A DNA stretch of 64,000 nt from positions 29,453-93,452 of IMG/VR virus record IMGVR_UViG_3300048672_000152, one strand, 5' to 3'. Both the position numbers and the translations under genes were made by a program. This DNA is from a virus. This document shows, piece by piece, positions 1-64,000 of the stretch (position 1 is its first letter; every line of letters begins with the position of its first letter). The notes beneath the pieces were generated by a model. The model saw nothing but the letters and a program-made list of their open reading frames with translations. It was not told the origin of the DNA and ran no database searches.

Positions 1-504
1 TAGCAATCCAGTGACATTGAGCTTAAAGAAAGATGTCTCATTATTATAGAATCTACCTTTACCGTATGTCAATGCTGTCTCAATGTAATCACTACCTGTA
101 TCTATAAACTCACCAATCACTCTGTATTCGATTGGGATTAAAACTTCAGGAGTTTCCTCATAAACAGGGGTATATTTATCTAAATCAGCTAGAAGTTTAC
201 GGTGTTGAAACTCTGTTTCTAAGTCTGGGTAGTTATCACCATAATCAAAATCGGCGCGATACTCATTCATAAGTTCACTAGAGATTTCTGAATCACCATT
301 GATGTAATATTTTAGCACCCGTTGTGCCGATGTTACTGTGCTAATAACAGCATCCTTGGCTACTGATACTTGCGTCCCTTTTCCGTAAGATGTTTCGATA
401 CGTTTACCATCAATATCCCATTTACGACCTGATGGTAATTGGATAATCATAACATCACCAGATGTTACAGCTTCAAAATCATTTAACATTGTGATTAGTT
501 GCAT
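1..504 (-). CDS. Hypothetical protein, 3' end outside window (partial)
   Basis: Reading the minus strand from the ATG at 504, an open frame continues without a stop to the window edge (168 codons visible). The start is preceded by a GGAGAAATAAT ribosome binding site typical of this genome. The protein begins MQLITMLNDFEAVTSG and is acidic and soluble with no membrane segment. It is the most distal visible gene of the leftward early operon. I do not recognise a family. Confidence 0.75.
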   Translation of the reverse strand, partial: MQLITMLNDFEAVTSGDVMIIQLPSGRKWDIDGKRIETSYGKGTQVSVAKDAVISTVTSAQRVLKYYINGDSEISSELMNEYRADFDYGDNYPDLETEFQHRKLLADLDKYTPVYEETPEVLIPIEYRVIGEFIDTGSDYIETALTYGKGRFYNNETSFFKLNVTGLL

Positions 505-515
505 ATTATTTCTCC

Positions 516-755
516 TTAATATTTCTTAGCTTTACCTTCAATGTGTTCATTGGACATAAAATTACCATACGCCCAATAATCTTCATGTCCACATAACTTA
601 CATTTAGTAGTTGCTTCGCAGATGTGATAGTTAATTGTATCTTCCACTGTTATATCATTACTATCCTCAGAACCGCAAGCATTACAACTAGCCATTACAT
701 CGTATGGGTGGTGTTGTGGTATAAAGTTTTCACTGTTGAAATCTAGTTCAATCAT
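516..755 (-). CDS. Small protein with two CxxC knuckles
   Basis: A 79-residue protein with CNACG near residue 24 and CKLCG near residue 52. The four cysteines could form one zinc ribbon; His and Cys residues between them (YHICEA) may help. Its start overlaps the end of the upstream gene by 4 bases (ATGA-type coupling), so it is co-translated in the leftward operon. No family recognised; a zinc-binding nucleic-acid or protein adaptor is only an inference. Confidence 0.7.
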   Translation of the reverse strand: MIELDFNSENFIPQHHPYDVMASCNACGSEDSNDITVEDTINYHICEATTKCKLCGHEDYWAYGNFMSNEHIEGKAKKY

Positions 756-949
756 CCTAACATACTCTCACTAATAATCAAAGCGTTTTGCCACACAACG
801 GGAGCATCCATGTCTTCTTTAACAACATGAACTCTCATTCCTGTAACTGTGTACCCATCGTAAATCATTGTACCTTCTGGATGGTCATAAGGATCTGTAG
901 ATTTTAATAGAATGTCAAATGTTATTTTATAAGGTTTGTATGCTTCCAT
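752..949 (-). CDS. Hypothetical small protein
   Basis: A 65-residue protein with no membrane segment and no recognisable motif. It sits one base from the upstream gene and overlaps the downstream zinc-knuckle gene by 4 bases, so it belongs to the same leftward transcription unit. A GGAGAAATAAT ribosome binding site precedes the ATG. Confidence 0.65.
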   Translation of the reverse strand: MEAYKPYKITFDILLKSTDPYDHPEGTMIYDGYTVTGMRVHVVKEDMDAPVVWQNALIISESMLG

Positions 950-950
950 A

Positions 951-1193
951 TTATTTCTCCCACTGCTTAATCAAAGCATCAGCAAATTCTACACTTGATT
1001 CGCTCCAACACTTCACCATAGCTTCCGAGGATTCGTATTGCAATACTGTATCCAAATACACAGGTAATAATGCTGCCCCAAATCGAGCAGATAATTCTTC
1101 TCGTTTAGAGAAGCCTGCATTATCACAATACAATTCTTTTTGACCGCTTAAATCTGCATATAGTGTTGGTTGTGCTGGTGTATTTGCGTTCAT
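951..1193 (-). CDS. Hypothetical protein, first gene after a promoter
   Basis: An 80-residue protein starting MNANTPAQPT. I chose the ATG at 1193 because a GGAGAGAAATT ribosome binding site lies just upstream. A longer frame from 1253 would start inside the -35 box of the promoter at 1225-1253 and is therefore unlikely. No family recognised. It is the promoter-proximal gene of the leftmost visible leftward unit. Confidence 0.65.
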   Translation of the reverse strand: MNANTPAQPTLYADLSGQKELYCDNAGFSKREELSARFGAALLPVYLDTVLQYESSEAMVKCWSESSVEFADALIKQWEK

Positions 1194-1224
1194 AATTTCT
1201 CTCCTCTGTTGAAACACTAACAAC

Positions 1225-1253
1225 AGGATACCCGAAAGCGACCCTGTTGTCAA
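1225..1253 (-). promoter_or_regulatory. Leftward sigma70-like promoter
   Basis: Minus strand: TTGACA (1253-1248), 17-base spacer, TATCCT (1230-1225). It would start transcription about 20 bases before the ribosome binding site of the gene at 951-1193. Confidence 0.65.
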
Positions 1254-1257
1254 TAGA

Positions 1258-1506
1258 TTATTTAAATACTGCTGCTTTCAATATACCTTCCAAGAGTAAC
1301 ACTCTATTAGTTAGTTCCTGATTAGCTTGACGTTCAGATTCTAGTACATCAGAGTGAACAGATAGAAGTTGTCTTGTTAAATCAGCATTTGCTCCATTCA
1401 ACACTTTAATTTGATTCTGTTTAGATTCTAACAAGCGTTGTAAAGCTTTAAACTGTTTGACTAACGTATCATAATCTTCGCTTGGCTCCACTGTAATGCT
1501 ATTCAC
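1258..1506 (-). CDS. Coiled-coil small protein (GTG start)
   Basis: An 82-residue, mostly helical protein; from about residue 15 it shows heptad-like leucine and glutamine spacing suggesting a coiled coil. I place the start at the GTG at 1506-1504 because a perfect GGAGG lies 6 bases upstream (1517-1513) and this gives a short overlap with the end of the preceding gene. A longer frame from an ATG at 1542 lacks a ribosome binding site. Function unknown. Confidence 0.6.
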   Translation of the reverse strand: MNSITVEPSEDYDTLVKQFKALQRLLESKQNQIKVLNGANADLTRQLLSVHSDVLESERQANQELTNRVLLLEGILKAAVFK

Positions 1507-1999
1507 TCTTAGCCTCCAACCAATACCACTCATTATCTTCAATTTCTAACTTGAAGTGTTGTAAGATGAATTCCTTAGCACTCTCAATAGATGCAAACAT
1601 TACTTTAGGTTCCCATGTTTCAGCATCATACCCAAGTGTCAACTTAACTGGTGTATCCTTTGGTATATAGATTTCACTGTATTTGTGTTCACCTTGAAAT
1701 AGCGTGTATAATTGGTCTGTCAATGTGTCTTCATTTATTCTCCACGCTTCTTTATCATCTAGCAGGAATTCAATTTCTAATAAATCAAAATCATCGTTAG
1801 GATTGAATTGTTTATCTTGAATGAAGTCATGACTTTCGGTAAAGACTAATATTTTCTCACCATTCACTTTAACTCTATTTGTTTCAACTCCATCAACCAG
1901 ATTAACCCATTTTACATCAAACTCTGAATCGTAGTGAACAGTACCTACTTCCATATCTGGAAGACATAATAGCAACTTCGCTAGTTCATGTGATTTCAT
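1499..1999 (-). CDS. Hypothetical acidic protein
   Basis: A 166-residue soluble protein rich in Asp, Glu and Trp, starting MKSHELAKLLLCLPDMEVG. The N-terminal ELAKLLL..PDMEV pattern is common in small phage proteins of unknown function. It overlaps the SLOG gene upstream by 4 bases and the coiled-coil gene downstream by 8, so all three are translationally coupled. No catalytic motif seen. Confidence 0.65.
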   Translation of the reverse strand: MKSHELAKLLLCLPDMEVGTVHYDSEFDVKWVNLVDGVETNRVKVNGEKILVFTESHDFIQDKQFNPNDDFDLLEIEFLLDDKEAWRINEDTLTDQLYTLFQGEHKYSEIYIPKDTPVKLTLGYDAETWEPKVMFASIESAKEFILQHFKLEIEDNEWYWLEAKSE

Positions 2000-2550
2000 A
2001 ATCCAAGCTCCTCTAATTTATCTGACCAATCTGGATAAAACATATTGATTGTTGGTACATTAAACTTACGTGCAATATTCACTGCGGTAGCTGTACCACC
2101 TTGTACAACACCATTAACTTCTTTAGCATAGAATAACACAAAGTCTGATGGTAGGAATAAACCATCCCCTAGAATTTGACAAACATTCCTAGCGTGTAGC
2201 TTCTTAGCGCCAGCAGAACACCTACCCCAATGTGGGTGAACACTGGCTGCAATTTCCATACATGCGGTGTTCAGGTGTTGAGGGATTATGTTACTACCTG
2301 TACTTAGGTATTCTTCCATTTTAAAGTTTACCCAAGGAATGTAAATCTCTTGGTTGGTGATTACCGCATTAATATCACTGTAATAATACTCATGTCCCCA
2401 TTGGAAAGCCGAGTCGCTACCTTTAGCACCACCTGAACGTAGTGTATAACCTTTACCCGCTAGGTGATAAGCTTCAGTGGACATAGCTTCAAATACATTT
2501 TCAGGAACTTCCCTGCTCCCAATACCTGTGTAGATTTTATTCACAATCAA
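1996..2550 (-). CDS. SLOG (DprA-like Rossmann) nucleotide-binding protein
   Basis: A 184-residue protein with hallmarks of the SLOG superfamily (DprA, LOG, YpsA-like): an N-terminal strand and glycine turn YTGIGSREVP (residues 7-16), the phosphate-binding SGGAKGSDSAF loop (about 39-49), and a C-terminal GGTATAVNIA helix start (about 152-161). Family members bind nucleotides or single-stranded DNA; phage versions are often annotated as DNA recombination mediator-like. It lacks the extra domains of full DprA. Its partner or ligand cannot be told from the sequence. It lies in an early operon with ligase and phosphoesterase. Confidence 0.75.
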   Translation of the reverse strand: MIVNKIYTGIGSREVPENVFEAMSTEAYHLAGKGYTLRSGGAKGSDSAFQWGHEYYYSDINAVITNQEIYIPWVNFKMEEYLSTGSNIIPQHLNTACMEIAASVHPHWGRCSAGAKKLHARNVCQILGDGLFLPSDFVLFYAKEVNGVVQGGTATAVNIARKFNVPTINMFYPDWSDKLEELGL

Positions 2551-2776
2551 TCCTCACAATTTCTACATCATATCCAAACTCAGCACTGACAGAATTCTTA
2601 TAATACTCAGCCTCATGATAAGTGTCATAGATGTCAACAAACTCTAATTCAGTTGTATAAGCAACTAATTCGGCATACTGTATCTCGTCAATCTCGTATT
2701 CATCGAAATAGCAGTTAAGGTATTCGCCAGATTCTAAATCTCGAAGTACATATTTAATTGTCACATCACACCTCAC
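2537..2776 (-). CDS. Hypothetical acidic protein
   Basis: A 79-residue protein, very rich in Tyr, Glu and Asp, starting MRCDVTIKYVLRD. It overlaps the downstream SLOG gene by 14 bases and the upstream gene by 11. No motif recognised; acidic composition could indicate DNA mimicry or a protein partner, which is speculation. Confidence 0.6.
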   Translation of the reverse strand: MRCDVTIKYVLRDLESGEYLNCYFDEYEIDEIQYAELVAYTTELEFVDIYDTYHEAEYYKNSVSAEFGYDVEIVRIDCE

Positions 2777-2954
2777 GCTTCTTTTGGAAAGCTTTCCATT
2801 GTTTATCTGTAGAATAATGTCTGATCACACGAGCTAACGAATTCTGTAATTCAATATCACCTTCATCATGATTATCAAATTGTTCAATCAGGTCATCTAA
2901 GATAATATCATTCAGAGCATCAAACTCAATTTCGATTGTTACACGTTTAGTCAT
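2766..2954 (-). CDS. Hypothetical small acidic protein
   Basis: A 62-residue protein with an acidic N-terminal half and a basic C-terminus (KAFQKKREV). It overlaps its upstream neighbour by 4 bases and its downstream neighbour by 11, so it is part of the coupled leftward operon. Function unknown. Confidence 0.6.
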   Translation of the reverse strand: MTKRVTIEIEFDALNDIILDDLIEQFDNHDEGDIELQNSLARVIRHYSTDKQWKAFQKKREV

Positions 2955-3226
2955 ACATTCTCCTTACTTAATGTTTTAGCGATATTCTCTGCTGTACTAC
3001 TTAGTGATACAATAATGTCATCAAGTGTATTACCTTCCAACGCAACCCAAGAAAGCTTATCTGCAATCTGATTGAGATTAGCATAGAACAGAGAAGATTG
3101 TGTCATCTCTTTCTTAGCATCTTCCTTAAGAGTTGGTTTATGATGTGTCAAGTTATAACCAAAGTGGTCTGACTTGGTGATAGTGTAATATTCTTTGCTA
3201 TCTTTTACTTTGAATGTTAATTCCAT
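2951..3226 (-). CDS. Hypothetical protein
   Basis: A 91-residue soluble protein starting MELTFKVKDSKEYYT, with an AGGAGAGAAT ribosome binding site upstream. It resembles small phage proteins with a beta-rich N-terminal half and a helical C-terminal half, but I recognise no family. It follows a 60-base gap that holds an inverted repeat (TTGTAAG/CTTACAA) without a T-run. Confidence 0.6.
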   Translation of the reverse strand: MELTFKVKDSKEYYTITKSDHFGYNLTHHKPTLKEDAKKEMTQSSLFYANLNQIADKLSWVALEGNTLDDIIVSLSSTAENIAKTLSKENV

Positions 3227-3286
3227 ATTCTCTCCTTTGTAATTAAATTTGATTACATCATCATTTGTAAGCTATTTGACTTACAA

Positions 3287-3514
3287 TTAAAACTCTGTGT
3301 AATCGTAGTACTTAGATTGATAGCGTTCATGTGCAAGGACATGAACAGATTCTTCATCTAAATGTGGGTGTGTCATACGAACCATAGATTCAATCCACAA
3401 CATATCGCTCTCAAATTTAAATTCTTCATAAGCTGCACGTTCTTCTTCGGCATCATAGCTTTTCCATTGATCGTATGCAACACCAACATCGTTATTCCAA
3501 CTCTTGTATAACAT
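3287..3514 (-). CDS. Hypothetical acidic protein
   Basis: A 75-residue acidic protein rich in Glu, Tyr and Trp starting MLYKSWNNDVG. It lies 14 bases downstream of the DNA ligase gene with a GAGGAG ribosome binding site. No motif recognised. Confidence 0.6.
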   Translation of the reverse strand: MLYKSWNNDVGVAYDQWKSYDAEEERAAYEEFKFESDMLWIESMVRMTHPHLDEESVHVLAHERYQSKYYDYTEF

Positions 3515-3528
3515 AATTATTAACTCCT

Positions 3529-4416
3529 CTAATTGCTCATATCTAATTCATTGCGAAATGCTTTCCAAGTAGGAAATCTAGGTACACCATAACTAGACAA
3601 TTCTTGATACTTGAATGTTACAAGCTTACCTAGACATTTATCTTGGTTATCCCAAATATCTTTGCGCTGTTCATCGGTGAATCCACTACCGATATTGAAT
3701 ACTACACCACCCCATTGCACTTGTAAAGAGCCAAGTGTGTTTGCGGGAAGTAAACCTTCTTTCTTACTTGAGCGTTTGCTATACCCTCGTTCATCCGTTT
3801 CTTTGATGTTTGTGTTGGTCATCTTTTCTTCAAAACCAATAACAGTTGCTTCGTCGTCTAAGAAACTTTTCAACTTCAACAAATAACCTTCTTTGAATGT
3901 AGACCGTCCTTGTTTATACTTGCCATTTAATGATCGTAAAATGCCACCTTCATAACCTTGTGATATGTATTTCCCTAGCAGATTTTCAACTTCTTCTGGA
4001 GTCTCAGCAATATCAGAAATCACGCGCTTAACATACAGTGGTCTATCAATCTCCAACACTTTAATCGTGTAAATATTAGCTCGTTCTTTGAAAGGTAAAT
4101 CACTATCCCAATAATCATAAACAGCCAAATAGAAATCTGGCTCTCCATCTTCTGACATAATTGCTGACTGAACAGAATTGAAGTCCCCATGTACCATTAA
4201 CTCCCCATCCAAACCATGAAGGTTTAATTCTTTAAACACTTCCTGTACAAATCGGTTAGGGATAAGCTTCATTTTGCGACTATAAGCCACCCCGTTAATA
4301 GCTAGACAACGTATTCCGTCGAGCTTTTGTTGAATGAAACACGGATACTTAATATCGGTGTATAAATTTGGTATTTCCGATGCCGCCAGCATACATTGCT
4401 TAATCATACTTCCCAT
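3529..4416 (-). CDS. ATP-dependent DNA ligase
   Basis: A 295-residue protein that seals nicks in duplex DNA through an enzyme-AMP intermediate. Motif I KLDGIR is at residues 31-36, with Lys31 the expected adenylated residue. ELMVHG (motif III region, DGELMV) follows, then EGGILR (motif IV) and LLKLKSF (motif V). A C-terminal OB-like region ends at WKAFR. The size matches small T7-type phage ligases. The start is the ATG after a GAGGAGG ribosome binding site, overlapping the upstream gene by 17 bases. Likely acts in replication and repair with the exonucleases at the other end of the window. Confidence 0.92.
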   Translation of the reverse strand: MGSMIKQCMLAASEIPNLYTDIKYPCFIQQKLDGIRCLAINGVAYSRKMKLIPNRFVQEVFKELNLHGLDGELMVHGDFNSVQSAIMSEDGEPDFYLAVYDYWDSDLPFKERANIYTIKVLEIDRPLYVKRVISDIAETPEEVENLLGKYISQGYEGGILRSLNGKYKQGRSTFKEGYLLKLKSFLDDEATVIGFEEKMTNTNIKETDERGYSKRSSKKEGLLPANTLGSLQVQWGGVVFNIGSGFTDEQRKDIWDNQDKCLGKLVTFKYQELSSYGVPRFPTWKAFRNELDMSN

Positions 4417-5035
4417 TTAATACCTCCTCTTTAAATAAATTTATTAATTTATCCGCCACCCTTGCGTCTTCTTGTAAGGTAGCGAGTTGTATTGCCAATT
4501 CCTTCTTCCTTTTCTTCCACTGATTATGTGCCTCATCCTCAGAGAAGAAATACCCTAAATGTTCAACCGTATTCGTAAAAGGGTTACTACATCTTGCCCT
4601 AAATTTACCGTTTGGTTTGTAAATGTCAACTCCTAATTTGTATTGACCGCGCCTTTTCTCACAATCTAATAAGAAACAGTTAGTGAGTCTATCAACAAAT
4701 ACACAAGTTTCTGGACTGTAGAGCTTTCCATCACCCAACAAATCTTTATCTAACTCCCTACCTTCCCAGTTTTGTGTTTCCATCCATGTTTTAAAATTAG
4801 AAAAGGTAAGCCACTCAAAACAAACGTTTGTATTATCGTAAGTCGAACTTTTCATTAAGGTCTTCTTATTATAACAGCGTTTCAGCATATTGGACCAAGT
4901 TGTGAAATATGGACATCTGACTCGAAGTCCACCCGATCTCAAGTCTACTTGATAATCCGCATCATTGACCCCAATACCGTATATAAGTGTTTTTGACTTT
5001 TTTCTTCTTGGTGAGATGGTAAAGTTCATTTCCAT
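4400..5035 (-). CDS. HNH-type homing endonuclease-like protein
   Basis: A 211-residue protein of the phage family with YGIGVNDADY near the N-terminus, CPYFTTWSNMLKRCYN (about 41-56), WLTFSNFKTWM (about 75-85) and an LDKDLL...YSPETCVFV block. In relatives this block forms the His-Asn or Asp metal site of an HNH-like nuclease, followed by an AP2-like DNA-binding C-terminus. It is inserted between ligase and phosphoesterase and overlaps both, typical of a free-standing mobile endonuclease gene that keeps operon coupling. Activity not provable from sequence. Confidence 0.75.
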   Translation of the reverse strand: MEMNFTISPRRKKSKTLIYGIGVNDADYQVDLRSGGLRVRCPYFTTWSNMLKRCYNKKTLMKSSTYDNTNVCFEWLTFSNFKTWMETQNWEGRELDKDLLGDGKLYSPETCVFVDRLTNCFLLDCEKRRGQYKLGVDIYKPNGKFRARCSNPFTNTVEHLGYFFSEDEAHNQWKKRKKELAIQLATLQEDARVADKLINLFKEEVLNGKYD

Positions 5036-5619
5036 CCTCTAGTTTGTTTAATTTCATCTAAGCTAATTGGTGTGTAATTTACTTGTTCGCATGATACACA
5101 GTAGTATCTATCATCAGTTACATCACCAAGATACATACCCAAGTATTTTTCTTCTCTTGTGACTCGTTTACTATGTAAGTGACCATGAATATTCATACCA
5201 CGATATAATTCATAATCAGGTACAGGAATATGGCTAATCCACAATCCCCATCTGGACTCAACACCCATGATAGTTACATTCTTAAATTGTAGTGCATATT
5301 TAACAACTGATAATTTATCATGATTACCTAATACATAATACACTCGTTGAAACTTACGTGCATATTCCTTCAGTCGCCAGAATTCACTTTCCTTAAAGAA
5401 TATATCACCTAACAACCATAAACAATCGCATTTGTTTCCTGTGTTCATGATGTTTCGATGAATTGTTTCATTGTGTTCTTCGACAGAAGAAAACTCTTTA
5501 CGAAATTTTAAATGTATATTGCTGTGTCCAAAATGGGTATCAGCAATGAAATAATGCTTTGGTGGTTCCGGTGCCGCTTTCCGACTAAAACCACTTTCTA
5601 CTAATGTTATATCGCTCAT
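5026..5619 (-). CDS. Calcineurin-like metallophosphoesterase
   Basis: A 197-residue enzyme with the full set of metal-site motifs: ADTHFGH (about 25-31), LLGDIF (about 69-74), LGNHDK (about 96-101), a histidine in WISHIP and the terminal NIHGHLH. Such enzymes hydrolyse phosphomonoesters or diesters. Phage members of this size are often annotated as metallophosphatases, but the substrate here (2'-3' cyclic phosphates, NAD-type nucleotides or other) is unknown. It overlaps the HNH-type gene downstream by 10 bases. Confidence 0.9.
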   Translation of the reverse strand: MSDITLVESGFSRKAAPEPPKHYFIADTHFGHSNIHLKFRKEFSSVEEHNETIHRNIMNTGNKCDCLWLLGDIFFKESEFWRLKEYARKFQRVYYVLGNHDKLSVVKYALQFKNVTIMGVESRWGLWISHIPVPDYELYRGMNIHGHLHSKRVTREEKYLGMYLGDVTDDRYYCVSCEQVNYTPISLDEIKQTRGWK

Positions 5620-5628
5620 AGCATTCTC

Positions 5629-5976
5629 CTAATCCCAAAACCCTAATAAATGTTTATTCAGCATAGTTGTGAGCAAACTCAAATTTGCTTTTCTGCGTTT
5701 GACCAGATACTTGTGACTCTCCCACATAACGCGAATATCTTTGTTGTTTCTAGTGATAAACACTTTATTTGTCTGATGATTATCCTCACGTACTCGCTTA
5801 CACAACTCAGCACAAATCTTCATCTTCTTAGCCACTTTGTCAGCATTAAGGTGCATACCTTTCTTCAATGTAACTTTAGCGGCATTATCTAACCAATCTT
5901 CCATAGCCATCAACAAGAAACTGTAGTCATACCATTTGTAAGCCTTTAAGAATTGACGTTTGTGTTTGTTTTTCAT
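5629..5976 (-). CDS. Hypothetical basic protein
   Basis: A 115-residue, strongly basic helical protein starting MKNKHKRQFLKAYKWYDYSFLL. I chose the ATG at 5976 because GGGAGG lies 6 bases upstream; a frame from 6024 would overlap the upstream gene by 47 bases without a ribosome binding site. No family recognised; the charge could suit nucleic-acid binding. Confidence 0.65.
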   Translation of the reverse strand: MKNKHKRQFLKAYKWYDYSFLLMAMEDWLDNAAKVTLKKGMHLNADKVAKKMKICAELCKRVREDNHQTNKVFITRNNKDIRVMWESHKYLVKRRKANLSLLTTMLNKHLLGFWD

Positions 5977-5977
5977 A

Positions 5978-6178
5978 CTACACCTCCCGAACCACATACA
6001 TATTAGACCCATACTCGGCATCAACAGCCTCTTGTGCTAATACTCGTTTGCTTGTTTTATAGAAAATGAATGTCCCATCCCAAATACGAATGCAATATTT
6101 GCTTGGGTAGACAAAAGTATCTTGTGCATATTCTTCATAACTAACAACTACTACTTCAATAGCTTTCTTCTTAGACAT
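5978..6178 (-). CDS. Hypothetical small protein
   Basis: A 66-residue protein starting MSKKKAIEVVVVSYEEY. The start at 6178 follows AAGGAG at proper spacing; a longer frame begins within the -10 box of the promoter at 6209-6236 and can be excluded. It is the promoter-proximal gene of this leftward unit. Function unknown. Confidence 0.65.
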   Translation of the reverse strand: MSKKKAIEVVVVSYEEYAQDTFVYPSKYCIRIWDGTFIFYKTSKRVLAQEAVDAEYGSNMYVVREV

Positions 6179-6208
6179 TATTTTCTCCTTCATGTTTCGA
6201 TGAGATTC

Positions 6209-6236
6209 ATTATACACGAATCAAATATCAATGCAA
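6209..6236 (-). promoter_or_regulatory. Leftward sigma70-like promoter
   Basis: Minus strand: TTGCAT (6236-6231), 16-base spacer, consensus TATAAT (6214-6209). It lies between a terminator (6257-6285) and the gene at 5978-6178, as expected for a new transcription unit. Confidence 0.7.
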
Positions 6237-6256
6237 CTATAATTTTCATTATTACA

Positions 6257-6285
6257 AAGAAAAAAGCCCGCTAAGAAGCGGGCTT
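6257..6285 (-). terminator. Rho-independent terminator, leftward
   Basis: Minus strand: an AAGCCCGC/GCGGGCTT 8-bp stem with a 6-base loop followed by a run of Ts. The stop codon of the gene at 6271-6459 lies inside the stem loop. Confidence 0.85.
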
Positions 6286-6459
6286 ATGTTTATCTAATTC
6301 TTCACGATATAAAGCAATAGCTTTGAGTAGACTATCCACTTGTTTCTCAAGTACACTGTTGTACTCTTGTAACTCATTGTTCCGGCGCTCTAGCTGGCGG
6401 ATTGTTTCTTTGTCGTCTGGAACAGACATATATTCTCTCATTTCTGCATAGTGCGTCAT
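6271..6459 (-). CDS. Coiled-coil small protein
   Basis: A 62-residue protein, predicted almost entirely helical with heptad leucines (RQLERRNNELQEYN). It overlaps the upstream membrane-protein gene by 4 bases, so the two are coupled, and its stop codon lies in the terminator hairpin. It may act as a small oligomeric partner of the membrane protein; function unknown. Confidence 0.65.
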   Translation of the reverse strand: MTHYAEMREYMSVPDDKETIRQLERRNNELQEYNSVLEKQVDSLLKAIALYREELDKHKPAS

Positions 6460-6737
6460 TTTGTTTCTCCTTTGTTTGCAAATTTCTCATTAAGGATATC
6501 AGCTAACCAAACACCTGTTACAGCACCAACTGCCGCTCCAATGGAAGTGATTAGAATAGTCCATGTTGCCCCTTGCGTCAACACTGTTCCATAAACAGTC
6601 AGTTCTAGTAAGCAGATAAAATAACTCACAATAGGAATAATTCTCATATTCTTATTTGCGATACTTCTACCTTGCAACGTTTTTAGCCCCACTGCTGTGA
6701 ACATACCTAGCGTTGTTAATATTGTTTGTGCTATCAT
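6456..6737 (-). CDS. Small membrane protein, about three transmembrane segments
   Basis: A 93-residue protein with hydrophobic stretches near residues 4-20, 33-52 and 57-80, the last glycine and alanine rich (GAAVGAVTGVWLA). It overlaps neighbours by 4 bases on each side. Early phage membrane proteins can be superinfection-exclusion or holin-like factors, but nothing in this sequence decides. Confidence 0.65.
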   Translation of the reverse strand: MIAQTILTTLGMFTAVGLKTLQGRSIANKNMRIIPIVSYFICLLELTVYGTVLTQGATWTILITSIGAAVGAVTGVWLADILNEKFANKGETK

Positions 6738-7114
6738 AAAGATCCCCCGTATTCCGCAATAATCTCATCCATTACACGCAACGTACCATTGTAATCCCCG
6801 ATCCACATACGTAACAATGCTTCACGATATAATTGGTTATCTGTGAATGTATTAATTAACGCTGTGCCACTATCTACAGACACTAAATCAAGATTGTCTA
6901 TATACTGAAAAGCATAAGTTTTTAAATCCATTTCTAATTGCACACAATGTTTAGCTTTGTTTAAGTTAACAAGCTTGTCACCTTTATCTCTGGTTAGGTA
7001 TTTAGCAAGTTTACAGAAACACGGTGTACCGTATAGTTTATATACAAGCTCAATAGGCTGCATCTTCATTGCTGTGTAGTGTGTGCCATCGCATTGGAAT
7101 CCTAAACCATTCAT
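6734..7114 (-). CDS. Hypothetical protein
   Basis: A 126-residue soluble protein starting MNGLGFQCDGTHYTAMKMQPIELVYKLYG. It carries four Cys and has mixed alpha/beta character. It starts a coupled three-gene unit and lies just downstream of the terminator of the ClpP-like gene. No family recognised. Confidence 0.65.
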   Translation of the reverse strand: MNGLGFQCDGTHYTAMKMQPIELVYKLYGTPCFCKLAKYLTRDKGDKLVNLNKAKHCVQLEMDLKTYAFQYIDNLDLVSVDSGTALINTFTDNQLYREALLRMWIGDYNGTLRVMDEIIAEYGGSL

Positions 7115-7133
7115 ATTATTCTCCTCTTAAAAT

Positions 7134-7162
7134 TAAAAAGCCCCAATCTTTCGACTGAGGCT
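7134..7162 (-). terminator. Rho-independent terminator, leftward
   Basis: Minus strand: a 10-bp stem (7162-7153 with 7148-7139, two G-T pairs) closed by a GAAA tetraloop, followed by TTTTTAATTT. It ends the PhoH/HNH/ClpP-like unit. Confidence 0.85.
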
Positions 7163-7169
7163 AAGTATA

Positions 7170-7901
7170 TTACTCTGGTACGCTATTGTCAAGCTCAGTG
7201 ATAATTAATTTTCCATTATCATCAACATCAACAGAAATCTCACCTAATACATATTGAGCTAATTGTGATTTAGTTAATTTTAACAGTTGTTCTCTTGTCA
7301 AAGTTTCTTCGTAGAGGTCGTCTAAGTTGAAAGCTTTGGTTTGAGCTTCTTTTTGTTCTTGAATTTGAGCTTTGATAATGTTCTCACGTTTTTCAAGTCG
7401 CTCACAGATTTCATCATACTCTAAATATGAATCCTTACCTTCAAGAATATCTTCAATTTCTTCTGGTGAATAGAAACCAAAGTAAACATCTTGGTACAAG
7501 GCACGTAATTGTTTGTCGCTAGATTGAATCGACCTAATTTTATCGCTTAACTTACCACCATCGTACCCATGAGATGTGTGACTCATAAGTGTGGAGTGTG
7601 GCATCACTTCAACTGAGTGACAAGACAGTAGCAGAATAGATCCACCACTCATTGCTACACCATTCAAAATACCATGTACATGACCGTTACAAGAACGAAT
7701 CATATTACTAAGCATTGTAGTAGTGTGCAGGAATCCTCCAAAACAGTTTATTGTTAGTTCAAGAGAATCATCTTCCGACATAGAAGTCAATACTTGAACT
7801 AATTCTCTATACTTGCTAGGTTCTTCAATATCCCCGTCAATGAAATATGCAAAGTTTTGTGGAGAAGGTTTTACGTAAATTGTATCTAATTCGTTAAGCA
7901 T
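7170..7901 (-). CDS. ClpP-like serine protease
   Basis: A 243-residue protein of the ClpP/crotonase fold. The region LTINCFGGF (about 48-56) matches the ClpP strand and oxyanion region (INSPGG-like). GVAMSGGSILLLSC (about 81-94) carries the probable nucleophile Ser in MSGG. MPHSTLMSHTSHG (about 99-111) carries the probable catalytic His. An Asp or Glu rich helical segment follows. Phage ClpP-like proteins are best known as capsid maturation proteases, but this one is in an early operon with PhoH, so it may instead act on host or regulatory proteins. The overlapping HNH gene lies upstream. Confidence 0.8.
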   Translation of the reverse strand: MLNELDTIYVKPSPQNFAYFIDGDIEEPSKYRELVQVLTSMSEDDSLELTINCFGGFLHTTTMLSNMIRSCNGHVHGILNGVAMSGGSILLLSCHSVEVMPHSTLMSHTSHGYDGGKLSDKIRSIQSSDKQLRALYQDVYFGFYSPEEIEDILEGKDSYLEYDEICERLEKRENIIKAQIQEQKEAQTKAFNLDDLYEETLTREQLLKLTKSQLAQYVLGEISVDVDDNGKLIITELDNSVPE

Positions 7902-8437
7902 TGTTCTCTCCTTAAAATATTGTATTGAAATTCAAGCTGTTTCCTCACGGTAGCAGCTTCGATTTCTGTGTTATATCTGCCGAAATACGTAGAAACTCCT
8001 CCTACTGGAAACCAAACTTCCCATTTATTATCTTTTGGTCTGATGCCGTACCAAGCATATGTCGGAGATTTACCTGTATTAAATGTGTTAGCTGAAACCG
8101 TACTTAGTCTCAAATTACATATACGATTATCTAAACTATCTCCATTTATGTGGTCAATAATAGAAGATGTGTCACCATAAACGTAAGCCCAAGCAACTCT
8201 ATGTGCTTTGTATCTTACCTTGTTTACATATAAACTCTTATATTGGTAGCCAGAGGCGTTTTCCTCTAAACTACCCGCTAACATCCCTACATGCTTCTTA
8301 TTAAAACTTTTCCAAACTGTATCAGTCTTGAAATGTTCTCTAGGACGAGTCTTCCAGAGGAATTCTCCTGTGCTTGGGTTATATTCAAGTACAGACTTAA
8401 TGTAATCCACAGGTATCGTCTTGGGTAATAGCAACAT
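7886..8437 (-). CDS. HNH homing endonuclease with AP2 domain
   Basis: A 183-residue protein. The N-terminal half has LEYNPSTGEFLWKTRPR, then the HNH_3 core KAHRVAWAYVYGD, IIDHINGDSLDNRICNLR (His-Asn-Asn) and a SANTFN element. The C-terminus (YGIRPKDNKWEV...GRYNTEIEAA) matches AP2 DNA-binding domains. It is wedged between PhoH-like and ClpP-like genes, overlapping the latter by 16 bases. Typical of free-standing phage HNH genes. Confidence 0.88.
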   Translation of the reverse strand: MLLLPKTIPVDYIKSVLEYNPSTGEFLWKTRPREHFKTDTVWKSFNKKHVGMLAGSLEENASGYQYKSLYVNKVRYKAHRVAWAYVYGDTSSIIDHINGDSLDNRICNLRLSTVSANTFNTGKSPTYAWYGIRPKDNKWEVWFPVGGVSTYFGRYNTEIEAATVRKQLEFQYNILRREQCLTN

Positions 8438-8438
8438 A

Positions 8439-9194
8439 CTACATCAACCCCTTACGTCTCAGAGCAAGAATCACTTTCTTCACTGGTTCAGAACGAACAA
8501 TATCACTTGGACGATTGAAATCTACGAAGCCCCAAGGTAGGTCAGGATTCTCACCATACAACTCAATAGCTAATTGAAGACCGTTACTCTCTTTCAAATC
8601 AGTTTGTAGAATATCACCAGCTAAAACTAAAGTAGAGTTATTGCCGCTTCGAGTGATAATCTTGATAAACTCTTGACGACTGATATCTTCAGCTTCATCA
8701 CAAATGATAAAACAGTTCTTCAGTGAGCGTCCTTTTATCACTTCGAGTGGTATGGGTTCAATATCTCCACGTTCGATAGCTAAATCTACTACAGAACGTC
8801 CTAGCTTCTCGTATAGCGTATCTAAAATAGGCATTAACCAGTTCTTAGACTTCTCTACAAGAGACCCCCCGAAGAAACCTAATGACTTAGAGTTAGATAC
8901 TGCTGGACGCACTAGATAAATCTTATTGATTTCACCTAAATACCACTTTTCTGCTGCAACACAAGTAGGGATGTAACTTTTAGAGCTTCCTGCATACCCA
9001 GTAGCGATCACAACAGGAAGTTCATTGCACATACGAATGTATTCGGCTTGCAAATCATTCATAGGTTTTACGGTGACAAACTTTTCTTTTCGGTCTTCTA
9101 AATGTTTTTCAGAAATCTCACGAGGTTTCCCCGCAGTTTCTTTAGCTTTACGTGTTCTCTGTACACGTTGTTTCGCATTGCTATTGTGTTCCAA
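8439..9194 (-). CDS. phoH: PhoH-like ATPase
   Basis: A 251-residue P-loop protein of the PhoH family (predicted RNA-associated ATPase). Walker A is the variant GYAGSSKS; the segment IYLVRPAVSNSKSLGFFGG matches the PhoH signature; Walker B is FIICDEAED; sensor-like LVLAGDILQTD follows. I place the start at the TTG at 9194 because GGAGG lies 8 bases upstream; an upstream ATG frame would run through the Ser-rich tail of the neighbour. The N-terminus (KQRVQRTRKAKE) is basic. Role in phage biology is uncertain. Confidence 0.88.
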   Translation of the reverse strand: MEHNSNAKQRVQRTRKAKETAGKPREISEKHLEDRKEKFVTVKPMNDLQAEYIRMCNELPVVIATGYAGSSKSYIPTCVAAEKWYLGEINKIYLVRPAVSNSKSLGFFGGSLVEKSKNWLMPILDTLYEKLGRSVVDLAIERGDIEPIPLEVIKGRSLKNCFIICDEAEDISRQEFIKIITRSGNNSTLVLAGDILQTDLKESNGLQLAIELYGENPDLPWGFVDFNRPSDIVRSEPVKKVILALRRKGLM

Positions 9195-9207
9195 TTTATT
9201 ATCCTCC

Positions 9208-9603
9208 TTAATCACAACTGCTTGATGAACTACTACTACTACTTGAATAATCTGAACTACTATAATTACTTGACGAGCAAGAATCACTACTAGACATGAT
9301 AATTGCAGTAGCTACATAAGGTGTAACATAGTCAGTGTTATCAACTTTAATAGCATTGCTCTCAGATTGAACAGTAGATTTATACTTACTCTCTGCTGGT
9401 TTGTTATACTTCTCAAACTTTGACTTAGCTGGAGTATTTACTTTCGGCATAGGAGTTTCTGTCTTAGTAGCAGGTAACTTCTGATAATCATTAATATGCT
9501 GTGGCAATTCTTCGACCTTCAGCATAGCAACATTAGGTAACTCTTGCTCAACTTTACTAGATGAAAACAATTTACTAAATTTAGATACTAACCAATTCCA
9601 CAT
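9208..9603 (-). CDS. Protein with Ser-rich low-complexity C-terminus
   Basis: A 131-residue protein. The N-terminus MWNWLVSKFSKLFSSSK could be an amphipathic membrane-binding helix; the middle is Pro/Lys/Thr rich; the last 30 residues are almost all Ser with Tyr, Asp and Cys (a run of ten Ser before CD). No family recognised. The C-terminal repeat may be disordered or a phosphorylation target. It directly precedes PhoH. Confidence 0.65.
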   Translation of the reverse strand: MWNWLVSKFSKLFSSSKVEQELPNVAMLKVEELPQHINDYQKLPATKTETPMPKVNTPAKSKFEKYNKPAESKYKSTVQSESNAIKVDNTDYVTPYVATAIIMSSSDSCSSSNYSSSDYSSSSSSSSSSCD

Positions 9604-9619
9604 AACAATCCCCCCTTAT

Positions 9620-9787
9620 TTATCGAAAATAAATATCATCTCTCAGACTAACGTAACCATCTCTAATTTCTTTAACAGTAGGTATACTGCTTTTCCTATC
9701 AGCTAAGAAAGCTAAGGGGTACATTGCTACTAAAACAATAGTAAACAACAACACAGCAAGAGTAAACTTAATATGCAACCACCACAT
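9620..9787 (-). CDS. Small single-pass membrane protein (55 aa)
   Basis: Reading minus from the ATG at 9787 gives MWWLHIKFTLAVLLFTIVL, a hydrophobic segment over residues 5-28, then a short charged tail ending DDIYFR and a stop at 9620. GGGGAG lies 9 bases upstream and the ATG shares one base with the stop of the preceding gene (TAATG), supporting translation. Function unknown. Confidence 0.65.
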   Translation of the reverse strand: MWWLHIKFTLAVLLFTIVLVAMYPLAFLADRKSSIPTVKEIRDGYVSLRDDIYFR

Positions 9788-10002
9788 TATAAATACTCCC
9801 CTAATAATTCTAGTTCATATTCAGACAACATAACACTGTAAGGCTGACTTTTAGCTTTCAATGTTGTCTGGTAGTTACGTAAGATATGCTCATAATCTAG
9901 CATATCAGGAACTTCTTCTTGTGATGCTTTATTATTCTCAAAGTTAGTGAGGAATGTATCACAAGCTAATAAGAATACATCTGTTGGGTATGTGAAATAC
10001 AT
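9787..10002 (-). CDS. Hypothetical small protein
   Basis: A 71-residue soluble protein starting MYFTYPTDVFLLACDTF, directly upstream of the 55-residue membrane protein with TAATG coupling. No motif recognised. Confidence 0.6.
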   Translation of the reverse strand: MYFTYPTDVFLLACDTFLTNFENNKASQEEVPDMLDYEHILRNYQTTLKAKSQPYSVMLSEYELELLGEYL

Positions 10003-10005
10003 TAG

Positions 10006-10335
10006 TTAACCTCCTAATAGTTCAATTAGTTTGTCTTTAATCTTTTCTTCAGCATCGTCCACTTTTAACTTAGTACCGACTGATACAGCAATCGCAGCAA
10101 TGCGGTCTTCGTAGTTATCCAAGAAATTACGAATTTCTTTTAGTTGTTTACCTGAGAATTCTTCTAGTAACGCCTCACGATAAGCACCTTTGATGTTAAA
10201 TGTTTCAACAACGAAGTCTTTTAGTTCCGCCAACACTGATGGTTCTAAATCAATTTGCTTCTTAACCTCGTCTTCCATTTGTTGCATAAAAGCGCCGACA
10301 ACTTTCTGGACAATACTCTCTAAATCTGAAGTCAT
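10006..10335 (-). CDS. Hypothetical helical acidic protein
   Basis: A 109-residue acidic, helical protein starting MTSDLESIVQKVV. The segment AYREALLEEFSGKQLKEI recalls the repeated 'REALLxxx' helices of small early phage proteins such as those at 6734 and 10347. Preceded by GGAGAGAATAA. No family recognised. Confidence 0.62.
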   Translation of the reverse strand: MTSDLESIVQKVVGAFMQQMEDEVKKQIDLEPSVLAELKDFVVETFNIKGAYREALLEEFSGKQLKEIRNFLDNYEDRIAAIAVSVGTKLKVDDAEEKIKDKLIELLGG

Positions 10336-10346
10336 TTATTCTCTCC

Positions 10347-10742
10347 TTACATTAATATTTTAATTTCACGTTCAACTGGTTCAATATCGACAACACTGTC
10401 AATATCATCTAAACCATATTTAAACTCATCTAACACAACAGACAGACATTCATATAGCTTTATGTAGTTAGGGCTATTGATGACCCGCAGAAGTTCTTTA
10501 ACTTCGTCTTCTGACATATTCATTAAGATAGTTTCTTCCAATCGTGCAACAATTGGGTATTTAGCAGTATCCATCTTGAATTTATCGTACAATTCACGAC
10601 TATATTCATCCACCAACTCGCGCTGGGTGTCATTAGTACATAACTGCTTTGTACTATCTGTATAGTCTGCCAAGTATTCAGCAATACTTGCAGCACCGTC
10701 TAACTGAAATAATTCAATCAGTTGTTCTTGAATTTCACTCAT
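10347..10742 (-). CDS. Hypothetical acidic protein
   Basis: A 131-residue acidic helical protein starting MSEIQEQLIELFQLDGAAS. I selected the ATG at 10742, which has GAGGAGG upstream and overlaps the end of the preceding gene by 8 bases. Contains a single DTQRELVDEYSRELY element. Function unknown. Confidence 0.62.
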   Translation of the reverse strand: MSEIQEQLIELFQLDGAASIAEYLADYTDSTKQLCTNDTQRELVDEYSRELYDKFKMDTAKYPIVARLEETILMNMSEDEVKELLRVINSPNYIKLYECLSVVLDEFKYGLDDIDSVVDIEPVEREIKILM

Positions 10743-11022
10743 CTTCATCCTCCTCATCATAAATGTCTTTCATACCTTCAGCACCATTCTCAAAAGCATT
10801 GTTTGCTGCTTCATCAAATGCTCTGTGTATCAATGTTGAGCCATCTTCTTCCTCTGACCCTAAACTACATAAGAACTCTTTTAGGAATTTAGATTTATTG
10901 TTAATCTGAAATGGACAGCATGGTGCATTTTCTAAAGCCCATATCAGGGTATCCACACCAATGGTGATTTGGAGTACTTCATTTTTTATTTTAATGTCTA
11001 GTGGTTTATTTGCGTTTTCCAT
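10735..11022 (-). CDS. Hypothetical protein with acidic tail
   Basis: A 95-residue protein starting MENANKPLDIKIKNEVL and ending in a strongly acidic tail (DIYDEEDEDE). Three Cys lie mid-sequence (APCCPFQ and FLCSLG). It begins a coupled pair with the 131-residue gene downstream. Function unknown. Confidence 0.62.
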   Translation of the reverse strand: MENANKPLDIKIKNEVLQITIGVDTLIWALENAPCCPFQINNKSKFLKEFLCSLGSEEEDGSTLIHRAFDEAANNAFENGAEGMKDIYDEEDEDE

Positions 11023-11049
11023 AATTCTCTCCTTAATTAAACATAGAAA

Positions 11050-11295
11050 TCATTCTATCACTGAAACTGTATTTGTCAATAGCTTAACAGCACCAAAATT
11101 GTCTAAATAGTTAGTAACATTAGTAATTAATAAATCTCTCAATGTTTCAGGGTCAGCACACTCGCCAGATTTGTATACAGGTATTTCATGTAAATCCAAG
11201 TACACAAACCCTCTGTATTTATTTGAGTTTGGAATAGGTTCTACAACAATCTCGTATTTGTAAATCTTATCATAACTGTAAATGTGGTCGTGCAT
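11050..11295 (-). CDS. Hypothetical protein
   Basis: An 81-residue protein starting MHDHIYSYDKIYKYEIVV, beta-rich in its first half. It lies one base from the methyltransferase-like gene. No family recognised. Confidence 0.6.
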   Translation of the reverse strand: MHDHIYSYDKIYKYEIVVEPIPNSNKYRGFVYLDLHEIPVYKSGECADPETLRDLLITNVTNYLDNFGAVKLLTNTVSVIE

Positions 11296-11296
11296 A

Positions 11297-11821
11297 TTAT
11301 TCTCCTGTGTAAGAACCGTAACGAACTTTGATAGTACCTAAATCTTTAAATGATTCATAGAACTCATGTACATTCTTACCGAAATATGTAACTACACTCC
11401 CCTTAGTAACCCCTTTCACTTTATTACCGTTCTGGTCATAGTAGTTGGTGCGCCCATGTAAATAACATTGTGGTCGATGTAACAACGGTTTGAACCAAGT
11501 TTCACTTGTAGCAGCAAACGTAATCATTACGATTTCACAGTCATTACTAACGTGTTCTTCTAAAGCTTTCCAAGCAATACGTTTATTATTCTCACGAGAA
11601 AATGGATGATTGCACCACACTTTACCGAACCAATGCTGCTCGAAACCATCATCTTCTTTTGTGAAAATACATTTGGCTTTCACAGTTTTGTTAGCTTGTT
11701 CACAACTAAAAGGATCTAAATCAATACGTCCCATAGTTTTACGGGCAGCTTCAATGATTTCTTTTGGTGAGTACCATTCAGTATTTCCGCTATCTTGGTT
11801 AATCAGTTGATGTTCTTCCAT
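11297..11821 (-). CDS. Dam-family DNA N6-adenine methyltransferase homologue
   Basis: A 174-residue protein of the phage Dam family. Features in order: EWYSPKEIIEAAR (about 15-27), LDPFSCEQANKTVKAKCIFT (the S-adenosylmethionine and metal-like block), DDGFEQHW, then VWCNHPFSRENN at the position of the usual NPPY catalytic loop, and GSVVTYFG near the end. The catalytic motif reads NHPF rather than NPPY, so activity or base specificity may differ. Might protect phage DNA from restriction or be an altered family member. Coupled to the neighbours in the leftward operon. Confidence 0.78.
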   Translation of the reverse strand: MEEHQLINQDSGNTEWYSPKEIIEAARKTMGRIDLDPFSCEQANKTVKAKCIFTKEDDGFEQHWFGKVWCNHPFSRENNKRIAWKALEEHVSNDCEIVMITFAATSETWFKPLLHRPQCYLHGRTNYYDQNGNKVKGVTKGSVVTYFGKNVHEFYESFKDLGTIKVRYGSYTGE

Positions 11822-12201
11822 TATAATTTCCCCTCTCGTTTTAAATCTTGGTATCTCATTTCAACTTCCCTGTAGTACACTACCTTGTCGTTACTGTATT
11901 CTCCAATATTCCAACCATGTTTATCATGTAAATAGAAATATCTCTCATAATACCATGTATCACTCCAAACACCATTGAAATTAGTATCTTTAATAAATTG
12001 GTCAATCAATTCCATTGAATGTGAATAAGTAGGTGTGTCTAAGTAGTAAATTACACATTCTTCTTTCTTATTAATTAAATCTTTACGGTGTTCACGTAAA
12101 CTTGCAAGCTGCAACTCTAACTCTTTAATTTGAAAATCAACAACTTCAATGGCTTGTGTATATTTATTGAAACCTTCCTCAAGGATAATTTTCATATCCA
12201 T
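11821..12201 (-). CDS. Hypothetical protein with N-terminal coiled coil
   Basis: A 126-residue protein. Residues 10-50 look like a coiled coil (QIKELELQLASLREHRKDL), followed by a Tyr and Trp rich, acidic C-terminal half. It shares one base with each neighbour. Function unknown. Confidence 0.62.
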   Translation of the reverse strand: MDMKIILEEGFNKYTQAIEVVDFQIKELELQLASLREHRKDLINKKEECVIYYLDTPTYSHSMELIDQFIKDTNFNGVWSDTWYYERYFYLHDKHGWNIGEYSNDKVVYYREVEMRYQDLKREGKL

Positions 12202-12566
12202 TACTCCATCTCCTTCAACACATCTGTTAATAACTTAATCTGGCGTTTAACTCTAGCTACAGGACACATGAAATCAGTTTGATACCAACTACCTTCAATT
12301 TTGTTATCTTCTTGTTCCGACCACCAATTAGCAATCTCAAACAACTCATTCACTTCTCCTATTGTCAGCTTAAATGTATTCCCAAAGTCAGTAATAATAT
12401 GGAATACTTCAATAGTTTCTGTAAACTCATCGTTTAGTACAGATTTCCTAAGTGTATATGTCTTGGTTTCTTTGCTGATAACAAACCCATTACCACAACG
12501 CTGACCATCTTTAGTAGCTAAAGCCATCCCAACGATAGGTGTAAATGCTCGATTAATTGGTTTCAT
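12201..12566 (-). CDS. Hypothetical protein
   Basis: A 121-residue soluble protein starting MKPINRAFTPIVGMALATKDG, beta-rich in the first half (KTYTLRKSV...TIEVFHI). It overlaps its upstream neighbour by 14 bases. No motif recognised. Confidence 0.62.
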   Translation of the reverse strand: MKPINRAFTPIVGMALATKDGQRCGNGFVISKETKTYTLRKSVLNDEFTETIEVFHIITDFGNTFKLTIGEVNELFEIANWWSEQEDNKIEGSWYQTDFMCPVARVKRQIKLLTDVLKEME

Positions 12567-12765
12567 TTGTGTTCACCTCGATTAATTCAACATCATAGTT
12601 ATCACCCAAGTAATTTCTACAGTAAGATTCTAACATATCCTTAGCTACTAAAGGGTATTGTGTTGTCCCTACTGTGTAAGCCCATGTCTCATCCCATACT
12701 TCATATAGATTAGTTTGTGGGTCAAACGTAATTTCACCATTTTTAGTTACTTTAATTAAACTCAT
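12553..12765 (-). CDS. Hypothetical small protein
   Basis: A 70-residue protein starting MSLIKVTKNGEITFDPQTN. It follows AAGGAGAAATAT and is the first gene after the promoter at 12858-12886, so it opens the leftward unit. Function unknown. Confidence 0.62.
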   Translation of the reverse strand: MSLIKVTKNGEITFDPQTNLYEVWDETWAYTVGTTQYPLVAKDMLESYCRNYLGDNYDVELIEVNTNETN

Positions 12766-12794
12766 ATATTTCTCCTTATTTAAACCTCAATTTT

Positions 12795-12890
12795 AAGCTA
12801 TGTACAAGCGTGTACAAGCCACTCTATTCTTACCCAATACGATTTATCATCTTACGTATAATAACACCCTTCTCAACGCTTGTACAGCGT
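12795..12890 (-). repeat. Three TGTACA palindromes around an early promoter
   Basis: TGTACA occurs at 12801-12806, 12811-12816 and 12881-12886, each as CTTGTACA on the minus strand or its near-palindromic extension. The first two are exactly 10 bases apart (one helical turn) and lie downstream of the promoter start; the third forms the -35 box. This arrangement would suit a regulator's operators. No open reading frame of note lies in the 192-base gap 12766-12957. Confidence 0.45.
12858..12886 (-). promoter_or_regulatory. Leftward promoter with TGTACA -35
   Basis: Minus strand: TGTACA (12886-12881), 17-base spacer, TATTAT (12863-12858). It would drive the gene at 12553-12765 and the operon beyond. 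Confidence 0.5.
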
Positions 12891-12957
12891 TTAAATGCTA
12901 TATGCGATGTATTATTTCTTTATAGGGTATTTAGAAATTATATTTTCACTTATTCAG

Positions 12958-13185
12958 CTATTCTGAAACGCTAGTTTCTAATTCTTTCTTGATACCATCC
13001 AACACTTCCATCACCCACCAATCATCAGCAAAGGTTTTCTTGGAATTCATTACATCGTATATGTTCTTCTGAAAGAAGTCAAGTGTTCTGTACTCTGGTA
13101 ATGCTACAAATGTGTATATGCTGTTATATGGAATATGCGCGTACATTCTGGTGAGACTTAGTAGCTCTAGGATTAGTTGGTTCAT
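12958..13185 (-). CDS. Hypothetical protein, first gene of leftward operon
   Basis: A 75-residue protein starting MNQLILELLSLTRMYAHIPYN. It is the gene nearest the divergent promoter region and would be among the first expressed leftward. Ribosome binding site GAGGAGATATTAAC. No family recognised. Confidence 0.6.
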   Translation of the reverse strand: MNQLILELLSLTRMYAHIPYNSIYTFVALPEYRTLDFFQKNIYDVMNSKKTFADDWWVMEVLDGIKKELETSVSE

Positions 13186-13214
13186 GTTAATATCTCCTCA
13201 ATTTCAATTTGCAC

Positions 13215-13243
13215 ACTGTACAGGAAGACAATGGGATTGTCAA
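13215..13243 (-). promoter_or_regulatory. Leftward early promoter
   Basis: Minus strand: consensus TTGACA (13243-13238), 17-base spacer, TACAGT (13220-13215). A TGTACA palindrome (13217-13222) overlaps the -10 box. It is back to back with the rightward promoter at 13258-13286. Confidence 0.7.
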
Positions 13244-13257
13244 TAGGTATTTTGTTG

Positions 13258-13286
13258 TTGACATTTGGAATTTGGTGGTGTAGAGT
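13258..13286 (+). promoter_or_regulatory. Rightward early promoter
   Basis: TTGACA (13258-13263), 17-base spacer, TAGAGT (13281-13286). Together with the leftward promoter it forms the divergent transcription start point of this part of the genome. Confidence 0.6.
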
Positions 13287-13395
13287 GTGGACTTGTTAAT
13301 TGATGGAGGTGTTTATCTCACATATCTGTGATTTCACCGTATTCGAGTAGACACTTACCTATTAGGTGTTAAAATATAAGCATAAGGAGAACATT

Positions 13396-13557
13396 ATGAC
13401 TAATGAAGAAATTATTGAGAGTATTGCAAACTGGTACGAACTTCCTGTTGAGCAAGTGGCTTTGTTATGGAGTGCATTTCAGTGGGTGTCTGATAGTGAT
13501 TTACAGCAAGTGGTTAGAGCTACTGTTACTCAATTTATTCAAGATAAGTTGGTGTAG
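13396..13557 (+). CDS. Small hypothetical protein (53 aa)
   Basis: A 53-residue protein starting MTNEEIIESIANWYELP at the ATG at 13396, which has AAGGAGAA upstream. A longer frame begins in the leader. It is followed directly by a strong terminator hairpin, so it may be a short early transcript of its own. Function unknown. Confidence 0.6.
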   Translation: MTNEEIIESIANWYELPVEQVALLWSAFQWVSDSDLQQVVRATVTQFIQDKLV

Positions 13558-13574
13558 TTCGACACACTAAATGA

Positions 13575-13617
13575 AACCTCTGTATCCTTAGTCTCTCTAA
13601 GGCTGTAGAGGTTTTTA
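13575..13617 (+). terminator. Rho-independent terminator, rightward
   Basis: A two-part hairpin: outer stem AACCTCT (13575-13581) with AGAGGTT (13607-13613), inner stem CCTTAG (13586-13591) with CTAAGG (13597-13602), followed by TTTTTATT. Confidence 0.8.
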
Positions 13618-13668
13618 TTATATGTTTTATCTCTTATTGGATGTTGGTATGGAGGATAGGTATATTGG

Positions 13669-14973
13669 TTGTATTGGATAGATTATAAGATAAGTAATGA
13701 GATGAAAGAAGTTAGTAGTAAGTATTATACCGAGTACGTAGATTATTTATCTAAGTTTAATGAAGTTAAGTTAACAATTAATAAACTTACTAAGATAAGA
13801 CAAGCTGTAGATTGTCTGTTCTATAACATTCAATACAGCTTAAAAGGTGATACGATCATAGTCACTAGAGATAGGAATGATTTTAGTAGACCACTAATCT
13901 ATAATGGCAGGGTAGTTAATCGTAAGGTAAGCTATGAGTATACTATGTCATTATTCTCTTGGTTACATGCTCAAGGTTATGCTACTAATGAGATTGGTTT
14001 AGTGGATAATTGGGTGATGAAGGGTGGTGAATGGACACCGTTAACCATTAAACAAAGTAAACTGATATTATCTGACCAACTTATGAGGGATGTCAATACT
14101 GTACTTATAGACAAAAAGAATGTACCTCCAGTAGAGAATGTTATTCGTATCCGTGATGAGAGTAAGAATTATGTCACTAAGCGTTTAGGTGAATATCAGC
14201 AACACCTGTGTAAGTTACTTAAAGAATACAACCATTTGTCTAAGAGTTTTATTTTAGAATCATGCGGTAAAGAATTTGACATTCAGGTAGCAAAGGTGTA
14301 CAATCAATCTTCCTTCCAGAAGGGTGGAAGGACTTATGTTATTGGGGGAGGAAGTGAAGTGTTAGAGAGTGAAATCAGAAGTCGATTAACTGTTGATGGT
14401 GAAAAGACTGTTGAATGTGATTATAAGAGTTTACATGCTCGTCTTGTTGCTACTGTAGTTGGTACACATATCCCACTAGACCATGACCCTTATCAACTGA
14501 CTTTGGATGGGTATGACAACAAAGTGCTGCGTAAGATATGTAAGTTGCTTGTCCTGTGTATGTTTAATGCTAGTAGTAAGCAGAGTGCTATTTCAGCAGT
14601 TAACAAAGAAATCAACGAAACATCGTATGTCGATGAGAATGGGAATGATATTCCAATCAGAGATTATTGGTTTAAAGAAGGTTTAGCTCCAAAGTATTTA
14701 GAGTTGAAATACATTGCGGATTTATTGTTAGAACACAACCCTTATATGAAAGGCCATGCTTTTACTGGATGTGGTATGGATCTACAGAATTTAGATTCAC
14801 GTATGATGGATATTGTGGTAGATTATTTCACTAATAATGGGGAGTTCTGTTTACCTGTGCATGATTCTATTGTTGTTCGTGAAACTCTAAAAGACCAAGC
14901 AATCACTGTAATGTATGAAGCATATCTACAAGTTATGGGTAATAACGATAATTGTATTGTGGATGTTAAATAA
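13669..14973 (+). CDS. Compact family-A-like polymerase palm protein
   Basis: A 434-residue protein whose C-terminal half has the three palm motifs of single-subunit family A polymerases or T7-type RNA polymerases. Motif A is ECDYKSLHARL with Asp251; the motif B helix is LRKICKLLVLCMFNASSKQSA (R288, K289 and following); motif C is PVHDSIVV with His399-Asp400. GCGMDLQNLDSRMM between B and C resembles the conserved LQ element. It is too short to be a standard replicative polymerase and shows no 3'-5' exonuclease motifs. The start is uncertain: the TTG at 13669 has GGAGG 13 bases upstream; the next in-frame ATG is at 13702. It could be a DNA polymerase, RNA polymerase or primer-making enzyme. 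Confidence 0.7.
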   Translation: MYWIDYKISNEMKEVSSKYYTEYVDYLSKFNEVKLTINKLTKIRQAVDCLFYNIQYSLKGDTIIVTRDRNDFSRPLIYNGRVVNRKVSYEYTMSLFSWLHAQGYATNEIGLVDNWVMKGGEWTPLTIKQSKLILSDQLMRDVNTVLIDKKNVPPVENVIRIRDESKNYVTKRLGEYQQHLCKLLKEYNHLSKSFILESCGKEFDIQVAKVYNQSSFQKGGRTYVIGGGSEVLESEIRSRLTVDGEKTVECDYKSLHARLVATVVGTHIPLDHDPYQLTLDGYDNKVLRKICKLLVLCMFNASSKQSAISAVNKEINETSYVDENGNDIPIRDYWFKEGLAPKYLELKYIADLLLEHNPYMKGHAFTGCGMDLQNLDSRMMDIVVDYFTNNGEFCLPVHDSIVVRETLKDQAITVMYEAYLQVMGNNDNCIVDVK

Positions 14974-14976
14974 CCC

Positions 14977-15005
14977 TTGACAAGTCATCTTGTCTTATGT
15001 ACACT
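14977..15005 (+). promoter_or_regulatory. Rightward sigma70-like promoter
   Basis: TTGACA (14977-14982), 17-base spacer, TACACT (15000-15005). A TGTACA (14998-15003) overlaps the -10 box. It would drive the gene at 15036. Confidence 0.65.
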
Positions 15006-15035
15006 ATACAAACAATTTAATTAAGGAGAGAATAA

Positions 15036-15296
15036 ATGAAATTTAATCTTTGGAACATTATTGCTGTTGGGGCACTACTTTATGTGGTTGATGCTATGAT
15101 GCTATCATCGTTTGTTGATGAACTGAAGGCTACAGAAGACTATGAGAAAGTATGTGTTATGGATAAACTAACAGATGGATTGTCTACTAACGCAATTTTA
15201 CGTAAAGTGGAACGAGAGATTACTCTTGAACAGGCTGGATTATTTAAGTACTTATATGGTGAACGTGCTGTACGTAAATCTATTGAGGAGTGTTGA
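15036..15296 (+). CDS. Small protein with N-terminal membrane segment
   Basis: An 86-residue protein. Residues 5-27 are hydrophobic (LWNIIAVGALLYVVDAMML), probably a membrane anchor or signal sequence, and the remainder is charged with two Cys. A GGAGAGAATAA ribosome binding site precedes it and a promoter lies 30 bases upstream. Function unknown. Confidence 0.65.
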   Translation: MKFNLWNIIAVGALLYVVDAMMLSSFVDELKATEDYEKVCVMDKLTDGLSTNAILRKVEREITLEQAGLFKYLYGERAVRKSIEEC

Positions 15297-15363
15297 TTTA
15301 AACACTCTCAGAACAACGTAGAAGCGATTAAATAGGTAGAGGTAGGCATACGTACTGGGCATG

Positions 15364-15372
15364 TGTTATAAT
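15364..15372 (+). promoter_or_regulatory. Extended -10 promoter
   Basis: TGTTATAAT at 15364-15372 is a TGn extended -10 with consensus TATAAT. No good -35 is present. It precedes the gene at 15420. Confidence 0.5.
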
Positions 15373-15419
15373 GACTTGTACGTTGCTGTATTAGTGATTG
15401 AAAATTGATAGGAGAGAAT

Positions 15420-15806
15420 ACGAAAGACTTTATTGAACAGTACAAATTGTTAATGCTTAAAGCCAATAGGTATCTGGACGGAATGTATGATCTTCAAGAG
15501 GAGTTTGATACTGAATTAGATTTAGGTTGTATAGAACGTTCTTATTGGGTTGATGCTTTAGTTGTAGACAATAACGAGTTACATATCCAAGTGTATAGGT
15601 CGGGGTATGAATGGGGTAATGCTGATTTACTGATCTCAATGCCCGAATGCGTGGATACTAAACTCTTAGAACTACGTAAACAATGCGAGGCTATTAAAAC
15701 TGAACGAGATATTGTACGTGAAGCTTTAGAAAAACAGCAATTACAGAGACAGGAAGAACTGGAGTACCAGAATTTTCTTAAACTTAAAGCTAAATTTGGA
15801 GGGTAA
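15420..15806 (+). CDS. Hypothetical protein, possible ACG start
   Basis: About 128 residues, acidic N-terminal half (EEFDTELDLG) and a coiled-coil, Gln-rich C-terminus (LEKQQLQRQEELEYQ). The usual GGAGAGAAT ribosome binding site of this genome (15411-15419) is followed not by ATG but by ACG at 15420-15422. The only in-frame alternatives are TTG at 15405, which lies upstream of that site, and an ATG at 15453 without one. Either ACG is used or the base has mutated. Function unknown. Confidence 0.55.
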   Translation, partial: TKDFIEQYKLLMLKANRYLDGMYDLQEEFDTELDLGCIERSYWVDALVVDNNELHIQVYRSGYEWGNADLLISMPECVDTKLLELRKQCEAIKTERDIVREALEKQQLQRQEELEYQNFLKLKAKFGG

Positions 15807-15807
15807 T

Positions 15808-15990
15808 ATGAAAGTAATTAAGTATTGGCGAACTGAACCGCTAGATAAAAACTGCTCAGGTATGTGGTCTGGTTATCACGAGAGTGAGGAAGATGCTGTT
15901 CAGTATATTGTCAATATGTTAGTTGAGCATGATATGTTTTGCTATGAAGAATTTGAAGTGCTTCCCTATTATGTTATTCAGAATGATTGA
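15808..15990 (+). CDS. Hypothetical small protein
   Basis: A 60-residue protein starting MKVIKYWRTEPLDKNC. The ATG at 15808 has GGAGG 6 bases upstream; a longer frame would overlap the neighbour and lacks a site. Acidic, with several Tyr and Trp. Function unknown. Confidence 0.6.
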   Translation: MKVIKYWRTEPLDKNCSGMWSGYHESEEDAVQYIVNMLVEHDMFCYEEFEVLPYYVIQND

Positions 15991-16004
15991 GGGGGGTGAC
16001 AAAT

Positions 16005-16277
16005 ATGTTCGATATGAAATGTGGCTGTGGTAGAGAAGTTAGGTATCAAGTCCTTGACTCTGAAGGTAGACTTACTTATGCTTGTAATAAACACGTTCGT
16101 TGTTTAGATTATGAAGATTTAATATTATTAACAAATCTACAACGTATGGATATTATAAGGTTGAAATCAGCAGCAGAGGATATTCTTGCTTACAGAGAAG
16201 GTACTGCTAAATACCAGATGGCTAAATATTACATTGAGAATTTTACGCCATCTCAAATTGATGAAAATAAAGCTTGA
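16005..16277 (+). CDS. Small zinc-ribbon-like protein
   Basis: A 90-residue protein starting MFDMKCGCGREVRYQVL with CGC at residues 6-8 and C...H..C further on (YACNKHVRC), a possible zinc site. GGGGGGTGA upstream supports the ATG at 16005. Its end overlaps the promoter of the RNA gene cluster. Function unknown. Confidence 0.6.
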   Translation: MFDMKCGCGREVRYQVLDSEGRLTYACNKHVRCLDYEDLILLTNLQRMDIIRLKSAAEDILAYREGTAKYQMAKYYIENFTPSQIDENKA

Positions 16278-16301
16278 CAGATAACAAAGTTGTGTTATTA
16301 T
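16274..16301 (+). promoter_or_regulatory. Promoter of the tRNA/RNA cluster
   Basis: TTGACA (16274-16279), 16-base spacer, TATTAT (16296-16301), placed 8 bases before the first tRNA-like gene. The 600 bases 16278-16877 contain no protein gene; they hold the RNA elements listed here. Confidence 0.7.
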
Positions 16302-16308
16302 CTGTTTA

Positions 16309-16395
16309 TATCTTGTAGTTTAAATAAAACGTAAGACTTTTAATCTTAAGATGTTGGGTTCATAAGTTGTCTTATGTAAGTCCTAGCCAAGATGT
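16309..16395 (+). tRNA. tRNA-Lys-like (UUU) with a hairpin inserted in the T loop
   Basis: Acceptor stem TATCTTG pairs with CAAGATG. A short D arm is GTTT/AAAC. The anticodon arm TAAGA-CTTTTAA-TCTTA reads anticodon UUU (Lys). The T stem GTTGG pairs with CTAGC. The T loop should read GTTCAAGTC but is interrupted after GTTC by a perfect hairpin ATAAG-TTGT-CTTAT plus two or three bases. The 87-nt length reflects this insert. It could be a functional tRNA that tolerates or removes the insert, or a decayed gene. Confidence 0.55.
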
Positions 16396-16404
16396 ATTAC
16401 TTTA

Positions 16405-16525
16405 GTGTTTGAAGTTGGACGGTTTAGCAAGCTACTTCTGGTAAAGGTTCAACTCCTTATTAAGCACGGCGACTACCAGAAGCCACAGAAGCATAAGTTC
16501 GTAGGTTCAAATCCTACCAAACACT
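16405..16525 (+). tRNA. tRNA-like gene with about 45 extra nt (possible Thr-GGU)
   Basis: GTGTTTG (16405-16411) pairs with CAAACAC (16518-16524), and flanking bases extend the pairing to 11 bp. The T arm GTAGG-TTCAAAT-CCTAC is canonical. A D-like arm (AGTTG/CAAGCT) is followed by ACTT-CTGGTAA-AGGT, which would give anticodon GGU. Between this arm and the T arm lie about 50 nt instead of the usual 4-20, containing CTTAT/ATAAG. A 9-bp inverted repeat CTTCTGGTA/TACCAGAAG competes with the anticodon arm. Either an unusual tRNA with a giant variable arm, or a tRNA carrying an insertion. Confidence 0.4.
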
Positions 16526-16583
16526 AAACTAATATTAACGAGTCTGAGCAATCGTAGTTTGTTTTTAAATTACAATTGTATTG

Positions 16584-16603
16584 ATAGCCCCGCAAGGGGC
16601 TAT
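16584..16603 (+). other. 8-bp hairpin with GCAA tetraloop
   Basis: ATAGCCCC-GCAA-GGGGCTAT, a very stable hairpin just 5' of tRNA-Met. No T-run follows, so it is more likely an RNA-processing or stability element of the RNA cluster than a terminator. Confidence 0.55.
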
Positions 16604-16612
16604 GTTTATTAA

Positions 16613-16689
16613 AGCCTTGTCAGCTAACAGGATAAGCTACCGACCTCATAAGTCGTGAAATACTGGATCGTACCCAGTCGGGGCTACCA
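16613..16689 (+). tRNA. tRNA-Met (CAU) with encoded CCA
   Basis: Acceptor AGCCTTG pairs with CGGGGCT (two G-U pairs), discriminator A and genomic CCA at 16687-16689. D stem AGCT/AGCT with GG in the loop; anticodon stem CGAC/GTCG with loop CTCATAA, anticodon CAU; T stem ACTGG/CCAGT with loop ATCGTAC, which departs from the usual TTC start. A CAU anticodon could also be tRNA-Ile2 after lysidine modification. Confidence 0.82.
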
Positions 16690-16695
16690 TTTACT

Positions 16696-16795
16696 AAATA
16701 TTATCTTGGCTGCTTAGAGGAGCCTAAGACGTACATGCCGATAAAAGCCACTGTATGACCGCGAGTAGGAGAATGCCCTACCCAAGATAATATTT
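16696..16795 (+). ncRNA. Unassigned 100-nt structured RNA closed by a 14-bp helix
   Basis: AAATATTATCTTGG (16696-16709) pairs perfectly with CCAAGATAATATTT (16782-16795). Inside are CTTAG-AGGAGC-CTAAG, a GTACA/TGTAT stem and GTAGG-AGAATGC-CCTAC, giving a cloverleaf-like outline with D-like and T-like arms. The T-like loop lacks TTC and the middle loop is 16 nt with no clear anticodon. Possibly a degenerate tRNA or a stable RNA of the kind found beside tRNA genes in T4. Confidence 0.55.
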
Positions 16796-16810
16796 ATTTT
16801 AATTTACCCA

Positions 16811-16838
16811 TTGACAACACAGTTATGTGTGTTATATT
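16811..16838 (+). promoter_or_regulatory. Rightward sigma70-like promoter
   Basis: TTGACA (16811-16816), 16-base spacer, TATATT (16833-16838), 40 bases before the gene at 16878. Confidence 0.65.
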
Positions 16839-16877
16839 TCTATTTTACCCCTCCAAAACATATTAGGAAATCTCATC

Positions 16878-17111
16878 ATGTCATCTAATCGCATACTTAC
16901 GGGTATGTGCTTTCATTGTTTAAGTTGTGGACGTTCATTGTCTGGGGCTGAACAAACCCGCACCTTTCCCAAGTCCCCTGAACTAATTGCTCTCTGCAAT
17001 ACTTGCTTACACAAATCTAAAGACCAAAGCTATCAGTATGAGTTTGAGCATCAAGCATTAACAGAGTCAACTTCTATTAACAATTTACCGCAGAATGATG
17101 AGATTCCTTAA
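16878..17111 (+). CDS. Small Cys-rich (zinc-binding) protein
   Basis: A 77-residue protein starting MSSNRILTGMCFHCLSCGRSL, with C-x2-C-x2-C then LCNTC about 30 residues later; likely one zinc ribbon. The ATG at 16878 has AGGAAA upstream and lies just after the promoter at 16811-16838, whereas a longer frame starts inside that promoter. Located between RNA genes and the terminase small subunit; function unknown. Confidence 0.62.
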   Translation: MSSNRILTGMCFHCLSCGRSLSGAEQTRTFPKSPELIALCNTCLHKSKDQSYQYEFEHQALTESTSINNLPQNDEIP

Positions 17112-17131
17112 TAATTTCAACACTTCCCCTA

Positions 17132-17160
17132 TTGACAAATATAATACATAGTGATAAACT
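17132..17160 (+). promoter_or_regulatory. Promoter upstream of the terminase/late operon
   Basis: TTGACA (17132-17137), 17-base spacer, TAAACT (17155-17160), about 40 bases before the small terminase gene. Confidence 0.55.
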
Positions 17161-17201
17161 TCATGTAGATTGTATTGTATGTAAAGAATTAAGGACAGAA
17201 T

Positions 17202-17612
17202 ATGTCTGATGTAGAAACTACCTCTAGCGAAATCCGCGATGATAAAGGCAGATTTAAACGTGGAGTTAGCGGCAACGTTAAAGGTCGCCCTCGTAATACT
17301 AAAGGGAACAAACACAAACACGCAAAGCAAACATTAGAAACAATGTTAATGTCTACAGGGCCAGCAGCTTTAAAAGCTATCAAGAAAATGGCTGATGAAG
17401 AATTAGCAAAGGGTAATGTCAATCACGCATTCAAATGTTATGTGTTTATTGCTGATAAATATTATCAACTTGTTATGCACAACGACAAGGTTGAAATCCA
17501 AGCTATCAAAGACGAAGAACAGCGTAAGCTTAAAGCACAGCAACAACAGGATGAAGATTCTGAAGAAGATTCAACATTCCAGAATGTAATTGTTACATTC
17601 GGTAGTGCTTAA
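17202..17612 (+). CDS. Terminase small subunit-like (DUF5681-type) protein
   Basis: A 136-residue protein. The N-terminal KGRFKRGVSGNVKGRPRNTKG matches the basic GRPxG motif of DUF5681 proteins, which are encoded next to large terminases and are thought to recognise DNA. Helical LETMLMSTGPAALKAIKKMADEELAKGN follows, and the C-terminus is Gln/Glu/Asp rich. Position two genes before terL supports a packaging role. Ribosome binding site AAGGACAG. Confidence 0.75.
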   Translation: MSDVETTSSEIRDDKGRFKRGVSGNVKGRPRNTKGNKHKHAKQTLETMLMSTGPAALKAIKKMADEELAKGNVNHAFKCYVFIADKYYQLVMHNDKVEIQAIKDEEQRKLKAQQQQDEDSEEDSTFQNVIVTFGSA

Positions 17613-17633
17613 CATCAACGAATAACTATAACT

Positions 17634-17732
17634 CTATGCGTATACTCTTGTATACCTCTCCATCATCCCCCTAGAGGCAGCCTCTCCTCTGCACCTCTCC
17701 ACTCTAGGGAGATTTCTTCCCCCCCCGCATAG
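17634..17732 (+). ncRNA. C-rich structured element closed by a 7-bp helix
   Basis: CTATGCG (17634-17640) pairs with CGCATAG (17726-17732). Inside, GTATAC-TCTT-GTATAC forms a 6-bp hairpin and CCCTAGAG (17669-17676) pairs with CTCTAGGG (17702-17709) around AGAGG/CCTCT and GCAG/CTGC sub-hairpins. A run of eight Cs precedes the closing strand. No reading frame crosses it. Could be a small RNA or an mRNA processing or stability element. Confidence 0.45.
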
Positions 17733-17755
17733 AAGAATTACACAAGGAATTATAA

Positions 17756-18181
17756 ATGAATTTAGTAAACTTAACATACGGTGGAAGCCGTAGTTATTTC
17801 AAAGGTATTATCGAACAAGGTAGTAATTTGGCAACAGTAGAAGCTGGTTGGTCATCTTATTGTCGATTACTTGTCACTACACGCTTAAATATGAAGCTAA
17901 TGATTGGTGGTGTTGAAGAAGATGTTATTGATGGTAGAACACTACTTGATTTAACATTCAATGCCGCTAAAGCTGGTAAATTCACCCTAGATGAAGCTGA
18001 AGCAATTGCTAGTCAATTAGATAAGATTAGTTTACGTTACACATCTGTACGCACTCCATTCTTTGCAATTGCTTATGAAAAAGATTTGACATCTAAAGAA
18101 GAAGCTAGTAATATTGATTCTGTTGCTGAGGATGTTGTTACAGAAGCTCCGAAGCAACGTGGTCGTAAAGCTGCTAAGTAA
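17756..18181 (+). CDS. Hypothetical protein with basic C-terminus
   Basis: A 141-residue protein starting MNLVNLTYGGSRSYFKG, with a helical middle (FTLDEAEAIASQLDKI) and a Lys/Arg tail (PKQRGRKAAK) that may bind nucleic acid. It sits between two structured RNA regions and upstream of terL. Ribosome binding site AAGGAAT. No family recognised. Confidence 0.65.
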   Translation: MNLVNLTYGGSRSYFKGIIEQGSNLATVEAGWSSYCRLLVTTRLNMKLMIGGVEEDVIDGRTLLDLTFNAAKAGKFTLDEAEAIASQLDKISLRYTSVRTPFFAIAYEKDLTSKEEASNIDSVAEDVVTEAPKQRGRKAAK

Positions 18182-18189
18182 AGAATTTC

Positions 18190-18685
18190 CCCTTCACACA
18201 TAGGATGTGGTTGAGGAATAGTCCTCGAATAAGTTCCCTAGGACTTTAAATACATGATGGAATCCGTGCAAGCGCCATAACACATGGACAACTATAAGAG
18301 TGAATAATGTGTTGGTCTGGAAGCGGCAGACTCCCTAATTTAGCATTCGCTAGACTCCCCTAGGAGTGAATATCGGTGTTAACAAAACAACTAGCCGTCC
18401 CTTAGCCCACTGAATATTAGGTTCAGGTATCCCTAAGGTTGTTGTCCCCACCTGTGATAAGGTGAATGCTGGTGCATTTAATGGGTTTAATTCAGGTTTT
18501 TAATTTTAAGAAAGCTCAACCTCTGATGTTACCATCATGTTGAGTTTCGTTTTACCGCTGATTGGCGTCTGCGGAGACTTAGGTCTGAAGAAATTAATAG
18601 TCGCAAAGATTCCATTAACAGTTATCTTTGCTTAAGAGTAAGCGATTAACTCTGCGCCAATAGGTGAGGGTAACTGATTAATAGG
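18190..18685 (+). ncRNA. Large (about 500 nt) densely structured RNA candidate
   Basis: No protein gene lies in 18182-18692. Perfect helices visible by eye include CACAT/ATGTG (18197-18209), GAGGA/TCCTC (18213-18226), AACACAT/ATGTGTT (18279-18313), GTCTG/CAGAC (18315-18331) and ACTCC/GGAGT (18354-18367). Further on are CCTTAG/CTAAGG enclosing CTGAA/TTCAG (18400-18438), CACCT/AGGTG (18449-18464) and GCTCAAC/GTTGAG around TGATG/CATCA (18514-18544). Finally ATTGGCG/CGCCAAT (18561-18661) encloses GCAAAGAT/ATCTTTGC (18603-18631) and GCTTA/TAAGC. I see no group I S element or group II domain V. Size and phage/tRNA context recall ROOL or GOLLD RNAs, but assignment needs a covariance search. Confidence 0.6.
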
Positions 18686-18692
18686 ATTTTAA

Positions 18693-19409
18693 ATGAACAA
18701 TATTGAGTGGCGAGTTATCCCAGATTTCCCTATGTATAAAATCTCTGAATATGGAGATATTTATAGCTATTACAAATCTGGAAAAATGCTGAAACCTAAA
18801 TTAGATAAAGATGGGTATCTGGCTGTAAATCTTACTGAGAATAAAGTTAGACACGACCTACGAGTACATCGTTTAGTCGCTTCAGCCTTTCTAGATAACC
18901 AAAATAATCTACCAATTATAAATCATAAAGATTTGAACGTAAGTAACAACCATTACTCTAATTTAGAGTGGTGTACTTACACTCACAATACTGTACATTA
19001 CTATGCTAACGGTATTAATAAAAGAACACTATCTTCTTTAACTAAAGAAGAAATGTTGTCTATTGTATCAGACTACAAAGATGGTGCTTCACATAAAGAT
19101 CTTAAAGAAAAATATAACCTAGAGTGTAGGGCTGACGCAATCAGTGAAATTGTAACTGGACGTAGATTTTCTGAAATTACCGGAATCGTAAAATCAGATA
19201 AATTTGAACAACGCACAACAGCCAAACACGATGATGATTTAATCTTAGAGCTTTTAATTAAAGCTCATTGCAATAATATACCTCAGAAAACTTTATGTGA
19301 AGAATATAAGTTATCTGCTGCACAAATTAGTAGGATAGTTAATGGTAGCAGACGGAGAGAAGTATTCGAGAAGTTTATGAAGGAGATATATGAAAAAACC
19401 AAAAGCTAA
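18693..19409 (+). CDS. HNH homing endonuclease (NUMOD4 + HNH_3)
   Basis: A 238-residue protein. NUMOD4: EWRVIPDFPMYKISEYGDIYS (4-24). HNH_3: RVHRLVASAFLDN, IINHKDLNVSNNHYSNLEW (His-Asn-Asn) and a THNTVHY motif. The C-terminal half (ISRIVNGSRR) holds helix-turn-helix-like NUMOD segments for DNA recognition. It is outside the terL intron, directly upstream, and overlaps the terL start by 20 bases, an arrangement that would allow it to mobilise the neighbouring ORF-less intron. Confidence 0.9.
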   Translation: MNNIEWRVIPDFPMYKISEYGDIYSYYKSGKMLKPKLDKDGYLAVNLTENKVRHDLRVHRLVASAFLDNQNNLPIINHKDLNVSNNHYSNLEWCTYTHNTVHYYANGINKRTLSSLTKEEMLSIVSDYKDGASHKDLKEKYNLECRADAISEIVTGRRFSEITGIVKSDKFEQRTTAKHDDDLILELLIKAHCNNIPQKTLCEEYKLSAAQISRIVNGSRRREVFEKFMKEIYEKTKS

Positions 19410-21204
19410 GATAACTAACAAAGCTCCAGACCAAGAACCGATAAGAATCGGCCCTTGTTCAGAGATGCAAGAATTAGTGTTTAAAAGAGCCACTGAGGTA
19501 GATTTCCTACTCATTGGCGGCTCTCGTGGTAAATAGACCGCTGCCACGTAACCTTGCTAAGTCGGTGAAACCCTAACGTAAAGTCGAGGGCAATACCGAG
19601 CCGAATGATTTGATTCATGGGTGTAGAGACTAGAGTAGTATCAAGCGATACGAAAACGTAAGGGTGTCGAGAGACATAAGATATAGTCCGACAACACTGG
19701 AAACAGTGGAAGTAGCTAGCGCCTACAAAACTGAGACTTGGGCGGCAAGTCTGAAGTGATGACACAACTACCTTTAATTTGGCGAGATGATCCAAATTTC
19801 ACGGGTATGTTCACACGTACAATGCTAAAACAATTACTAGGTTCTGGTGGTCTTTGGGAAATAGCGGCTAAGTATTACCCTTTACTTGGCGCTAAATCAG
19901 TTAAGATGCCACAACCAATGTATACCTTCCCTAGCGGTGCTAGACTTCGTTATTCTCAAATCTCTGGTATGAGCGATGCGGAAAGTTTGAGGGGCCTCCA
20001 GCTTTCTTACTTGGCCATAGATGAGCTGACACAGTTAGACCAAAAGAGTGTGCAATTCTTATTAACCTGTCTTCGTTCAGAAGCAAACATGAACTCTATC
20101 TGTGTAGCGTCATGTAACCCTCATAAAGATTCATGGGTGTTTGACCTAGTATCTTGGTACTTAGATGATAAAGGTTTTGTTGATAAAGAGAAGAATGGTA
20201 AGACTCGTTATTACGTAGTCAATGAAGGTCAATTTATCTTTGCAGATGAAGAAGAATGGTTTAAGGAAAACTTACCAGACTGTGTAACAAACAGCCAAAC
20301 AGGCGAGTATATTCCACCTAAGAAATTCTGCTTTGTGCAACTAACCATATTTAATAATCCAATATTATTAAAGAAGAACCCAAGGTACTTGTCCGAATTA
20401 CAGAACTTACCTCCACATGAACGTGATGCCCAATTATACGGCAACTGGTTTGCCACTGCCGAAAAACCAGACTACTTCAACAGAGCTATGGTTCAAGGTA
20501 AGCATGGTGAGCGTATAGCACCTTTCGTACCTATCGGGTCTACGAGGGTACGTGCTTGGGACAAGGCAGCCACACAGTTCATACCTAAGATAAATAACAC
20601 TGATGCTGACTTTAGTGCTTGCATAGCAATGGCTAAAGACAGACTTGGGAATTATTATATCTATGCCGACTTCTGCAAAGATAACTATGACGAATATGAA
20701 AAAGTGTATGGAAAGTTCCGTAAGAACTCTGCTCAACGTGACCAGATAATGATGGAGCAAGCCAAACACGATGGTAAGGAAACTTATCTAGTAATCGCCA
20801 AGGATGCTGCTGCTGATGGGAAGACTGTGTATGAGCAATTATCCCGCATGTTCTTATCTGCTGGTTTTAAAGTTAAACCCAGCAAAAGTAGTGCTTCACA
20901 GAGTAAGTGGACAAGGTTTGAACCTTTCCTTTGTGCTTGCCAAGCTGGATTAGTCCATATAGTCGAAAGCTCCTTCCCTGACAAACGTACTCTTGAACTG
21001 TTCTATGCAGAACTCGAAGCGTTTAATCCAGATCCGACAACTGGTAAATGGCGTTCAGGGCGTTATGTGAAAGATGATTGGCTCGATAGTTGTAGTGATG
21101 CGTTTTTATTTCTATCTATGGAAAAAATATACGCAGTCCCCAAACTAGGCTCATTTTCACCCCCACCTATAAGCGTTAAAGCTATCGCTTTAGCTGATAT
21201 GTAA
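19390..21204 (+). CDS. terL: Terminase large subunit (split by group I intron)
   Basis: Exon 1 is 19390-19530 and exon 2 is 19741-21204, giving 534 residues. Splicing restores the Walker A loop GGSRGGGKSE (exon 1 ends ...GSRG, exon 2 begins GGKSE). Walker B is YLAIDEL followed by the coupling segment TQLDQK; VASCNPHKDSW is the usual C-motif region. The RNase H-like nuclease domain shows VRAWDKAAT, DADFSACIAM and DWLDSCSDAF acidic residues. It cuts concatemers and pumps DNA into proheads through the portal encoded next. AAGGAG precedes the ATG; without splicing translation stops one codon after the exon. Confidence 0.93.
19531..19740 (+). other. Group I intron in terL (210 nt, no ORF)
   Basis: The terL frame is broken between the T of a GGT codon (5' splice site after U) and a terminal G at 19740. 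Core elements: P-like GGTGAAACCCTAACG, Q-like CAATACCGAGCC, R-like GAGACTAGAG with GACTA pairing to TAGTC of the S element AAGATATAGTCC (19678-19689). The insertion lies exactly inside the codons of the Walker A loop, a conserved target. It has no reading frame of its own. Confidence 0.88.
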
Positions 21205-21221
21205 ATTTAATCGGAGAAGAT

Positions 21222-22736
21222 ATGTCCGATAATACGGATCAAATCGAGATCACTAAAGCAGAAGCATCCACATCAGTTGAAGCAAAACGCATTCGTACTG
21301 GTGAAGTTGGCACACCCAACCTTCGTGCTGTAGGCTCTTGGATTCAAAATGAAATGCGTAGGGAACTTCAAGCTCCTTACAATCTTGTAACATACGAAAA
21401 GATGCGACAAGACGCTACAGTAGGTGCTGCATTAGGTACTGCTGAAGCATTCCTTACTAAAGCTCTAGCGAAAGCTAAGTTTACTACTAACTCTAAAAAC
21501 CCACAAGCTAAAGAATTCTGTGAATACCTTAACTGGAATTTAAAGAATCTTAAAGATGTTACATGGTATGAGAGTTGCATTAATGTCCTAAGTTATCTTC
21601 AATATGGTTTCTCATGGCTTGAGAAAGTGTATGAACCAAACTTCAGTAAGAAGTATTCTAAATATCCTTGGAAATTAAAGAAGCTTGCTCCACGTTCTCA
21701 ACACTCTGTTGAGCAATGGAAGTTTGATGATGACAGTAGGACAGTGATTGGCTTACGTCAATATCCAGCACAAACATTGAACATGGGGTATACAAGAACT
21801 ACTCCGGTGTCAATGAATCCTAATGATTACATGAAACGTAATAAGTTTATGTTGTTCTCATGGGACAGTAAGAATAGTTCTCCAATCGGTGTATCTCCAT
21901 TGAATGCTTGTTATAAAGCATGGAAAGAGAAAGTGTTAATAGAGGCTATGGAAGTTACTGGTGTTAGCAAAGGTATTGGCGGCATTCTCACACTTCGTTG
22001 CCCTACAGAACATATTAATAAAGCTGCGGAAGACCCTACATCAAATGAATATTCTTCTTTGATGGCGTTACAGCAACAAGCTGCATTGCTTCATAACGGT
22101 GATCAGACATTCATCATGCTTGGCTCAGACACACAGGGTGAGAACGGTAATGGTAAATATGTCTACGATGTATCTGTAACTGGCATTGAGGGTAATAGTA
22201 ATGCTGTATCAACAGACACTATCATCAACGACCGTAAGAAAGCAATCCTAGATGTATTCGGTGCTGGCTTTATCAACTTAGGTAATGATGCTACAGGTAG
22301 CTATTCTTTAGCAGATGCTAAAACCTCATTACATGCTTTCTTCATGGAAAAACACATGCTGTTTATCCAGTCAGTTATCCAGAATGATTTAGTTAAGCAA
22401 TTAATGGAAATCAATTCTGTCTACTTAGAAGAAGATGATATTCCTACTCTAGTGCTTGCTGCATTAGATGAAGTCAACCCTGACGAATTTGGCAAGTTAG
22501 GTCAGCGGCTTGGGGCAGTGGGCCTAATGCCATTGCAGAAACAGTTCCTAATTGATTTCTGGGGTAAATGTGGATTGAACACTGACTCACTAGAAGACCT
22601 GTCGGAAGATGAGTTGTTGCAAATGCTAACAGCACATACCTCAAGAGCCGGAGACGGTATGAGCGAGGGATTAAACAGTGGCACTGGAAGTTCACTGGGA
22701 AATAATAGTGCAACCAATAGCGACAACGCTGCGTAA
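21222..22736 (+). CDS. Portal protein (DUF935-like)
   Basis: A 504-residue protein whose N-terminal part (LVTYEKMRQDATVGAALGTAEAFL) and middle (GFSWLEKVYEP, KNSSPIGVSPLNACYKAWKEK) fit the portal family related to phage Mu gp29. Portals form the dodecameric channel at one capsid vertex through which terminase packages DNA and to which the neck attaches. A Ser/Asn/Gly-rich tail ends the protein. It follows terL by 17 bases with a GGAGA site. Confidence 0.88.
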   Translation: MSDNTDQIEITKAEASTSVEAKRIRTGEVGTPNLRAVGSWIQNEMRRELQAPYNLVTYEKMRQDATVGAALGTAEAFLTKALAKAKFTTNSKNPQAKEFCEYLNWNLKNLKDVTWYESCINVLSYLQYGFSWLEKVYEPNFSKKYSKYPWKLKKLAPRSQHSVEQWKFDDDSRTVIGLRQYPAQTLNMGYTRTTPVSMNPNDYMKRNKFMLFSWDSKNSSPIGVSPLNACYKAWKEKVLIEAMEVTGVSKGIGGILTLRCPTEHINKAAEDPTSNEYSSLMALQQQAALLHNGDQTFIMLGSDTQGENGNGKYVYDVSVTGIEGNSNAVSTDTIINDRKKAILDVFGAGFINLGNDATGSYSLADAKTSLHAFFMEKHMLFIQSVIQNDLVKQLMEINSVYLEEDDIPTLVLAALDEVNPDEFGKLGQRLGAVGLMPLQKQFLIDFWGKCGLNTDSLEDLSEDELLQMLTAHTSRAGDGMSEGLNSGTGSSLGNNSATNSDNAA

Positions 22737-22748
22737 CAAGGCATAACA

Positions 22749-23228
22749 ATGAATAAAGAACAAATGTTTGAGAAACTACTTGACTTCTTAGATAGTTTAG
22801 TAGGCGATAATTCAAACCCTACCCAAGATACTGCTGAAGTTGTACAAGTAGTCAAATCTGTAGACACTCTAGAACAACGTGCAATGTTCGTTGTGTTAGA
22901 ACCTCAAGATGAAGATGGGCTTACTCGTGACGCTCATGCTGATTGGTATAGTGCTGAGGATGTGGCACAGGCTTGTGCTAGTTTCAACGTAGCTTGCCGT
23001 AAAGCGGGTATTGACCATGCTGGATTACTATCTAACGATGATGTTGTGATTGAACAATCCTATACAGCCCCTTGTGACTTCACTACTGAGTCTGGTGTAT
23101 TCATCAAGAAAGGTACTTGGTTGCAGTGGTGGAAATTTAATAATGAAACTCTTTGGCAAGGTGTATTAGATGGGACATACACAGGTGTCTCTATCGAGTG
23201 TGCTGCTGTAGGGTATGAGGTAGAGTAA
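22749..23228 (+). CDS. Prohead protease (XkdF-like)
   Basis: A 159-residue protein. The block GLTRDAHADWYSAEDVAQACASF (about 56-78) followed by DHAGLL, VIEQSYTAPCDF, GTWLQWWKF, LWQGVLDGTYTGVSIE is characteristic of the XkdF family of putative phage serine proteases. It would cleave scaffold and capsid proteins during head maturation. The stop codon overlaps the ATG of the scaffold gene (TAATG), a usual protease-scaffold arrangement. Confidence 0.82.
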   Translation: MNKEQMFEKLLDFLDSLVGDNSNPTQDTAEVVQVVKSVDTLEQRAMFVVLEPQDEDGLTRDAHADWYSAEDVAQACASFNVACRKAGIDHAGLLSNDDVVIEQSYTAPCDFTTESGVFIKKGTWLQWWKFNNETLWQGVLDGTYTGVSIECAAVGYEVE

Positions 23229-24166
23229 TGTCAGAAACAATTAAACAAAAAGCAAAGAGAGTGCTGAAGAAGTTTGACTTCTCTAAAGAAGACCACTGCG
23301 TATCTTTAGTTGGCCCTTCTCTTGGAAATGCCGCAAACGGGTTCCAAACGCTCGTAATCAAAGCAACTGCTCCTGAAGAAACAATCGAAGTTAAGAAAGC
23401 ATTAGAGCAAATTACATTAAAACTTTCAATGGAAGAATTTCTACGTAAGTTTTTTGATATGTGGAGTGACGATGCTGAAGTTCTAACTAAGTTATTAGGT
23501 TTTGAAACAGAACACGAAGCTTACGTTAAAGCAAATAAAGAACGTAAAGATAGTGAAGATAATTACGATTGGGAAGCTGAACATACTAAATGGTTAGAAT
23601 CTCGTTTATCCCAATTCACTATTATGAAATCAATGAATGAGGGGACAGCAACTAACATTGCTAAATCAGCATTCAATGACATTGTTGCATTACAGCAATC
23701 AATTGAACCCGCTCTGATCGAGCATTTTACAACAAAGGAAAAACAAATGGAAGAACTAGAACTTGCTAAATCAGCATTGTCTGCAAAAGAAGCTGAACTA
23801 GCAACTAAGGTTGATCTGGTTAAATCTTTGGAAGCTAAAGTAACAGAGTTGGAATCTCAACTGGCTGTTGTTAAAGCTGCTGAGGAGAAGGCACAGTTTG
23901 ATGAATTCGCTACTCAACTGAAAGGTTTAGTTGCCGATGATAAATTTGAAAGCGTAGCTAAAGCTATGTATGAAATGAGCAAGGTCAATGCTGACGTTGT
24001 TGCTGTACAATTAGACGTACTGAAAGCTGCTAAACAAGCACAAGCTGCTAATGCTTCAGTTGTTGAACAAGAATTGACCGTTGAAAAAGGTCACAATGAA
24101 GTTAAAGATTCAGAAGCCGTAGAGTTAGCTAAGTCTCGCGCTGCAATCTTCAAACACATCAAATAA
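23228..24166 (+). CDS. Capsid scaffold-like protein
   Basis: A 312-residue acidic helical protein. The N-terminal part contains SLVGPSLGNAANGFQTLVIKA; the central region (about 170-225, KEAELATKVDLVKSLEAKVTEL) is a coiled coil rich in Lys, Glu and Ala. This composition and its place between protease and capsid genes fit an internal scaffold that guides prohead assembly and is degraded afterwards. Confidence 0.75.
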   Translation: MSETIKQKAKRVLKKFDFSKEDHCVSLVGPSLGNAANGFQTLVIKATAPEETIEVKKALEQITLKLSMEEFLRKFFDMWSDDAEVLTKLLGFETEHEAYVKANKERKDSEDNYDWEAEHTKWLESRLSQFTIMKSMNEGTATNIAKSAFNDIVALQQSIEPALIEHFTTKEKQMEELELAKSALSAKEAELATKVDLVKSLEAKVTELESQLAVVKAAEEKAQFDEFATQLKGLVADDKFESVAKAMYEMSKVNADVVAVQLDVLKAAKQAQAANASVVEQELTVEKGHNEVKDSEAVELAKSRAAIFKHIK

Positions 24167-24181
24167 TAAGGAAAATATATA

Positions 24182-24685
24182 ATGGCTAAAATTGCTACCA
24201 CTCTACCATTTCTGTCATCTGTGTTGATGGCTGATGCTACCTCTTTAGTTCCAGATTTTAACTATGCTGAAGTTGCTTTGAAAGAAGCTGCTGACACCAC
24301 TTTAAAATTAGGTCAAGTAGTTGTTTATAACGGTACTGATGCGTATCGTATTCTGAAAAACACTGACTTCACTTCTGACACAGTGTTAACTGCCCCTGCT
24401 GGTATTCCATCTCTGCCAGATGGCGGTGCTATCGGTATCGTTGTTGGTTTCAACGGTTCTATCGGTGGTGAATACTCTGCTACTGTTGGCACTACTGCTG
24501 TTAAAGCATTCGTTCTGTTCCGTGGCCCAGTTGCTGTTAAAGATACACACGTTGACGGTGGTTTAGTATTCGATGCTGGCGTAGTTGCTGCTCGTAAAGG
24601 TTTAACCAAACGTCTGTTAGAAGGTAAAGGCATTGACATCAAAGCCGTTGCTGCACAGAAAACTTCAAGCTTATACGGTTACTAA
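24182..24685 (+). CDS. Head decoration-like protein
   Basis: A 167-residue beta-rich protein (LKLGQVVVYNGTDAYRIL, GGAIGIVVGFNGSIGG, FVLFRGPVAVKDTHVDGG), Gly, Val and Ala rich, immediately before the major capsid gene. This position and composition match phage head decoration or stabilisation proteins. Codons are strongly biased like those of the capsid gene, suggesting high expression. Confidence 0.75.
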   Translation: MAKIATTLPFLSSVLMADATSLVPDFNYAEVALKEAADTTLKLGQVVVYNGTDAYRILKNTDFTSDTVLTAPAGIPSLPDGGAIGIVVGFNGSIGGEYSATVGTTAVKAFVLFRGPVAVKDTHVDGGLVFDAGVVAARKGLTKRLLEGKGIDIKAVAAQKTSSLYGY

Positions 24686-24735
24686 TAGTAGCCGTTTACT
24701 GCATATCTTGACAAGAATAATTAAAGGAAATTTCA

Positions 24736-25815
24736 ATGTCTGTAAAATTTAACGTAGGTCGCGGTCAAACCTTAGAATTGACTAAAGCACTGGTTCGTGA
24801 CTTAGGTAACTTGAACGGTCTGCATGATGTAACTGCTGAAATTGCAGAACGTCCTAATGTACCTGACCTAATTAGCTCGATGGTTAACCCTAGCCAAGTG
24901 TTCTTACAAACTAACGTTTTTGAACATGATTTCACCCACTACAAAAATGCTATGCCTTCTGACAAAGCATACGGTGAACGTGGTGAAGTGATTGATGCTC
25001 GCCCTGTGACTGATACTCACTTCCACAAAGTTCCTTCATTCGGTTTACAAGCACATATCCGTCCAGAAGACGTAATTCGTCGTCGTAAGCCGGGCACTAC
25101 TGATGCACTGTTAGCTGAAGCTGAAGTAGTTGCTGAAGATAAAGCATCTCTGATGCGTGGTTGGGATATGTTACGGGAAGTAGCATTAGCTCACTCAATC
25201 GTCAATGGTACTTCATACGTTCCTAACGCTACTGTACCATCAGTTGACTTCTACCAAGAATACACTGGTACATCTCGTCCTGTAGTTACGTACACTCTGT
25301 CTAACACCACTACTCATCCAAAAGTATATGGTGAAGAAGCTCGTCGTCGTATCTTAGACAACCTGTACGAAGGTCAACGTGTTAGCGGTTTCGTTGTTCT
25401 GTGTGGTAAGAACTTCTGGTCTAGCCTGACTACTCACCCATTGTGGATTCAAGCAATGGTTGATCGCGCTGGTTTAGATGGTCAAGACCCACTGATTAAA
25501 CGCTTTGAGAACTTCAAAGAACAGTACCAAATGGTTCGCTTTGCTGACAACGTAGTGTACGTAGAGTACGCTGGTCAGATTGGCGGTGCTGCATTAATTC
25601 CAGATGACCAAGCATTCATGATCCCATTGGGTGTTGACTTGTTCACTGAAGTATTTGCTCCAGCACAAACTAAGTCATACATCAACACTGTTGCTCAACC
25701 TGAGTATATGTGGGAAGTGAGTGACGAGTTTAAAGGTACTCAGTTGTTCTCTGAATCTAACCGTTTAATGGTTCCATTCAACCCACTGTTGATTCAAAAA
25801 TTAGTTCGTGCCTAA
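24736..25815 (+). CDS. Major capsid protein (phage capsid E type)
   Basis: A 359-residue protein. The N-terminal region (NLNGLHDVTAEIAERPNVPDLISSM), ARPVTDTHFHKVPSFGLQAHIRPEDVI and the C-terminal block PEYMWEVSDEF..LF.ESNRLMV fit the capsid protein E family with the HK97 fold. It is encoded after protease, scaffold and decoration genes and followed by a terminator, consistent with the most abundant late protein. Codon use is biased towards strongly expressed forms. Confidence 0.88.
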   Translation: MSVKFNVGRGQTLELTKALVRDLGNLNGLHDVTAEIAERPNVPDLISSMVNPSQVFLQTNVFEHDFTHYKNAMPSDKAYGERGEVIDARPVTDTHFHKVPSFGLQAHIRPEDVIRRRKPGTTDALLAEAEVVAEDKASLMRGWDMLREVALAHSIVNGTSYVPNATVPSVDFYQEYTGTSRPVVTYTLSNTTTHPKVYGEEARRRILDNLYEGQRVSGFVVLCGKNFWSSLTTHPLWIQAMVDRAGLDGQDPLIKRFENFKEQYQMVRFADNVVYVEYAGQIGGAALIPDDQAFMIPLGVDLFTEVFAPAQTKSYINTVAQPEYMWEVSDEFKGTQLFSESNRLMVPFNPLLIQKLVRA

Positions 25816-25829
25816 TACTAGGTAATATT

Positions 25830-25852
25830 AGGGGAGCTTGTCTCCCCTTTTT
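25830..25852 (+). terminator. Rho-independent terminator after the capsid gene
   Basis: AGGGGAG-CTTGT-CTCCCCT stem loop followed by TTTTT. Probably partial, allowing high capsid expression relative to the downstream neck and tail genes. Confidence 0.8.
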
Positions 25853-25872
25853 CGATTAGGGGAAAGCTATAA

Positions 25873-26343
25873 ATGATTGACGTTGATTTTCAAAATCCCC
25901 ACGACCAAGTAAGATTGAATATCGGTGATCCTAACACAGAGTTTGTTTCTGACAATTCAATTAACAGTGCTTTAGTTGCTTTTAATGACAATGTTTATAA
26001 TGCCTCTGTAGCGCTCATGGAAGCTATGCTAACAAGGTTTAGTACCTTAGCTGATAGAGAGCGTGAGGGTCAAGTAGAAATCTATTATACCAAGCTCTAC
26101 GAGCGTTATAGTGAACGTCTTAAAGACTTCAAATCTGGTTCTGCTAGTATTACCCCATCTAACAAAGCATTTATGCCTATCATTATTGGTGGTGTATCTC
26201 GTTCACAGAAAGAAGTAATCCGTAACGATTTAGGTTCTTTCAGTATGTACGATTTAGCACACTGGCACAGTGAATCCCTTGGTTACAAATCAGTATACGA
26301 AATTTACATGGAAGATATTGGTGGTTTACCTAATAACGGGTGA
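25873..26343 (+). CDS. Head-tail connector/head completion-like protein
   Basis: A 156-residue protein. The N-terminal IDVDFQNPHDQVRLNIGDPNTEFVSD followed by a helical segment (ASVALMEAMLTRFSTLADRE, then LYERYSERLKDFK) resembles gp6-type head-tail connector proteins. Position right after the capsid gene supports an adaptor bound to the portal. Confidence 0.7.
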   Translation: MIDVDFQNPHDQVRLNIGDPNTEFVSDNSINSALVAFNDNVYNASVALMEAMLTRFSTLADREREGQVEIYYTKLYERYSERLKDFKSGSASITPSNKAFMPIIIGGVSRSQKEVIRNDLGSFSMYDLAHWHSESLGYKSVYEIYMEDIGGLPNNG

Positions 26344-26346
26344 TGT

Positions 26347-26847
26347 ATGACATTTAAAATCTCATCCAAAGTTAGTGTAGACAACAGAGAGTTGAACAAG
26401 TTCTTAAACAGACTTCGAGACTTACATTCACATGAAGTTCAATACGGTTATTTTGAAGGCGATATTCATCAAGATTCAGGAATGGATATTGCTGAGTTAG
26501 CCGAAATGCTCAACTATGGTACTGACAGAATCATTGCTCGTCCATTTATGGATTTAGCGGGTGATATGGTGGAAAGACATTTCCAGATAGCTAGACGTTC
26601 TGGTGCTGAAATATGGCAGTATCTCACTGGTACAGGAACCATACACACCTTACTTAAACAGTTTGGTAGAGTTGGTGAAACCTATGTGCAAGCATCTATT
26701 GATACTGGTGAATGGGCTGACAACGCTGAATGGTGGAAGCAGATTAAGTTTGAGAAGTATGGTACTTCTGCACCTTTAGTTGCATCACAAGAATTGTATG
26801 AAAGTGTTAAATCTAAGGTGGTAAAATCTGATGTCATCCTCCTTTAA
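26347..26847 (+). CDS. Neck/tail completion-like protein
   Basis: A 166-residue protein with VQYGYFEGDIHQDSG, DIAELAEMLNYGTDRIIARPFMDLAGD. The sequence pattern (short spacer, neighbourhood 'NYGT..I.ARPF') is that of the Mu gpG / HK97 gp10-like virion morphogenesis family, which forms the neck or stopper. It overlaps the next gene by 17 bases. Confidence 0.72.
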   Translation: MTFKISSKVSVDNRELNKFLNRLRDLHSHEVQYGYFEGDIHQDSGMDIAELAEMLNYGTDRIIARPFMDLAGDMVERHFQIARRSGAEIWQYLTGTGTIHTLLKQFGRVGETYVQASIDTGEWADNAEWWKQIKFEKYGTSAPLVASQELYESVKSKVVKSDVILL

Positions 26848-27202
26848 ACGTAGAGGTGGTATACCTCGTAAAACATTACCAGCAAGACGTAATGTCGAAG
26901 TTAGAAATGAGTTCAACGAAGTAACTGGTATATCAGAAACAAACTTCCAAGCTCTCTATTGCACTGTACAACCGTATGAGGGCGATATGTTCACTCCTGA
27001 CGTACTGGGATATACAGACAAAGATGTGTTTACTGTATTCACCGAGACTGAATTAAAAGTTGGTCAAGAAGGTACAAACCGTAAACCAGATGAAGTAATG
27101 ATTGATGGTAAGTGGTTTAAAGTTGTCAAAGTAAAACGCTGGCAAACACTATTAAAACATTATGAAGTAGTGGTTATAGAAAAAGATGAGGGTTTAATAT
27201 GA
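26831..27202 (+). CDS. Head closure-like protein
   Basis: A 123-residue protein with a basic N-terminus (SFKRRGGIPRKTLPARRN) and a beta-rich remainder (QALYCTVQPYEGDMF, DGKWFKVVKVKRWQTLLKHYEVVV). The KWFKVVKVKRW..L.HYE pattern is common in phage head closure proteins located between connector and tail terminator. It overlaps its neighbours on both sides. Confidence 0.65.
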   Translation: MSSSFKRRGGIPRKTLPARRNVEVRNEFNEVTGISETNFQALYCTVQPYEGDMFTPDVLGYTDKDVFTVFTETELKVGQEGTNRKPDEVMIDGKWFKVVKVKRWQTLLKHYEVVVIEKDEGLI

Positions 27203-27762
27203 CAGTAGTTGTATATAATCATCAAGAAATCTATGACCAATTAAAATCACGAATCAAAGCATTATGTGATAAAACATTAGTTCCTAATTTACAGTATACA
27301 ATACGTGGTGCAAGTAATCAGAAACTAAACGAACCTTATATTCAATTGTGGATTAAAGATTGGAATAAGATTGGTAAATACGACAAGGTAGATACCAACA
27401 CTTACGCAGTGAAGTATGAAGTCATTGTAGATATATCAATACATCGTCCACCAACAGCAACATCTACTGTAGGTACGACCTCAGTTGCTTTAAACAGAAT
27501 TATTAATGCTTTTGAGGCTTCAGCAGGAACATACTTTGGTTCATTTGCTGACAACAATATTTCATACCTCAGAAGTAGTAGTGTAACGCAAAGACATTTC
27601 CCTATAGATAGGACTCAATTAGAAGAACGCAGTTCTGTCAGTTGTATCTTTGAAGTAGTGGTAGTAGAAACAGACAGTACAGATGTAGGTTATATTGAAA
27701 CAATAGAACTATCACTATCTGCAAATAATATCCAATCCTCAGAAACAATAACTTACCCATAA
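27199..27762 (+). CDS. Tail terminator-like protein
   Basis: A 187-residue protein whose N-terminal half (YDQLKSRIKALCD..TIRGASNQKLNEPYIQLWI) resembles phage neck proteins that cap the tail tube. It lies directly before the sheath gene, the usual place for the tail terminator in myoviruses. Confidence 0.62.
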   Translation: MTVVVYNHQEIYDQLKSRIKALCDKTLVPNLQYTIRGASNQKLNEPYIQLWIKDWNKIGKYDKVDTNTYAVKYEVIVDISIHRPPTATSTVGTTSVALNRIINAFEASAGTYFGSFADNNISYLRSSSVTQRHFPIDRTQLEERSSVSCIFEVVVVETDSTDVGYIETIELSLSANNIQSSETITYP

Positions 27763-27774
27763 CAGGAGTTAACA

Positions 27775-28845
27775 ATGGCTGACGTTCCTATCGAAAGTCG
27801 TATTGATGTTGTTGTGTCATTAGGCACACAACCTCTAACCACAGCATCATTTGACAGCGCAGTATTTGCTGCTGAATTGACAGATGCTGCATTTGCACAA
27901 GATTATAAAATCTATACCTCAGTGAAAGAAATGGTAACTGATGGTTTCCTCACTACTTCAGCAGCATATAAGTATGCTAGTTTAGTATTCGGCGGTAACT
28001 TCCGAGCTAATAAACTGTATGTAGTTAAATTTGGTAGCACTGGTGTTGCTGTAACTAAAACTCCAGTACAAGCTCTTACTGATTTATTCAATGTAGACGA
28101 CACCGCTTACTATATTGGTTGTAGTTCACACTCTGATGTGAATGTAACTGCATTAGCTGCATTTGCTGAATCATTAGATAAGATGTATGTTCATGCTACA
28201 CAACAAGCTGGTGTATTAGTTCCAGCAACTACTACTGACATCGGTAGTGTGTTACAGGATGCTTCATACAACCATGCTTTCACTATCTACAATGCTGCGG
28301 CTGATTCTAGCTATGCTGAAGGTGGTGTTGTGGGTGCAATGGCTGCTATCGCTGCTGGCACATCTACGTTAGAAGATAAGACAATGGTGGGTGTTACTGT
28401 TGACAGTTTAAATGCTACTCAACGTAGTTCATGTGAAGCTAAAAACGTAGCTTACTATATGCCTATTGCTGGTGTCAATTCAGTGTTCAATTCTAAAGTA
28501 GCTTCTGGTCAATTCTTCGATACTATCGTATTCGCAGATTGGTTGAAAGCTCGCGTATCTGAAGAACTATATGGTTTACTGAAACGTGAATCTGATTTAG
28601 GTCGTAAGGTATCATACGATGAGGCAGGTTTCTCTAAGATCCGTCAAGCTTGTCGTCGTGTAATTGAAGTTGGTCGTGCTAATGGAGCTATCTCTTTAGA
28701 TAGTGAAGCTATTGTACGTACACCAGAACGTAGTGAGATTTTAGAAGCAGATCGTATGAATCGTGTTCTTCCAAATCTTGTTGTTGAAGTTCCATATTCT
28801 AGTGCTGTACATAAAGTTATTGTACGTGCTTACGTTACAGTATAA
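27775..28845 (+). CDS. Tail sheath protein (DUF3383-like)
   Basis: A 356-residue protein. The N-terminal strand PIESRIDVVVSLGTQPLTTASFDSAVF and the phrase YKIYTSVKEMVTDGF match DUF3383 sheath proteins of contractile tails. The C-terminus (HKVIVRAYVTV) supplies the strand exchanged between sheath subunits. It surrounds the tube protein encoded next and contracts on infection. Confidence 0.85.
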   Translation: MADVPIESRIDVVVSLGTQPLTTASFDSAVFAAELTDAAFAQDYKIYTSVKEMVTDGFLTTSAAYKYASLVFGGNFRANKLYVVKFGSTGVAVTKTPVQALTDLFNVDDTAYYIGCSSHSDVNVTALAAFAESLDKMYVHATQQAGVLVPATTTDIGSVLQDASYNHAFTIYNAAADSSYAEGGVVGAMAAIAAGTSTLEDKTMVGVTVDSLNATQRSSCEAKNVAYYMPIAGVNSVFNSKVASGQFFDTIVFADWLKARVSEELYGLLKRESDLGRKVSYDEAGFSKIRQACRRVIEVGRANGAISLDSEAIVRTPERSEILEADRMNRVLPNLVVEVPYSSAVHKVIVRAYVTV

Positions 28846-28856
28846 GGAGATAATTA

Positions 28857-29351
28857 ATGGCTTCTAATCATACTTGGGTATACGACCCACGTAAAACTAC
28901 CACTACAATTGGTGGTGAAGAAGTATACGGTTGGGCTGAAGGCTCAATGATTGAGTTCAGCAAAGCAGACCAAACAACTAGCACCACTCGTGGTTTAGAT
29001 GGTCGTGATATGACTGTTAACATCAATCCAATGCGTGACGGTACTGCTACAATCACTCTGCAACATACTAGCCCATTTAATAAAGTGTTATACACTTGGG
29101 CTGAAAGTTATCAGAATGGTTTTAGTTCTACTGTGTTACCAATTGCACCATTTAGTTTCCGTGACCCTTCTGGTCTATCTATTGAAACTACATGCTGGTT
29201 AGAGCAAGTACCTAGTGTATCTATTGCTCAAGAAACTGGTGAACTGCAATGGGTTCTACACTTAGCTGATGTATTACCTAAGACTAATGAATCTTGGGCT
29301 GCTGCTAAGAACCTCGGTAACATTCTTGGTATTAATTTACCATCATTCTAA
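28857..29351 (+). CDS. Tail tube protein (DUF3277-like)
   Basis: A 164-residue beta-rich protein. WAEGSMIEFSKADQTTSTTRGLDGRDMTVNINPMRDGTATITL is typical of DUF3277-type tube proteins. Forms the rigid inner tube within the sheath. Encoded between sheath and assembly chaperone, the standard myovirus order. Confidence 0.82.
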   Translation: MASNHTWVYDPRKTTTTIGGEEVYGWAEGSMIEFSKADQTTSTTRGLDGRDMTVNINPMRDGTATITLQHTSPFNKVLYTWAESYQNGFSSTVLPIAPFSFRDPSGLSIETTCWLEQVPSVSIAQETGELQWVLHLADVLPKTNESWAAAKNLGNILGINLPSF

Positions 29352-29368
29352 CATAAAGTTTGTCATGT

Positions 29369-29393
29369 ATGCCACAAGGATGTGGCATAGTTT
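29369..29393 (+). terminator. Weak terminator-like hairpin
   Basis: ATGCCACA-AGGA-TGTGGCAT 8-bp stem followed by AGTTTTAG. The short T-run suggests partial termination or transcript stabilisation between the abundant tube protein and the chaperone. Confidence 0.55.
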
Positions 29394-29432
29394 TAGTATA
29401 AACAGCATGGCACATAAACAGAGTAAGTAAAC

Positions 29433-29861
29433 ATGACAACAAATTTAGAACGTAAAAAAGAAATCTTCAATGTAGGCGGTAAAGCCTATATCTCTGTTTC
29501 TTGGTCGCCTATGAAAGCTGCTAAGAACCTCCCTAAGATTGGTAAAGCATTCGCCGTACCTATCTCTTTCCTTATCGCTGGTGGTGAAAATATCCAATCA
29601 GCTATCCCTACAGCTATGATGATGTTGTTCGAGCAGTTAGAAGAACAAGACATTACAGAGTTGTTCTCTTTAATTCTAGCAGATGTTTGGTCTAAGAGTA
29701 CAGATAAAGCGTTAAATATTGATACTGATCTTGAGAACATTGATGAGTTACTTCAGCTAACAGCTAACGTATTGAAGCAACATTATGGGGTACTGATTAA
29801 CGGTACGGGTTTTACATCCCTGTTCCAAACGATGGTTCCTCTACATCAAATGGCGGTATAA
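29433..29861 (+). CDS. Tail assembly chaperone, short form (G-type)
   Basis: A 142-residue protein, the zero-frame product. It resembles tail assembly chaperones by position (between tube and tape measure), by its helical content, and by the slippery GGGTTTT near its end that directs a fraction of ribosomes into the next frame. It would coat the tape measure during tail assembly. Confidence 0.8.
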   Translation: MTTNLERKKEIFNVGGKAYISVSWSPMKAAKNLPKIGKAFAVPISFLIAGGENIQSAIPTAMMMLFEQLEEQDITELFSLILADVWSKSTDKALNIDTDLENIDELLQLTANVLKQHYGVLINGTGFTSLFQTMVPLHQMAV

Positions 29862-30073
29862 AACCGACAAAACAGGCTCTCCAACACATAGAGAGAACAT
29901 CTAGTTTAACGCCAATCGAAGTTTTATTTCTAAGGGCTGTGAAGGAAGGTGGTGAAACCGCTATGTCCCTAGAGTCCCAAGATTTGGAATACTTGCTGAA
30001 AGTAAATGAGTACCTTGATATTCAATCTTTCTTAGAACAAGATATGCAAAAACAAATCAACAAAACGAGATAA
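29433..30073 (+). CDS. Tail assembly chaperone, -1 frameshift product (GT-type)
   Basis: Ribosomes slipping at 29807-29813 continue in the -1 frame from 29813 to the TAA at 30071-30073, adding 86 residues (YIPVPNDGSS...LEQDMQKQINKTR) to the first 127, total 213. The added region, with LTPIEVLFLRAVKEGG and ESQDLEYLLKVNEYLD, fills the gap before the tape measure gene that otherwise holds no gene. This G/GT arrangement is conserved across long-tailed phages. Confidence 0.82.
29807..29813 (+). promoter_or_regulatory. Programmed -1 frameshift slippery site GGGTTTT
   Basis: G GGT TTT in the zero frame (X XXY YYZ). Both codons can re-pair in the -1 frame as GGG TTT. The -1 frame is open from just after a TAA at 29798-29800, so the slip must occur here or shortly after. 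Confidence 0.85.
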
Positions 30074-30076
30074 TCT

Positions 30077-33000
30077 ATGGCAGATAATGTAGTAGGCTCA
30101 GTTGTTGGTCGTGTTAGGTTTAGTATTGATAAAAGGTCGTGGGATAATCTCGATTTATTTCAAAAGAAACTTACCTCAATTAAACGACAAATGACTAACA
30201 TGGACAAGAGTATTAAAGTTAATGCTGTTGTCCAACAAATAAATAAAGTAGCTAATACGGTCGTGAACGCTGAAAAGAAAGTAGCTAAAGCGAAAGAAGA
30301 AGCGGCTAAGAAGAATCATAAACTAATGACTTTCGGTAGTGTTGGTGGTGATCCTAAAGGTTATACGAAGTTCTGGCAAGAGGAACTAAAGACTCGTGAC
30401 CAGCTAACTAAAGCCAGAGAAAAGCAAGATGCTATTTACGCTAAACGTCAACAAGCTGCTCTAGCTAACAATAACAAACGTGCTGGTATGTCTGATAGAC
30501 TAGCTTGGTTATTCCCTGCATCATCTGTAAGTAATCCAGCCAATCGCGGTTTGTTAGCTCAAATGCTTCGTGATGAAGCCACTGCGAGTGTTAAGCTCCA
30601 GAGAGAACAAGACAAAGCATACGAAGCTCGTCGTAAAGATGTGATGGGTAGGCGCAATGCTTCTTTAAAATCTCGTGCTGCTCGTGACAGAGCTAAAGAA
30701 AAACAAACAGCCAAAGCCAATAGAAATAGAACAGCATTTGAAGCTGGCGTTGAAAACTTCATGCTCATTAAAGAATCTCAGCTTAATCAATATGCTGATA
30801 GGGTGAGAATGAGTCAGCAACAACGTGCTGAGATGATGGGTCGTCTAGGTAAAGCAAAGGAAGATGCTTTAAAAGGTATTGACCCCACTCAGGCTAGAGC
30901 TATTGAATCTTTTAGAGCGCAAGTAAATAAAACTAAGAATGAAATGGTTAACACTGACCGTATTACTAGGTCTAATGCTGTTTCATTTAGGTCACTACGT
31001 AATGAAATTGTGCAACTAACTGCTGCTTATACGGCGTTTAGTGTTGTGCAGAATGTTGCTCAGACTGGTATGGATCTCGAAGGAATTCGTGCTGCTGCTA
31101 AAGTATTTACAGGTAGCGACGCAGGGACTACTGCTCACATGGAATACCTTGTAGAAATGTCTGATAGACTTGGCGTTAACTTCATGACAGCAGCTAAAGA
31201 GTTTAATAAATTCTCTATTGCTGTAGGTAGTAAAGCAGATCAAGGTACACAAAGACATATCTTTGAAGGTTTGTCAGAGTATGCAACAGTATTACAAGTA
31301 GACCAACAACAATATGAACGAGCTATTCGTTCAGTAGTTCAAATGTTCTCAAAGGAACAAGTATACGCTTAAATTCAGGTGCTTCATATAGTAATATATG
31401 TCGAAGAATCTCTCTAATTCGGTGGAACTCTTACCATGTAATGATGGAGACAATGCCGAGCGAAGCTCAATGTATAATATTGAGAACGTGTGACGGTCAG
31501 AACGATAGTTCGTACCCTATAAGCTATTGATAGGGGAAACGGGAGATACCGTATTATTAAATTAACGGTAAAGAGATGACCTAATCTGTATAGAAATATA
31601 CAGCAGCATGTAAAGATGCGAATAACTTAGTAGCGTAAGTTATTGAATTATATGGAAGAATTACGTGGGCAGTGGACTGACTAGCTGCCATAACATAGTA
31701 ATATGTTATAAGAAAACTTATTGAATTGCTGGAAACTCCTAAAAATCATACACTACAAAGTAATCGGTGACGGTAAGCTTGACAGTTTGAAAAGTTATGA
31801 TATGATCTTTCTTTTAATAAGAGGAAGTGAAATGGACAATCAGCAGGTAAGTTCCTGTGAAGAAGTTTGGAAATTATATGAAGATGAACCTCGTTATGAA
31901 GTATCTACTTTTGGTAGAGTTCGGCACGTTAAGGATTTATCTATCAAATATAGTAAGCCAGATAAAATAGGGTATGTATGCATCCAATGTAAAACAAAAG
32001 GTAAAATCAAAAACCTTAAAGTACACAGGATGGTGGCACAGACGTTCTTAGAAAACCCAAACTCTTTGAGAGAAGTAAATCACAAAGACGGGGTTAAAAC
32101 TAACAATAACGTAGATAATCTTGAGTGGTGTACGCGCAGGGATAACATACTGCATGGTCACGATATAGGTCTTTACGATTTAAAAGGTTCTAAGAATGGT
32201 AGGTCTGTATTAACAGAAGATTTAGTACATAAACTTTGTGCTTGGTACGAGAGTTGTCCAAACAACACTCCAAAACTCGCAGTTAAAATGTTTAGTATTA
32301 GTATACAGCAAGCATCTAAAATCAGGTGCGGTATTGCATGGAAACATATATCTTCTCAGTACAACATACTTCCCTTAGTAAACAGGAAAAACTCCAGAGA
32401 CTAGGCGTAAGCCGTACACCTAAGCAGGTGGAAGTGGTAAGCTCCTCTAACGAGGATGAAGATATAGTCCGACCTCATACGAAAGTATGAGCAGCTTGAA
32501 TAAAGCGGGGATGATGTAGCGAATCATCTTGAACATTTTGTAGCCGAAGCCCTCCCCGGATCTGTATCAGCAATGATGCGAGCAGCAGGGTATGATAACG
32601 AAAAAGATTTCTTTAAAGCTGTAGAAGCTGGTAAGATTATGGCATCAGAAGTTATGCCAAAGTTTGCCGATGAATTGAAGAAAGTAGCAAGAACAAATGG
32701 TGCGTTAGAAGCAACTACTAAAAAGACTCGTGCAGAAATGCAACGGTTCTTTAACCAACTAACATACGCCAAAGATAATATATTCCAAGGTGGAATGAAT
32801 GAAGGTTTATCTTATATGTTCGGCTCTTTTGCTGACTTACTTAAAGAGATGGAACCAGTTGCGAAAGCTTTAGGTGCTATGTTCAGAGGTGCGGTTGTAA
32901 CACTTACAGGTGCTATTAAAGTAGCACTTGTCCCGTTCAGAGGTTTAGTAGCGCTGTTTGATTCATTAGGTGATAACTTAGAACGATTAGGTATTCTTGA

Positions 33001-33421
33001 TGGTAGTGGTGGTATGTGGTCTGTAGTAGGTGGCGCTGGTGTATTGGTATTAATGGCAACACGATTCAATTGGCTGAGTAAAGCAGTGTGGTCTGTCAAT
33101 AGCGCATTGTTGACAATGGCTGCGAGGTTCGCACCTATCATTGCCGCTTATGCTGTGCTAGAAGATTTAGCTCTATACGCAACGTATGGTGATAAAGCTG
33201 ATACTGCAGTAGGTAGGGCAATCAAGTATACGCAAACAAACCCATTAGCTGACACCACAAGCAAATTGTCAAGCTTCACCCCAACAGGGTGGATAGCCAA
33301 TCAAGCTAAGACCTTAGTTGAAGTAACAATGAAAGGTGATGCTGATAATTGGTTGAGTGCAAAAATAGACCAATTTTCACATATTACATCAGCCGTAACT
33401 CAAACGGAGACAAGTCAATAA
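30077..33421 (+). CDS. Tail tape measure protein (split by group I intron)
   Basis: Exon 1 is 30077-31369 and exon 2 is 32510-33421; joined they encode 734 residues. Exon 1 is Lys/Ala/Gln-rich coiled coil (residues about 40-270) followed by the start of the conserved tape-measure domain; the join gives KEQVYA|DDVANHLEHFVAEALPGSVSAMM, restoring the typical 'Ex..xxQLxExxPGAxxxxA' segment. Exon 2 contains hydrophobic stretches (GAVVTLTGAIKVALVPF, VGGAGVLVLMATRF) likely to insert in the host membrane during DNA delivery. It sets tail length. Confidence 0.88.
31779..31806 (+). promoter_or_regulatory. Sigma70-like promoter inside the intron
   Basis: Consensus TTGACA (31779-31784), 16-base spacer, TATGAT (31801-31806), 25 bases before the HNH start codon with GAGGAAG between. 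It would express the endonuclease independently of late transcription. Confidence 0.75.
31832..32404 (+). CDS. Intron-encoded HNH homing endonuclease (NUMOD4 + HNH_3)
   Basis: A 190-residue protein starting MDNQQVSSCEEVWKLYEDEP. NUMOD4: YEDEPRYEVSTFGRVRHV. HNH_3: LKVHRMVAQTFLENP, EVNHKDGVKTNNNVDNLEW (His-Asn-Asn) and RRDNILHGHD. The C-terminal helical part (LAVKMFSISIQQASKIRCG) resembles the recognition segment of the HNH protein at 18693-19409. The start is set by GAGGAAG and by the promoter upstream; a longer frame from 31721 would cross that promoter. Confidence 0.9.
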   Translation: MDNQQVSSCEEVWKLYEDEPRYEVSTFGRVRHVKDLSIKYSKPDKIGYVCIQCKTKGKIKNLKVHRMVAQTFLENPNSLREVNHKDGVKTNNNVDNLEWCTRRDNILHGHDIGLYDLKGSKNGRSVLTEDLVHKLCAWYESCPNNTPKLAVKMFSISIQQASKIRCGIAWKHISSQYNILPLVNRKNSRD

Positions 33422-34068
33422 TGATTACATTCATCGTCGCTAATAAATTTAAAGCTGGCGTGAGTGAGATTGCTGGTGAGAAATACTTTGCGGATTGTAC
33501 TGTGAGTATTTCTCATGACTTCTCCAACACAGTTACTGAACATCCTGTTGAAACTGGCGTATCATTCTCTGACCATGTACAGTTGAAGAATAATCGCTTC
33601 ACTGTATCTGGCATATTTGGTCAATATGGCATTAACGACTTCCAATCTGACACCCTTACACGTACAGCAGATCGCATACCAGATGCTTATAAGTTTTTAC
33701 GCAAACTTCGTGATGAACGTCTTACATTCACTTTAGTTAGTAAGTACGATACGTATTACGACTGTGTTATAGAAAGCTTATCAATTCCGGCTAATCCAGA
33801 ATCGTCTAATAGTTTGTATTTCGACATAACTGTTGTACAGATACGAAAAGCAACTACTGAAACAGTTAACCTTATTTCTGCTACTAAAGTAGTTGATGGC
33901 AAAAAGGACGCTGCTAGTGGTACAGTAAGTGGTGGTAAACAGATAAAGAGTTTTGCTGCATCTGGTATTGATGCCGCAGGTGGTATACCCCAAGCTTTAA
34001 CTGAATTTAATTCAGCAGCTTTCGGGACTGATCCAACACCAGATAAGAAGGAGGGCGGCACATCATGA
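33421..34068 (+). CDS. Tail/baseplate protein (hub-proximal, unassigned)
   Basis: A 215-residue protein starting at the ATG overlapping the tape measure stop (TAATG). Beta-rich N-terminal two-thirds (DCTVSISHDFSNTVTEHPVETGVSFSDHV, LTFTLVSKYDTYYDCVIESLSI) resembles distal-tail-like proteins that surround the tube end; the C-terminal third is Ala/Gly rich and flexible. Position after the tape measure supports a baseplate role. Confidence 0.65.
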   Translation: MITFIVANKFKAGVSEIAGEKYFADCTVSISHDFSNTVTEHPVETGVSFSDHVQLKNNRFTVSGIFGQYGINDFQSDTLTRTADRIPDAYKFLRKLRDERLTFTLVSKYDTYYDCVIESLSIPANPESSNSLYFDITVVQIRKATTETVNLISATKVVDGKKDAASGTVSGGKQIKSFAASGIDAAGGIPQALTEFNSAAFGTDPTPDKKEGGTS

Positions 34069-34487
34069 CAATCTCTGTATTATCTATTCCAGACAGTCCT
34101 AACGTGCTGTTCACGACAATCCTAGACAATATAGCTTATGATATGTTGTTACAATGGAACCCTCGTGATGAAGCATGGTATCTTTCTTTAGGTAAACAAA
34201 ACCAAGACTTTCTATTTAAAACTAAAATCACCACAATGACTGACTTACTCAAAGCACATAGATCTTTAGAAGTTTCACCAAAAGGTGCTTTAGTTGCTAT
34301 TGACACAATGAAAAGTTATGGTAGAATTACTAGAAATGGTTGGTCATCTGGAAGATGGCAACTGTATTATATCAGTGAAGACACTTACAATTCCGCAATA
34401 GCTAACACTTTTACATCGGGTGATTTGAATATCACTATTGATGTGGAAGATGATGTTAGATTCACAAAATCCTCAACAAGATTATAA
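34065..34487 (+). CDS. Baseplate plug-like protein (Pam3 gp18-type)
   Basis: A 140-residue protein. IPDSPNVLFTTILDNIAYDMLLQWNPRDEAWYLSLG matches the 'SPNQxFxVxLxGxxYxLxLRWNxRxxxWxLxI' pattern of the small plug protein described for the simple myovirus Pam3 baseplate. It would close the central channel between tube and hub. It overlaps the previous gene by 4 bases. Confidence 0.72.
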   Translation: MTISVLSIPDSPNVLFTTILDNIAYDMLLQWNPRDEAWYLSLGKQNQDFLFKTKITTMTDLLKAHRSLEVSPKGALVAIDTMKSYGRITRNGWSSGRWQLYYISEDTYNSAIANTFTSGDLNITIDVEDDVRFTKSSTRL

Positions 34488-34496
34488 GATACTTTT

Positions 34497-35474
34497 ATGG
34501 CTGAACAATTTATTCATAAATATGTATTAGAGTTTGGTCAACCAGTATCTTTCTATGAAGTAAACCCTATTGTTCCTGTCACCGATGAGTTAGCTGGTAG
34601 TCCAGATTATCGTACAGGAACCAATAGGTACTTAGAACAGAATACTAATGGTATTGTCAAACTAGCTAATCACAATATGTCCTTCAGTGTTACTAAAGGT
34701 AAAGATGCTTCGAGTGACACTAACATAACAATTTACAATATTTCAGATACAGTAAGAAAGTTCTTAGAACAGAACAACGGTAAGAAACCAAATATCTTAC
34801 TGAAAGCTGGATATGAAACAGATGCAGAACTCCCTATCATATTTGCTGGTGAAGTTATCTTAGTAGTAGACACCTTTGATGGTAATACGAGAAAGACTTC
34901 GCTCACTTGTGCCTCTGGTACTAACGCTATTCAAGAAGCGTATTCAGCTAAAGCATATCGTTCGGGTACTAAACTATCTGAAGTGTTTATGAACTTTGTA
35001 AAAGATATGAAGTTACCAGAAGGTACAATATCGTTCCCTACACCAATGACTGAAGTTAATAAGAAGCCTATTGTATACACAGGCCCAACTATTGAGTTTC
35101 TTAGAAAGTTTGCTAAGGAAAACGATATGAAAGTTTGGATAGAAGATGGGTTAATTAATGCTGCACCAAATGACTTAATAAATGTGTCTTACGCCAAAGC
35201 ATTTGAAATTAACTCAGATATGAATATGATTGGTGCGCCGAGTGTTGAGACTGCTGATAGTGGTCAGACAGAGCAATCCTCCGGTAATAGACAGAATGTT
35301 ACGGTATCGACAACATTGAACGGTGCTTACACTATAGGTGCTAAAGTTAAACTAAAAAGTAAATACCATAATGGTGTTTATGAAATTGAATCTGTCACAC
35401 ATCGAGGGACTTATGAAGGAAGTGATTGGAGTTCTTCATTAGGATTAAAACCTGTAGATGGATGGGAGAAATAA
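34497..35474 (+). CDS. Baseplate hub protein
   Basis: A 325-residue protein. LSFSVTKGKDASSDTNITIYNISDT (about 61-83 region) and the C-terminal TLNGAYTIGAKVKLKSKYHNGVYEIESVTHRGTYEGSDWSSSLGLK are typical of hub proteins of the gp27/gpD-like family in small myoviruses. It links the tube to the spike encoded next. The stop overlaps the ATG of the spike gene. Confidence 0.75.
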   Translation: MAEQFIHKYVLEFGQPVSFYEVNPIVPVTDELAGSPDYRTGTNRYLEQNTNGIVKLANHNMSFSVTKGKDASSDTNITIYNISDTVRKFLEQNNGKKPNILLKAGYETDAELPIIFAGEVILVVDTFDGNTRKTSLTCASGTNAIQEAYSAKAYRSGTKLSEVFMNFVKDMKLPEGTISFPTPMTEVNKKPIVYTGPTIEFLRKFAKENDMKVWIEDGLINAAPNDLINVSYAKAFEINSDMNMIGAPSVETADSGQTEQSSGNRQNVTVSTTLNGAYTIGAKVKLKSKYHNGVYEIESVTHRGTYEGSDWSSSLGLKPVDGWEK

Positions 35475-36151
35475 TGTCTACTGCAACAATAACACAAAAA
35501 GATTTAATGGATGCACATTTTGATAAACGTCTAAGAGACTTTGTGCATACATCCTTCCCTGCTGTAATCACTCGCGTTGTACGTTCAGGTGTAGTAGATA
35601 TACAACCCCTCGTATCCACTCGCAGACCTACTGGTCAAATCATTCCATATCCAGAAATCCCTGAAGTTAGGATACAACATATCTCTGTAAACGCTGGAGG
35701 CGTGTTTATAAGCCTTCCATATAAAGTTGGTGATAAGGTATGGGCTATAGTATCTGAACGTGATGTAGCCTCTCTCATGAGCTTAGGAACGGTAGATATT
35801 AGTACCACAGTTACTCATGATCTATCTGACTGCTTTTGTATTCCTTCCTTTGCTACAGATGCTGAAGGTTTAGAGACAGACCCAGATAATATCGTAATAG
35901 CTAATAAATCTACTAAGATTGTTGTGAAAGAAGATGGTGTATACATTGATACTCAAGAGTACCAATTAAACGCTTCCAGCGCAACGATAGACGCTCCAAA
36001 TACTAAAGTAATGGGTAAGGTAGGGTTTAATGGTAAAGAGCCTGTAGAGCTTCCTACAGTGTCTGGTAGCAGAGCAGGGAATGCAGCATTAGCCCTACTC
36101 CTCACACAACTTCAGAATTATGGCTTAATCGTAGACGCAACAACTCCATAG
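35474..36151 (+). CDS. Baseplate spike/assembly protein V-like
   Basis: A 225-residue protein with an OB-fold N-terminal domain (PAVITRVVRSGVVDIQPLVSTRR, GGVFISLPYKVGDKVWAIVSERDV) as in Gp138/gpV-type spikes, and a C-terminal beta-helix-like tail (NASSATIDAPNTKVMGKVGFNG). I use the ATG at 35474, which follows GGAGAAA and overlaps the hub stop. It pierces the outer membrane. Confidence 0.8.
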   Translation: MSTATITQKDLMDAHFDKRLRDFVHTSFPAVITRVVRSGVVDIQPLVSTRRPTGQIIPYPEIPEVRIQHISVNAGGVFISLPYKVGDKVWAIVSERDVASLMSLGTVDISTTVTHDLSDCFCIPSFATDAEGLETDPDNIVIANKSTKIVVKEDGVYIDTQEYQLNASSATIDAPNTKVMGKVGFNGKEPVELPTVSGSRAGNAALALLLTQLQNYGLIVDATTP

Positions 36152-36159
36152 GAACTATC

Positions 36160-36684
36160 ATGGCTGGATTTAAGCTAAATGATTTCGATGATATTGATGT
36201 TGACAGTAGCGGTAAGATGTTACGTCTAGTCACATATCAAGAACTCGTCAAACAAAGAATACAAATTAAACTAAAAGCCTACAAAGGTGAATGGTTTTTA
36301 GATACATCATTTGGTATACCGTATCGTGATACAGGTGATGGTAAAGCGATTATCGGTAAAGGTTTTACGCAAAGAGATATTGATGCTGTATATATTGCTG
36401 CAATCAAAGAAGACCCTGACGTATTAAGTATTGAATACTTTAAGAGTACGCTGGATAGAACAGCGAGAGGGTATGGTGTCTCCTTTGAAGTTAAATCACG
36501 TAAAGGTAATTTACCACTAAACAACCCATCTACCTACGCTTGGGAAGATGAGAGCTACGAATACATAGCAAACAATATTACACCTCTATATGATATAGGT
36601 CAATGGGCTTTAGACATTCATCCTATTGTTCATGAGGATATGCCAGAGGCTTTACAACCTCCATATGAATGGTTGCCAACATAG
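36160..36684 (+). CDS. Baseplate wedge protein, gp25/W-like
   Basis: A 174-residue protein with KMLRLVTYQELVKQRIQIKLKAYKGEWFLDTSFGIPY, the signature of gp25-like baseplate proteins that nucleate sheath assembly, followed by SRKGNLPLNN. It lies directly before baseplate J as in most contractile tails. Confidence 0.8.
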   Translation: MAGFKLNDFDDIDVDSSGKMLRLVTYQELVKQRIQIKLKAYKGEWFLDTSFGIPYRDTGDGKAIIGKGFTQRDIDAVYIAAIKEDPDVLSIEYFKSTLDRTARGYGVSFEVKSRKGNLPLNNPSTYAWEDESYEYIANNITPLYDIGQWALDIHPIVHEDMPEALQPPYEWLPT

Positions 36685-36696
36685 AAAGGTAAATAA

Positions 36697-38202
36697 ATGG
36701 CAGGAATTACTGAGTTTGGTTTTGTTAGAAAAACATTACCTGAAATCATTGCTTCAATGAAGAACAACATTAAAACTAAACTAGGTGCTGACTGGAATAC
36801 AGATACAGGTTCTATTGAAGACCAATTCATTTCTGTGTTTGCTGAAGAGGCAGATGAAATTTGGCAAGGTATCGAAGGCGTAGTATCTTCCCAAACATTA
36901 GCTGGTGCTGAATTTGTTTACTTAGATGATGTATTGAATAAGCAAGGTGTTTATCGTCAAGATAAAACGAAAGGTGGTGGTGAAGCCATCATTCAATCTA
37001 ATCTAGCAACTGTTACGTTAGGTACTAACGTATTAGCTGGTGCTACACTATCAGCTAAAAACAATATTACTTACACCACTTTAAGTGACACAGTGATTGA
37101 CAATTATGCAAGTTGTTATAAAATAACAGCATCGGATATTGCAATTGGTGTAACACATACATTCACTATTTACAATAGTAATGCACCAACCACAAAGATA
37201 TTTACTAGAACTGCTATTTCAGGTACTGACCGTATCTTAATGTTAAATGAATTAGCATCATTTATTAATGAAGTGATTGTTGATACTCCAGCTAAAGCTT
37301 TTGTTACATCAGATAACACATTGTTTGTTGGTTATAACCCTTCCACTTTACTTCCACAACCGTTTCCTAATAAACGTTTGTATGTGAATGTATTTCCTAA
37401 GACTGGCGTTATTGGTCACAGCGTAGATATTGAAGCAAGTGTAGCTGGCTATAAGCCTCTACCTTCTAATGGATTATTAGGTTTATCACCCACGTACACT
37501 GGGTATAATTCAGTAATCAACTACGTTGATTTGAATAGTGGTAGTGAAGTTCAGACAGATGCTCAATATCGTTTATCTGCAATGTCAATTCAAGACAACT
37601 CAATTGCTGGTACACCGGATTCGTTGAAATCTGCATTATTGAAACTGGAAGGTGTATCTTCTGTTGAAGTGTTTGAGAACCCTACAGAAGACTTCATTTA
37701 CGATGTGAGTAGCAATCTAGTCTGTGAACCTTATACATACAATGTAATTGTCATGGGTGGTAAGGATTCAGAAGTGGCTGATACAATCTATCGTAAAGGA
37801 TATGGTAATACTAAACGCTACGGCACATATAGTACAACAATAACAAATGGTTTAGGTAACTCGACAGTAGTTAAATATACAAGAGCTTCATTCTTTGATG
37901 TAGCTGTAGAAGTTGGCTATGTAACTAAAGATGGTAGTGTGTTAAGTGATGCTGAAAAGCAACAAATAATTAATTCCCTAATTTCAGTTGTTGATCAGAC
38001 AAGTATTGGTGATTACTTAAATAACAATTTAATGAATGCTATTGTGTACCAATCGGTATCATTTAGTAGATTGAAATCTGTTAGTCTTAAAATGAAAGAC
38101 TTGACACAAGTTTCACCATCATTTGTTACTACTGATTTACTTGCCGATCATGATGAGAAACCAAGATTACTGATTGATAATATTACATTCAGGAGAATTT
38201 AA
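36697..38202 (+). CDS. Baseplate J-like protein
   Basis: A 501-residue protein. The N-terminal TGSIEDQFISVFAEEADEIWQGIEGV and middle YVDLNSGSEVQTDAQYRLSAMSIQDNSIAGTPDSLKSALLKLEGVSSVEV are characteristic of baseplate J family wedge proteins. With the preceding gp25-like and the following DUF2612-type protein it makes up the wedge that controls sheath contraction. Confidence 0.88.
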   Translation: MAGITEFGFVRKTLPEIIASMKNNIKTKLGADWNTDTGSIEDQFISVFAEEADEIWQGIEGVVSSQTLAGAEFVYLDDVLNKQGVYRQDKTKGGGEAIIQSNLATVTLGTNVLAGATLSAKNNITYTTLSDTVIDNYASCYKITASDIAIGVTHTFTIYNSNAPTTKIFTRTAISGTDRILMLNELASFINEVIVDTPAKAFVTSDNTLFVGYNPSTLLPQPFPNKRLYVNVFPKTGVIGHSVDIEASVAGYKPLPSNGLLGLSPTYTGYNSVINYVDLNSGSEVQTDAQYRLSAMSIQDNSIAGTPDSLKSALLKLEGVSSVEVFENPTEDFIYDVSSNLVCEPYTYNVIVMGGKDSEVADTIYRKGYGNTKRYGTYSTTITNGLGNSTVVKYTRASFFDVAVEVGYVTKDGSVLSDAEKQQIINSLISVVDQTSIGDYLNNNLMNAIVYQSVSFSRLKSVSLKMKDLTQVSPSFVTTDLLADHDEKPRLLIDNITFRRI

Positions 38203-39521
38203 TGACTAACAAAATCCAGTTAGTCGATAATAGAGTGGAGATAGCTAAATCCTATCTCCTTTCTCAGTTTAAAGACAAACCTAACATTAATGCTTTAGTT
38301 GATGTATTGGTTACTGAACTACAAGAGATAGAGAATACTATTATCGAACTACAAGAAGTTCGTACACTAGCTGGTGCTAAAGGTTGGTGGTTAGATAGAA
38401 TTGGTGAAGAATTAGATACTCAGCGTTATGGTTTTAGTGATGCTGATTATAAAACAATATTACGTATTGCAATGTTGAAGAAAACAGCTTCAGCAACAAT
38501 AGAAGATATAATTAAAGTTCTGTCATATATTACAAATGATGATGAACTTCGTGTAGATAACCCAAACAAATATTTAATTGAAGCTGTAGGTTATTTGTTT
38601 GGTGTTAAAGATTCAATGTTGACAGAAGTAGCAGAGTTATTTCCAATCAACACAAGAAAGCTTATTGTACAACGAGACACTACCCCATTCAAATTGAATA
38701 CGGCGGGTAAGGGTTTCGGTAATGGTAGTTTAAATAGTATCTTATTATATGATGTAGGTATTGCTACAGACCCAAGATTCGTCCCATTACCTACAGAAAA
38801 ATATATTCCACCAGTTGTTAACAGTCCTACTGTTAAAACTACTCCATACATTTATGGTGTTGGTGAAGTAGGTCAAACATTAACTTATGTGAATGGTGAA
38901 TTTAATGGTGTTACGCCACTCACTGTAACTAAACAATGGCAACGTGACGGTGTAGACATCGGTGGCGCTACAAGCAACACTTATGTATTAGTGTCTGGTG
39001 ATGCTGGTAAAACAATCACTGTTAAAACAACTGCAACGAACGTAGACGGTACTTTGGTTATATATAGTAATAACGTATCAGTATCATCTGTTATACCTCC
39101 TGTTGACCCTCTGGCAGCGAATTTAGGTCTATACGACATTAACTCAGATAGATTCCAACTCTATGATGGTACGTTAGCTACTGCAACACATAGTATTACA
39201 TTTGAATACAACGGTTCTATCACATTAACTGATGCTAATGGTGCAGTAAGTTCTTCAGCGTACTTGACTGATGTTGGTGATCATCATGGTAATGCTTATG
39301 CTGTGCGTTACACAACACTAAGCGGTAATGATTTAATTGGTCTAGCACCTAACGTAAGTCACACATTATCAACAGCACTTACCTTATCACAATCTGTTAC
39401 ATCCAAAACTACAAAAGCTACAATGGGTACATACAGATTTACAATATTCAAGTTATCAGATATTACTGTCACTCGTAGTGTTGACATATATATGTCTGTA
39501 ACAATAGAGAGAGATTTATAA
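38202..39521 (+). CDS. DUF2612-like baseplate protein with Ig-like domain
   Basis: A 439-residue protein. Residues about 1-170 (LLSQFKDKPNINALVDVLVTELQEIENTI, AGAKGWWLDRIGEELDTQRYG, DEDYK-like DADYKTILRI) match DUF2612, the tail protein that connects the wedge to the fibres. A middle domain (VGQTLTYVNGEF..LTVTKQWQRDGVDI.GATSNTYVL..GDAGKTITV) is an immunoglobulin-like module as often found on virion surfaces. The rest is beta-rich. Confidence 0.8.
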   Translation: MTNKIQLVDNRVEIAKSYLLSQFKDKPNINALVDVLVTELQEIENTIIELQEVRTLAGAKGWWLDRIGEELDTQRYGFSDADYKTILRIAMLKKTASATIEDIIKVLSYITNDDELRVDNPNKYLIEAVGYLFGVKDSMLTEVAELFPINTRKLIVQRDTTPFKLNTAGKGFGNGSLNSILLYDVGIATDPRFVPLPTEKYIPPVVNSPTVKTTPYIYGVGEVGQTLTYVNGEFNGVTPLTVTKQWQRDGVDIGGATSNTYVLVSGDAGKTITVKTTATNVDGTLVIYSNNVSVSSVIPPVDPLAANLGLYDINSDRFQLYDGTLATATHSITFEYNGSITLTDANGAVSSSAYLTDVGDHHGNAYAVRYTTLSGNDLIGLAPNVSHTLSTALTLSQSVTSKTTKATMGTYRFTIFKLSDITVTRSVDIYMSVTIERDL

Positions 39522-40138
39522 TGGCTTATCCTACATACAATCCTGAATGGGCTGTAGAGAATACATACGACGATGGTATTACCCCTAACAAGATTAGACC
39601 AGATGAAGCGTTGCGTGATTATGGTTATACACCTTTCGCTGAACCAACTGCTCAGAATCTTAACTGGCAATTCAATAACCTTTACCAACAAATCACTGAA
39701 TTAAAAGCTCAGTTAGCTTCTCCATCACAAACACCTATCAATGAATTAAAATATATTGTTGGTGATGACCGTAACCCTGCTGTTATTTACGGTTACGGTA
39801 CTTGGGTGAAGTTTGCTGAAGGTAGAACTGTTATTGGTAGTGGTGAGGGTACTGATGTCAATGCTGTTACTCGTACCTTTGCTGCGGGTGAAACTGGTGG
39901 TGAATATCAACACAAACTCACTACTGCTGAATTACCTAGCCATGCTCACCAATTAAAACTTGAATATCAAGGTAACAATAAAGCCAGTGAAGGTAATGCT
40001 TATGCTAGTGCTGGTGAAGTTGCACAGAATGATTTTGTTGGTACAGATACTCGTACTACAGAAGCTTTTGGTGGTAATCAAGCATTCAACTTGATGAACC
40101 CATATCAGGTTGTAAATATTTGGCTAAGAACCGCCTAA
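39521..40138 (+). CDS. Tail collar/fibre protein (gp10/gp12 C-terminal-like)
   Basis: A 205-residue protein. NELKYIVGDDRNPAVIYGYGTWVKFAEGRTVIGSGEGTD, then GGEYQHKLTTAELPSHAHQLKL and NLMNPYQVVNIWLRTA is the collar-type fibre domain with paired His in ELPSHAH that may bind metal. Probably a short tail fibre. The start shares a base with the preceding stop. Confidence 0.78.
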   Translation: MAYPTYNPEWAVENTYDDGITPNKIRPDEALRDYGYTPFAEPTAQNLNWQFNNLYQQITELKAQLASPSQTPINELKYIVGDDRNPAVIYGYGTWVKFAEGRTVIGSGEGTDVNAVTRTFAAGETGGEYQHKLTTAELPSHAHQLKLEYQGNNKASEGNAYASAGEVAQNDFVGTDTRTTEAFGGNQAFNLMNPYQVVNIWLRTA

Positions 40139-40152
40139 CATAAGGATATATT

Positions 40153-41742
40153 ATGCCATTTTTACCATACCCACCTAACGGAACTACTGAAGCTGTTAAT
40201 GTGTTAAATCAAGATGTTCAGATATTACATAATATTGTTCATGGGTCTGAGTTAGTAGATATTCCAACAGAGAATGGTGATGTACCTACTATTGCTAAGT
40301 TAATTAAAGAAGTGGAAGATGCTACGGGAGTAGATGTTAGTTTACGTAGTGATTTGGCTGCTACTAACTCCACTGTATTAGTTGGTGGTGTTCAGGCTAA
40401 GAATCTAGTAAGTAAGGTAGACAACCTTGAGTACAGTTACTCCGATGACTTGCGAACTATTACAATAAACCCGAACTACAATACAACAAACCCACAGTGT
40501 AAGTCCTCAATAAACACAGCAGGAACTTTTGACTTTCCTAACAGGCTTGGTCATAGTGTCGTTTTTGGTAGGGATGAAGCTCCATTATTGGCAACATATA
40601 ACATCCCTGTGACCTTTGACGTAAGTAGTGGTCAACCATACAGAAATGTATTTTTCTTATCAAAGAAAAACGGGTTCTTGCAGACATTTACTCCGGCAGA
40701 ATTATCTGTTTCCGGTTATGGCACATCAACAATTTCAATTACCCCTGACGCTGCAAAGCTATCAGGAAGTGAGGAAGTGACTTATTGGGTTGTTGGTGAC
40801 GCAGATCAATTCAATGACAATGCAACTCAGAATAACTTGCAAAACAATATTGGCGGTTATGACAATATTACAAACCGACAAATGAGCTACAATTTAGGCG
40901 CACACAATCTAATTGATGGTACAGGCGACCACAATACAATATTTGGTGCCACTTATAGTGTTATTTATAGTTCCGGCTCTTACAACACAATTCTAAGCGG
41001 TCAGAACAACCAACATGGTGGGATTTCAGGTTATTCATTCCTTGGTGGTGAAGGTAATAGAAATTTCGGATCATACAATTTTATGTCCGGCGCTTTTTCT
41101 GTAAACAACGCAGCAACTAAGTTCACTTTCTCATTTGGTAGAACGATAGACACTAAAACTTGCGAAAACTCAGTAGCTTTTGGGCGCGATAACGTGCTAA
41201 ATGCGAACAGTAGTTTCATGTGGGGTCAAAACCATTTTAACTACTCAAGTCATTATTCTTCTGTTGGCGGCTATGGTGCAAACTGTAGAAACGCAGGCGG
41301 TCAAACTTTTGCATCTTCACCGGATACTGTTGGAGCCAACCAGAAAACAGAGATACTTTCCAAAAGATTAACAATCGCAAGTGGTGGTGCTTGGCAGAAG
41401 TTCAACAAGTTGGATGACAGTCCAAACTTAAAACTAAGAGCAAGCGCAACGGCCTTACTTACTGCTGATGTTGTCGTTAACTTAACAGGATTGAATGGCT
41501 TATCTCAACCAATAAACCATGCAGCAGTGAGATGTACCGCATTATATAACGCATCATTAGGAATTATTAGTTCTACTTTCACAATTCTTCATAGCACAGG
41601 TACAGGTGGTAACGTAGAAGTGAAGTTCACACAAACCCCTTTAGGTACTGATTATGTTGCACTAGAAATAAGGGACGCTGTTACTAACAATTCAGGAAGT
41701 GCAATAGCTGATATATCAATTGTTGAATTTTTAAGAGTTTAA
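40153..41742 (+). CDS. Tail fibre/receptor-binding protein
   Basis: A 529-residue protein. The first 55 residues (FLPYPPNGTTEAVNVLNQDVQ, IVHG, TENGDVP) form an attachment domain shared with the next gene. The middle (residues about 225-400) has repeated short strands with Asn, Gly, Ser and Tyr (DGTGDHNTIFGATYSV, GSYNTILSGQNN, GYSFLGGEGNRNFGS) typical of a trimeric beta-helix or YadA-like head. The C-terminal 130 residues are a separate beta domain. Likely binds the host surface. Confidence 0.75.
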   Translation: MPFLPYPPNGTTEAVNVLNQDVQILHNIVHGSELVDIPTENGDVPTIAKLIKEVEDATGVDVSLRSDLAATNSTVLVGGVQAKNLVSKVDNLEYSYSDDLRTITINPNYNTTNPQCKSSINTAGTFDFPNRLGHSVVFGRDEAPLLATYNIPVTFDVSSGQPYRNVFFLSKKNGFLQTFTPAELSVSGYGTSTISITPDAAKLSGSEEVTYWVVGDADQFNDNATQNNLQNNIGGYDNITNRQMSYNLGAHNLIDGTGDHNTIFGATYSVIYSSGSYNTILSGQNNQHGGISGYSFLGGEGNRNFGSYNFMSGAFSVNNAATKFTFSFGRTIDTKTCENSVAFGRDNVLNANSSFMWGQNHFNYSSHYSSVGGYGANCRNAGGQTFASSPDTVGANQKTEILSKRLTIASGGAWQKFNKLDDSPNLKLRASATALLTADVVVNLTGLNGLSQPINHAAVRCTALYNASLGIISSTFTILHSTGTGGNVEVKFTQTPLGTDYVALEIRDAVTNNSGSAIADISIVEFLRV

Positions 41743-41762
41743 CAAAAACTAAGGAATAAACC

Positions 41763-42272
41763 ATGTCTTTTCTTCCTTATCCTCCATCGAACACTACAGA
41801 TGCTATCTCTGTATTGAAGCAAGATATAAATCTTGCACACGAGATAGTTCATGGTGATGATGATCAGGATGTTTTAACTGAAAATGGTTTAGTACCTTCT
41901 TTCAGTAAAGTAATAAAGACGCTGAATACTGGAAGTCTTATTGTTTCCACTATGAATATAGTGACTACATCTAATACAGCTTTCAGTGTTTCAGCCGATA
42001 ATCATATAACACATTATTGTTGTACAGCTAATATGGACGTTGACGTAATAGTCAACGCTCCAATCCTTACTGAAACTGGCGAACCAGTAACAGGTGCTTT
42101 AATATTCTTCACTCAAGTTGGGGAAGGTGTTGTTAGGTTAGTACCATCATCAGGTATTAGTTTTATATATCCCGAAGATGCAAGCCCTACTACATTCAGT
42201 AAAGGTGCTACAATAGCGATAGAAAGTATGTCTCCAACACAATGGATCGTGACAGGTAACATGGGGTATTAA
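41763..42272 (+). CDS. Second fibre protein with shared N-terminal attachment domain
   Basis: A 169-residue protein whose N-terminus (MSFLPYPPSNTTDAISVLKQD, IVHGDDDQDVLTENGLVPSFSKVIKTL) parallels the 529-residue fibre gene just upstream, then diverges to a beta-rich C-terminus (VVRLVPSSGISFIYPED, WIVTGNMGY). Probably arose by duplication of the attachment domain and carries a different tip. Confidence 0.68.
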   Translation: MSFLPYPPSNTTDAISVLKQDINLAHEIVHGDDDQDVLTENGLVPSFSKVIKTLNTGSLIVSTMNIVTTSNTAFSVSADNHITHYCCTANMDVDVIVNAPILTETGEPVTGALIFFTQVGEGVVRLVPSSGISFIYPEDASPTTFSKGATIAIESMSPTQWIVTGNMGY

Positions 42273-42274
42273 CC

Positions 42275-42961
42275 ATGAACCAAAGAAAGCTATTCCCTAT
42301 CATAGCAGGCGGTTACAGAACTAGAGTAAAGAAAGTTCTATTGTCTAAGATGTATCCACGATATATAGATGAAAAGTTGGTCGTGAATGAATATGAAATA
42401 CTTAGTGGTAATCACTATACTGCTGGACATCCTTACGAAGAAAGATTATTCACACTAGAGTTTGAATTTGTAGACAACACAGAAAATAGTGATATAATTA
42501 TAGTATTACATCGTACAGGTTTCGACGGTGGTTATTATTTAACTAAACAGATAAATAATTTTAGATTCACTAACGGTGAGTACATTCTGCGGTTTACGCA
42601 AGCATCTCCTGTAGAGTCAGAACCAATGAAACGTATTGAGTTGATTAAAGATTCAATCACCATTATTGATGAAGTAGTTGCAGACTTACCAAGCCCTTTC
42701 GGACAAACAGTATCATCACTGAGGAATCGCCTACGATTAGGTGCATCTACTGAAGAAAATACAGATTCATTAACGCTCTATAAAAATCTATTCCCTGCTG
42801 TATACACCAACATTTATACAATAGTAAATAGTACGCGCACTGACTGGTTCAAAGCATTCAGTGACCAGTACATCCAATCTACTCCGTCAGGCAATCCATT
42901 AACATTGCGCAAGAATGGTGAAACATCTTATGTATTCAGAGGTGGCAGTAGTGCTACATAA
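42275..42961 (+). CDS. Hypothetical virion or tail-associated protein
   Basis: A 228-residue soluble protein starting MNQRKLFPIIAGGYRTRVKKVLL, beta-rich with no membrane segment. It follows the fibre genes at a 2-base spacing and precedes the lysis region, so a tail or fibre-accessory role is possible. No family recognised. Confidence 0.6.
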   Translation: MNQRKLFPIIAGGYRTRVKKVLLSKMYPRYIDEKLVVNEYEILSGNHYTAGHPYEERLFTLEFEFVDNTENSDIIIVLHRTGFDGGYYLTKQINNFRFTNGEYILRFTQASPVESEPMKRIELIKDSITIIDEVVADLPSPFGQTVSSLRNRLRLGASTEENTDSLTLYKNLFPAVYTNIYTIVNSTRTDWFKAFSDQYIQSTPSGNPLTLRKNGETSYVFRGGSSAT

Positions 42962-42974
42962 CTAAGGAACTTAA

Positions 42975-43274
42975 ATGAACATAGAAATATTTGCACTACT
43001 AAAGTACGGTTGGGTTGCACTAGGTACTTGGTTTTGGTATGACAAACAGAAGAATGATAAAATCATAGAGTCTGTGGTGGCTAAATTATCAAACTCTCCA
43101 ACCTTTGATGACATGGAAAAAGAGATAAATAAGTCCGTGTCGAGTATCAAGGATGACCAACGAGAAATGATTATAATGACTCGTGAAATGTCAATCACAC
43201 TGAACCAGCTTGTAAGGGATTTAGCTGTTCTTAATGCTAAGTGGAGCATGAAGAATGACAGCGATAAATCCTAA
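42975..43274 (+). CDS. Small protein with N-terminal membrane segment and coiled coil
   Basis: A 99-residue protein. Residues 4-22 are hydrophobic (IFALLKYGWVALGTWFWY), followed by a Lys/Glu/Asp-rich helix (EKEINKSVSSIKDDQREMIIMTREM). This layout resembles small phage proteins next to holins, but no catalytic motif is present. Its end overlaps the receiver-domain gene by 20 bases. Confidence 0.62.
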   Translation: MNIEIFALLKYGWVALGTWFWYDKQKNDKIIESVVAKLSNSPTFDDMEKEINKSVSSIKDDQREMIIMTREMSITLNQLVRDLAVLNAKWSMKNDSDKS

Positions 43275-43686
43275 GATAATGCTTGTGGAGGATGATAGTT
43301 TTATGCTATTATTCCTCACGCAGTTGTTTGAGAAGCATGGTTATGAGGTGTGCCCTGTGTATGGACATTATGCTGCATTAGCTAGTGCTATAGAATTTAA
43401 ACCTGATGTAATTGTGCTTGACATATCTTTAGATGACGGATATACTGGTTATGATGTATCTGAAGAATTGAAACTCAATACAATTACAAAAGATATACCA
43501 ACTGTATTCCTCACTGCGGAAGTGGATGAGAAATCACGTTGTAAAGCATTTATGTGTGGTGGAGTTGATTTTCTAACTAAACCCTTCAATAAAGAAGATT
43601 TACTCAGTCGTGTCAAACCTTTGGCAATGATTGGTAAGATGTCAAAAATGTTAAGTAATATGACTAATTTTAATAAGGAAGCATGA
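43255..43686 (+). CDS. Stand-alone response-regulator receiver (CheY-like)
   Basis: A 143-residue protein with the complete receiver-domain set: acidic pocket E12-D13-D14 in MLVEDDSF, phosphoacceptor D56 in VIVLDISL, T87 in VFLTAE, K109 in LTKPF. Only a 25-residue tail (AMIGKMSKMLSNMTNF) follows; there is no DNA-binding or enzymatic output domain. Such proteins act by binding a partner when phosphorylated by a histidine kinase. It is expressed in the late operon, overlapping a small membrane protein gene and preceding a membrane protein and lysozyme; no kinase is encoded nearby, so any phosphate would come from the host. Confidence 0.9.
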   Translation: MTAINPKIMLVEDDSFMLLFLTQLFEKHGYEVCPVYGHYAALASAIEFKPDVIVLDISLDDGYTGYDVSEELKLNTITKDIPTVFLTAEVDEKSRCKAFMCGGVDFLTKPFNKEDLLSRVKPLAMIGKMSKMLSNMTNFNKEA

Positions 43687-43687
43687 T

Positions 43688-43795
43688 ATGCCAACGGAAA
43701 CCCCGCAGCCTGAGAAGCCCAAGAAACCCCCTGTTGAAACTAATGTACCAACAGACCCAACTGAATCTGGCGATCCTGTAAAGGAAACTAAGTAA
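43688..43795 (+). CDS. Proline-rich 35-residue protein
   Basis: ATG at 43688 with GGAAG upstream; the product is MPTETPQPEKPKKPPVETNVP followed by an Asp/Pro/Thr/Ser tail ending VKETK. The stop overlaps the next ATG (TAATGATG). High Pro, Lys and Thr suggests an extended peptide or linker. Function unknown. Confidence 0.55.
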   Translation: MPTETPQPEKPKKPPVETNVPTDPTESGDPVKETK

Positions 43796-44211
43796 TGATG
43801 TACCTGCTCATCACACCTATCACTCTAATGATTATTTCATTTCTGATAAGAGACAAAGATATTGTTGAGGTGAGCAGGTATCTTTCTGTTGTTCTTATTC
43901 TCGACATATTAACTTGGTTACTATTTCAGACAGATTTTTATTATATACGTTCCGCATTGATAGACATACTAATGTTTGTAGTGGTATTCAAATTAGACGA
44001 TACCAAGAAATCCTTAATCATAGGATTACCCTGCATGATAAGTTTTGTATTAAACATCATCGAACAGTTCAGTTACTATCAAACAATATTTTATGACTTT
44101 CGCCCATACATCCAATTCATTCTTATTCAGATTATGTTATGGGGGTTAGTATTCAACTGCAAGTGGAGAAAATATGCAAAACAAATTCGCAGAAATGATT
44201 CTGAAGATTGA
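43795..44211 (+). CDS. Multi-pass membrane protein, about four segments
   Basis: A 138-residue protein with hydrophobic segments near residues 2-19, 27-44, 53-65, 72-90 and 105-120 and a basic C-terminus (KWRKYAKQIRR). Between the receiver gene and the lysozyme gene it may be a holin, a signal-transducing partner of the receiver protein, or another lysis regulator; sequence does not decide. Confidence 0.65.
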   Translation: MMYLLITPITLMIISFLIRDKDIVEVSRYLSVVLILDILTWLLFQTDFYYIRSALIDILMFVVVFKLDDTKKSLIIGLPCMISFVLNIIEQFSYYQTIFYDFRPYIQFILIQIMLWGLVFNCKWRKYAKQIRRNDSED

Positions 44212-44650
44212 AGAAGGGAGATCATTAAAGCCATACTACTGTACTGAACATTTTCCGACAATAGGGTATGGACGGAAGTTATCAGATATTAAATATGCAC
44301 CTCTCCCTAACATTGTTGCAAACGAAAAAGAAGAATTAGAATTCTTACGTAAACGAATTCAAGAATCCATCAATAAACTATCTACACAAAAACCTTTAGC
44401 TTGGTCGAAATGTAACGAACAAAGACAAGCTATCCTCGTGTCGATGGTGTATCAACTTGGGTTCAACGGTACGTTGGTCTTCAAAAAGATGTGGGCTGCT
44501 ATTGAAGTTGGTAACTTTGAAGAAGCATCTAAACAAATGTTAGATAGTCTGTGGGCTAAACAAACCCCCAAACGAGCATTACGTCATGCTAAAACAATGA
44601 AAGACGGCAGCTTAGATATGTATTATGTTTCAGCCGGAGTATTCAAGTAA
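44174..44650 (+). CDS. Endolysin, T4-lysozyme-type muramidase (GH24)
   Basis: A 158-residue enzyme cleaving the peptidoglycan N-acetylmuramic acid to N-acetylglucosamine bond. The catalytic triad pattern E-x8-C-x5-T is visible in KIEEGRSLKPYYCTEHFPTIGYG: Glu in the second position of EEG, Cys in place of the T4 Asp20, and Thr before IGYG. AILVSMVYQLGFNG and WAAIEVGNFEEASKQML continue the fold. No signal peptide, so it needs a holin. Overlaps the upstream gene by 38 bases. Confidence 0.9.
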   Translation: MQNKFAEMILKIEEGRSLKPYYCTEHFPTIGYGRKLSDIKYAPLPNIVANEKEELEFLRKRIQESINKLSTQKPLAWSKCNEQRQAILVSMVYQLGFNGTLVFKKMWAAIEVGNFEEASKQMLDSLWAKQTPKRALRHAKTMKDGSLDMYYVSAGVFK

Positions 44651-45018
44651 TGTACACCCCACTTTTAAAGCTCTTAGGAGCGTTGCTGATAGGCTTATCT
44701 ATCTACGGGTATATCTACGTACTACAAGCGGATAAAGATGCCTTAGAAGCTTCTGTAGAGCTTTATAAACAGCAATCAGAACAAGCTGTAGCTCTAGCTA
44801 ACCAGAATACACAGAAATACTTAGAATTGCAGGAAAGAAATAAGTTACAGCTTGAAAAACTTATTGCATTACAGAATTCTATTGATAAAATAAAAGAAGA
44901 ACAACATTCTTCTGAGAAAGAGACCATCAAGTATGTTGCATCACTCCCTGAAGGCTTTGAAAAGTCTTGTCTTAATATGTCTGTTAGTCCCTCTATTAGT
45001 GGCGTGTCAGAACACTAA
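44650..45018 (+). CDS. Rz: Inner-membrane spanin (Rz-like)
   Basis: A 122-residue protein with an N-terminal membrane segment (LLKLLGALLIGLSIYGYIYVL) and a periplasmic coiled coil (YKQQSEQAVALANQNTQKYLEL, KIKEEQHSSEKE). It shares its start with the lysozyme stop. It pairs with the outer-membrane lipoprotein encoded in an overlapping frame to fuse the two membranes in the last step of lysis. Confidence 0.85.
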   Translation: MYTPLLKLLGALLIGLSIYGYIYVLQADKDALEASVELYKQQSEQAVALANQNTQKYLELQERNKLQLEKLIALQNSIDKIKEEQHSSEKETIKYVASLPEGFEKSCLNMSVSPSISGVSEH

Positions 45019-45226
45019 AACAGTCTATGTTGATCGCATTGTAGAAGTTCCAGTTAACACTCCCCCTCAATTGATGCAAGAATGCCCTGTCAGTGTACGC
45101 TCTGGTGAAAAGGTTATTGACTACATCACTTCAGAGAAACGTCTCCGCAATGATTTAGCTATTTGCAATTTAACAATAAAAGCAAGGAATGAAAATGAAT
45201 TGGCTAAAGAACATCCACAAAAGTAA
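44933..45226 (+). CDS. Rz1: Outer-membrane spanin lipoprotein (Rz1-like)
   Basis: A 97-residue protein with a lipoprotein signal (LVLICLLVPLLVAC lipobox, Cys at about residue 25), then VPVNTPPQLMQECPV and a charged tail. It starts inside the Rz frame and continues 208 bases beyond it, the usual overlapping spanin arrangement. Indicates a Gram-negative host. Confidence 0.85.
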   Translation: MLHHSLKALKSLVLICLLVPLLVACQNTKTVYVDRIVEVPVNTPPQLMQECPVSVRSGEKVIDYITSEKRLRNDLAICNLTIKARNENELAKEHPQK

Positions 45227-45392
45227 GACAATGATATTTAATATCCTTGTAGGTATATTAGGTATTGTAGAGTTAAATATGGGTTTATTCCAAGCAGCAT
45301 TAGGTGATTACTACGGTATCATCTTTATGTTAGTTGCCATGATTAACGTAGTGCTTAGAATTGTAACTACTACACCTATGAGTGATAAATAA
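45195..45392 (+). CDS. Small membrane protein, holin candidate
   Basis: A 65-residue protein with two hydrophobic segments (IFNILVGILGIVELNMGLF and YYGIIFMLVAMINVVLRIV) separated by a short loop. AAGGAATGAAA precedes the ATG at 45195. Size, topology and position beside spanins fit a holin-type protein, but the 138-residue membrane protein is an equal candidate. Confidence 0.62.
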   Translation: MNWLKNIHKSKTMIFNILVGILGIVELNMGLFQAALGDYYGIIFMLVAMINVVLRIVTTTPMSDK

Positions 45393-45814
45393 TGTCACCG
45401 ACAATTAAAGTAATCTTTGGTAAAAACCATTTACCGTTTTCTTGGCTCATTCGTATCTTCACATGGAGCAGATGGAGTCACTGTGGTATTGTAGTTGGTG
45501 ATATGGTGTTTGAAGCCACAGCTACTAAAGGTGTTGTCATAACCCCCATCAATGACTTCATTAAGAGATACAATGACCATGCTTTTGCTAATGTTATCGT
45601 TAGAGATAGTGTTGCTGATGCTTACGATAGATTGGCTGGAGAAGTAGGTAAGAAATACGATTTCTCTGCTATCTTCGGAATATTGTTCCGCACCGGATGG
45701 AACGCAAATAATAAATGGTTCTGCTCTGAGCTTGTAGCTTATGTAGTAGGAACATATAGAGATAACAATCTTGGGAGAATTACTCCTGAGATGATATGGA
45801 GTAATAGTAAATGA
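45392..45814 (+). CDS. Permuted papain-like cysteine peptidase/amidase-type protein
   Basis: A 140-residue protein with WSRWSHCGIVVGD (about 26-38), in which His probably belongs to the active site, VFEATATKGVVITP, and WFCSELVAYVVG (about 109-120), in which Cys is the probable nucleophile. The order H then C marks the permuted NlpC/P60-like (YiiX-like) fold. Might cut peptidoglycan peptides or lipid anchors. It overlaps the end of the holin candidate by one base. Confidence 0.75.
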   Translation: MSPTIKVIFGKNHLPFSWLIRIFTWSRWSHCGIVVGDMVFEATATKGVVITPINDFIKRYNDHAFANVIVRDSVADAYDRLAGEVGKKYDFSAIFGILFRTGWNANNKWFCSELVAYVVGTYRDNNLGRITPEMIWSNSK

Positions 45815-46686
45815 GTGCAAATAACATTGCAGAGACAAGCACAAGTACAGGCACTGGCAACATTACGCTTGATGGAGCTTGGTCGCAGGTGGGAACTTTC
45901 AACACAGGCAACCTAACCTTCAACAGCTTTTACGGCACTAATCATGTTTTTCCTTACATGATCCGCGATACTTCCGGCAATTGGGAAAGCGGAGAAGGGT
46001 ACTTAAGTGCATCGACTACGCTTGTGCGTCAAAACGTGTTTAACAACTCACTAGGTACAACAGCAAAGATTAACTTTCCATCGGGAGACAAGATTGTCTT
46101 TGTACCAACTGATGCGCGGTCTTTCGGCAGTCGAATGCTTAACCAAGTGAACTACGTGCTATCGTCAAATTTCTTCGGTATTCGTGGGCAGATAACAATG
46201 ACCGCCAACAGGTTATACATCACTCCACACATCATACAAGCTCCGGTGCATCTGACTACGCTGGCACACGTAATACGCACAGCAGCAGCAGCAGGTGGCA
46301 GCACAATGCGCGTCGGCATTTACAACTTGGTCAGGCAGCCACTAAACGGCAACACTTACGACTCAAATTTTACTTTACTTGCTGACCTTGGCACTGTCGC
46401 AGTTGATACCACAGGCACTAAGGCAATCACTTGTGACTTAAAACTCGGTCAAGGCGTATACGGCATTGCCACCATTTCAAACGGCGCTCCGGCTATCATG
46501 GCTACAGGGACAACGGCGGCGGATATGTGGCTGTCAGCAAACACGTATGAAGGACATCCAATCACGCATTGGTACAATGACAGCGCACCATCATTCACAG
46601 CGCTTCCGGCAAACACTCGCGTTGATATGCCAGTTGTCATGAACAACAGCGCACCGCAGGCAATGTTCAGAGGTAACATTCTATGA
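45811..46686 (+). CDS. Fibre-like or surface protein, unusual base composition
   Basis: A 291-residue beta-rich protein (TSTSTGTGNITLDGAWSQVG, YGTNHVFPYMIRDTSG, GIYNLVRQPLNGNTYD). Its N-terminal TSTSTGTGNITLDG...TFNSFYG phrase recalls phage adhesins. Local G+C is much higher than the surroundings (30 of 60 bases in 46201-46260 against 18 of 60 in 45241-45300), suggesting recent acquisition. Followed by a likely fibre-assembly gene. Confidence 0.65.
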   Translation: MSANNIAETSTSTGTGNITLDGAWSQVGTFNTGNLTFNSFYGTNHVFPYMIRDTSGNWESGEGYLSASTTLVRQNVFNNSLGTTAKINFPSGDKIVFVPTDARSFGSRMLNQVNYVLSSNFFGIRGQITMTANRLYITPHIIQAPVHLTTLAHVIRTAAAAGGSTMRVGIYNLVRQPLNGNTYDSNFTLLADLGTVAVDTTGTKAITCDLKLGQGVYGIATISNGAPAIMATGTTAADMWLSANTYEGHPITHWYNDSAPSFTALPANTRVDMPVVMNNSAPQAMFRGNIL

Positions 46687-47189
46687 TTAACTTTCAGGAT
46701 AAAGGTTTTGGTTTGTTTTTGTTTCTAGAAAAGCAAGGGGTTTTTCTAGAAGAGCTTGATGGTAAATGGTCTGCAAATGCGCCGGATGATTTAGTTAGTC
46801 AGTTGATAGATGAGTACAATCCTTGGCCTAAAGAAAAAGCTGCAAAGTTTTCTGAAATTGATGTTGATTTTCAACATCACATTGATTCTCTCACAGCCGG
46901 ATGGCCTGAAGGTGAAATTAAGACTTGGGAAAGACAAGAGAAGGAAGCCATTGCTTTGCAGTCCAATTCAGCAGCACCCACCCCATTCTTAGCTACAGTA
47001 GCAAACCAACGAGGTATTACTGTTGCTGAACTTGCTACAAGGGTAATAAGAGACTCGATTGCTTTCAGTAACGCGAGTGCATACTATGTAGGTTTGAGAC
47101 ATAAAGCTAGACAACGTGTACAAGCACTTCCAGATAACGGGGATTATCATAGATTACCTGAGTTATGGAGCATTAAGTTTAAGGAGTAA
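46683..47189 (+). CDS. Tail fibre assembly/chaperone-like protein
   Basis: A 168-residue protein. The middle (DVDFQHHIDSLTAGWPEGEIKTWERQEKEAIAL, then TPFLATVANQRGITVAELATRVI) has the pattern of phage fibre-assembly (DUF4376-like) C-terminal domains, in which a Trp and repeated Glu/Gln helices bind the fibre tip. It overlaps the fibre-like gene by 4 bases, supporting partnership. Confidence 0.62.
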   Translation: MINFQDKGFGLFLFLEKQGVFLEELDGKWSANAPDDLVSQLIDEYNPWPKEKAAKFSEIDVDFQHHIDSLTAGWPEGEIKTWERQEKEAIALQSNSAAPTPFLATVANQRGITVAELATRVIRDSIAFSNASAYYVGLRHKARQRVQALPDNGDYHRLPELWSIKFKE

Positions 47190-47192
47190 TCT

Positions 47193-48206
47193 ATGTATGG
47201 TATGATGCCTAATGGCTTACTTCCTTACGGTGTTGTGTTTGTACCTGAGTCTGGGGGTGGAGGGGGTGGGACACCGTTCACTGGTGTATTGAATAAAACT
47301 ACATTAACACTAACCACTAAACAACAAAGTGTTGTTATTGGTAATAATACCAGTGCTAATAAATCTACACTATTGTTATCCCAAGACCAGTTAAGCGTAT
47401 CTACTGGTGCGAACACTGTACCTAATAGACAAGCATTGTCGGTAACTGTTAAACAACACTCGGTTAGTGCGGGATTTAGTTTATCAACGGGTAAATCTAC
47501 GCTAATTACTGCCGGAGAACAGTTAATTGTTCAACTAGGTACTGTATTAGGTGTAGGTAAAAGAACTCTAACCCTTACACCTAAGAATCCAAATAATGTC
47601 TTAGGTTTTGTAAATACCTCTAATAAAACTACTATACCTCTAACCGTTAAACAATTAGAGATTGTTACAGGAAGTAATTTACCATTCATCGGAAGCATTG
47701 GTAAACAATCTTTATCCTTGACAAGTAAGCAGTTAGGTAGTAAAATTGGATGGAATAGCAATGTTTCTAAAACCACACTCAATCTTACTAACGAGCAATT
47801 ATCTAATGCGTTAGGTTTTGTCTCTAGTATCAATAAACAATCGGTATCATTATCTACTAAACCTCTCACTGTTGTTACTGGTACAAGTATTCCAGTTAAC
47901 GCATTATTGAATAAAACTTCATTACCTCTGAGTAATAAACAACTAGAAGTTACTGTTGGTACTGATGTGTCGTTCTCTGGCGCTATCAATAAAACAACAT
48001 TGGATTTGACACATAAACAATTGTTTATTGTATCTGGTTTTAATCAAGACATACACCCTCTTTCAATGAACGTGTCTTACAAACTATTACAGTGGGTAGA
48101 CTACATTCAACCTCTAGTGTTTGAATCTGATAGAACATTCATTATGAAAGATAAGAATACAATCTACATAATGAAACCAATAAACACACAATTTTATTTA
48201 AATTAA
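47193..48206 (+). CDS. Protein with about 11 tandem 22-26 residue repeats
   Basis: A 337-residue protein. After an N-terminal segment and a Gly stretch (GGGGGG at about 26-31) it is built from repeats of the type xNKTTLxLTxKQLxVxxG (for example LNKTTLTLTTKQQSVVIG, INKQSVSLSTKPLTVVTG, INKTTLDLTHKQLFIVSG). Each repeat probably forms two beta strands, giving a beta-solenoid. Likely a virion surface or fibre protein. The repeated DNA is coding and diverged, not CRISPR. Confidence 0.7.
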   Translation: MYGMMPNGLLPYGVVFVPESGGGGGGTPFTGVLNKTTLTLTTKQQSVVIGNNTSANKSTLLLSQDQLSVSTGANTVPNRQALSVTVKQHSVSAGFSLSTGKSTLITAGEQLIVQLGTVLGVGKRTLTLTPKNPNNVLGFVNTSNKTTIPLTVKQLEIVTGSNLPFIGSIGKQSLSLTSKQLGSKIGWNSNVSKTTLNLTNEQLSNALGFVSSINKQSVSLSTKPLTVVTGTSIPVNALLNKTSLPLSNKQLEVTVGTDVSFSGAINKTTLDLTHKQLFIVSGFNQDIHPLSMNVSYKLLQWVDYIQPLVFESDRTFIMKDKNTIYIMKPINTQFYLN

Positions 48207-48222
48207 TCTAAGGAACTAAGAA

Positions 48223-48666
48223 ATGGCTGTAGGCAATTTCACTTTATACAACACTGGTAAAGAATCTTTACTGACTGACAACACTAACCAAATTGATTGG
48301 GCTAACGATACAATCGTAGCTGTATTACTTGGCACTGGTTATACTCCAGCTTTGACACACACTGTTTATTCAGATATGTCTGCCAACGTAATTGCCGATG
48401 TTGGGTATGCTCCTGTAGTTCTTACTGGTAAAACATCAACAATGACTTCTGGTACTATCTTATGGGATTGTGCTGATATTAGCTTTGGTACTAACGTATC
48501 ACTTACTGCTAAGTATGTAGCTATTGTTAAACGTGCTGCTGGTGCTTTAGCTGGTACTGACCGTTTAATTGGTTACTGTGACTTGAACGTAGGTGGTGGT
48601 TTGACTGTTAGCTCTACTAACTCTACATTCCAAGTTAGCACTACAAGTGGGCTTTTTGAAATCTAA
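48223..48666 (+). CDS. Hypothetical virion protein
   Basis: A 147-residue beta-rich protein starting MAVGNFTLYNTGKESLL, with segments AVLLGTGYTPALTHTVYSD and AAGALAGTDRLIGYCDLNVGGG and low charge, similar in style to phage surface-exposed structural proteins. Codon use is like that of the capsid gene, suggesting high expression. Function unknown. Confidence 0.65.
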   Translation: MAVGNFTLYNTGKESLLTDNTNQIDWANDTIVAVLLGTGYTPALTHTVYSDMSANVIADVGYAPVVLTGKTSTMTSGTILWDCADISFGTNVSLTAKYVAIVKRAAGALAGTDRLIGYCDLNVGGGLTVSSTNSTFQVSTTSGLFEI

Positions 48667-48683
48667 TTATAAGGCGTTACGTT

Positions 48684-48992
48684 ATGATCTATGTAACTAA
48701 GGATGTCAATGAAACACTGGATTATGTTTTCATTCGTAACGTCGAAGATAACATTGTTAGTGTTAATTATACACAAGATAATCTGGGTGGATTAGTCGTT
48801 GATAATTGTACAACTAACTCCGGTGATGTGGTGTTGGATGATGGTACTATTTATCCGGCAGGTAGAGCAATCGTTCTGTGGGTGAGTGGGGGTACAGTTG
48901 GTGGTAAAGAGAAAGTAATTCTTACCTATACAACCGCCGCTGGTAGAGTCAGAGATGAAGCTATCGTGTTCACATTAGTACAAGAAAATTAG
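48684..48992 (+). CDS. Hypothetical virion protein, last gene of the late operon
   Basis: A 102-residue acidic beta-rich protein (DGTIYPAGRAIVLWVSGGTVGGKEKVILTYTTAAGR). It directly precedes the late terminator and may pair with the 147-residue protein upstream. Function unknown. Confidence 0.65.
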   Translation: MIYVTKDVNETLDYVFIRNVEDNIVSVNYTQDNLGGLVVDNCTTNSGDVVLDDGTIYPAGRAIVLWVSGGTVGGKEKVILTYTTAAGRVRDEAIVFTLVQEN

Positions 48993-49006
48993 TGTATAAA
49001 GATGAA

Positions 49007-49030
49007 AGCCCGCTAAATGCGGGCTTTTTT
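49007..49030 (+). terminator. Rho-independent terminator of the late operon
   Basis: AGCCCGC (49007-49013), 5-base loop, GCGGGCT (49019-49025) then TTTTTT. It marks the end of the rightward transcript before the convergent leftward genes. Confidence 0.88.
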
Positions 49031-49075
49031 GTGTCCATTATTTGAGTTTTTAGTGTGAAATAGATATATATGTAT

Positions 49076-49276
49076 CTATTGTGGATTGCACACTGTAACT
49101 TTCTTCTTAGTTTTAGTGTCAAGAACAATCTGACATTTTTGTTTCTGTCCTTTGTTACGCACCACCACTTGTTTCACTACTTTACCCTTTACTTCCACTT
49201 TATCACCTTTGTTAGCTGAATAAGCATCTGTTGGGATTAAAGCTAACAGAACTAAAAATTGCAGAATTAGTCTCAT
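49076..49276 (-). CDS. Small secreted protein
   Basis: A 66-residue protein with a signal peptide (LILQFLVLLALIPTDAYSA, probable cut after YSA), followed by a very basic mature part (KGDKVEVKGKVVKQVVV, KGQKQKCQIVLDTKTKKKVTVC) with two Cys that could form a disulfide in the periplasm. Encoded in a short leftward unit of its own, convergent with the late operon. Function unknown. Confidence 0.7.
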   Translation of the reverse strand: MRLILQFLVLLALIPTDAYSANKGDKVEVKGKVVKQVVVRNKGQKQKCQIVLDTKTKKKVTVCNPQ

Positions 49277-49277
49277 T

Positions 49278-49487
49278 TCACTCTCCTAATAAAGTTAATT
49301 GTTGTTCCGCATTTTCATTGTAATGTTGTTTAAAGTATTGAATAGCAACCTCACCGTCCATATTACTCAGACAACGATGCTCTTTCACAAGGAACTGAGA
49401 ACACACCACTCTAATACATTGCCCTAATCTTACATTAGGTTGGTGTTCTCTATACACTTCCCAAGCTTCAGCTAGAATTTCATCCAT
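49278..49487 (-). CDS. Hypothetical small protein
   Basis: A 69-residue protein starting MDEILAEAWEVYREHQPNVR, with two Cys and an acidic tail. It follows the promoter at 49517-49545 and a GAGGAG site, and precedes the secreted protein by one base, so the two share a transcript. Function unknown. Confidence 0.62.
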   Translation of the reverse strand: MDEILAEAWEVYREHQPNVRLGQCIRVVCSQFLVKEHRCLSNMDGEVAIQYFKQHYNENAEQQLTLLGE

Positions 49488-49516
49488 TTGGTTTCTCCTC
49501 TTGTTTAATTATGCTC

Positions 49517-49545
49517 ATTGTATAGGACGTGAATAATGAAGTCAA
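49517..49545 (-). promoter_or_regulatory. Leftward promoter for the secreted-protein unit
   Basis: Minus strand: TTGACT (49545-49540), 17-base spacer, TACAAT (49522-49517). Confidence 0.7.
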
Positions 49546-49571
49546 TAGGGAATTGATAAATTTTAGGTAAT

Positions 49572-49594
49572 AAAAAGCCCCGCAAAGCGGGGCT
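49572..49594 (-). terminator. Rho-independent terminator after nrdA
   Basis: Minus strand: AGCCCCGC (49594-49587), 3-base loop, GCGGGGCT (49583-49576) and a T-run. Confidence 0.88.
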
Positions 49595-49599
49595 AGTTG

Positions 49600-52320
49600 T
49601 TATTGACACATTTCACAAGATTCCAAGTCTCTCACTAACCCATCAGCACCACGTACTGAGTAGATGTAATATAGAGATAAAATGTCCTCATTGTCAAATG
49701 CCATACGATGTATTTTACTAATATATTCTTCACTGTCATTTGATGTGAAGTACAGATTTAAACTCTGTCCTTGGTCAATGTATTTCTGTCTTTGTGCAGC
49801 TAAGTTGATTACCCATTCCATTGGGATTTCAAAAGCTGTCAAGAATACTTTCTTCTCGTGTTCGGTGAGCCAACTTACTTGCTGTACACTACCTTTAGAC
49901 CTAGCGAGTAAATTAATATTCTCGTCATTATATACACCACGTTCTTTCATCAACTTCAACAAAACTTTGTTGATTCGGAAGAATTCACCACCAGCAGATT
50001 GTTTTGTAAACACCATAGCTACGTCTAAACCGATACCTTCACTAGCACCAGCCATGATCTCAGCAGTAGACTTAGTGGGTGGCATCATTAATCTGGTGGC
50101 ATTACGAATACCTAAACCTTTACAACCTTCAGGTTCACCCACTACACCAGCTAACCATCTAGTAGCTTCCTTACTATCTCTATCTAATCTACTAAAGATT
50201 TCTTCATTTAGTAACATAGCATCCATACTAGCTACGGGAATACTTTTCATCTGCATTAGTGTATGCCAACCAAGAACACCACTACCTAGACTACGGAACT
50301 CTTTAGTAAACTTGTAGATTTTACGCATAGCAATTTTGTCTACATCAGTCATCTCATCCATAGTTTCTAAGTATTCAGAAATATTACAATCTGACATCAC
50401 TTGACCAATTTGTACTAGATGTTCAGGCCAACTATCCCACAACTCTAAGTTATAACAAAGGATAACACAACTAAAAGTGTATTCCTCATTAGATGGTAGA
50501 TTTGTTTCCTGACACTGACCAGTCAATATACCATTGAACATCCCCATACCACGAAGTTTTTCAGTGAAACAGTAAGTGTCATCAGTGCGTCCCTCGTCAT
50601 CTACACTAACAATTTTTACAAATTGCTTTGCGTCACGTTGAGGTAGGCGTTTCACCACACTCAATCTGTGTAGGTAATTACCAAGACCCAATTCCATCAG
50701 ACGATAGACATCATAACTAGTAATCAGTAATCTCTCAGCAGGTTGACATAAATACTCTTTATGCTCCCCTGTACCATTATTAGCTGGTAATGTTTTATAA
50801 CCGCCTTCACTCATTAGGGTTACTTTAGCACTCACCCCTAATGTTTGCAACATACGTTGAATTTCTCTTAAGAATTCAGGCTCTACGCTACAAGCTACTA
50901 ATTGCTGATTACCGCCATTCCGATAAACACAACCATCACCATCTAAGTAACCAGCTAACCATTCCAACCTTGATTCAATAGTATAAGTGGCATCCGGTAC
51001 GAAGAATTTGGGTTTTAATCCATCCACTCGACCAATTTCTCTATCCATAGATTCATTTGTGCTGTGAGTGACTAAATCAAATAAATGAGTAAGTTTACGT
51101 TTTTCTCCGTAAAAATACACGTTTGCTTTCCCACGTACAACACAACCATCTGCGCTAAAGAACCCGTTCTGGTATGCTTTAGTTAATACCTTATCACCCT
51201 CTATCACAGGTAAGTCGAACTTAATTAACTTATCACCAGCTACTAGTTCATTGGTACGTTTCTCAATAACATTGCCTGTGTAGCCATCAGCTACATAAAA
51301 CTTATGGTATGGGGTACAATTTAAAACTTGACCACCAGAAGTAGTAACTTTTAACAGTTTTTGGTCAACACCAGTTTTTACAATAGTTGTTGCACTAAAT
51401 TGCTCACCGTTCCACACATTTACTTGTTGACCTTCTAAGTCAGCAATAGGGAAGTACCCGTAATCTGTTAGGATCTGAGTTTCTGGTGCAACACATAAAT
51501 TACTTGCGTTAGTTTTCAAACCTTTCAATTTAAACGCTTCAGCGAGGTGTCTATTACACTTGTCAATGAAGGTATAGTAACCTCTACCTCGTGGTAATTT
51601 AACCTCTAGCGTCCTTTGGAAGCGTTTTAAAGTCTCTTTATCTTTATTACGCATCTTATTAACATCACTATCCTTAATCAACCACCCAACATTGTTAGAT
51701 TCTGGATTAAGATACAGGTTGTCAGCAACAGCATAAAAATCACCATGAGATAAACCTATACTGTAAGCTAAACTACCTCTACGGGCTGCTTGCGTTACTT
51801 CATCCATACAGTTAATGAAATCCCGTACAATAGGCATCACACCTAAACTGTAACCACCTCTCCGAAGGGGTTCACCCTCAGCAGGCCAATCATCAATGCT
51901 GTAACTTGTGCCATGACTATGTTTAGTCAGTATAGCAGCTTCTGTGATAGCGTTATAGCGGTCAAATAAATTATTACCTACATTACCACCAGCACAAGAT
52001 ACTGTAGTACCCCGCTTACGTAAACCACCGTTAGCTAATAGTGGGGTAGATGGGCTAATGAAGCCATCCCACAATGCTTTAAAGAATACTTCTTCCCAAG
52101 ATAATCCTTGGGTATATGTATCACTCTCCCACCACTCCGGTTTGACTGATGGCGCGTGTTGCGCCATAGTCTTAGCGATTGCTTCATACCGAGATTTAGG
52201 AGTTTCTTCTTCAAAAGAATATTTCTCGTAAAACAACTGAATACCTGAAGTCGTGTACCATGATGGTGCTTCACCAATCTCCTGTAGTCGTTTACGTAAT
52301 GTTGAATAATCTACCTTCAT
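49600..52320 (-). CDS. nrdA: Ribonucleotide reductase large subunit with intein
   Basis: A 906-residue precursor (start ATG at 52320 after GGAGGG; an upstream start would overlap nrdB). A 327-residue intein is embedded; removal leaves a 579-residue class I NrdA that lacks an N-terminal ATP cone. The host protein has STPLLANGG, VSCAGG (first active cysteine), the NL|CQE active-site loop split by the intein, SCVILC, MPPTKSTAEIMAGASEG and the C-terminal CEMCQ pair that receives electrons. It reduces ribonucleoside diphosphates with NrdB; the glutaredoxin-like gene beyond nrdB may supply electrons. Confidence 0.93.
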   Translation of the reverse strand: MKVDYSTLRKRLQEIGEAPSWYTTSGIQLFYEKYSFEEETPKSRYEAIAKTMAQHAPSVKPEWWESDTYTQGLSWEEVFFKALWDGFISPSTPLLANGGLRKRGTTVSCAGGNVGNNLFDRYNAITEAAILTKHSHGTSYSIDDWPAEGEPLRRGGYSLGVMPIVRDFINCMDEVTQAARRGSLAYSIGLSHGDFYAVADNLYLNPESNNVGWLIKDSDVNKMRNKDKETLKRFQRTLEVKLPRGRGYYTFIDKCNRHLAEAFKLKGLKTNASNLCVAPETQILTDYGYFPIADLEGQQVNVWNGEQFSATTIVKTGVDQKLLKVTTSGGQVLNCTPYHKFYVADGYTGNVIEKRTNELVAGDKLIKFDLPVIEGDKVLTKAYQNGFFSADGCVVRGKANVYFYGEKRKLTHLFDLVTHSTNESMDREIGRVDGLKPKFFVPDATYTIESRLEWLAGYLDGDGCVYRNGGNQQLVACSVEPEFLREIQRMLQTLGVSAKVTLMSEGGYKTLPANNGTGEHKEYLCQPAERLLITSYDVYRLMELGLGNYLHRLSVVKRLPQRDAKQFVKIVSVDDEGRTDDTYCFTEKLRGMGMFNGILTGQCQETNLPSNEEYTFSCVILCYNLELWDSWPEHLVQIGQVMSDCNISEYLETMDEMTDVDKIAMRKIYKFTKEFRSLGSGVLGWHTLMQMKSIPVASMDAMLLNEEIFSRLDRDSKEATRWLAGVVGEPEGCKGLGIRNATRLMMPPTKSTAEIMAGASEGIGLDVAMVFTKQSAGGEFFRINKVLLKLMKERGVYNDENINLLARSKGSVQQVSWLTEHEKKVFLTAFEIPMEWVINLAAQRQKYIDQGQSLNLYFTSNDSEEYISKIHRMAFDNEDILSLYYIYSVRGADGLVRDLESCEMCQ
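50515..51495 (-). mobile_element. Intein with LAGLIDADG-type endonuclease in nrdA
   Basis: The intein runs from Cys (codon at 51495-51493), which opens the splicing block CVAPETQILTD, to the Gln before the extein CQETNL. N-terminal splicing blocks: CVAPETQI (block A) and LNCTPYHKFYV (block B). Endonuclease: YQNGFFSADGCVV and WLAGYLDGDGCVY. C-terminal blocks: TYCFTEK and FNGILTGQ|C, ending in Gly-Gln rather than His-Asn. The insertion is immediately before the NrdA catalytic cysteine, which becomes the +1 residue. Confidence 0.92.
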
Positions 52321-53309
52321 TAATCCCTCCAAGCCGCAATAAAACCTTCACTATCCCATTTACTCTCATACTCGCTACCCTGACCTTTAGTGAAGAAGTC
52401 AACAGATTTATAGGAGTATGTATTCTTTTCAAACCAACCAACAATTGTACAGTCTGTTACGTCAAACATTTTAGGTAATTGAATACGCTCTAAATAAATA
52501 TTTAAGCGGTATTTAACGAATTCCTTCATATCTTGTTTAGTAACACCATTCAAGGTATCTTGTAAGAAAGCCATCTCGATAATACGACACTCATGTTCAT
52601 AAGCGTGTAGAACAGCAGCTTTTACCGCTTCATACCGAGGAGTATCATCTACTAACTTAGTACCTAATTCACGATAATAAGTGTTGATAATTTCAGCACT
52701 AATAATACCATGTTGGTCTTCGTCAATAGCACTCTGATTAGTACCTCGTACAATTACAGGTAATAGATTATAACCATTAGATTGAAAGCTTTTCAATACC
52801 GCAAAAGAACTAAATAGTAAGGCTGTTTCAGTCATTGAGAAAATGATAGTAGCGAGTATCTTATCTTCTTGACCCAACATCTGTCCTAGCCATGTAACAC
52901 GTTCATTCAGTTCTGGGTCATTAACATAAGCAAGGTAGTCTTCATCCTCATCCATACCTAGTTCAATATTGATTTGATTGTAAAACTCCGCATGTACCGC
53001 ACGTTCTACCATAGATACAATAGACGCAGCTAATTGCACTTCTGGTCGAGGAAAAGTTTTAGCTACCACATCTTCCCAGAACCTACCAACAATTAATTCA
53101 TAACGTAAGAACAGGTGTAATACGGTTTTTACCGCATGAAATTGTTCTTCATTCAATTCATATAATAATTGCATACGGTCTAAATGAACTTTCATTTCTG
53201 AACTAAACCACAACTGCTCCTCTAACTGTTTATTAGCTAAAGTAACAATGTCTGGGTAATGTCTTGTGTAACTATCAGTTGGTGTGCAAATACGAGGCAA
53301 CTTAGACAT
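52320..53309 (-). CDS. nrdB: Ribonucleotide reductase small subunit
   Basis: A 329-residue protein starting MSKLPRICTPTDSY (ATG at 53309; an in-frame TTG six bases upstream is less likely). Metal-site segments: LRYELIVGRFWE, MVERAVHAEFYNQINI (His with Tyr four residues on, the probable radical site), FSMTETALLFSSFA and DEDQHGIISAEI. The C-terminus is acidic/aromatic for docking NrdA. It overlaps nrdA by one base, giving balanced expression. Confidence 0.9.
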   Translation of the reverse strand: MSKLPRICTPTDSYTRHYPDIVTLANKQLEEQLWFSSEMKVHLDRMQLLYELNEEQFHAVKTVLHLFLRYELIVGRFWEDVVAKTFPRPEVQLAASIVSMVERAVHAEFYNQINIELGMDEDEDYLAYVNDPELNERVTWLGQMLGQEDKILATIIFSMTETALLFSSFAVLKSFQSNGYNLLPVIVRGTNQSAIDEDQHGIISAEIINTYYRELGTKLVDDTPRYEAVKAAVLHAYEHECRIIEMAFLQDTLNGVTKQDMKEFVKYRLNIYLERIQLPKMFDVTDCTIVGWFEKNTYSYKSVDFFTKGQGSEYESKWDSEGFIAAWRD

Positions 53310-53511
53310 CTTCAATACCTACCTTAACACCATCTTTAAACAATTGAGGAATGCCACGTAAACCTTTAGACATAATGAAACGTAAAGCTTCAGCGTTACT
53401 CCAAATGTCATATTCCTTGTATTCAATACCTTTAACATTTAATGTTGATTTTAAGGTTTCACAAGCTTTGCAATCTTTACCACTAAATACAATCAAACCT
53501 TCTTCAAACAT
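53302..53511 (-). CDS. Glutaredoxin/NrdH-like redoxin
   Basis: A 69-residue thioredoxin-fold protein with the redox motif CKAC (residues 14-17), KGIEYKEYDIW, and GLRGIPQLFKDG containing the cis-Pro. It would pass electrons to ribonucleotide reductase encoded next to it. Overlaps nrdB by 8 bases. Confidence 0.88.
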   Translation of the reverse strand: MFEEGLIVFSGKDCKACETLKSTLNVKGIEYKEYDIWSNAEALRFIMSKGLRGIPQLFKDGVKVGIEDV

Positions 53512-53514
53512 CTA

Positions 53515-53880
53515 TCATTCCTTTTCTAATAATTTAATAACTTCATTCAATTTATTACCAAATAAATAGTCTCTGGTAATCTTAAAGCCTTGTTTTTTCC
53601 AAGCAGGGTCAGTACGCTCATACCCTGTAAAGATATTACCACCAGTTTGTACTTGATTAGTGAAGGGGCTTCTAAATGAAGCATCCCCTAAACTAGATTC
53701 AGAATATCCACGATTTACATCGACACCAAATAAGTAAAGCACGGCTTTCAATACTTTGTCATCCATTGTGGTACAGTAACCCTCTTTGCAGAAAGTAGTT
53801 TGTGCAATATCCGACATAGATACAATGTAGTCTGGGTCATAGTATTTTTTATCAATAGTGGGTAAATTGTCATATTTCAT
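53515..53880 (-). CDS. Hypothetical protein in the nucleotide metabolism operon
   Basis: A 121-residue protein starting MKYDNLPTIDKKYYDPDYIVS. A Cys pair (TTFCKEGYCTTMD) could bind metal or form a disulfide. Between the glutaredoxin-like and ThyX-like genes, overlapping the latter by 4 bases. No family recognised. Confidence 0.62.
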   Translation of the reverse strand: MKYDNLPTIDKKYYDPDYIVSMSDIAQTTFCKEGYCTTMDDKVLKAVLYLFGVDVNRGYSESSLGDASFRSPFTNQVQTGGNIFTGYERTDPAWKKQGFKITRDYLFGNKLNEVIKLLEKE

Positions 53881-54806
53881 TTTGTGTTCTCCAAGAATTT
53901 ATCTTCAATGCCATATTCCAAAGCCTTACGATATTGGAAGAATGTATTACTGTGAAAGTTACCACTTAATTCTTTATCCACAGCCTGAATCTTAACCACA
54001 TGCTCTGTTGGAGAATAGTGTGGCGGATCATCTGGATAAACACCATTAATAGGTAAATTCAACATATCATACACTTTCAAAGCTTTCTCTAAGCTGTCAT
54101 CTAGACGACGATAACTCACTTGTGCTGCGCAGCTACACGATACCTTCACCTTAGCTGCAATCAAATCTTTCTTCAAACCAAACTCTGATGGTGGGAAGTC
54201 AGAATGATTCACATAAGGTAAATGATATTCACCATACTTCAATTCATTAGGGACACTTTGTAACATTGCAGCTTGCATACGTTCAGCTAACACTCGGATT
54301 TCAGCTTGAGCATCTGGGTGACAACGTAACTTAAAGAATGCTTCAAAAGTTTTACGAGTACCTGTAATGACAGCTTTGGTTTTCATCCAAGGTTCTAGTA
54401 AACGGTTAATCACTTCTTTAGAATAACCACTATACTCAAAACTACTAGCAATTGTCGCCATCAACTCAGCAGCAACTTTCCAAGCTTTTTCTCGTGCGTA
54501 TTCACCTTCGTATTGACCACCAACACTATGAATGTATATAGGAGTATTACATTCAACCTCTGCAACCATCCCCCGTTGATTTTTACCCCAATGAATTGGC
54601 ATTGCGGGATCATTCAATACTTGTTCAATCATTTTAGAGATAGGTATAGCACGACTAGATTGTACGTTTTTACTAATACCTCGATGTGTATTTAATTGAC
54701 TTAGAATAAAACGATGTAGCTCTACTTCATACGTCAATACTTCTTCACCGTTAGGTGCTTTACTGTGCGCTACAATTAATGCAGATGGGAAATTTAAATC
54801 AATCAA
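53877..54806 (-). CDS. thyX: Flavin-dependent thymidylate synthase-like protein
   Basis: A 309-residue protein of the ThyX family. VELHRFILSQLNTHRGISKNVQSSRAIP (about 27-54) corresponds to the ThyX motif R-H-R-x7-S with THR in place of RHR, as in other phage ThyX-like enzymes. RKTFEAFFKLR carries the dUMP-binding segment. It would make dTMP from dUMP with FAD and methylene-tetrahydrofolate. Clustered with nrdA, nrdB and the MazG-like gene. Confidence 0.82.
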   Translation of the reverse strand: MIDLNFPSALIVAHSKAPNGEEVLTYEVELHRFILSQLNTHRGISKNVQSSRAIPISKMIEQVLNDPAMPIHWGKNQRGMVAEVECNTPIYIHSVGGQYEGEYAREKAWKVAAELMATIASSFEYSGYSKEVINRLLEPWMKTKAVITGTRKTFEAFFKLRCHPDAQAEIRVLAERMQAAMLQSVPNELKYGEYHLPYVNHSDFPPSEFGLKKDLIAAKVKVSCSCAAQVSYRRLDDSLEKALKVYDMLNLPINGVYPDDPPHYSPTEHVVKIQAVDKELSGNFHSNTFFQYRKALEYGIEDKFLENTK

Positions 54807-54817
54807 ACTACTACTCC

Positions 54818-55000
54818 TTATACTACTTCCTCAAACACAACACCATCTAACGTCAAATGTCTACGGTAATGTCCGTAAAGTAAACTTAACATCTGGGTCT
54901 CTAAATTCTTAATACTTGTAGCTTTAATAACACCTTTAAACACAGAGTGATTCTGGTGGCGGTATGTAAATTTATATTCTGTTACTACTTGTTCAATCAT
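54818..55000 (-). CDS. Hypothetical small protein
   Basis: A 60-residue protein starting MIEQVVTEYKFTYRHQNHSVFKG, beta-rich. It overlaps the MazG-like gene upstream by 4 bases. No family recognised. Confidence 0.6.
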   Translation of the reverse strand: MIEQVVTEYKFTYRHQNHSVFKGVIKATSIKNLETQMLSLLYGHYRRHLTLDGVVFEEVV

Positions 55001-55353
55001 TGCTCTAATACCTCACGTTCAGAAGTTAAATCACGATTAAAAGCATCTTGTTCTGAAAACTTATCAGGGAAACGAGTTTTAAGTTTATTAATAACTCGAT
55101 TTGATTCTGTCTCAAAGTCTGTATCTAGCTCATCAAACAGAATAGCTAGATACCAAAGCAAATCCCCTGCTTCTTCTTTCACGTTAGTTAAGTCTAATTC
55201 CCGACCATAGAACATTTGCTTCTTAAGTGCATCTAATAATTCACCTGATTCTGTTACACAACCAATTGCAGCATGTAAGATTCGTGTGTTTGGTGCAAAG
55301 AAGTTTGGTGACTCTGTACGAATTGCATCTTGAATAAATTGTTTATCTTTCAT
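54997..55353 (-). CDS. MazG-like nucleotide pyrophosphohydrolase
   Basis: A 118-residue all-alpha protein. TESGELLDALKKQMFYGRELDLTNVKEEAGDLLWYLAILFDEL is the EExxE..ExxxD-type metal site of MazG. I use the ATG at 55353, which has AAGGAGAG upstream. Removes dUTP, ppGpp or other NTPs; phage versions may lower (p)ppGpp or clean nucleotide pools. Confidence 0.85.
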   Translation of the reverse strand: MKDKQFIQDAIRTESPNFFAPNTRILHAAIGCVTESGELLDALKKQMFYGRELDLTNVKEEAGDLLWYLAILFDELDTDFETESNRVINKLKTRFPDKFSEQDAFNRDLTSEREVLEQ

Positions 55354-55363
55354 CTTTCTCTCC

Positions 55364-55906
55364 TTAACTAATACGTTCAATAATATCTTCTGGTACTTCA
55401 TACGTTCGCTGGAATGTGCCATCCAATTGATGCCAACCTTCTATAGTACGTACAGGCCAAATCGTACCTTCATCATCCATCTCAATTACAGTAACGATTT
55501 CACCGCCACGAGTCTTAAACTCTTGACCTTCTCTACAGGCTACAACCCAATCATTATATGTCATATCTTTAATTGGCTTAAACTTAGACTTAGCTTCCAA
55601 CTCAACAATACGATTGTTAGCTTCTGCAAGCAAGTCTTGAAGTAAGTTAATTTCCTCGATGAGATTGGTATACTCATCTTGAGTAATCTCTACGATTGGT
55701 GATGTTGTTTCTTCAGCAATGACAAACCATTCCCCAGTATCAATAAGATTTAATACTTCAAGAAGGTCATAAGTAACCCAATGCTCCACTCCCGACGAAT
55801 CATTCCACGTGATATCAATAACCTTGTCGCTGTCGCCACTACCACTTGCTGTAAACACATAGCTATGTGAACTATGTTTAAATTTAAATGGAAACTTTAA
55901 ACTCAT
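55364..55906 (-). CDS. Hypothetical protein, first gene after an operator-like promoter
   Basis: A 180-residue protein starting MSLKFPFKFKHSSHSYVFTAS at the ATG at 55906 with GAGGAGAG upstream. A beta-rich N-terminal half is followed by a helix (LIEEINLLQDLLAEANNRIVELEA) and an SH3-like C-terminal segment (GGEIVTVIEMDDEGTIWPV). It is immediately downstream of the promoter and 11-bp inverted repeats at 55927-55978. Confidence 0.62.
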   Translation of the reverse strand: MSLKFPFKFKHSSHSYVFTASGSGDSDKVIDITWNDSSGVEHWVTYDLLEVLNLIDTGEWFVIAEETTSPIVEITQDEYTNLIEEINLLQDLLAEANNRIVELEAKSKFKPIKDMTYNDWVVACREGQEFKTRGGEIVTVIEMDDEGTIWPVRTIEGWHQLDGTFQRTYEVPEDIIERIS

Positions 55907-55926
55907 TTTCTCTCTCCTCAATTAAA

Positions 55927-55978
55927 GACATTCTACGCTGCATGGACGATTATTTTACCGATACACACGTAGAATGTC
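55927..55978 (-). repeat. 11-bp inverted repeat flanking a promoter
   Basis: GACATTCTACG (55927-55937) is the perfect inverted copy of CGTAGAATGTC (55968-55978), separated by 30 bases. One arm overlaps the -35 box and the other lies downstream of the expected transcription start, an arrangement suited to operator looping or a leader RNA stem. Confidence 0.6.
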
Positions 55979-55980
55979 AA
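55952..55980 (-). promoter_or_regulatory. Leftward promoter with operator-like repeats
   Basis: Minus strand: TTGACA (55980-55975), 17-base spacer, TAAAAT (55957-55952), driving the gene at 55364-55906 and the nucleotide-metabolism genes after it. Confidence 0.72.
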
Positions 55981-55991
55981 TAGTTATTTAG

Positions 55992-56936
55992 TTATTTAAT
56001 TGCATGACGTAATAACAGTTTCCGTTCAGCAGAAGAATTCAATGCTTGTCCTGCACGTTTAACCGTACCGCAACACTTACAGCGGTAAGAATCAAAGGTA
56101 CTAAGATTGGTGTAAGCCTTTGTATCTAACTTCTCTAAATCTTCACTACCACATACCATACAGCGCATCACATCTTGATTACCGAAGTATAGTGCAACAT
56201 TCGGATGATTAGGAATGTATGCTCGAATCTTCAAGTACAACTCTCGCAGTGTTGGAATATCACCAATGTTATATTCTTTCATCTTACCGAAAGCTTCTCT
56301 GTCACCTTGCATACACTTAATCCACAAACTAATACCTTCATGGTGTAGCTTGTTATGACCTAAGTTGAAATACTTTGTACTGTACCCTAAACTATTACTT
56401 GGTAACGCCATAGCTTTCTTCATACCTTTCAATGTACAGATACAACGGTATGGACTTGGTTCTGGTAAACCATGATATGCACAACGCTGTGTAAACCACC
56501 CTGAATCAAAGGGTGAATTTTGAATCACCACTAAATCCGCTTTATCAAGCAAAGCCCATAAACGTACAACAAGTTCATAGTCGTCTGTAGGGTCTTCATC
56601 AAAGCCTTCAAAGTCGTCCAAACCTTTACACTCAATCTTTTCAGCATCTTCATGTAACCAGTTAGCCGCATACGTCAGAATATAAGGAAACTGAATAATA
56701 TGGTCTGGTGTACTGAAGTGCTTAAACATACTGAATGCTGCAACAATAGATGCGCTCACTTCCAAATCTAGGAACAGCACCTTAGCACCAATATCTGTTT
56801 TAACTTCTAACTGTTGTGAATCGTACCGCTTGTAGAAATCGTTAATCGAACTTTTACCTTTACCTAACAACTTCCCGATTGCACGACTACCCATAGTACC
56901 ACGTAACTCTAAAGCCTTACTCTGCCAATCTAACAT
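55992..56936 (-). CDS. DEDD-type 3'-5' exonuclease-like protein with zinc ribbon
   Basis: A 314-residue protein. An N-terminal helix-turn-helix-like part (SRAIGKLLGKGKSSINDFYKRY), then an RNase H-like exonuclease core: VLFLDLEVSAS (D57, E59), LVVIQNSPFDSGWF (D144) and YNIGDIPTLREL (final Asp). The C-terminus has CMVCGSEDL and CKCCGTVKR, a zinc ribbon. Could be a proofreading or processing nuclease acting on DNA or RNA; it is a separate protein from any polymerase. Confidence 0.75.
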   Translation of the reverse strand: MLDWQSKALELRGTMGSRAIGKLLGKGKSSINDFYKRYDSQQLEVKTDIGAKVLFLDLEVSASIVAAFSMFKHFSTPDHIIQFPYILTYAANWLHEDAEKIECKGLDDFEGFDEDPTDDYELVVRLWALLDKADLVVIQNSPFDSGWFTQRCAYHGLPEPSPYRCICTLKGMKKAMALPSNSLGYSTKYFNLGHNKLHHEGISLWIKCMQGDREAFGKMKEYNIGDIPTLRELYLKIRAYIPNHPNVALYFGNQDVMRCMVCGSEDLEKLDTKAYTNLSTFDSYRCKCCGTVKRAGQALNSSAERKLLLRHAIK

Positions 56937-56966
56937 TCAATTCTCCTCAATTAATTAATTTATTAA

Positions 56967-57164
56967 TTACTCAATACTATCTAATTCAGTTTGTAAATCA
57001 CGAATCGCTTGACGTAATTCAGATTTCTCATCTTCTAAATCACTAATCTTAGATTCATACTCATCCGTAATCTCTTGTACTGCAATATCTACAGCTTGAC
57101 TAATCAATGCTTCAACTGCACGTTCAATATCACTTAAATCTCTTACGATTGCACATACACTCAT
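56967..57164 (-). CDS. Coiled-coil small protein
   Basis: A 65-residue helical protein ending in a long heptad run (EYESKISDLEDEKSELRQAIRDL). It overlaps its upstream neighbour by 4 bases. Function unknown; may oligomerise. Confidence 0.6.
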   Translation of the reverse strand: MSVCAIVRDLSDIERAVEALISQAVDIAVQEITDEYESKISDLEDEKSELRQAIRDLQTELDSIE

Positions 57165-57508
57165 TGTTCAATACCATCCTCTCTAATTGCATTGAAAATA
57201 TCTTCTAAATCTAAATCTTCTACTTCTAACATGAAAATAATGTTCTCACTATGTTCCTCTAATAATTCGTAAATGTCTGCTGGATCTTGACCAGTGAAAT
57301 TACAAATACTTGATAGAAAATCATAAGCACCTTGTTGTGCTTTAATCTTATTTTCATATTGTTCTTTAGCTTGATTGAATTGACCTACGTTAAATAACCC
57401 CCCTTTTAATTCAGGGTATAGTTTGTACAGGCTACCAGTTTCTAATAATTCAATAAATGATGCTTCGTCTAAAGCTAATAGACGTTTTGATAATGTAATA
57501 TTACCCAA
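57161..57508 (-). CDS. Hypothetical acidic protein
   Basis: A 115-residue acidic helical protein starting MGNITLSKRLLALDEASFIELLETG, ending in a Glu/Asp-rich tail (VEDLDLEDIFNAIREDG). Overlaps both neighbours by a few bases. No family recognised. Confidence 0.62.
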   Translation of the reverse strand: MGNITLSKRLLALDEASFIELLETGSLYKLYPELKGGLFNVGQFNQAKEQYENKIKAQQGAYDFLSSICNFTGQDPADIYELLEEHSENIIFMLEVEDLDLEDIFNAIREDGIEQ

Positions 57509-58043
57509 TTTTGTTCTCCTTTAATAATTGTTCTAATTGCTCTCTACGTTTCTTTGCGTTGCTGGCTGGAGTAATTCCCGCTTCAATAAGAACATCACGT
57601 TCCTTCTTCGATTTGATAATTGCAATGACCTTTTTTTCACGCATCGCCTCACTGTAGGTTATTCCTTGTTTTTCTGCATAACTCTTAATCTTATGAGCAT
57701 CTGCTTTTACCAATTGTAAGCTGTTCGGTGGTGGTATTAAGTGCTGGATAAATCCAAGTATATCTTCTTCTTCATTCAATGGTACGTTACCTAAAACGTG
57801 ATCAACCTGAAGCTTACTTTTACCTTCCCATTCTCCCGATAAAGCGCAATAGTTGCCAGATTTAGCTCTACCGTCATACCCATCTGGCGGAGCAAAGCAA
57901 TTCTGGTTCTTAAATGTAATCTTTATCGGAGATGTATTCCAAACAGCTTTACGTAAGGAACCTCGTAACCAAGTGTAGAACTTAGACTTAGTAGGCCAAA
58001 TATCTGGATACCACAACCAAGGTTCAAATGGGATATTACTCAT
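57501..58043 (-). CDS. HNH endonuclease-like protein
   Basis: A 180-residue protein starting MSNIPFEPWLWYPDIWPTKSKF at the ATG at 58043 after AAGGAG. The core KSGNYCALSGEWEGKSKLQVDHVLG...LGFIQHLIPPPNSLQLV has the Cys-Asp-His layout of an HNH site. Sits next to another HNH gene and overlaps it by 8 bases. Whether it is a mobile endonuclease or a domesticated phage nuclease is unclear. Confidence 0.75.
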   Translation of the reverse strand: MSNIPFEPWLWYPDIWPTKSKFYTWLRGSLRKAVWNTSPIKITFKNQNCFAPPDGYDGRAKSGNYCALSGEWEGKSKLQVDHVLGNVPLNEEEDILGFIQHLIPPPNSLQLVKADAHKIKSYAEKQGITYSEAMREKKVIAIIKSKKERDVLIEAGITPASNAKKRREQLEQLLKENKIG

Positions 58044-58974
58044 GTAAGTACTCCTTGTGACTATATTCCCCAGAATAATACTTAGTGAATTTACTTGCAA
58101 CTACTGGTAGCTTGAAAGTGAACTCCGACAAGTCTAGACTGACTTTTTCAAAAACCACCCTATTTTTATTCACAAGACCTTCTACCTTCACATTATCACC
58201 GAACACGTAGTATATCAATTGCTCTGTGGAAGTCTTAATTCTCGTTCTAAGATTTATAAAGTGGCATATATTAGTAAATACCTCTTTCAATGAATACTCA
58301 TTACCGTCAAATACTAAGAAATACTGCCTCGTCTTGACTGGTAAAGAAAGGGCTTCTTGCACAGACATACCCAACTTCCCTACGCGGTCTTGTAGTAATC
58401 GCTCATTCAACCCATGTTTACGCGCCATTGCCGCCAGATGAAGAACATCTTCACCATCATCTAAGTATCTTGGATTAACCACTTTGGAACCGAGATACCT
58501 AGAATTTAGTACTTGTTCAGACCTTGTAGACCACTTACAGTTTTCTTTACAGTAGTTCCCATCATTATCTATGCGGTCGATTTCCAATTTAGGTTTATAA
58601 GTACTTTCCATATCTTTTAAAAAGTTTTGGAAACCTTCAGGGTTATCTTTGTGCCATTCTTCACAAACCTCTATTCCTCTACCACCATAGTGTTTATAAT
58701 CTTTTCTTCGCGTGTCATAACAACGTCTGTTCAAATCATACCAACGTTGGTGTAGCGGATGTTTTGATTCACCACCTTTTGTTGACATTCTTTCTCTAGC
58801 AGTTTCTTTTGCAAAACATCTACAAGAAGTGCTGTCTCCAGAAAGCAAAGAACTGACTCTTACCGATTTTCTAGTACCACAGTCACAAACAACATTAGCC
58901 CTTTTATTCTTGCCTTCTATAGCATATGGTTCAGATAAAACTAACCACCTACCATATCTGTCCCCTATTCTCAT
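58036..58974 (-). CDS. HNH homing endonuclease
   Basis: A 312-residue protein of the common phage HNH family. The N-terminal RWLVLSEPY..NKRANVVCDCGTRKSVRVSSLLSGDSTSCRC is the Cys-containing DNA-binding part; HPLHQRWYDLNRRCYDTRRKDYKHYGGRGIEVCEEW and LEIDRIDNDGNYCKENCKW give the HNH site. A C-terminal NUMOD1-like region follows. Free-standing, inserted between HNH and exonuclease genes. Confidence 0.88.
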   Translation of the reverse strand: MRIGDRYGRWLVLSEPYAIEGKNKRANVVCDCGTRKSVRVSSLLSGDSTSCRCFAKETARERMSTKGGESKHPLHQRWYDLNRRCYDTRRKDYKHYGGRGIEVCEEWHKDNPEGFQNFLKDMESTYKPKLEIDRIDNDGNYCKENCKWSTRSEQVLNSRYLGSKVVNPRYLDDGEDVLHLAAMARKHGLNERLLQDRVGKLGMSVQEALSLPVKTRQYFLVFDGNEYSLKEVFTNICHFINLRTRIKTSTEQLIYYVFGDNVKVEGLVNKNRVVFEKVSLDLSEFTFKLPVVASKFTKYYSGEYSHKEYLHE

Positions 58975-60014
58975 ATTAACCCCTTACTCCGTAATAAAGT
59001 AGACACGTCTATAAAATCATTATCAAACCTTAACATGTGTGCCATAGTAAAACATTCCTGAAGTACATACAACCAATCTATAAGTATTTCACCCCCTCGC
59101 CAACCGATAATCGTTTTAGGTTCGGGGTATAGGATTTTAAATGAGTCTCTAAGGGCTTCTAAAGCTTCGGTATCATTGGTACAATCTTTCAACGCTTTAT
59201 ATGCAGATTTATCAGCCCATTTCTTATCAGAAAAGCAATTAGCAGCATAGTTGTCCGAGGTGTCTTGTGACAGTACTTGGAAGTACTTAAACATTCTACC
59301 TACGCCTCGAATTTTCTTACCGTCTTCTTTTAAGTAACCAAATCCTGAACAATCTACAATACCTTCCTCTGGTCTGTTGGTGTTGTAAAATCGAGTCCCT
59401 GCACCATAGTAGTCCTTATCTACTCCTAGGATAAAAGAGTTTTTGTCCTTGTGAGTTACCATAGTGACGACATCATCCACTTCTAGATTAGTTATAATCT
59501 CAGCATTGTATTTCATATTCAAATATAAGGTCACTTCGTCTAGTTGTAAAGGCTTCAACATATCAGACCTGTTGCCTTTATACTCCAACAAAGTACTCTT
59601 ATCAACCCTGAAGCTATTACCTTTCCCTGAGAATGCAACGTAACTTGATGCACCTGATTCTTTGAGAGCAGTCTCTACCATTGTTTTAGCAGAGTGCATA
59701 AGATTTTCAATAGGCTCACTTACAGTTTGCTTATCTTCTATCGCAAATTCTTCCACTAAAAAAGGTTTCTTATTTGACTCTAACCGACTCTTATTTAGTT
59801 CACCAAGCCATCCAGCATTTTTCTTGCTGTGGTGTCCGTAGAATTCTGTCCTTGTTTTAAAAGATTTAACTTTACCTGACGGCAAGTGAGTAACCTCAAT
59901 AGTCCTGTTCTCGCCTACACTCGCAATTGCATATTTCACGAAATCTAGGTCAATCACCGCCTTGCCATTTTCTCCATCACAAACTGTTTCTTGGACTCTA
60001 GGTTTAAAGCTCAT
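58971..60014 (-). CDS. 5'-3' exonuclease (PIN/flap nuclease family)
   Basis: A 347-residue protein. SYVAFSGKGNSFRVDKSTLLEYKGNRSDMLKP, ITNLEVDDVVTMV, and FILGVDKDYYGAG carry the acidic metal-binding residues of phage 5'-3' exonucleases such as T7 gp6 and T5 D15; VLSQDTSDNYAANCF follows in the H3TH region. It removes RNA primers or degrades DNA. A 4-base overlap links it to the HNH gene downstream. Confidence 0.82.
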   Translation of the reverse strand: MSFKPRVQETVCDGENGKAVIDLDFVKYAIASVGENRTIEVTHLPSGKVKSFKTRTEFYGHHSKKNAGWLGELNKSRLESNKKPFLVEEFAIEDKQTVSEPIENLMHSAKTMVETALKESGASSYVAFSGKGNSFRVDKSTLLEYKGNRSDMLKPLQLDEVTLYLNMKYNAEIITNLEVDDVVTMVTHKDKNSFILGVDKDYYGAGTRFYNTNRPEEGIVDCSGFGYLKEDGKKIRGVGRMFKYFQVLSQDTSDNYAANCFSDKKWADKSAYKALKDCTNDTEALEALRDSFKILYPEPKTIIGWRGGEILIDWLYVLQECFTMAHMLRFDNDFIDVSTLLRSKGLI

Positions 60015-60015
60015 C

Positions 60016-60150
60016 CTATTTATCTCCCTTCAAACAATCATCATACACCATCAAACTAAAGAAGCATAAAAACATACCAGCTAAACCATGACCTAGTAGA
60101 ATGCAAGCAATACCACCAGTTAACGCAACAGCAGGAAAAATATATTTCAT
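60016..60150 (-). CDS. Small membrane protein (44 aa)
   Basis: Minus-strand ATG at 60150 with GGAGC upstream, overlapping the preceding stop codon (ATGA). The product MKYIFPAVALTGGIACILLG plus GHGLAGMFLCFFSLMVYD is almost entirely hydrophobic, with two membrane segments and a short acidic tail. Function unknown. Confidence 0.6.
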   Translation of the reverse strand: MKYIFPAVALTGGIACILLGHGLAGMFLCFFSLMVYDDCLKGDK

Positions 60151-60344
60151 TCTTTAGCTCCTATAATTAAAAACATACCACTTTCTCTAAGACTACCTTT
60201 AGGGTGAATAATTACACCATCAACTCCAACATAGAATATCTCACCTAAACATAGTTGCATATCTGCATAATTACCGCTGACAAAAACAACTTCATCACCA
60301 ACTTTAGCAACTCTACCTACTTTATCTACGATTACGGGAGTCAT
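60147..60344 (-). CDS. Hypothetical small beta-rich protein
   Basis: A 65-residue protein (KVGRVAKVGDEVVFVSGN, ADMQLCLGEIFYVG). The repeated short strands with Gly-Asp turns resemble an SH3 or OB-like barrel. Overlaps neighbours by 4 bases. No family recognised. Confidence 0.6.
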   Translation of the reverse strand: MTPVIVDKVGRVAKVGDEVVFVSGNYADMQLCLGEIFYVGVDGVIIHPKGSLRESGMFLIIGAKE

Positions 60345-60517
60345 TCTTTCACCCCTTTAACCTTCTCTAATTTAGACAATACAGGTTTAGCTAGGAATCG
60401 TAATTCCACTAAGAACCTGCGTAACTCAAAATTCTTCACACGTTCAACTTCCAGTAGCTGTTCAAGTTGGTGTGCTTTGTTCTTGTAATGTAACAAATCT
60501 AATTCTTCTTTACTCAT
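60341..60517 (-). CDS. Small coiled-coil protein
   Basis: A 58-residue basic helical protein starting MSKEELDLLHYKNKAHQLEQ at the ATG at 60517, 8 bases after AGGAG and overlapping the upstream gene's end. Function unknown. Confidence 0.58.
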   Translation of the reverse strand: MSKEELDLLHYKNKAHQLEQLLEVERVKNFELRRFLVELRFLAKPVLSKLEKVKGVKE

Positions 60518-60713
60518 AATCATCTCCTAGTTTAAATACATTAATAATTGTAGCTGGTTTACGTACAGACTCACCATAAGCCGACCTATTAGGATTTAAT
60601 ACATACATTGAATGTTCATCTTCTAACGCACGAATGTATCTCTCTGTTGGTAAAAAGTCTATGAATTCTCGATCATAACTACCATCAGCTAATAACAATA
60701 CTGCACAATACAT
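60510..60713 (-). CDS. Hypothetical small protein
   Basis: A 67-residue protein starting MYCAVLLLADGSYDREFIDF, mixed alpha/beta, ending in an acidic tail. Preceded by GGAGAGATTAT. Function unknown. Confidence 0.6.
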   Translation of the reverse strand: MYCAVLLLADGSYDREFIDFLPTERYIRALEDEHSMYVLNPNRSAYGESVRKPATIINVFKLGDDYE

Positions 60714-60722
60714 AATCTCTCC

Positions 60723-61049
60723 TTAATAAACATGCTGAAAACTGTCTAACTTTGTATCTACACCTTCACCAAGAATACTATTCAGTTTATCTTGCGCTTC
60801 GTGTAATGCTTCAAACCAACTAGATTCATGGTCAATCAAATCTTCGTATGTCGGTGTTGGCATTGAAATACCAATGTCCCAAGAATCCCTATCAGCATCG
60901 TACCAAGGACTAGCGTAATCTAAACCTAAATCATCCAGCACATCATAGAAATCATTACCTTCTTCGTCAGCTATTAAATCAATTGCTGAATGTAATAATT
61001 CTTGGTCTGTTGGAACTAACATCAATTTATTACCAATATCAATACCCAT
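60723..61049 (-). CDS. Hypothetical acidic protein
   Basis: A 108-residue acidic protein starting MGIDIGNKLMLVPTDQELL with repeated Asp/Glu (LIADEEGNDFYDVLDDLGLDY). Soluble; no motif recognised. Ribosome binding site GGAGAGGAATT. Confidence 0.62.
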   Translation of the reverse strand: MGIDIGNKLMLVPTDQELLHSAIDLIADEEGNDFYDVLDDLGLDYASPWYDADRDSWDIGISMPTPTYEDLIDHESSWFEALHEAQDKLNSILGEGVDTKLDSFQHVY

Positions 61050-61061
61050 AATTCCTCTCCT

Positions 61062-61292
61062 TTATTTAACTGTCACTATATCTTTCAGGTTTGGCGGTAA
61101 GCTACATTCCAATTCCAACCAATCTTCATCTACTTCGAGATACTTAAACGAAAGTACAGTCTTATTAGTTAGTTTCTCCATAATAGTTAACCAATTAACT
61201 GAGTGACCTTCATCTTGCAATACACCATTGAAATAGATACCTGTCCAATCATTAGCATAAACCAATACAACATCTACAAGGTTATAAATCAT
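61062..61292 (-). CDS. Hypothetical protein
   Basis: A 76-residue protein starting MIYNLVDVVLVYANDWTGIYFNG, beta-rich. Follows a terminator region, with GGGATGGAGAAATG before its ATG. No family recognised. Confidence 0.6.
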   Translation of the reverse strand: MIYNLVDVVLVYANDWTGIYFNGVLQDEGHSVNWLTIMEKLTNKTVLSFKYLEVDEDWLELECSLPPNLKDIVTVK

Positions 61293-61313
61293 TTCTCCAT
61301 CCCTCTACAAAAC

Positions 61314-61345
61314 AAAAAGGCCACTACCCTTTCGGATAGCAGCCT
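61314..61345 (-). terminator. Rho-independent terminator, leftward
   Basis: Minus strand: a 12-base stem (61345-61334 with 61329-61318, containing mismatches and G-T pairs) capped by GAAA, followed by TTTTTG. It ends the unit containing the Acb2-like gene. Confidence 0.8.
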
Positions 61346-61351
61346 CTATAA

Positions 61352-61621
61352 TTATTTAATTTTAGCTAGAATGTCAACGGCTGCTAAGCTATCTTTGACA
61401 TCTGCCACTTTCTCTTGAGCTTTCCGAAGTAACAACTGACCTTCATACTTAGCAGCAAGTAGTTTCTTAAAGTCTTTAGCTTTCATTACTTCAGTGTCTT
61501 GTAGTGTAGTTCCTAGGTCTAAAACGTCCGATTCCAGCATTGAAATTTCATTCAACAATGCAACACCACGCTCTAATACGTCTACTACTTTCTTACGTTT
61601 CTCTATGTCATTTGGTAACAT
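61352..61621 (-). CDS. Coiled-coil protein
   Basis: An 89-residue helical protein (KKVVDVLERGVALLNEISMLESDVLDLG, LAAKYEGQLLLRKAQEKVADVKDSL), alternating charged and hydrophobic heptads. Possibly a DNA-binding or assembly accessory; no family recognised. Terminator lies just beyond its stop. Confidence 0.62.
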   Translation of the reverse strand: MLPNDIEKRKKVVDVLERGVALLNEISMLESDVLDLGTTLQDTEVMKAKDFKKLLAAKYEGQLLLRKAQEKVADVKDSLAAVDILAKIK

Positions 61622-61635
61622 TATTTATTCTCCTA

Positions 61636-61860
61636 TTAAAATGTTGTTGGTTGTGCAATACTTCGGATTGCAGCCATAATACCTTGCTGAAGATGGGTCT
61701 CTGCAATACTAATCCAGCGTTGGTCTAATGAAGTATTATCGCGCAATTCCTCAATCAATAAACCGAGTCGTTCACCTTCTGATTTAACGGCATTCATTGC
61801 GTTAATTTCAGCTTGAGATAAGTCACGATAACCCTTAATTAGTTTGTGTTGGTTGTCCAT
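61636..61860 (-). CDS. acb2: Acb2-like anti-CBASS (cyclic nucleotide sponge) protein
   Basis: A 74-residue two-helix protein. The signature KGYRDLSQAEINAMNAVKSEG (about 9-29), then DQRWISIAETHLQQGIMAAIRSIAQP (about 46-71), matches my recollection of the Acb2 family, in which an N-terminal helix and a C-terminal helix with an R..R..A.P pattern bind cyclic di- and tri-nucleotides that activate CBASS effectors. Size is a little shorter than typical members. It is the first gene of a short leftward unit after a terminator. Confidence 0.7.
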   Translation of the reverse strand: MDNQHKLIKGYRDLSQAEINAMNAVKSEGERLGLLIEELRDNTSLDQRWISIAETHLQQGIMAAIRSIAQPTTF

Positions 61861-61881
61861 TATTTCTCCTATTAAATTTAA

Positions 61882-61906
61882 AACAAGGGCTGCATTACAC
61901 AGCCCT
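61882..61906 (-). terminator. Rho-independent terminator, leftward
   Basis: Minus strand: AGGGCTG (61906-61900), 7-base loop, CAGCCCT (61892-61886), followed by TGTTTT. It separates the HNH/SSB unit from the Acb2-like gene. Confidence 0.75.
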
Positions 61907-61912
61907 AATACA

Positions 61913-62401
61913 TTACTCTATGTTATTACCATTAGCTCGTAGTAGTTTGTGTTCTTCGGAATGACAAGAAGTACACAACCATATTACATCTAACCAATGT
62001 TCTTCTAAATAAGACCAATGGTGTCCTTGTATGTTTGTTGTACTTTCGCACCTCTCACATTTACAAGGTTTAACTAGAACACCATCCCTGATTGCATTAT
62101 TTACAGCACAGTTAGCTCGATATTTTTCTGGATTTTTACTTCTGTACTTCCTAGTCCGAAGTCTTTCGTTTTCGATGAAAACTAAATCTCCAGATTTGCG
62201 TTTTGTTTTAGACCTCTCCCTACACTCGCCAACACGTTGCTCATGGTTCGGTCTGTTTCTATCGTATTCCTTTACTTTTTCAAGGTTTTCCTCTCTGTAT
62301 TTTCTAGAAGACCTTTTTGTACACTCTTTACATTTAGTTCTATTTGACTTGTAAAAGTCGGAGAGCAGTTTAAGCTCTCCACAGAAATTACAAACACACA
62401 T
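61913..62401 (-). CDS. Free-standing HNH endonuclease
   Basis: A 162-residue protein. An N-terminal zinc-finger-like part (CNFCGELKLLSDFYKSNRTKCKEC) precedes a Lys/Arg-rich linker and a C-terminal HNH site with CKCERCESTTNIQGHHWSY...VIWLCTSCHSEEH; the HH, the later His and the four Cys of a zinc site are clear. Inserted directly after the SSB-like gene. Confidence 0.85.
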   Translation of the reverse strand: MCVCNFCGELKLLSDFYKSNRTKCKECTKRSSRKYREENLEKVKEYDRNRPNHEQRVGECRERSKTKRKSGDLVFIENERLRTRKYRSKNPEKYRANCAVNNAIRDGVLVKPCKCERCESTTNIQGHHWSYLEEHWLDVIWLCTSCHSEEHKLLRANGNNIE

Positions 62402-62403
62402 AA

Positions 62404-63405
62404 TTAGAATGGGACATCCGTATCCATCCCATCTTCTACAACCGCTTCAGCAGCCTTTGGAGCAGCTTTAGCTTTAGGAGCTACTGGTGCATTCTCCTGA
62501 GCTTTTGATGGCTCTGACGGTACTGTAGAGGCTTTAGAATTAGTGAACAGCTTGTTCAACTGAGCTTCTAATTTACTACCCGCATAATCACTAGCCATTG
62601 CCATTGTATTACGAACAGAAAGACGTAATTGTTTCAAATCTGCTTCAGTATTATCTGCATCGAATTGTACGATATGTAATAATGATTCGTCAAACTCCGG
62701 TACAGCTTGTGAACGACCTAAGCCAGCAACAAACGCACACTTCTCAGTGTAATAACCATCAGCATTAAAATACACACGTACTTTAAACTGTAACGCCTTA
62801 CCTAACAACTTGTCAATGTCTTGTGGTAAGAAAGCATCATCTTTACTGATAATCTTTGCACCAACAGCCATCTTATGCATTGTACTGTTTGGGGTGAATG
62901 ACCACTTATTACCTGTCTTATCATTCTTACGAATAGTAAGAGCTAAAGGTTTAGCGGCAATCTTAACACCACCAGTTTTAGTAAACTCACCACCTAACAA
63001 CAACCGTAAAGGTTTAGGGTCTGCTTTCTCAATACCGAAGAACTGAGATTTATCTAACATGATTTCTGGGAAATCAATAGCATACACTACTTGTTGTACA
63101 GGACGTTGAGGCCAACGCTTGTAACGCTTTATCTTCTTGTCTTCGTAATCATACAAATCTTCAAAGTAAGTGTTAGAAGATTTAGCAATTTCTGCCGCTT
63201 CTTCTTCGGGAGTACCTTTCCACTCCATCTTAGCGTCTTCTTGCTCTTGCACACCCACATCGTAAAGACCACTAATGATACCTACCATAGTTTCTTCTTG
63301 TTGTAAACCAGCAGTAGTTACTACGTATTCATTAAGAGCTTTCCAATCCACCGCTACTTTATTTGTATTTTCTGCTTGTGTGTTTCCACGAACGCCAAAG
63401 GCCAT
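62404..63405 (-). CDS. ssb: Single-stranded DNA-binding protein
   Basis: A 333-residue protein with an OB-fold-like core (VVYAIDFPEIMLDKSQFFGIEKADPKPLRLLLGGEF, LQFKVRVYFNADGYY), an Ala/Lys/Pro linker (AQENAPVAPKAKAAPKAAEA) and an acidic tail ending MDTDVPF that parallels the DDDIPF tip used by bacterial SSB to recruit partners. It would protect replication intermediates. Driven by the promoter at 63441-63468. Confidence 0.8.
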   Translation of the reverse strand: MAFGVRGNTQAENTNKVAVDWKALNEYVVTTAGLQQEETMVGIISGLYDVGVQEQEDAKMEWKGTPEEEAAEIAKSSNTYFEDLYDYEDKKIKRYKRWPQRPVQQVVYAIDFPEIMLDKSQFFGIEKADPKPLRLLLGGEFTKTGGVKIAAKPLALTIRKNDKTGNKWSFTPNSTMHKMAVGAKIISKDDAFLPQDIDKLLGKALQFKVRVYFNADGYYTEKCAFVAGLGRSQAVPEFDESLLHIVQFDADNTEADLKQLRLSVRNTMAMASDYAGSKLEAQLNKLFTNSKASTVPSEPSKAQENAPVAPKAKAAPKAAEAVVEDGMDTDVPF

Positions 63406-63440
63406 ATTAAGTTTCCTTATATTAAGTTTTGCAATATTGC

Positions 63441-63468
63441 ATTATATCAGTTTTTAAGAATTGTACAA
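63441..63468 (-). promoter_or_regulatory. Leftward promoter of ssb with TTGTACAA palindromes
   Basis: Minus strand: TTGTAC (63468-63463), 16-base spacer, consensus TATAAT (63446-63441). TTGTACAA occurs at 63461-63468 (over the -35) and, as CTTGTACAAG, at 63472-63481, 12 bases apart, forming a plausible operator pair. Confidence 0.68.
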
Positions 63469-63487
63469 TCTCTTGTACAAGAAGGTT

Positions 63488-63721
63488 CTACGCTTTAAAT
63501 CGTACTAACAACGTCATTACTTTGTTCAACCCACCGTATGATACGCCCATACACTGTAATTGCTTTTGGTAATCTCGATTATTAGCAAACCGATTATTCG
63601 ATAATGCGTTGTAGTTGTTGTATAATTCCTCTACACGCAATGTGTGGTTATTGAAATTCTGAGCGTTATCTGCTAATGAGATAGCAGCATCAGAAATCAT
63701 AGATTTAATTTTATTAAACAT
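63488..63721 (-). CDS. Hypothetical protein
   Basis: A 77-residue helical protein starting MFNKIKSMISDAAISLADNAQNFNN, rich in Asn and Ala. Lies between the ssb promoter and the gene at 63723. No family recognised. Confidence 0.6.
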   Translation of the reverse strand: MFNKIKSMISDAAISLADNAQNFNNHTLRVEELYNNYNALSNNRFANNRDYQKQLQCMGVSYGGLNKVMTLLVRFKA

Positions 63722-63722
63722 T

Positions 63723-63902
63723 TTACTCTCCTTTATTAAGTTTTGACAACCTCATACGATAAAGGTCAGACCTGTCTACTCTTTCTACTTTACCCGAACC
63801 TAGATGAATAATTCTTAGGTAATCAGTTCCTATGAGGTCATTATCAAGTTCCCCTACGTGTGTAACCCAATCAGGTAAATGTTCACTTTTTGAATTATTC
63901 AT
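63723..63902 (-). CDS. Hypothetical small protein (59 aa)
   Basis: Minus-strand ATG at 63902 with AAAGGAAAAA upstream and a stop at 63723, giving MNNSKSEHLPDWVTHVGELD and a basic C-terminus ending KLNKGE. Two bases from the downstream gene's start, so co-translated. Function unknown. Confidence 0.58.
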   Translation of the reverse strand: MNNSKSEHLPDWVTHVGELDNDLIGTDYLRIIHLGSGKVERVDRSDLYRMRLSKLNKGE

Positions 63903-63919
63903 TGTGGTTTTTCCTTTGA

Positions 63920-64000
63920 TTAATATTTCACTTTATTACTACGACCAATACTTGCTACAGCAAATCCGTACATCACTACAGCTATGAACACTTGACTAAC
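63920..64000 (-). CDS. C-terminal end of a membrane-associated protein (partial)
   Basis: An open minus-strand frame enters from beyond the window and ends at 63920. The visible 26 residues (VSQVFIAVVMYGFAVASIG, then RSNKVKY) contain a hydrophobic segment and a basic end. Only the tail is visible; identity unknown. Confidence 0.5.
   Translation of the reverse strand, partial: VSQVFIAVVMYGFAVASIGRSNKVKY

Follow-up and report, generated by a model that had tools for sequence, protein, structure and literature searches.

A receiver gene in the lysis region

The window is the whole stretch of viral DNA analysed here, 64,000 nucleotides of the 93,452-base virus record of a marine phage. Within it, the gene for a small helical protein, termed the partner below, and the gene for a response-regulator receiver lie directly upstream of a set of lysis genes. 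The genes of this region are:

42975-43274 (+): partner gene, a 99-aa protein with the motif WFWYDK; N-terminus of weak hydrophobicity; long helices predicted at residues 3-39 and 44-98
43255-43686 (+): single-domain response-regulator receiver; 143 aa, ATG start, PF00072, extended C-terminal helix
43688-43795 (+): short Pro-rich ORF, 35 aa by translation; no Pfam or PHROG match
43795-44211 (+): hydrophobic multi-pass (4-TM) protein of 138 aa, candidate holin or antiholin; several hydrophobic segments, no family match
44174-44650 (+): endolysin of the phage lysozyme family; PF00959, E 2e-8; PHROG endolysin, 4e-15
44650-45018 (+): Rz-like inner-membrane spanin subunit, from a weak PHROG Rz-like spanin match (E 0.003), an N-terminal TM, and position
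44933-45226 (+): Rz1-like spanin lipoprotein overlapping Rz; PF23793 (LysC/Rz1-like), E 3e-5, under the cut-off; PHROG Rz-like spanin, 1.1e-12; lipobox LLVAC
45189-45392 (+): two-TM protein of 67 aa, holin candidate; two hydrophobic segments, no family match
45392-45814 (+): C92-family permuted papain-like amidase; PF05708, E 7e-9; phrog_1128, 7.6e-30

The first-pass annotation had read 43255-43686 as a complete CheY-like receiver without an output domain, upstream of a Pro-rich peptide, a multi-pass membrane protein, and the endolysin, and had proposed a profile search. That search bears the reading out. The protein matches Pfam Response_reg (PF00072) with 77.9 bits (cut-off 30.2; E 8.6e-22), the match covering residues 8-121 and the full profile (positions 1-111 of 111), and the order of the downstream genes agrees with ORFs 43688-43795, 43795-44211, and 44174-44650. 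Beyond PF00072, the Pfam search of the 143-aa protein gave no match and no second or C-terminal DNA-binding domain, and we therefore conclude that it has no output domain. AlphaFold2 returned a receiver fold (mean pLDDT 90, pTM 0.85) in which alpha5 extends to residue 142; the remainder of the protein beyond the PF00072 match is this extended helix. Among the residues previously listed as intact, E12, D13, D56, T87, and K109 align with the active-site columns of E. coli CheY and PhoB and represent the acidic pair, the phosphoacceptor, the threonine, and the lysine. D14, listed with them, lies outside the active site, and some relatives have A, S, or Q in its place. No second receiver was found in the whole 93,452-base record.

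With its whole-domain match, catalytic residues, and lack of an output domain, the protein resembles the bacterial single-domain response regulators of the CheY, Spo0F, and DivK type. It differs from them in being phage-borne, in adjoining lysis genes, a position that is conserved in relatives, and in having an alpha5 longer by ~20 residues. The absence of a C-terminal DNA-binding domain sets it apart from PhoB/OmpR transcription factors. Nor is chemotaxis CheY its closest relative: its sequence lies closer to receivers of the PhoB/RpaA type and of cyanobacteria, with scores of 25 bits to E. coli CheY, 72 to PhoB, and 87 to the cyanobacterial receivers, and RpaA and PhoB rank well ahead of CheY proteins among PDB entries. 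No chemotaxis genes were seen in the stretch examined around the receiver. The best full-length viral match in a Foldseek structure comparison, including the C-terminal helix, was the receiver of Alteromonas phage V22 (E 1.6e-12, TM 0.88).

The receiver had also been described as overlapping, and co-transcribed with, the gene of a small membrane protein. The overlap is real (20 bases between ORFs 42975-43274 and 43255-43686), and the other two elements hold in weaker form. Because the best 19-residue Kyte-Doolittle mean of the partner is 1.10 (relatives reach 1.2–1.5), its membrane association is likely rather than certain. Since a scan of 42200-46000 turned up no terminator-like site, it is plausible that the partner, receiver, and lysis genes share one transcript. 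AlphaFold2 modelled the partner as two helices (mean pLDDT 76, pTM 0.35). The protein has no Pfam family; comparisons with known families yielded weak coiled-coil-type matches that prove no relationship, and a PHROG labelled 'hol-like chemotaxis' weakly matched two other WFWYDK partners (1.7e-4 for L022, 2e-4 for L017). We infer a role for the partner in lysis solely from the position of its gene.

Two metagenomic relatives, L002 and L003, have the same gene order and encode receivers 92% and 88% identical to that of the window, with every catalytic residue kept. Comparison of the window receiver with these two gave dN/dS values of 0.09–0.14, a sign of purifying selection and thus of a functional gene. 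Between the window and L003, dN was 0.08 for the receiver, 0.16 for the partner, 0.22 for the lysozyme, 0.29 for Rz, and 0.38 for the 4-TM protein; by this measure, the receiver diverges less in close relatives than the lysozyme, Rz, and 4-TM genes. In L002 (8135-9512), the amidase is shortened to 87 aa and followed by a 216-aa ORF without a Pfam match and then by a second amidase-like ORF of 150 aa, possibly reflecting insertion of a homing-endonuclease-like gene.

The partner and receiver pair in other phages

A search of relatives for the receiver together with a small membrane-protein gene, also proposed in the first-pass annotation, showed that the pair recurs. A protein with a hydrophobic N-terminus and long helices, followed by a receiver, lies in or beside the lysis regions of seven lineages (the window type, V22, A5, R8W with H4/4, R9Y1-3, V19, and one metagenomic type), and in every lineage the two genes overlap or are 1–2 bases apart. 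Given that the window, A5, and R9Y cassettes differ in their endolysins and holins, the part that they share is the partner plus the receiver. The earlier statement that stand-alone receivers are rare in phages is true generally but does not extend to Alteromonas phages, in which they are recurrent and were already annotated in V22, A5, and R8W.

A DNA pattern for WFWYDK, run against 2.9 million viral contigs, hit nine that carry the partner gene. Besides L002, L003, and V22 itself, these were three contigs resembling V22, one resembling A5, and two new types, L017 and L022. All of them except L022 carry a receiver directly downstream. The motif of the window partner is present in L002, L003, L017, L022, L026, L028, and L036. 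The same pattern gave 35 matches in the genomes of 84,980 species, the in-frame ones falling in ORFs unlike the partner (among them L048, whose N-terminus has a hydrophobic stretch but whose C-terminal part differs), and we read these as chance.

In L017, a 23-kb fragment, the order is partner, receiver, Rz, Rz1, and a two-TM holin candidate. L022 has the partner, Rz, Rz1, and a two-TM protein of the L017 type, and a receiver is absent from its whole 72 kb. Retention of the partner, Rz, Rz1, and holin without a receiver indicates that the receiver is an accessory or regulatory component, dispensable in at least one cassette. The question raised earlier of whether relatives keep the gene and its key residues thus has a divided answer: L002 and L003 keep both, but the distant L022 cassette lacks the receiver while the rest is intact.

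In the Alteromonas myovirus V22, the pair (gp29-gp30) stands ahead of an Rz-like gene and a two-TM protein; in the schitovirus A5, the pair (gp10-gp11) comes before an Rz-like gene that has a lipoprotein frame nested in it, and a two-TM protein and an endolysin come next. Both phages therefore resemble the window in having a WFWYDK partner, a single-domain receiver, and Rz-like and two-TM genes downstream. The window partner is homologous to V22 gp29 (BLASTP 1e-6) and 26–33% identical to V22 gp29 and A5 gp10. The V22 and A5 receivers are 27–28% identical to that of the window, and these phages differ from it in holin and endolysin. V22 also differs in that the amidase precedes the partner, amidase homologs sitting directly before the partner gene in V22-type phages (V22 gp28; L035/L036 order). 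V22 gp30 (L004:11750-12199) is a 149-aa receiver alone, which its record mislabels as 'hybrid sensor histidine kinase - response regulator'. In A5, an unannotated frame nested in and overrunning gp12 (L005:7031-7700) reads as an Rz1-like lipoprotein (lipobox LVSC), and gp12 itself is Rz-like.

The TerL of the window phage is nearest to those of Pseudoalteromonas and Vibrio phages (~40%) and 34–35% identical to those of V22 and its relatives; A5, L022, and the L017 fragment gave no TerL match to it.

A second type of partner occurs in the remaining lineages. The autographiviruses R8W and H4/4 encode a holin, then a protein of 98 aa whose N-terminus has a single clear TM, and then the receiver (R8W gp47-gp48; H4/4 gp43-gp44). 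The siphoviruses R9Y1-3 and contigs L103-L106 encode a 120–121-aa protein with one N-terminal TM, the receiver, and a GH108 lysozyme. As in the window, a short helical protein with an N-terminal hydrophobic part precedes a stand-alone receiver among lysis genes; unlike in the window, the partner of R8W, H4/4, and R9Y1-3 has a clear TM and lacks WFWYDK. In the podovirus V19, a 93-aa N-TM protein and then the receiver lie beside a membrane protein and a DUF5675 protein, the latter of which also occurs near the V22 cassette. The V19 receiver (L107:4498-4950, OP751378 gp10; annotated as a hypothetical protein) matches PF00072 with 29.9 bits, just under the cut-off (E 6.5e-7). It no longer has D56, T87, and K109, which are replaced by P, V, and I. 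The two partner types share size, layout, position, and overlapping or 1–2-base junctions with the receiver, and both weakly match phrog_736. Profile comparison of the WFWYDK and R8W/R9Y partners gave no link (hhalign probability 1.4%), and we do not place them in one family.

In the receiver trees, V22, A5, and L017 form one clade (97/90) and R8W, R9Y, and H4/4 another (97/95). These two join (97/89), and the window clade joins them only at 89/81. Holding the window and V22-type receivers together was not rejected (p 0.44 in the first tree and 0.30 in the second), as was holding all phage receivers together (p 0.24), in alignments of 139–149 columns with a biased, uneven bacterial set drawn mostly from plasmid matches to two of these receivers. 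On these trees, one origin and several origins are both possible. Using the L017 receiver, the 4-TM protein, or the V19 receiver as query brought up no further lineages. Most other receiver matches in the phage collection fell in contigs labelled 'Listeria', 'Staphylococcus', or 'Bacteriophage sp.' that carry no annotation, or in records annotated in bacterial style; judged by these labels, they may be bacterial DNA and were set aside. No HATPase match over the cut-off, as expected of a histidine kinase, was present in eight phage records including the window record and V22. An 854-aa frame in A5 was rejected as a kinase candidate, its HATPase match being sub-threshold (E 1.5e-4, 18.2 bits).

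Lysis timing and competing explanations

The timing of lysis is usually seen as a phage-internal clock, for which the known inputs are superinfection and loss of membrane potential. A receiver wired to a lysis protein, if that is what the pair represents, would let host sensing feed directly into the decision to lyse. That the pair recurs in unrelated phages infecting Alteromonas, a marine bacterium, suggests that these phages may tie the moment of lysis to a host signal. We see roughly even chances that the receiver is an accessory regulator of lysis timing that acts through the adjacent protein and is probably phosphorylated by a host kinase. The receiver would be translated together with the partner and would bind the partner's predicted cytoplasmic helices. 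Phosphorylation of D56 by a host kinase or acetyl phosphate could then change the receiver's hold on the partner, and this change might either advance or delay holin triggering and hence lysis. The proposal resembles holin/antiholin control in T4 (T/RI) and N4 (gp62-gp63) in that an accessory protein tunes holin triggering; unlike in those systems, the candidate regulator is a two-component receiver, and the likeness lies in the proposed role and not in any established sequence relation.

A connection to lysis timing through the neighbouring membrane protein was one of three roles suggested in the first-pass annotation and is the best supported of them, given that the pair occurs in seven lineages, several with different lysis genes; the receiver-free L022 and a V19 receiver without D56, T87, and K109 speak against it. 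Because the V19 receiver lacks these residues, phosphorylation cannot be the mechanism in V19, and retention of the pair there without phosphotransfer speaks more for binding than for a phosphate sink. A wider version of the proposal is that the pair lets host two-component signalling time lysis across myo-, schito-, autographi-, sipho-, and other podoviruses of Alteromonas, and probably of related marine bacteria, V19 having a decayed, phosphorylation-independent pseudo-receiver. We put this forward tentatively and suspect that in such a general form it may well be wrong.

Single-domain receivers can also serve as phosphate sinks, and titration of phosphate from a host kinase was the second of the suggested roles. 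In the fuller form of this idea, a free receiver would take phosphate from a kinase or dock on it and damp a stress or envelope response, the lysis position reflecting late expression only. The intact active site around D56, the lack of an output domain, and the lack of any phage kinase found are consistent with such a decoy, and phage proteins that disrupt two-component signalling of the host exist, such as PIT4 (PMC10714779). We nevertheless consider it unlikely, because it leaves unexplained the fixed place of the receiver directly behind the partner in seven lineages and cannot apply to V19, which retains the pair without the phosphoacceptor D56 or K109. The third suggestion, rewiring of motility or chemotaxis by a CheY mimic acting on the flagellar motor or a chemotaxis kinase, is the weakest and in our estimation very improbable. 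It draws on the CheY-like domain without an output domain and on the CheY annotation of the V22 and A5 genes; the bit scores and PDB ranking given above favour PhoB, RpaA, and cyanobacterial receivers over CheY, and the gene is located in the late lysis region.

Two further explanations were weighed. The receiver might be a passenger or general auxiliary gene that moves among Alteromonas phages with adjacent host-recognition genes and has no special role in lysis. This is near the published view of V22 and A5, which have a tail-fibre/CheY block in common (PMC10579305), and would accommodate the absence of the receiver from L022. The tail-fibre block of A5 and V22 is present in phage P24 as well, yet Table 2 of the same paper gives no P24 receiver or gp29-32 homolog. 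Together with the low dN/dS, and with the presence of a receiver, always accompanied by a short helical partner, in R9Y and R8W cassettes that have other lysis genes, this makes the passenger explanation improbable. Alternatively, the partner and receiver could be a superinfection-sensing or exclusion device that brings about lysis inhibition and is not a timer tied to host metabolism. The partner looks membrane-associated with predicted cytoplasmic helices, a dead receiver as in V19 could still act as a binding switch, and lysis inhibition in N4, a schitovirus like A5, is controlled via the cytoplasmic part of its pinholin (PMC12642591). These phages have no known superinfection phenotype, however, and the 'Receiver domain' of N4 gp63 is a mere name for a region of the holin and not an established CheY fold; we regard this device as quite improbable.

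The proposed regulation of lysis timing by the receiver is open to study with existing phage-host pairs, given that the pair is present in the cultured Alteromonas phages V22, A5, R8W, H4/4, R9Y1-3, and V19. L022, with no receiver, and V19, with a dead one, provide natural controls.

Earlier annotations and other features of the window

The receiver genes themselves were already known; what we propose here is their recurrent linkage to lysis. The V22 and A5 genes were described as CheY-like auxiliary genes (class II auxiliary metabolic gene) belonging to a host recognition module, and V22 gp29, gp31, and gp32 (A5 gp10, gp12, and gp13) were given no function (PMC7289586, PMC10579305). R8W gp48 was read as a PhoB for phosphate limitation (PMC8228385). 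None of these three papers draws a link between the gene and lysis, and the words response regulator, receiver, and CheY are absent from the main text of PMC9430817, the paper on R9Y. No paper linking these receiver genes with lysis was found in the open-access literature searched, subscription papers falling mostly outside this scope. R8W gp48 has 153 aa, ends shortly past the receiver, and aligns end to end with other single-domain receivers, which makes 'DNA-binding PhoB' doubtful. The annotations to correct are thus hybrid histidine kinase (V22), PhoB (R8W and H4/4), and hypothetical protein (R9Y and V19).

Elsewhere in the window, a group I intron (31360-31603, +; Rfam RF00028, 57.1 bits) is followed by an HNH/NUMOD4 endonuclease ORF (31721-32404, +), and both sit between ORFs 30077-31372 and 32573-33421, apparent halves of a tape-measure gene. 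The large subunit of ribonucleotide reductase (49600-52332, -) is split by an intein, with LAGLIDADG_3 and Intein_splicing matches. The sole tRNA found in the window is a tRNA-Met gene with anticodon cat (16613-16689, +).
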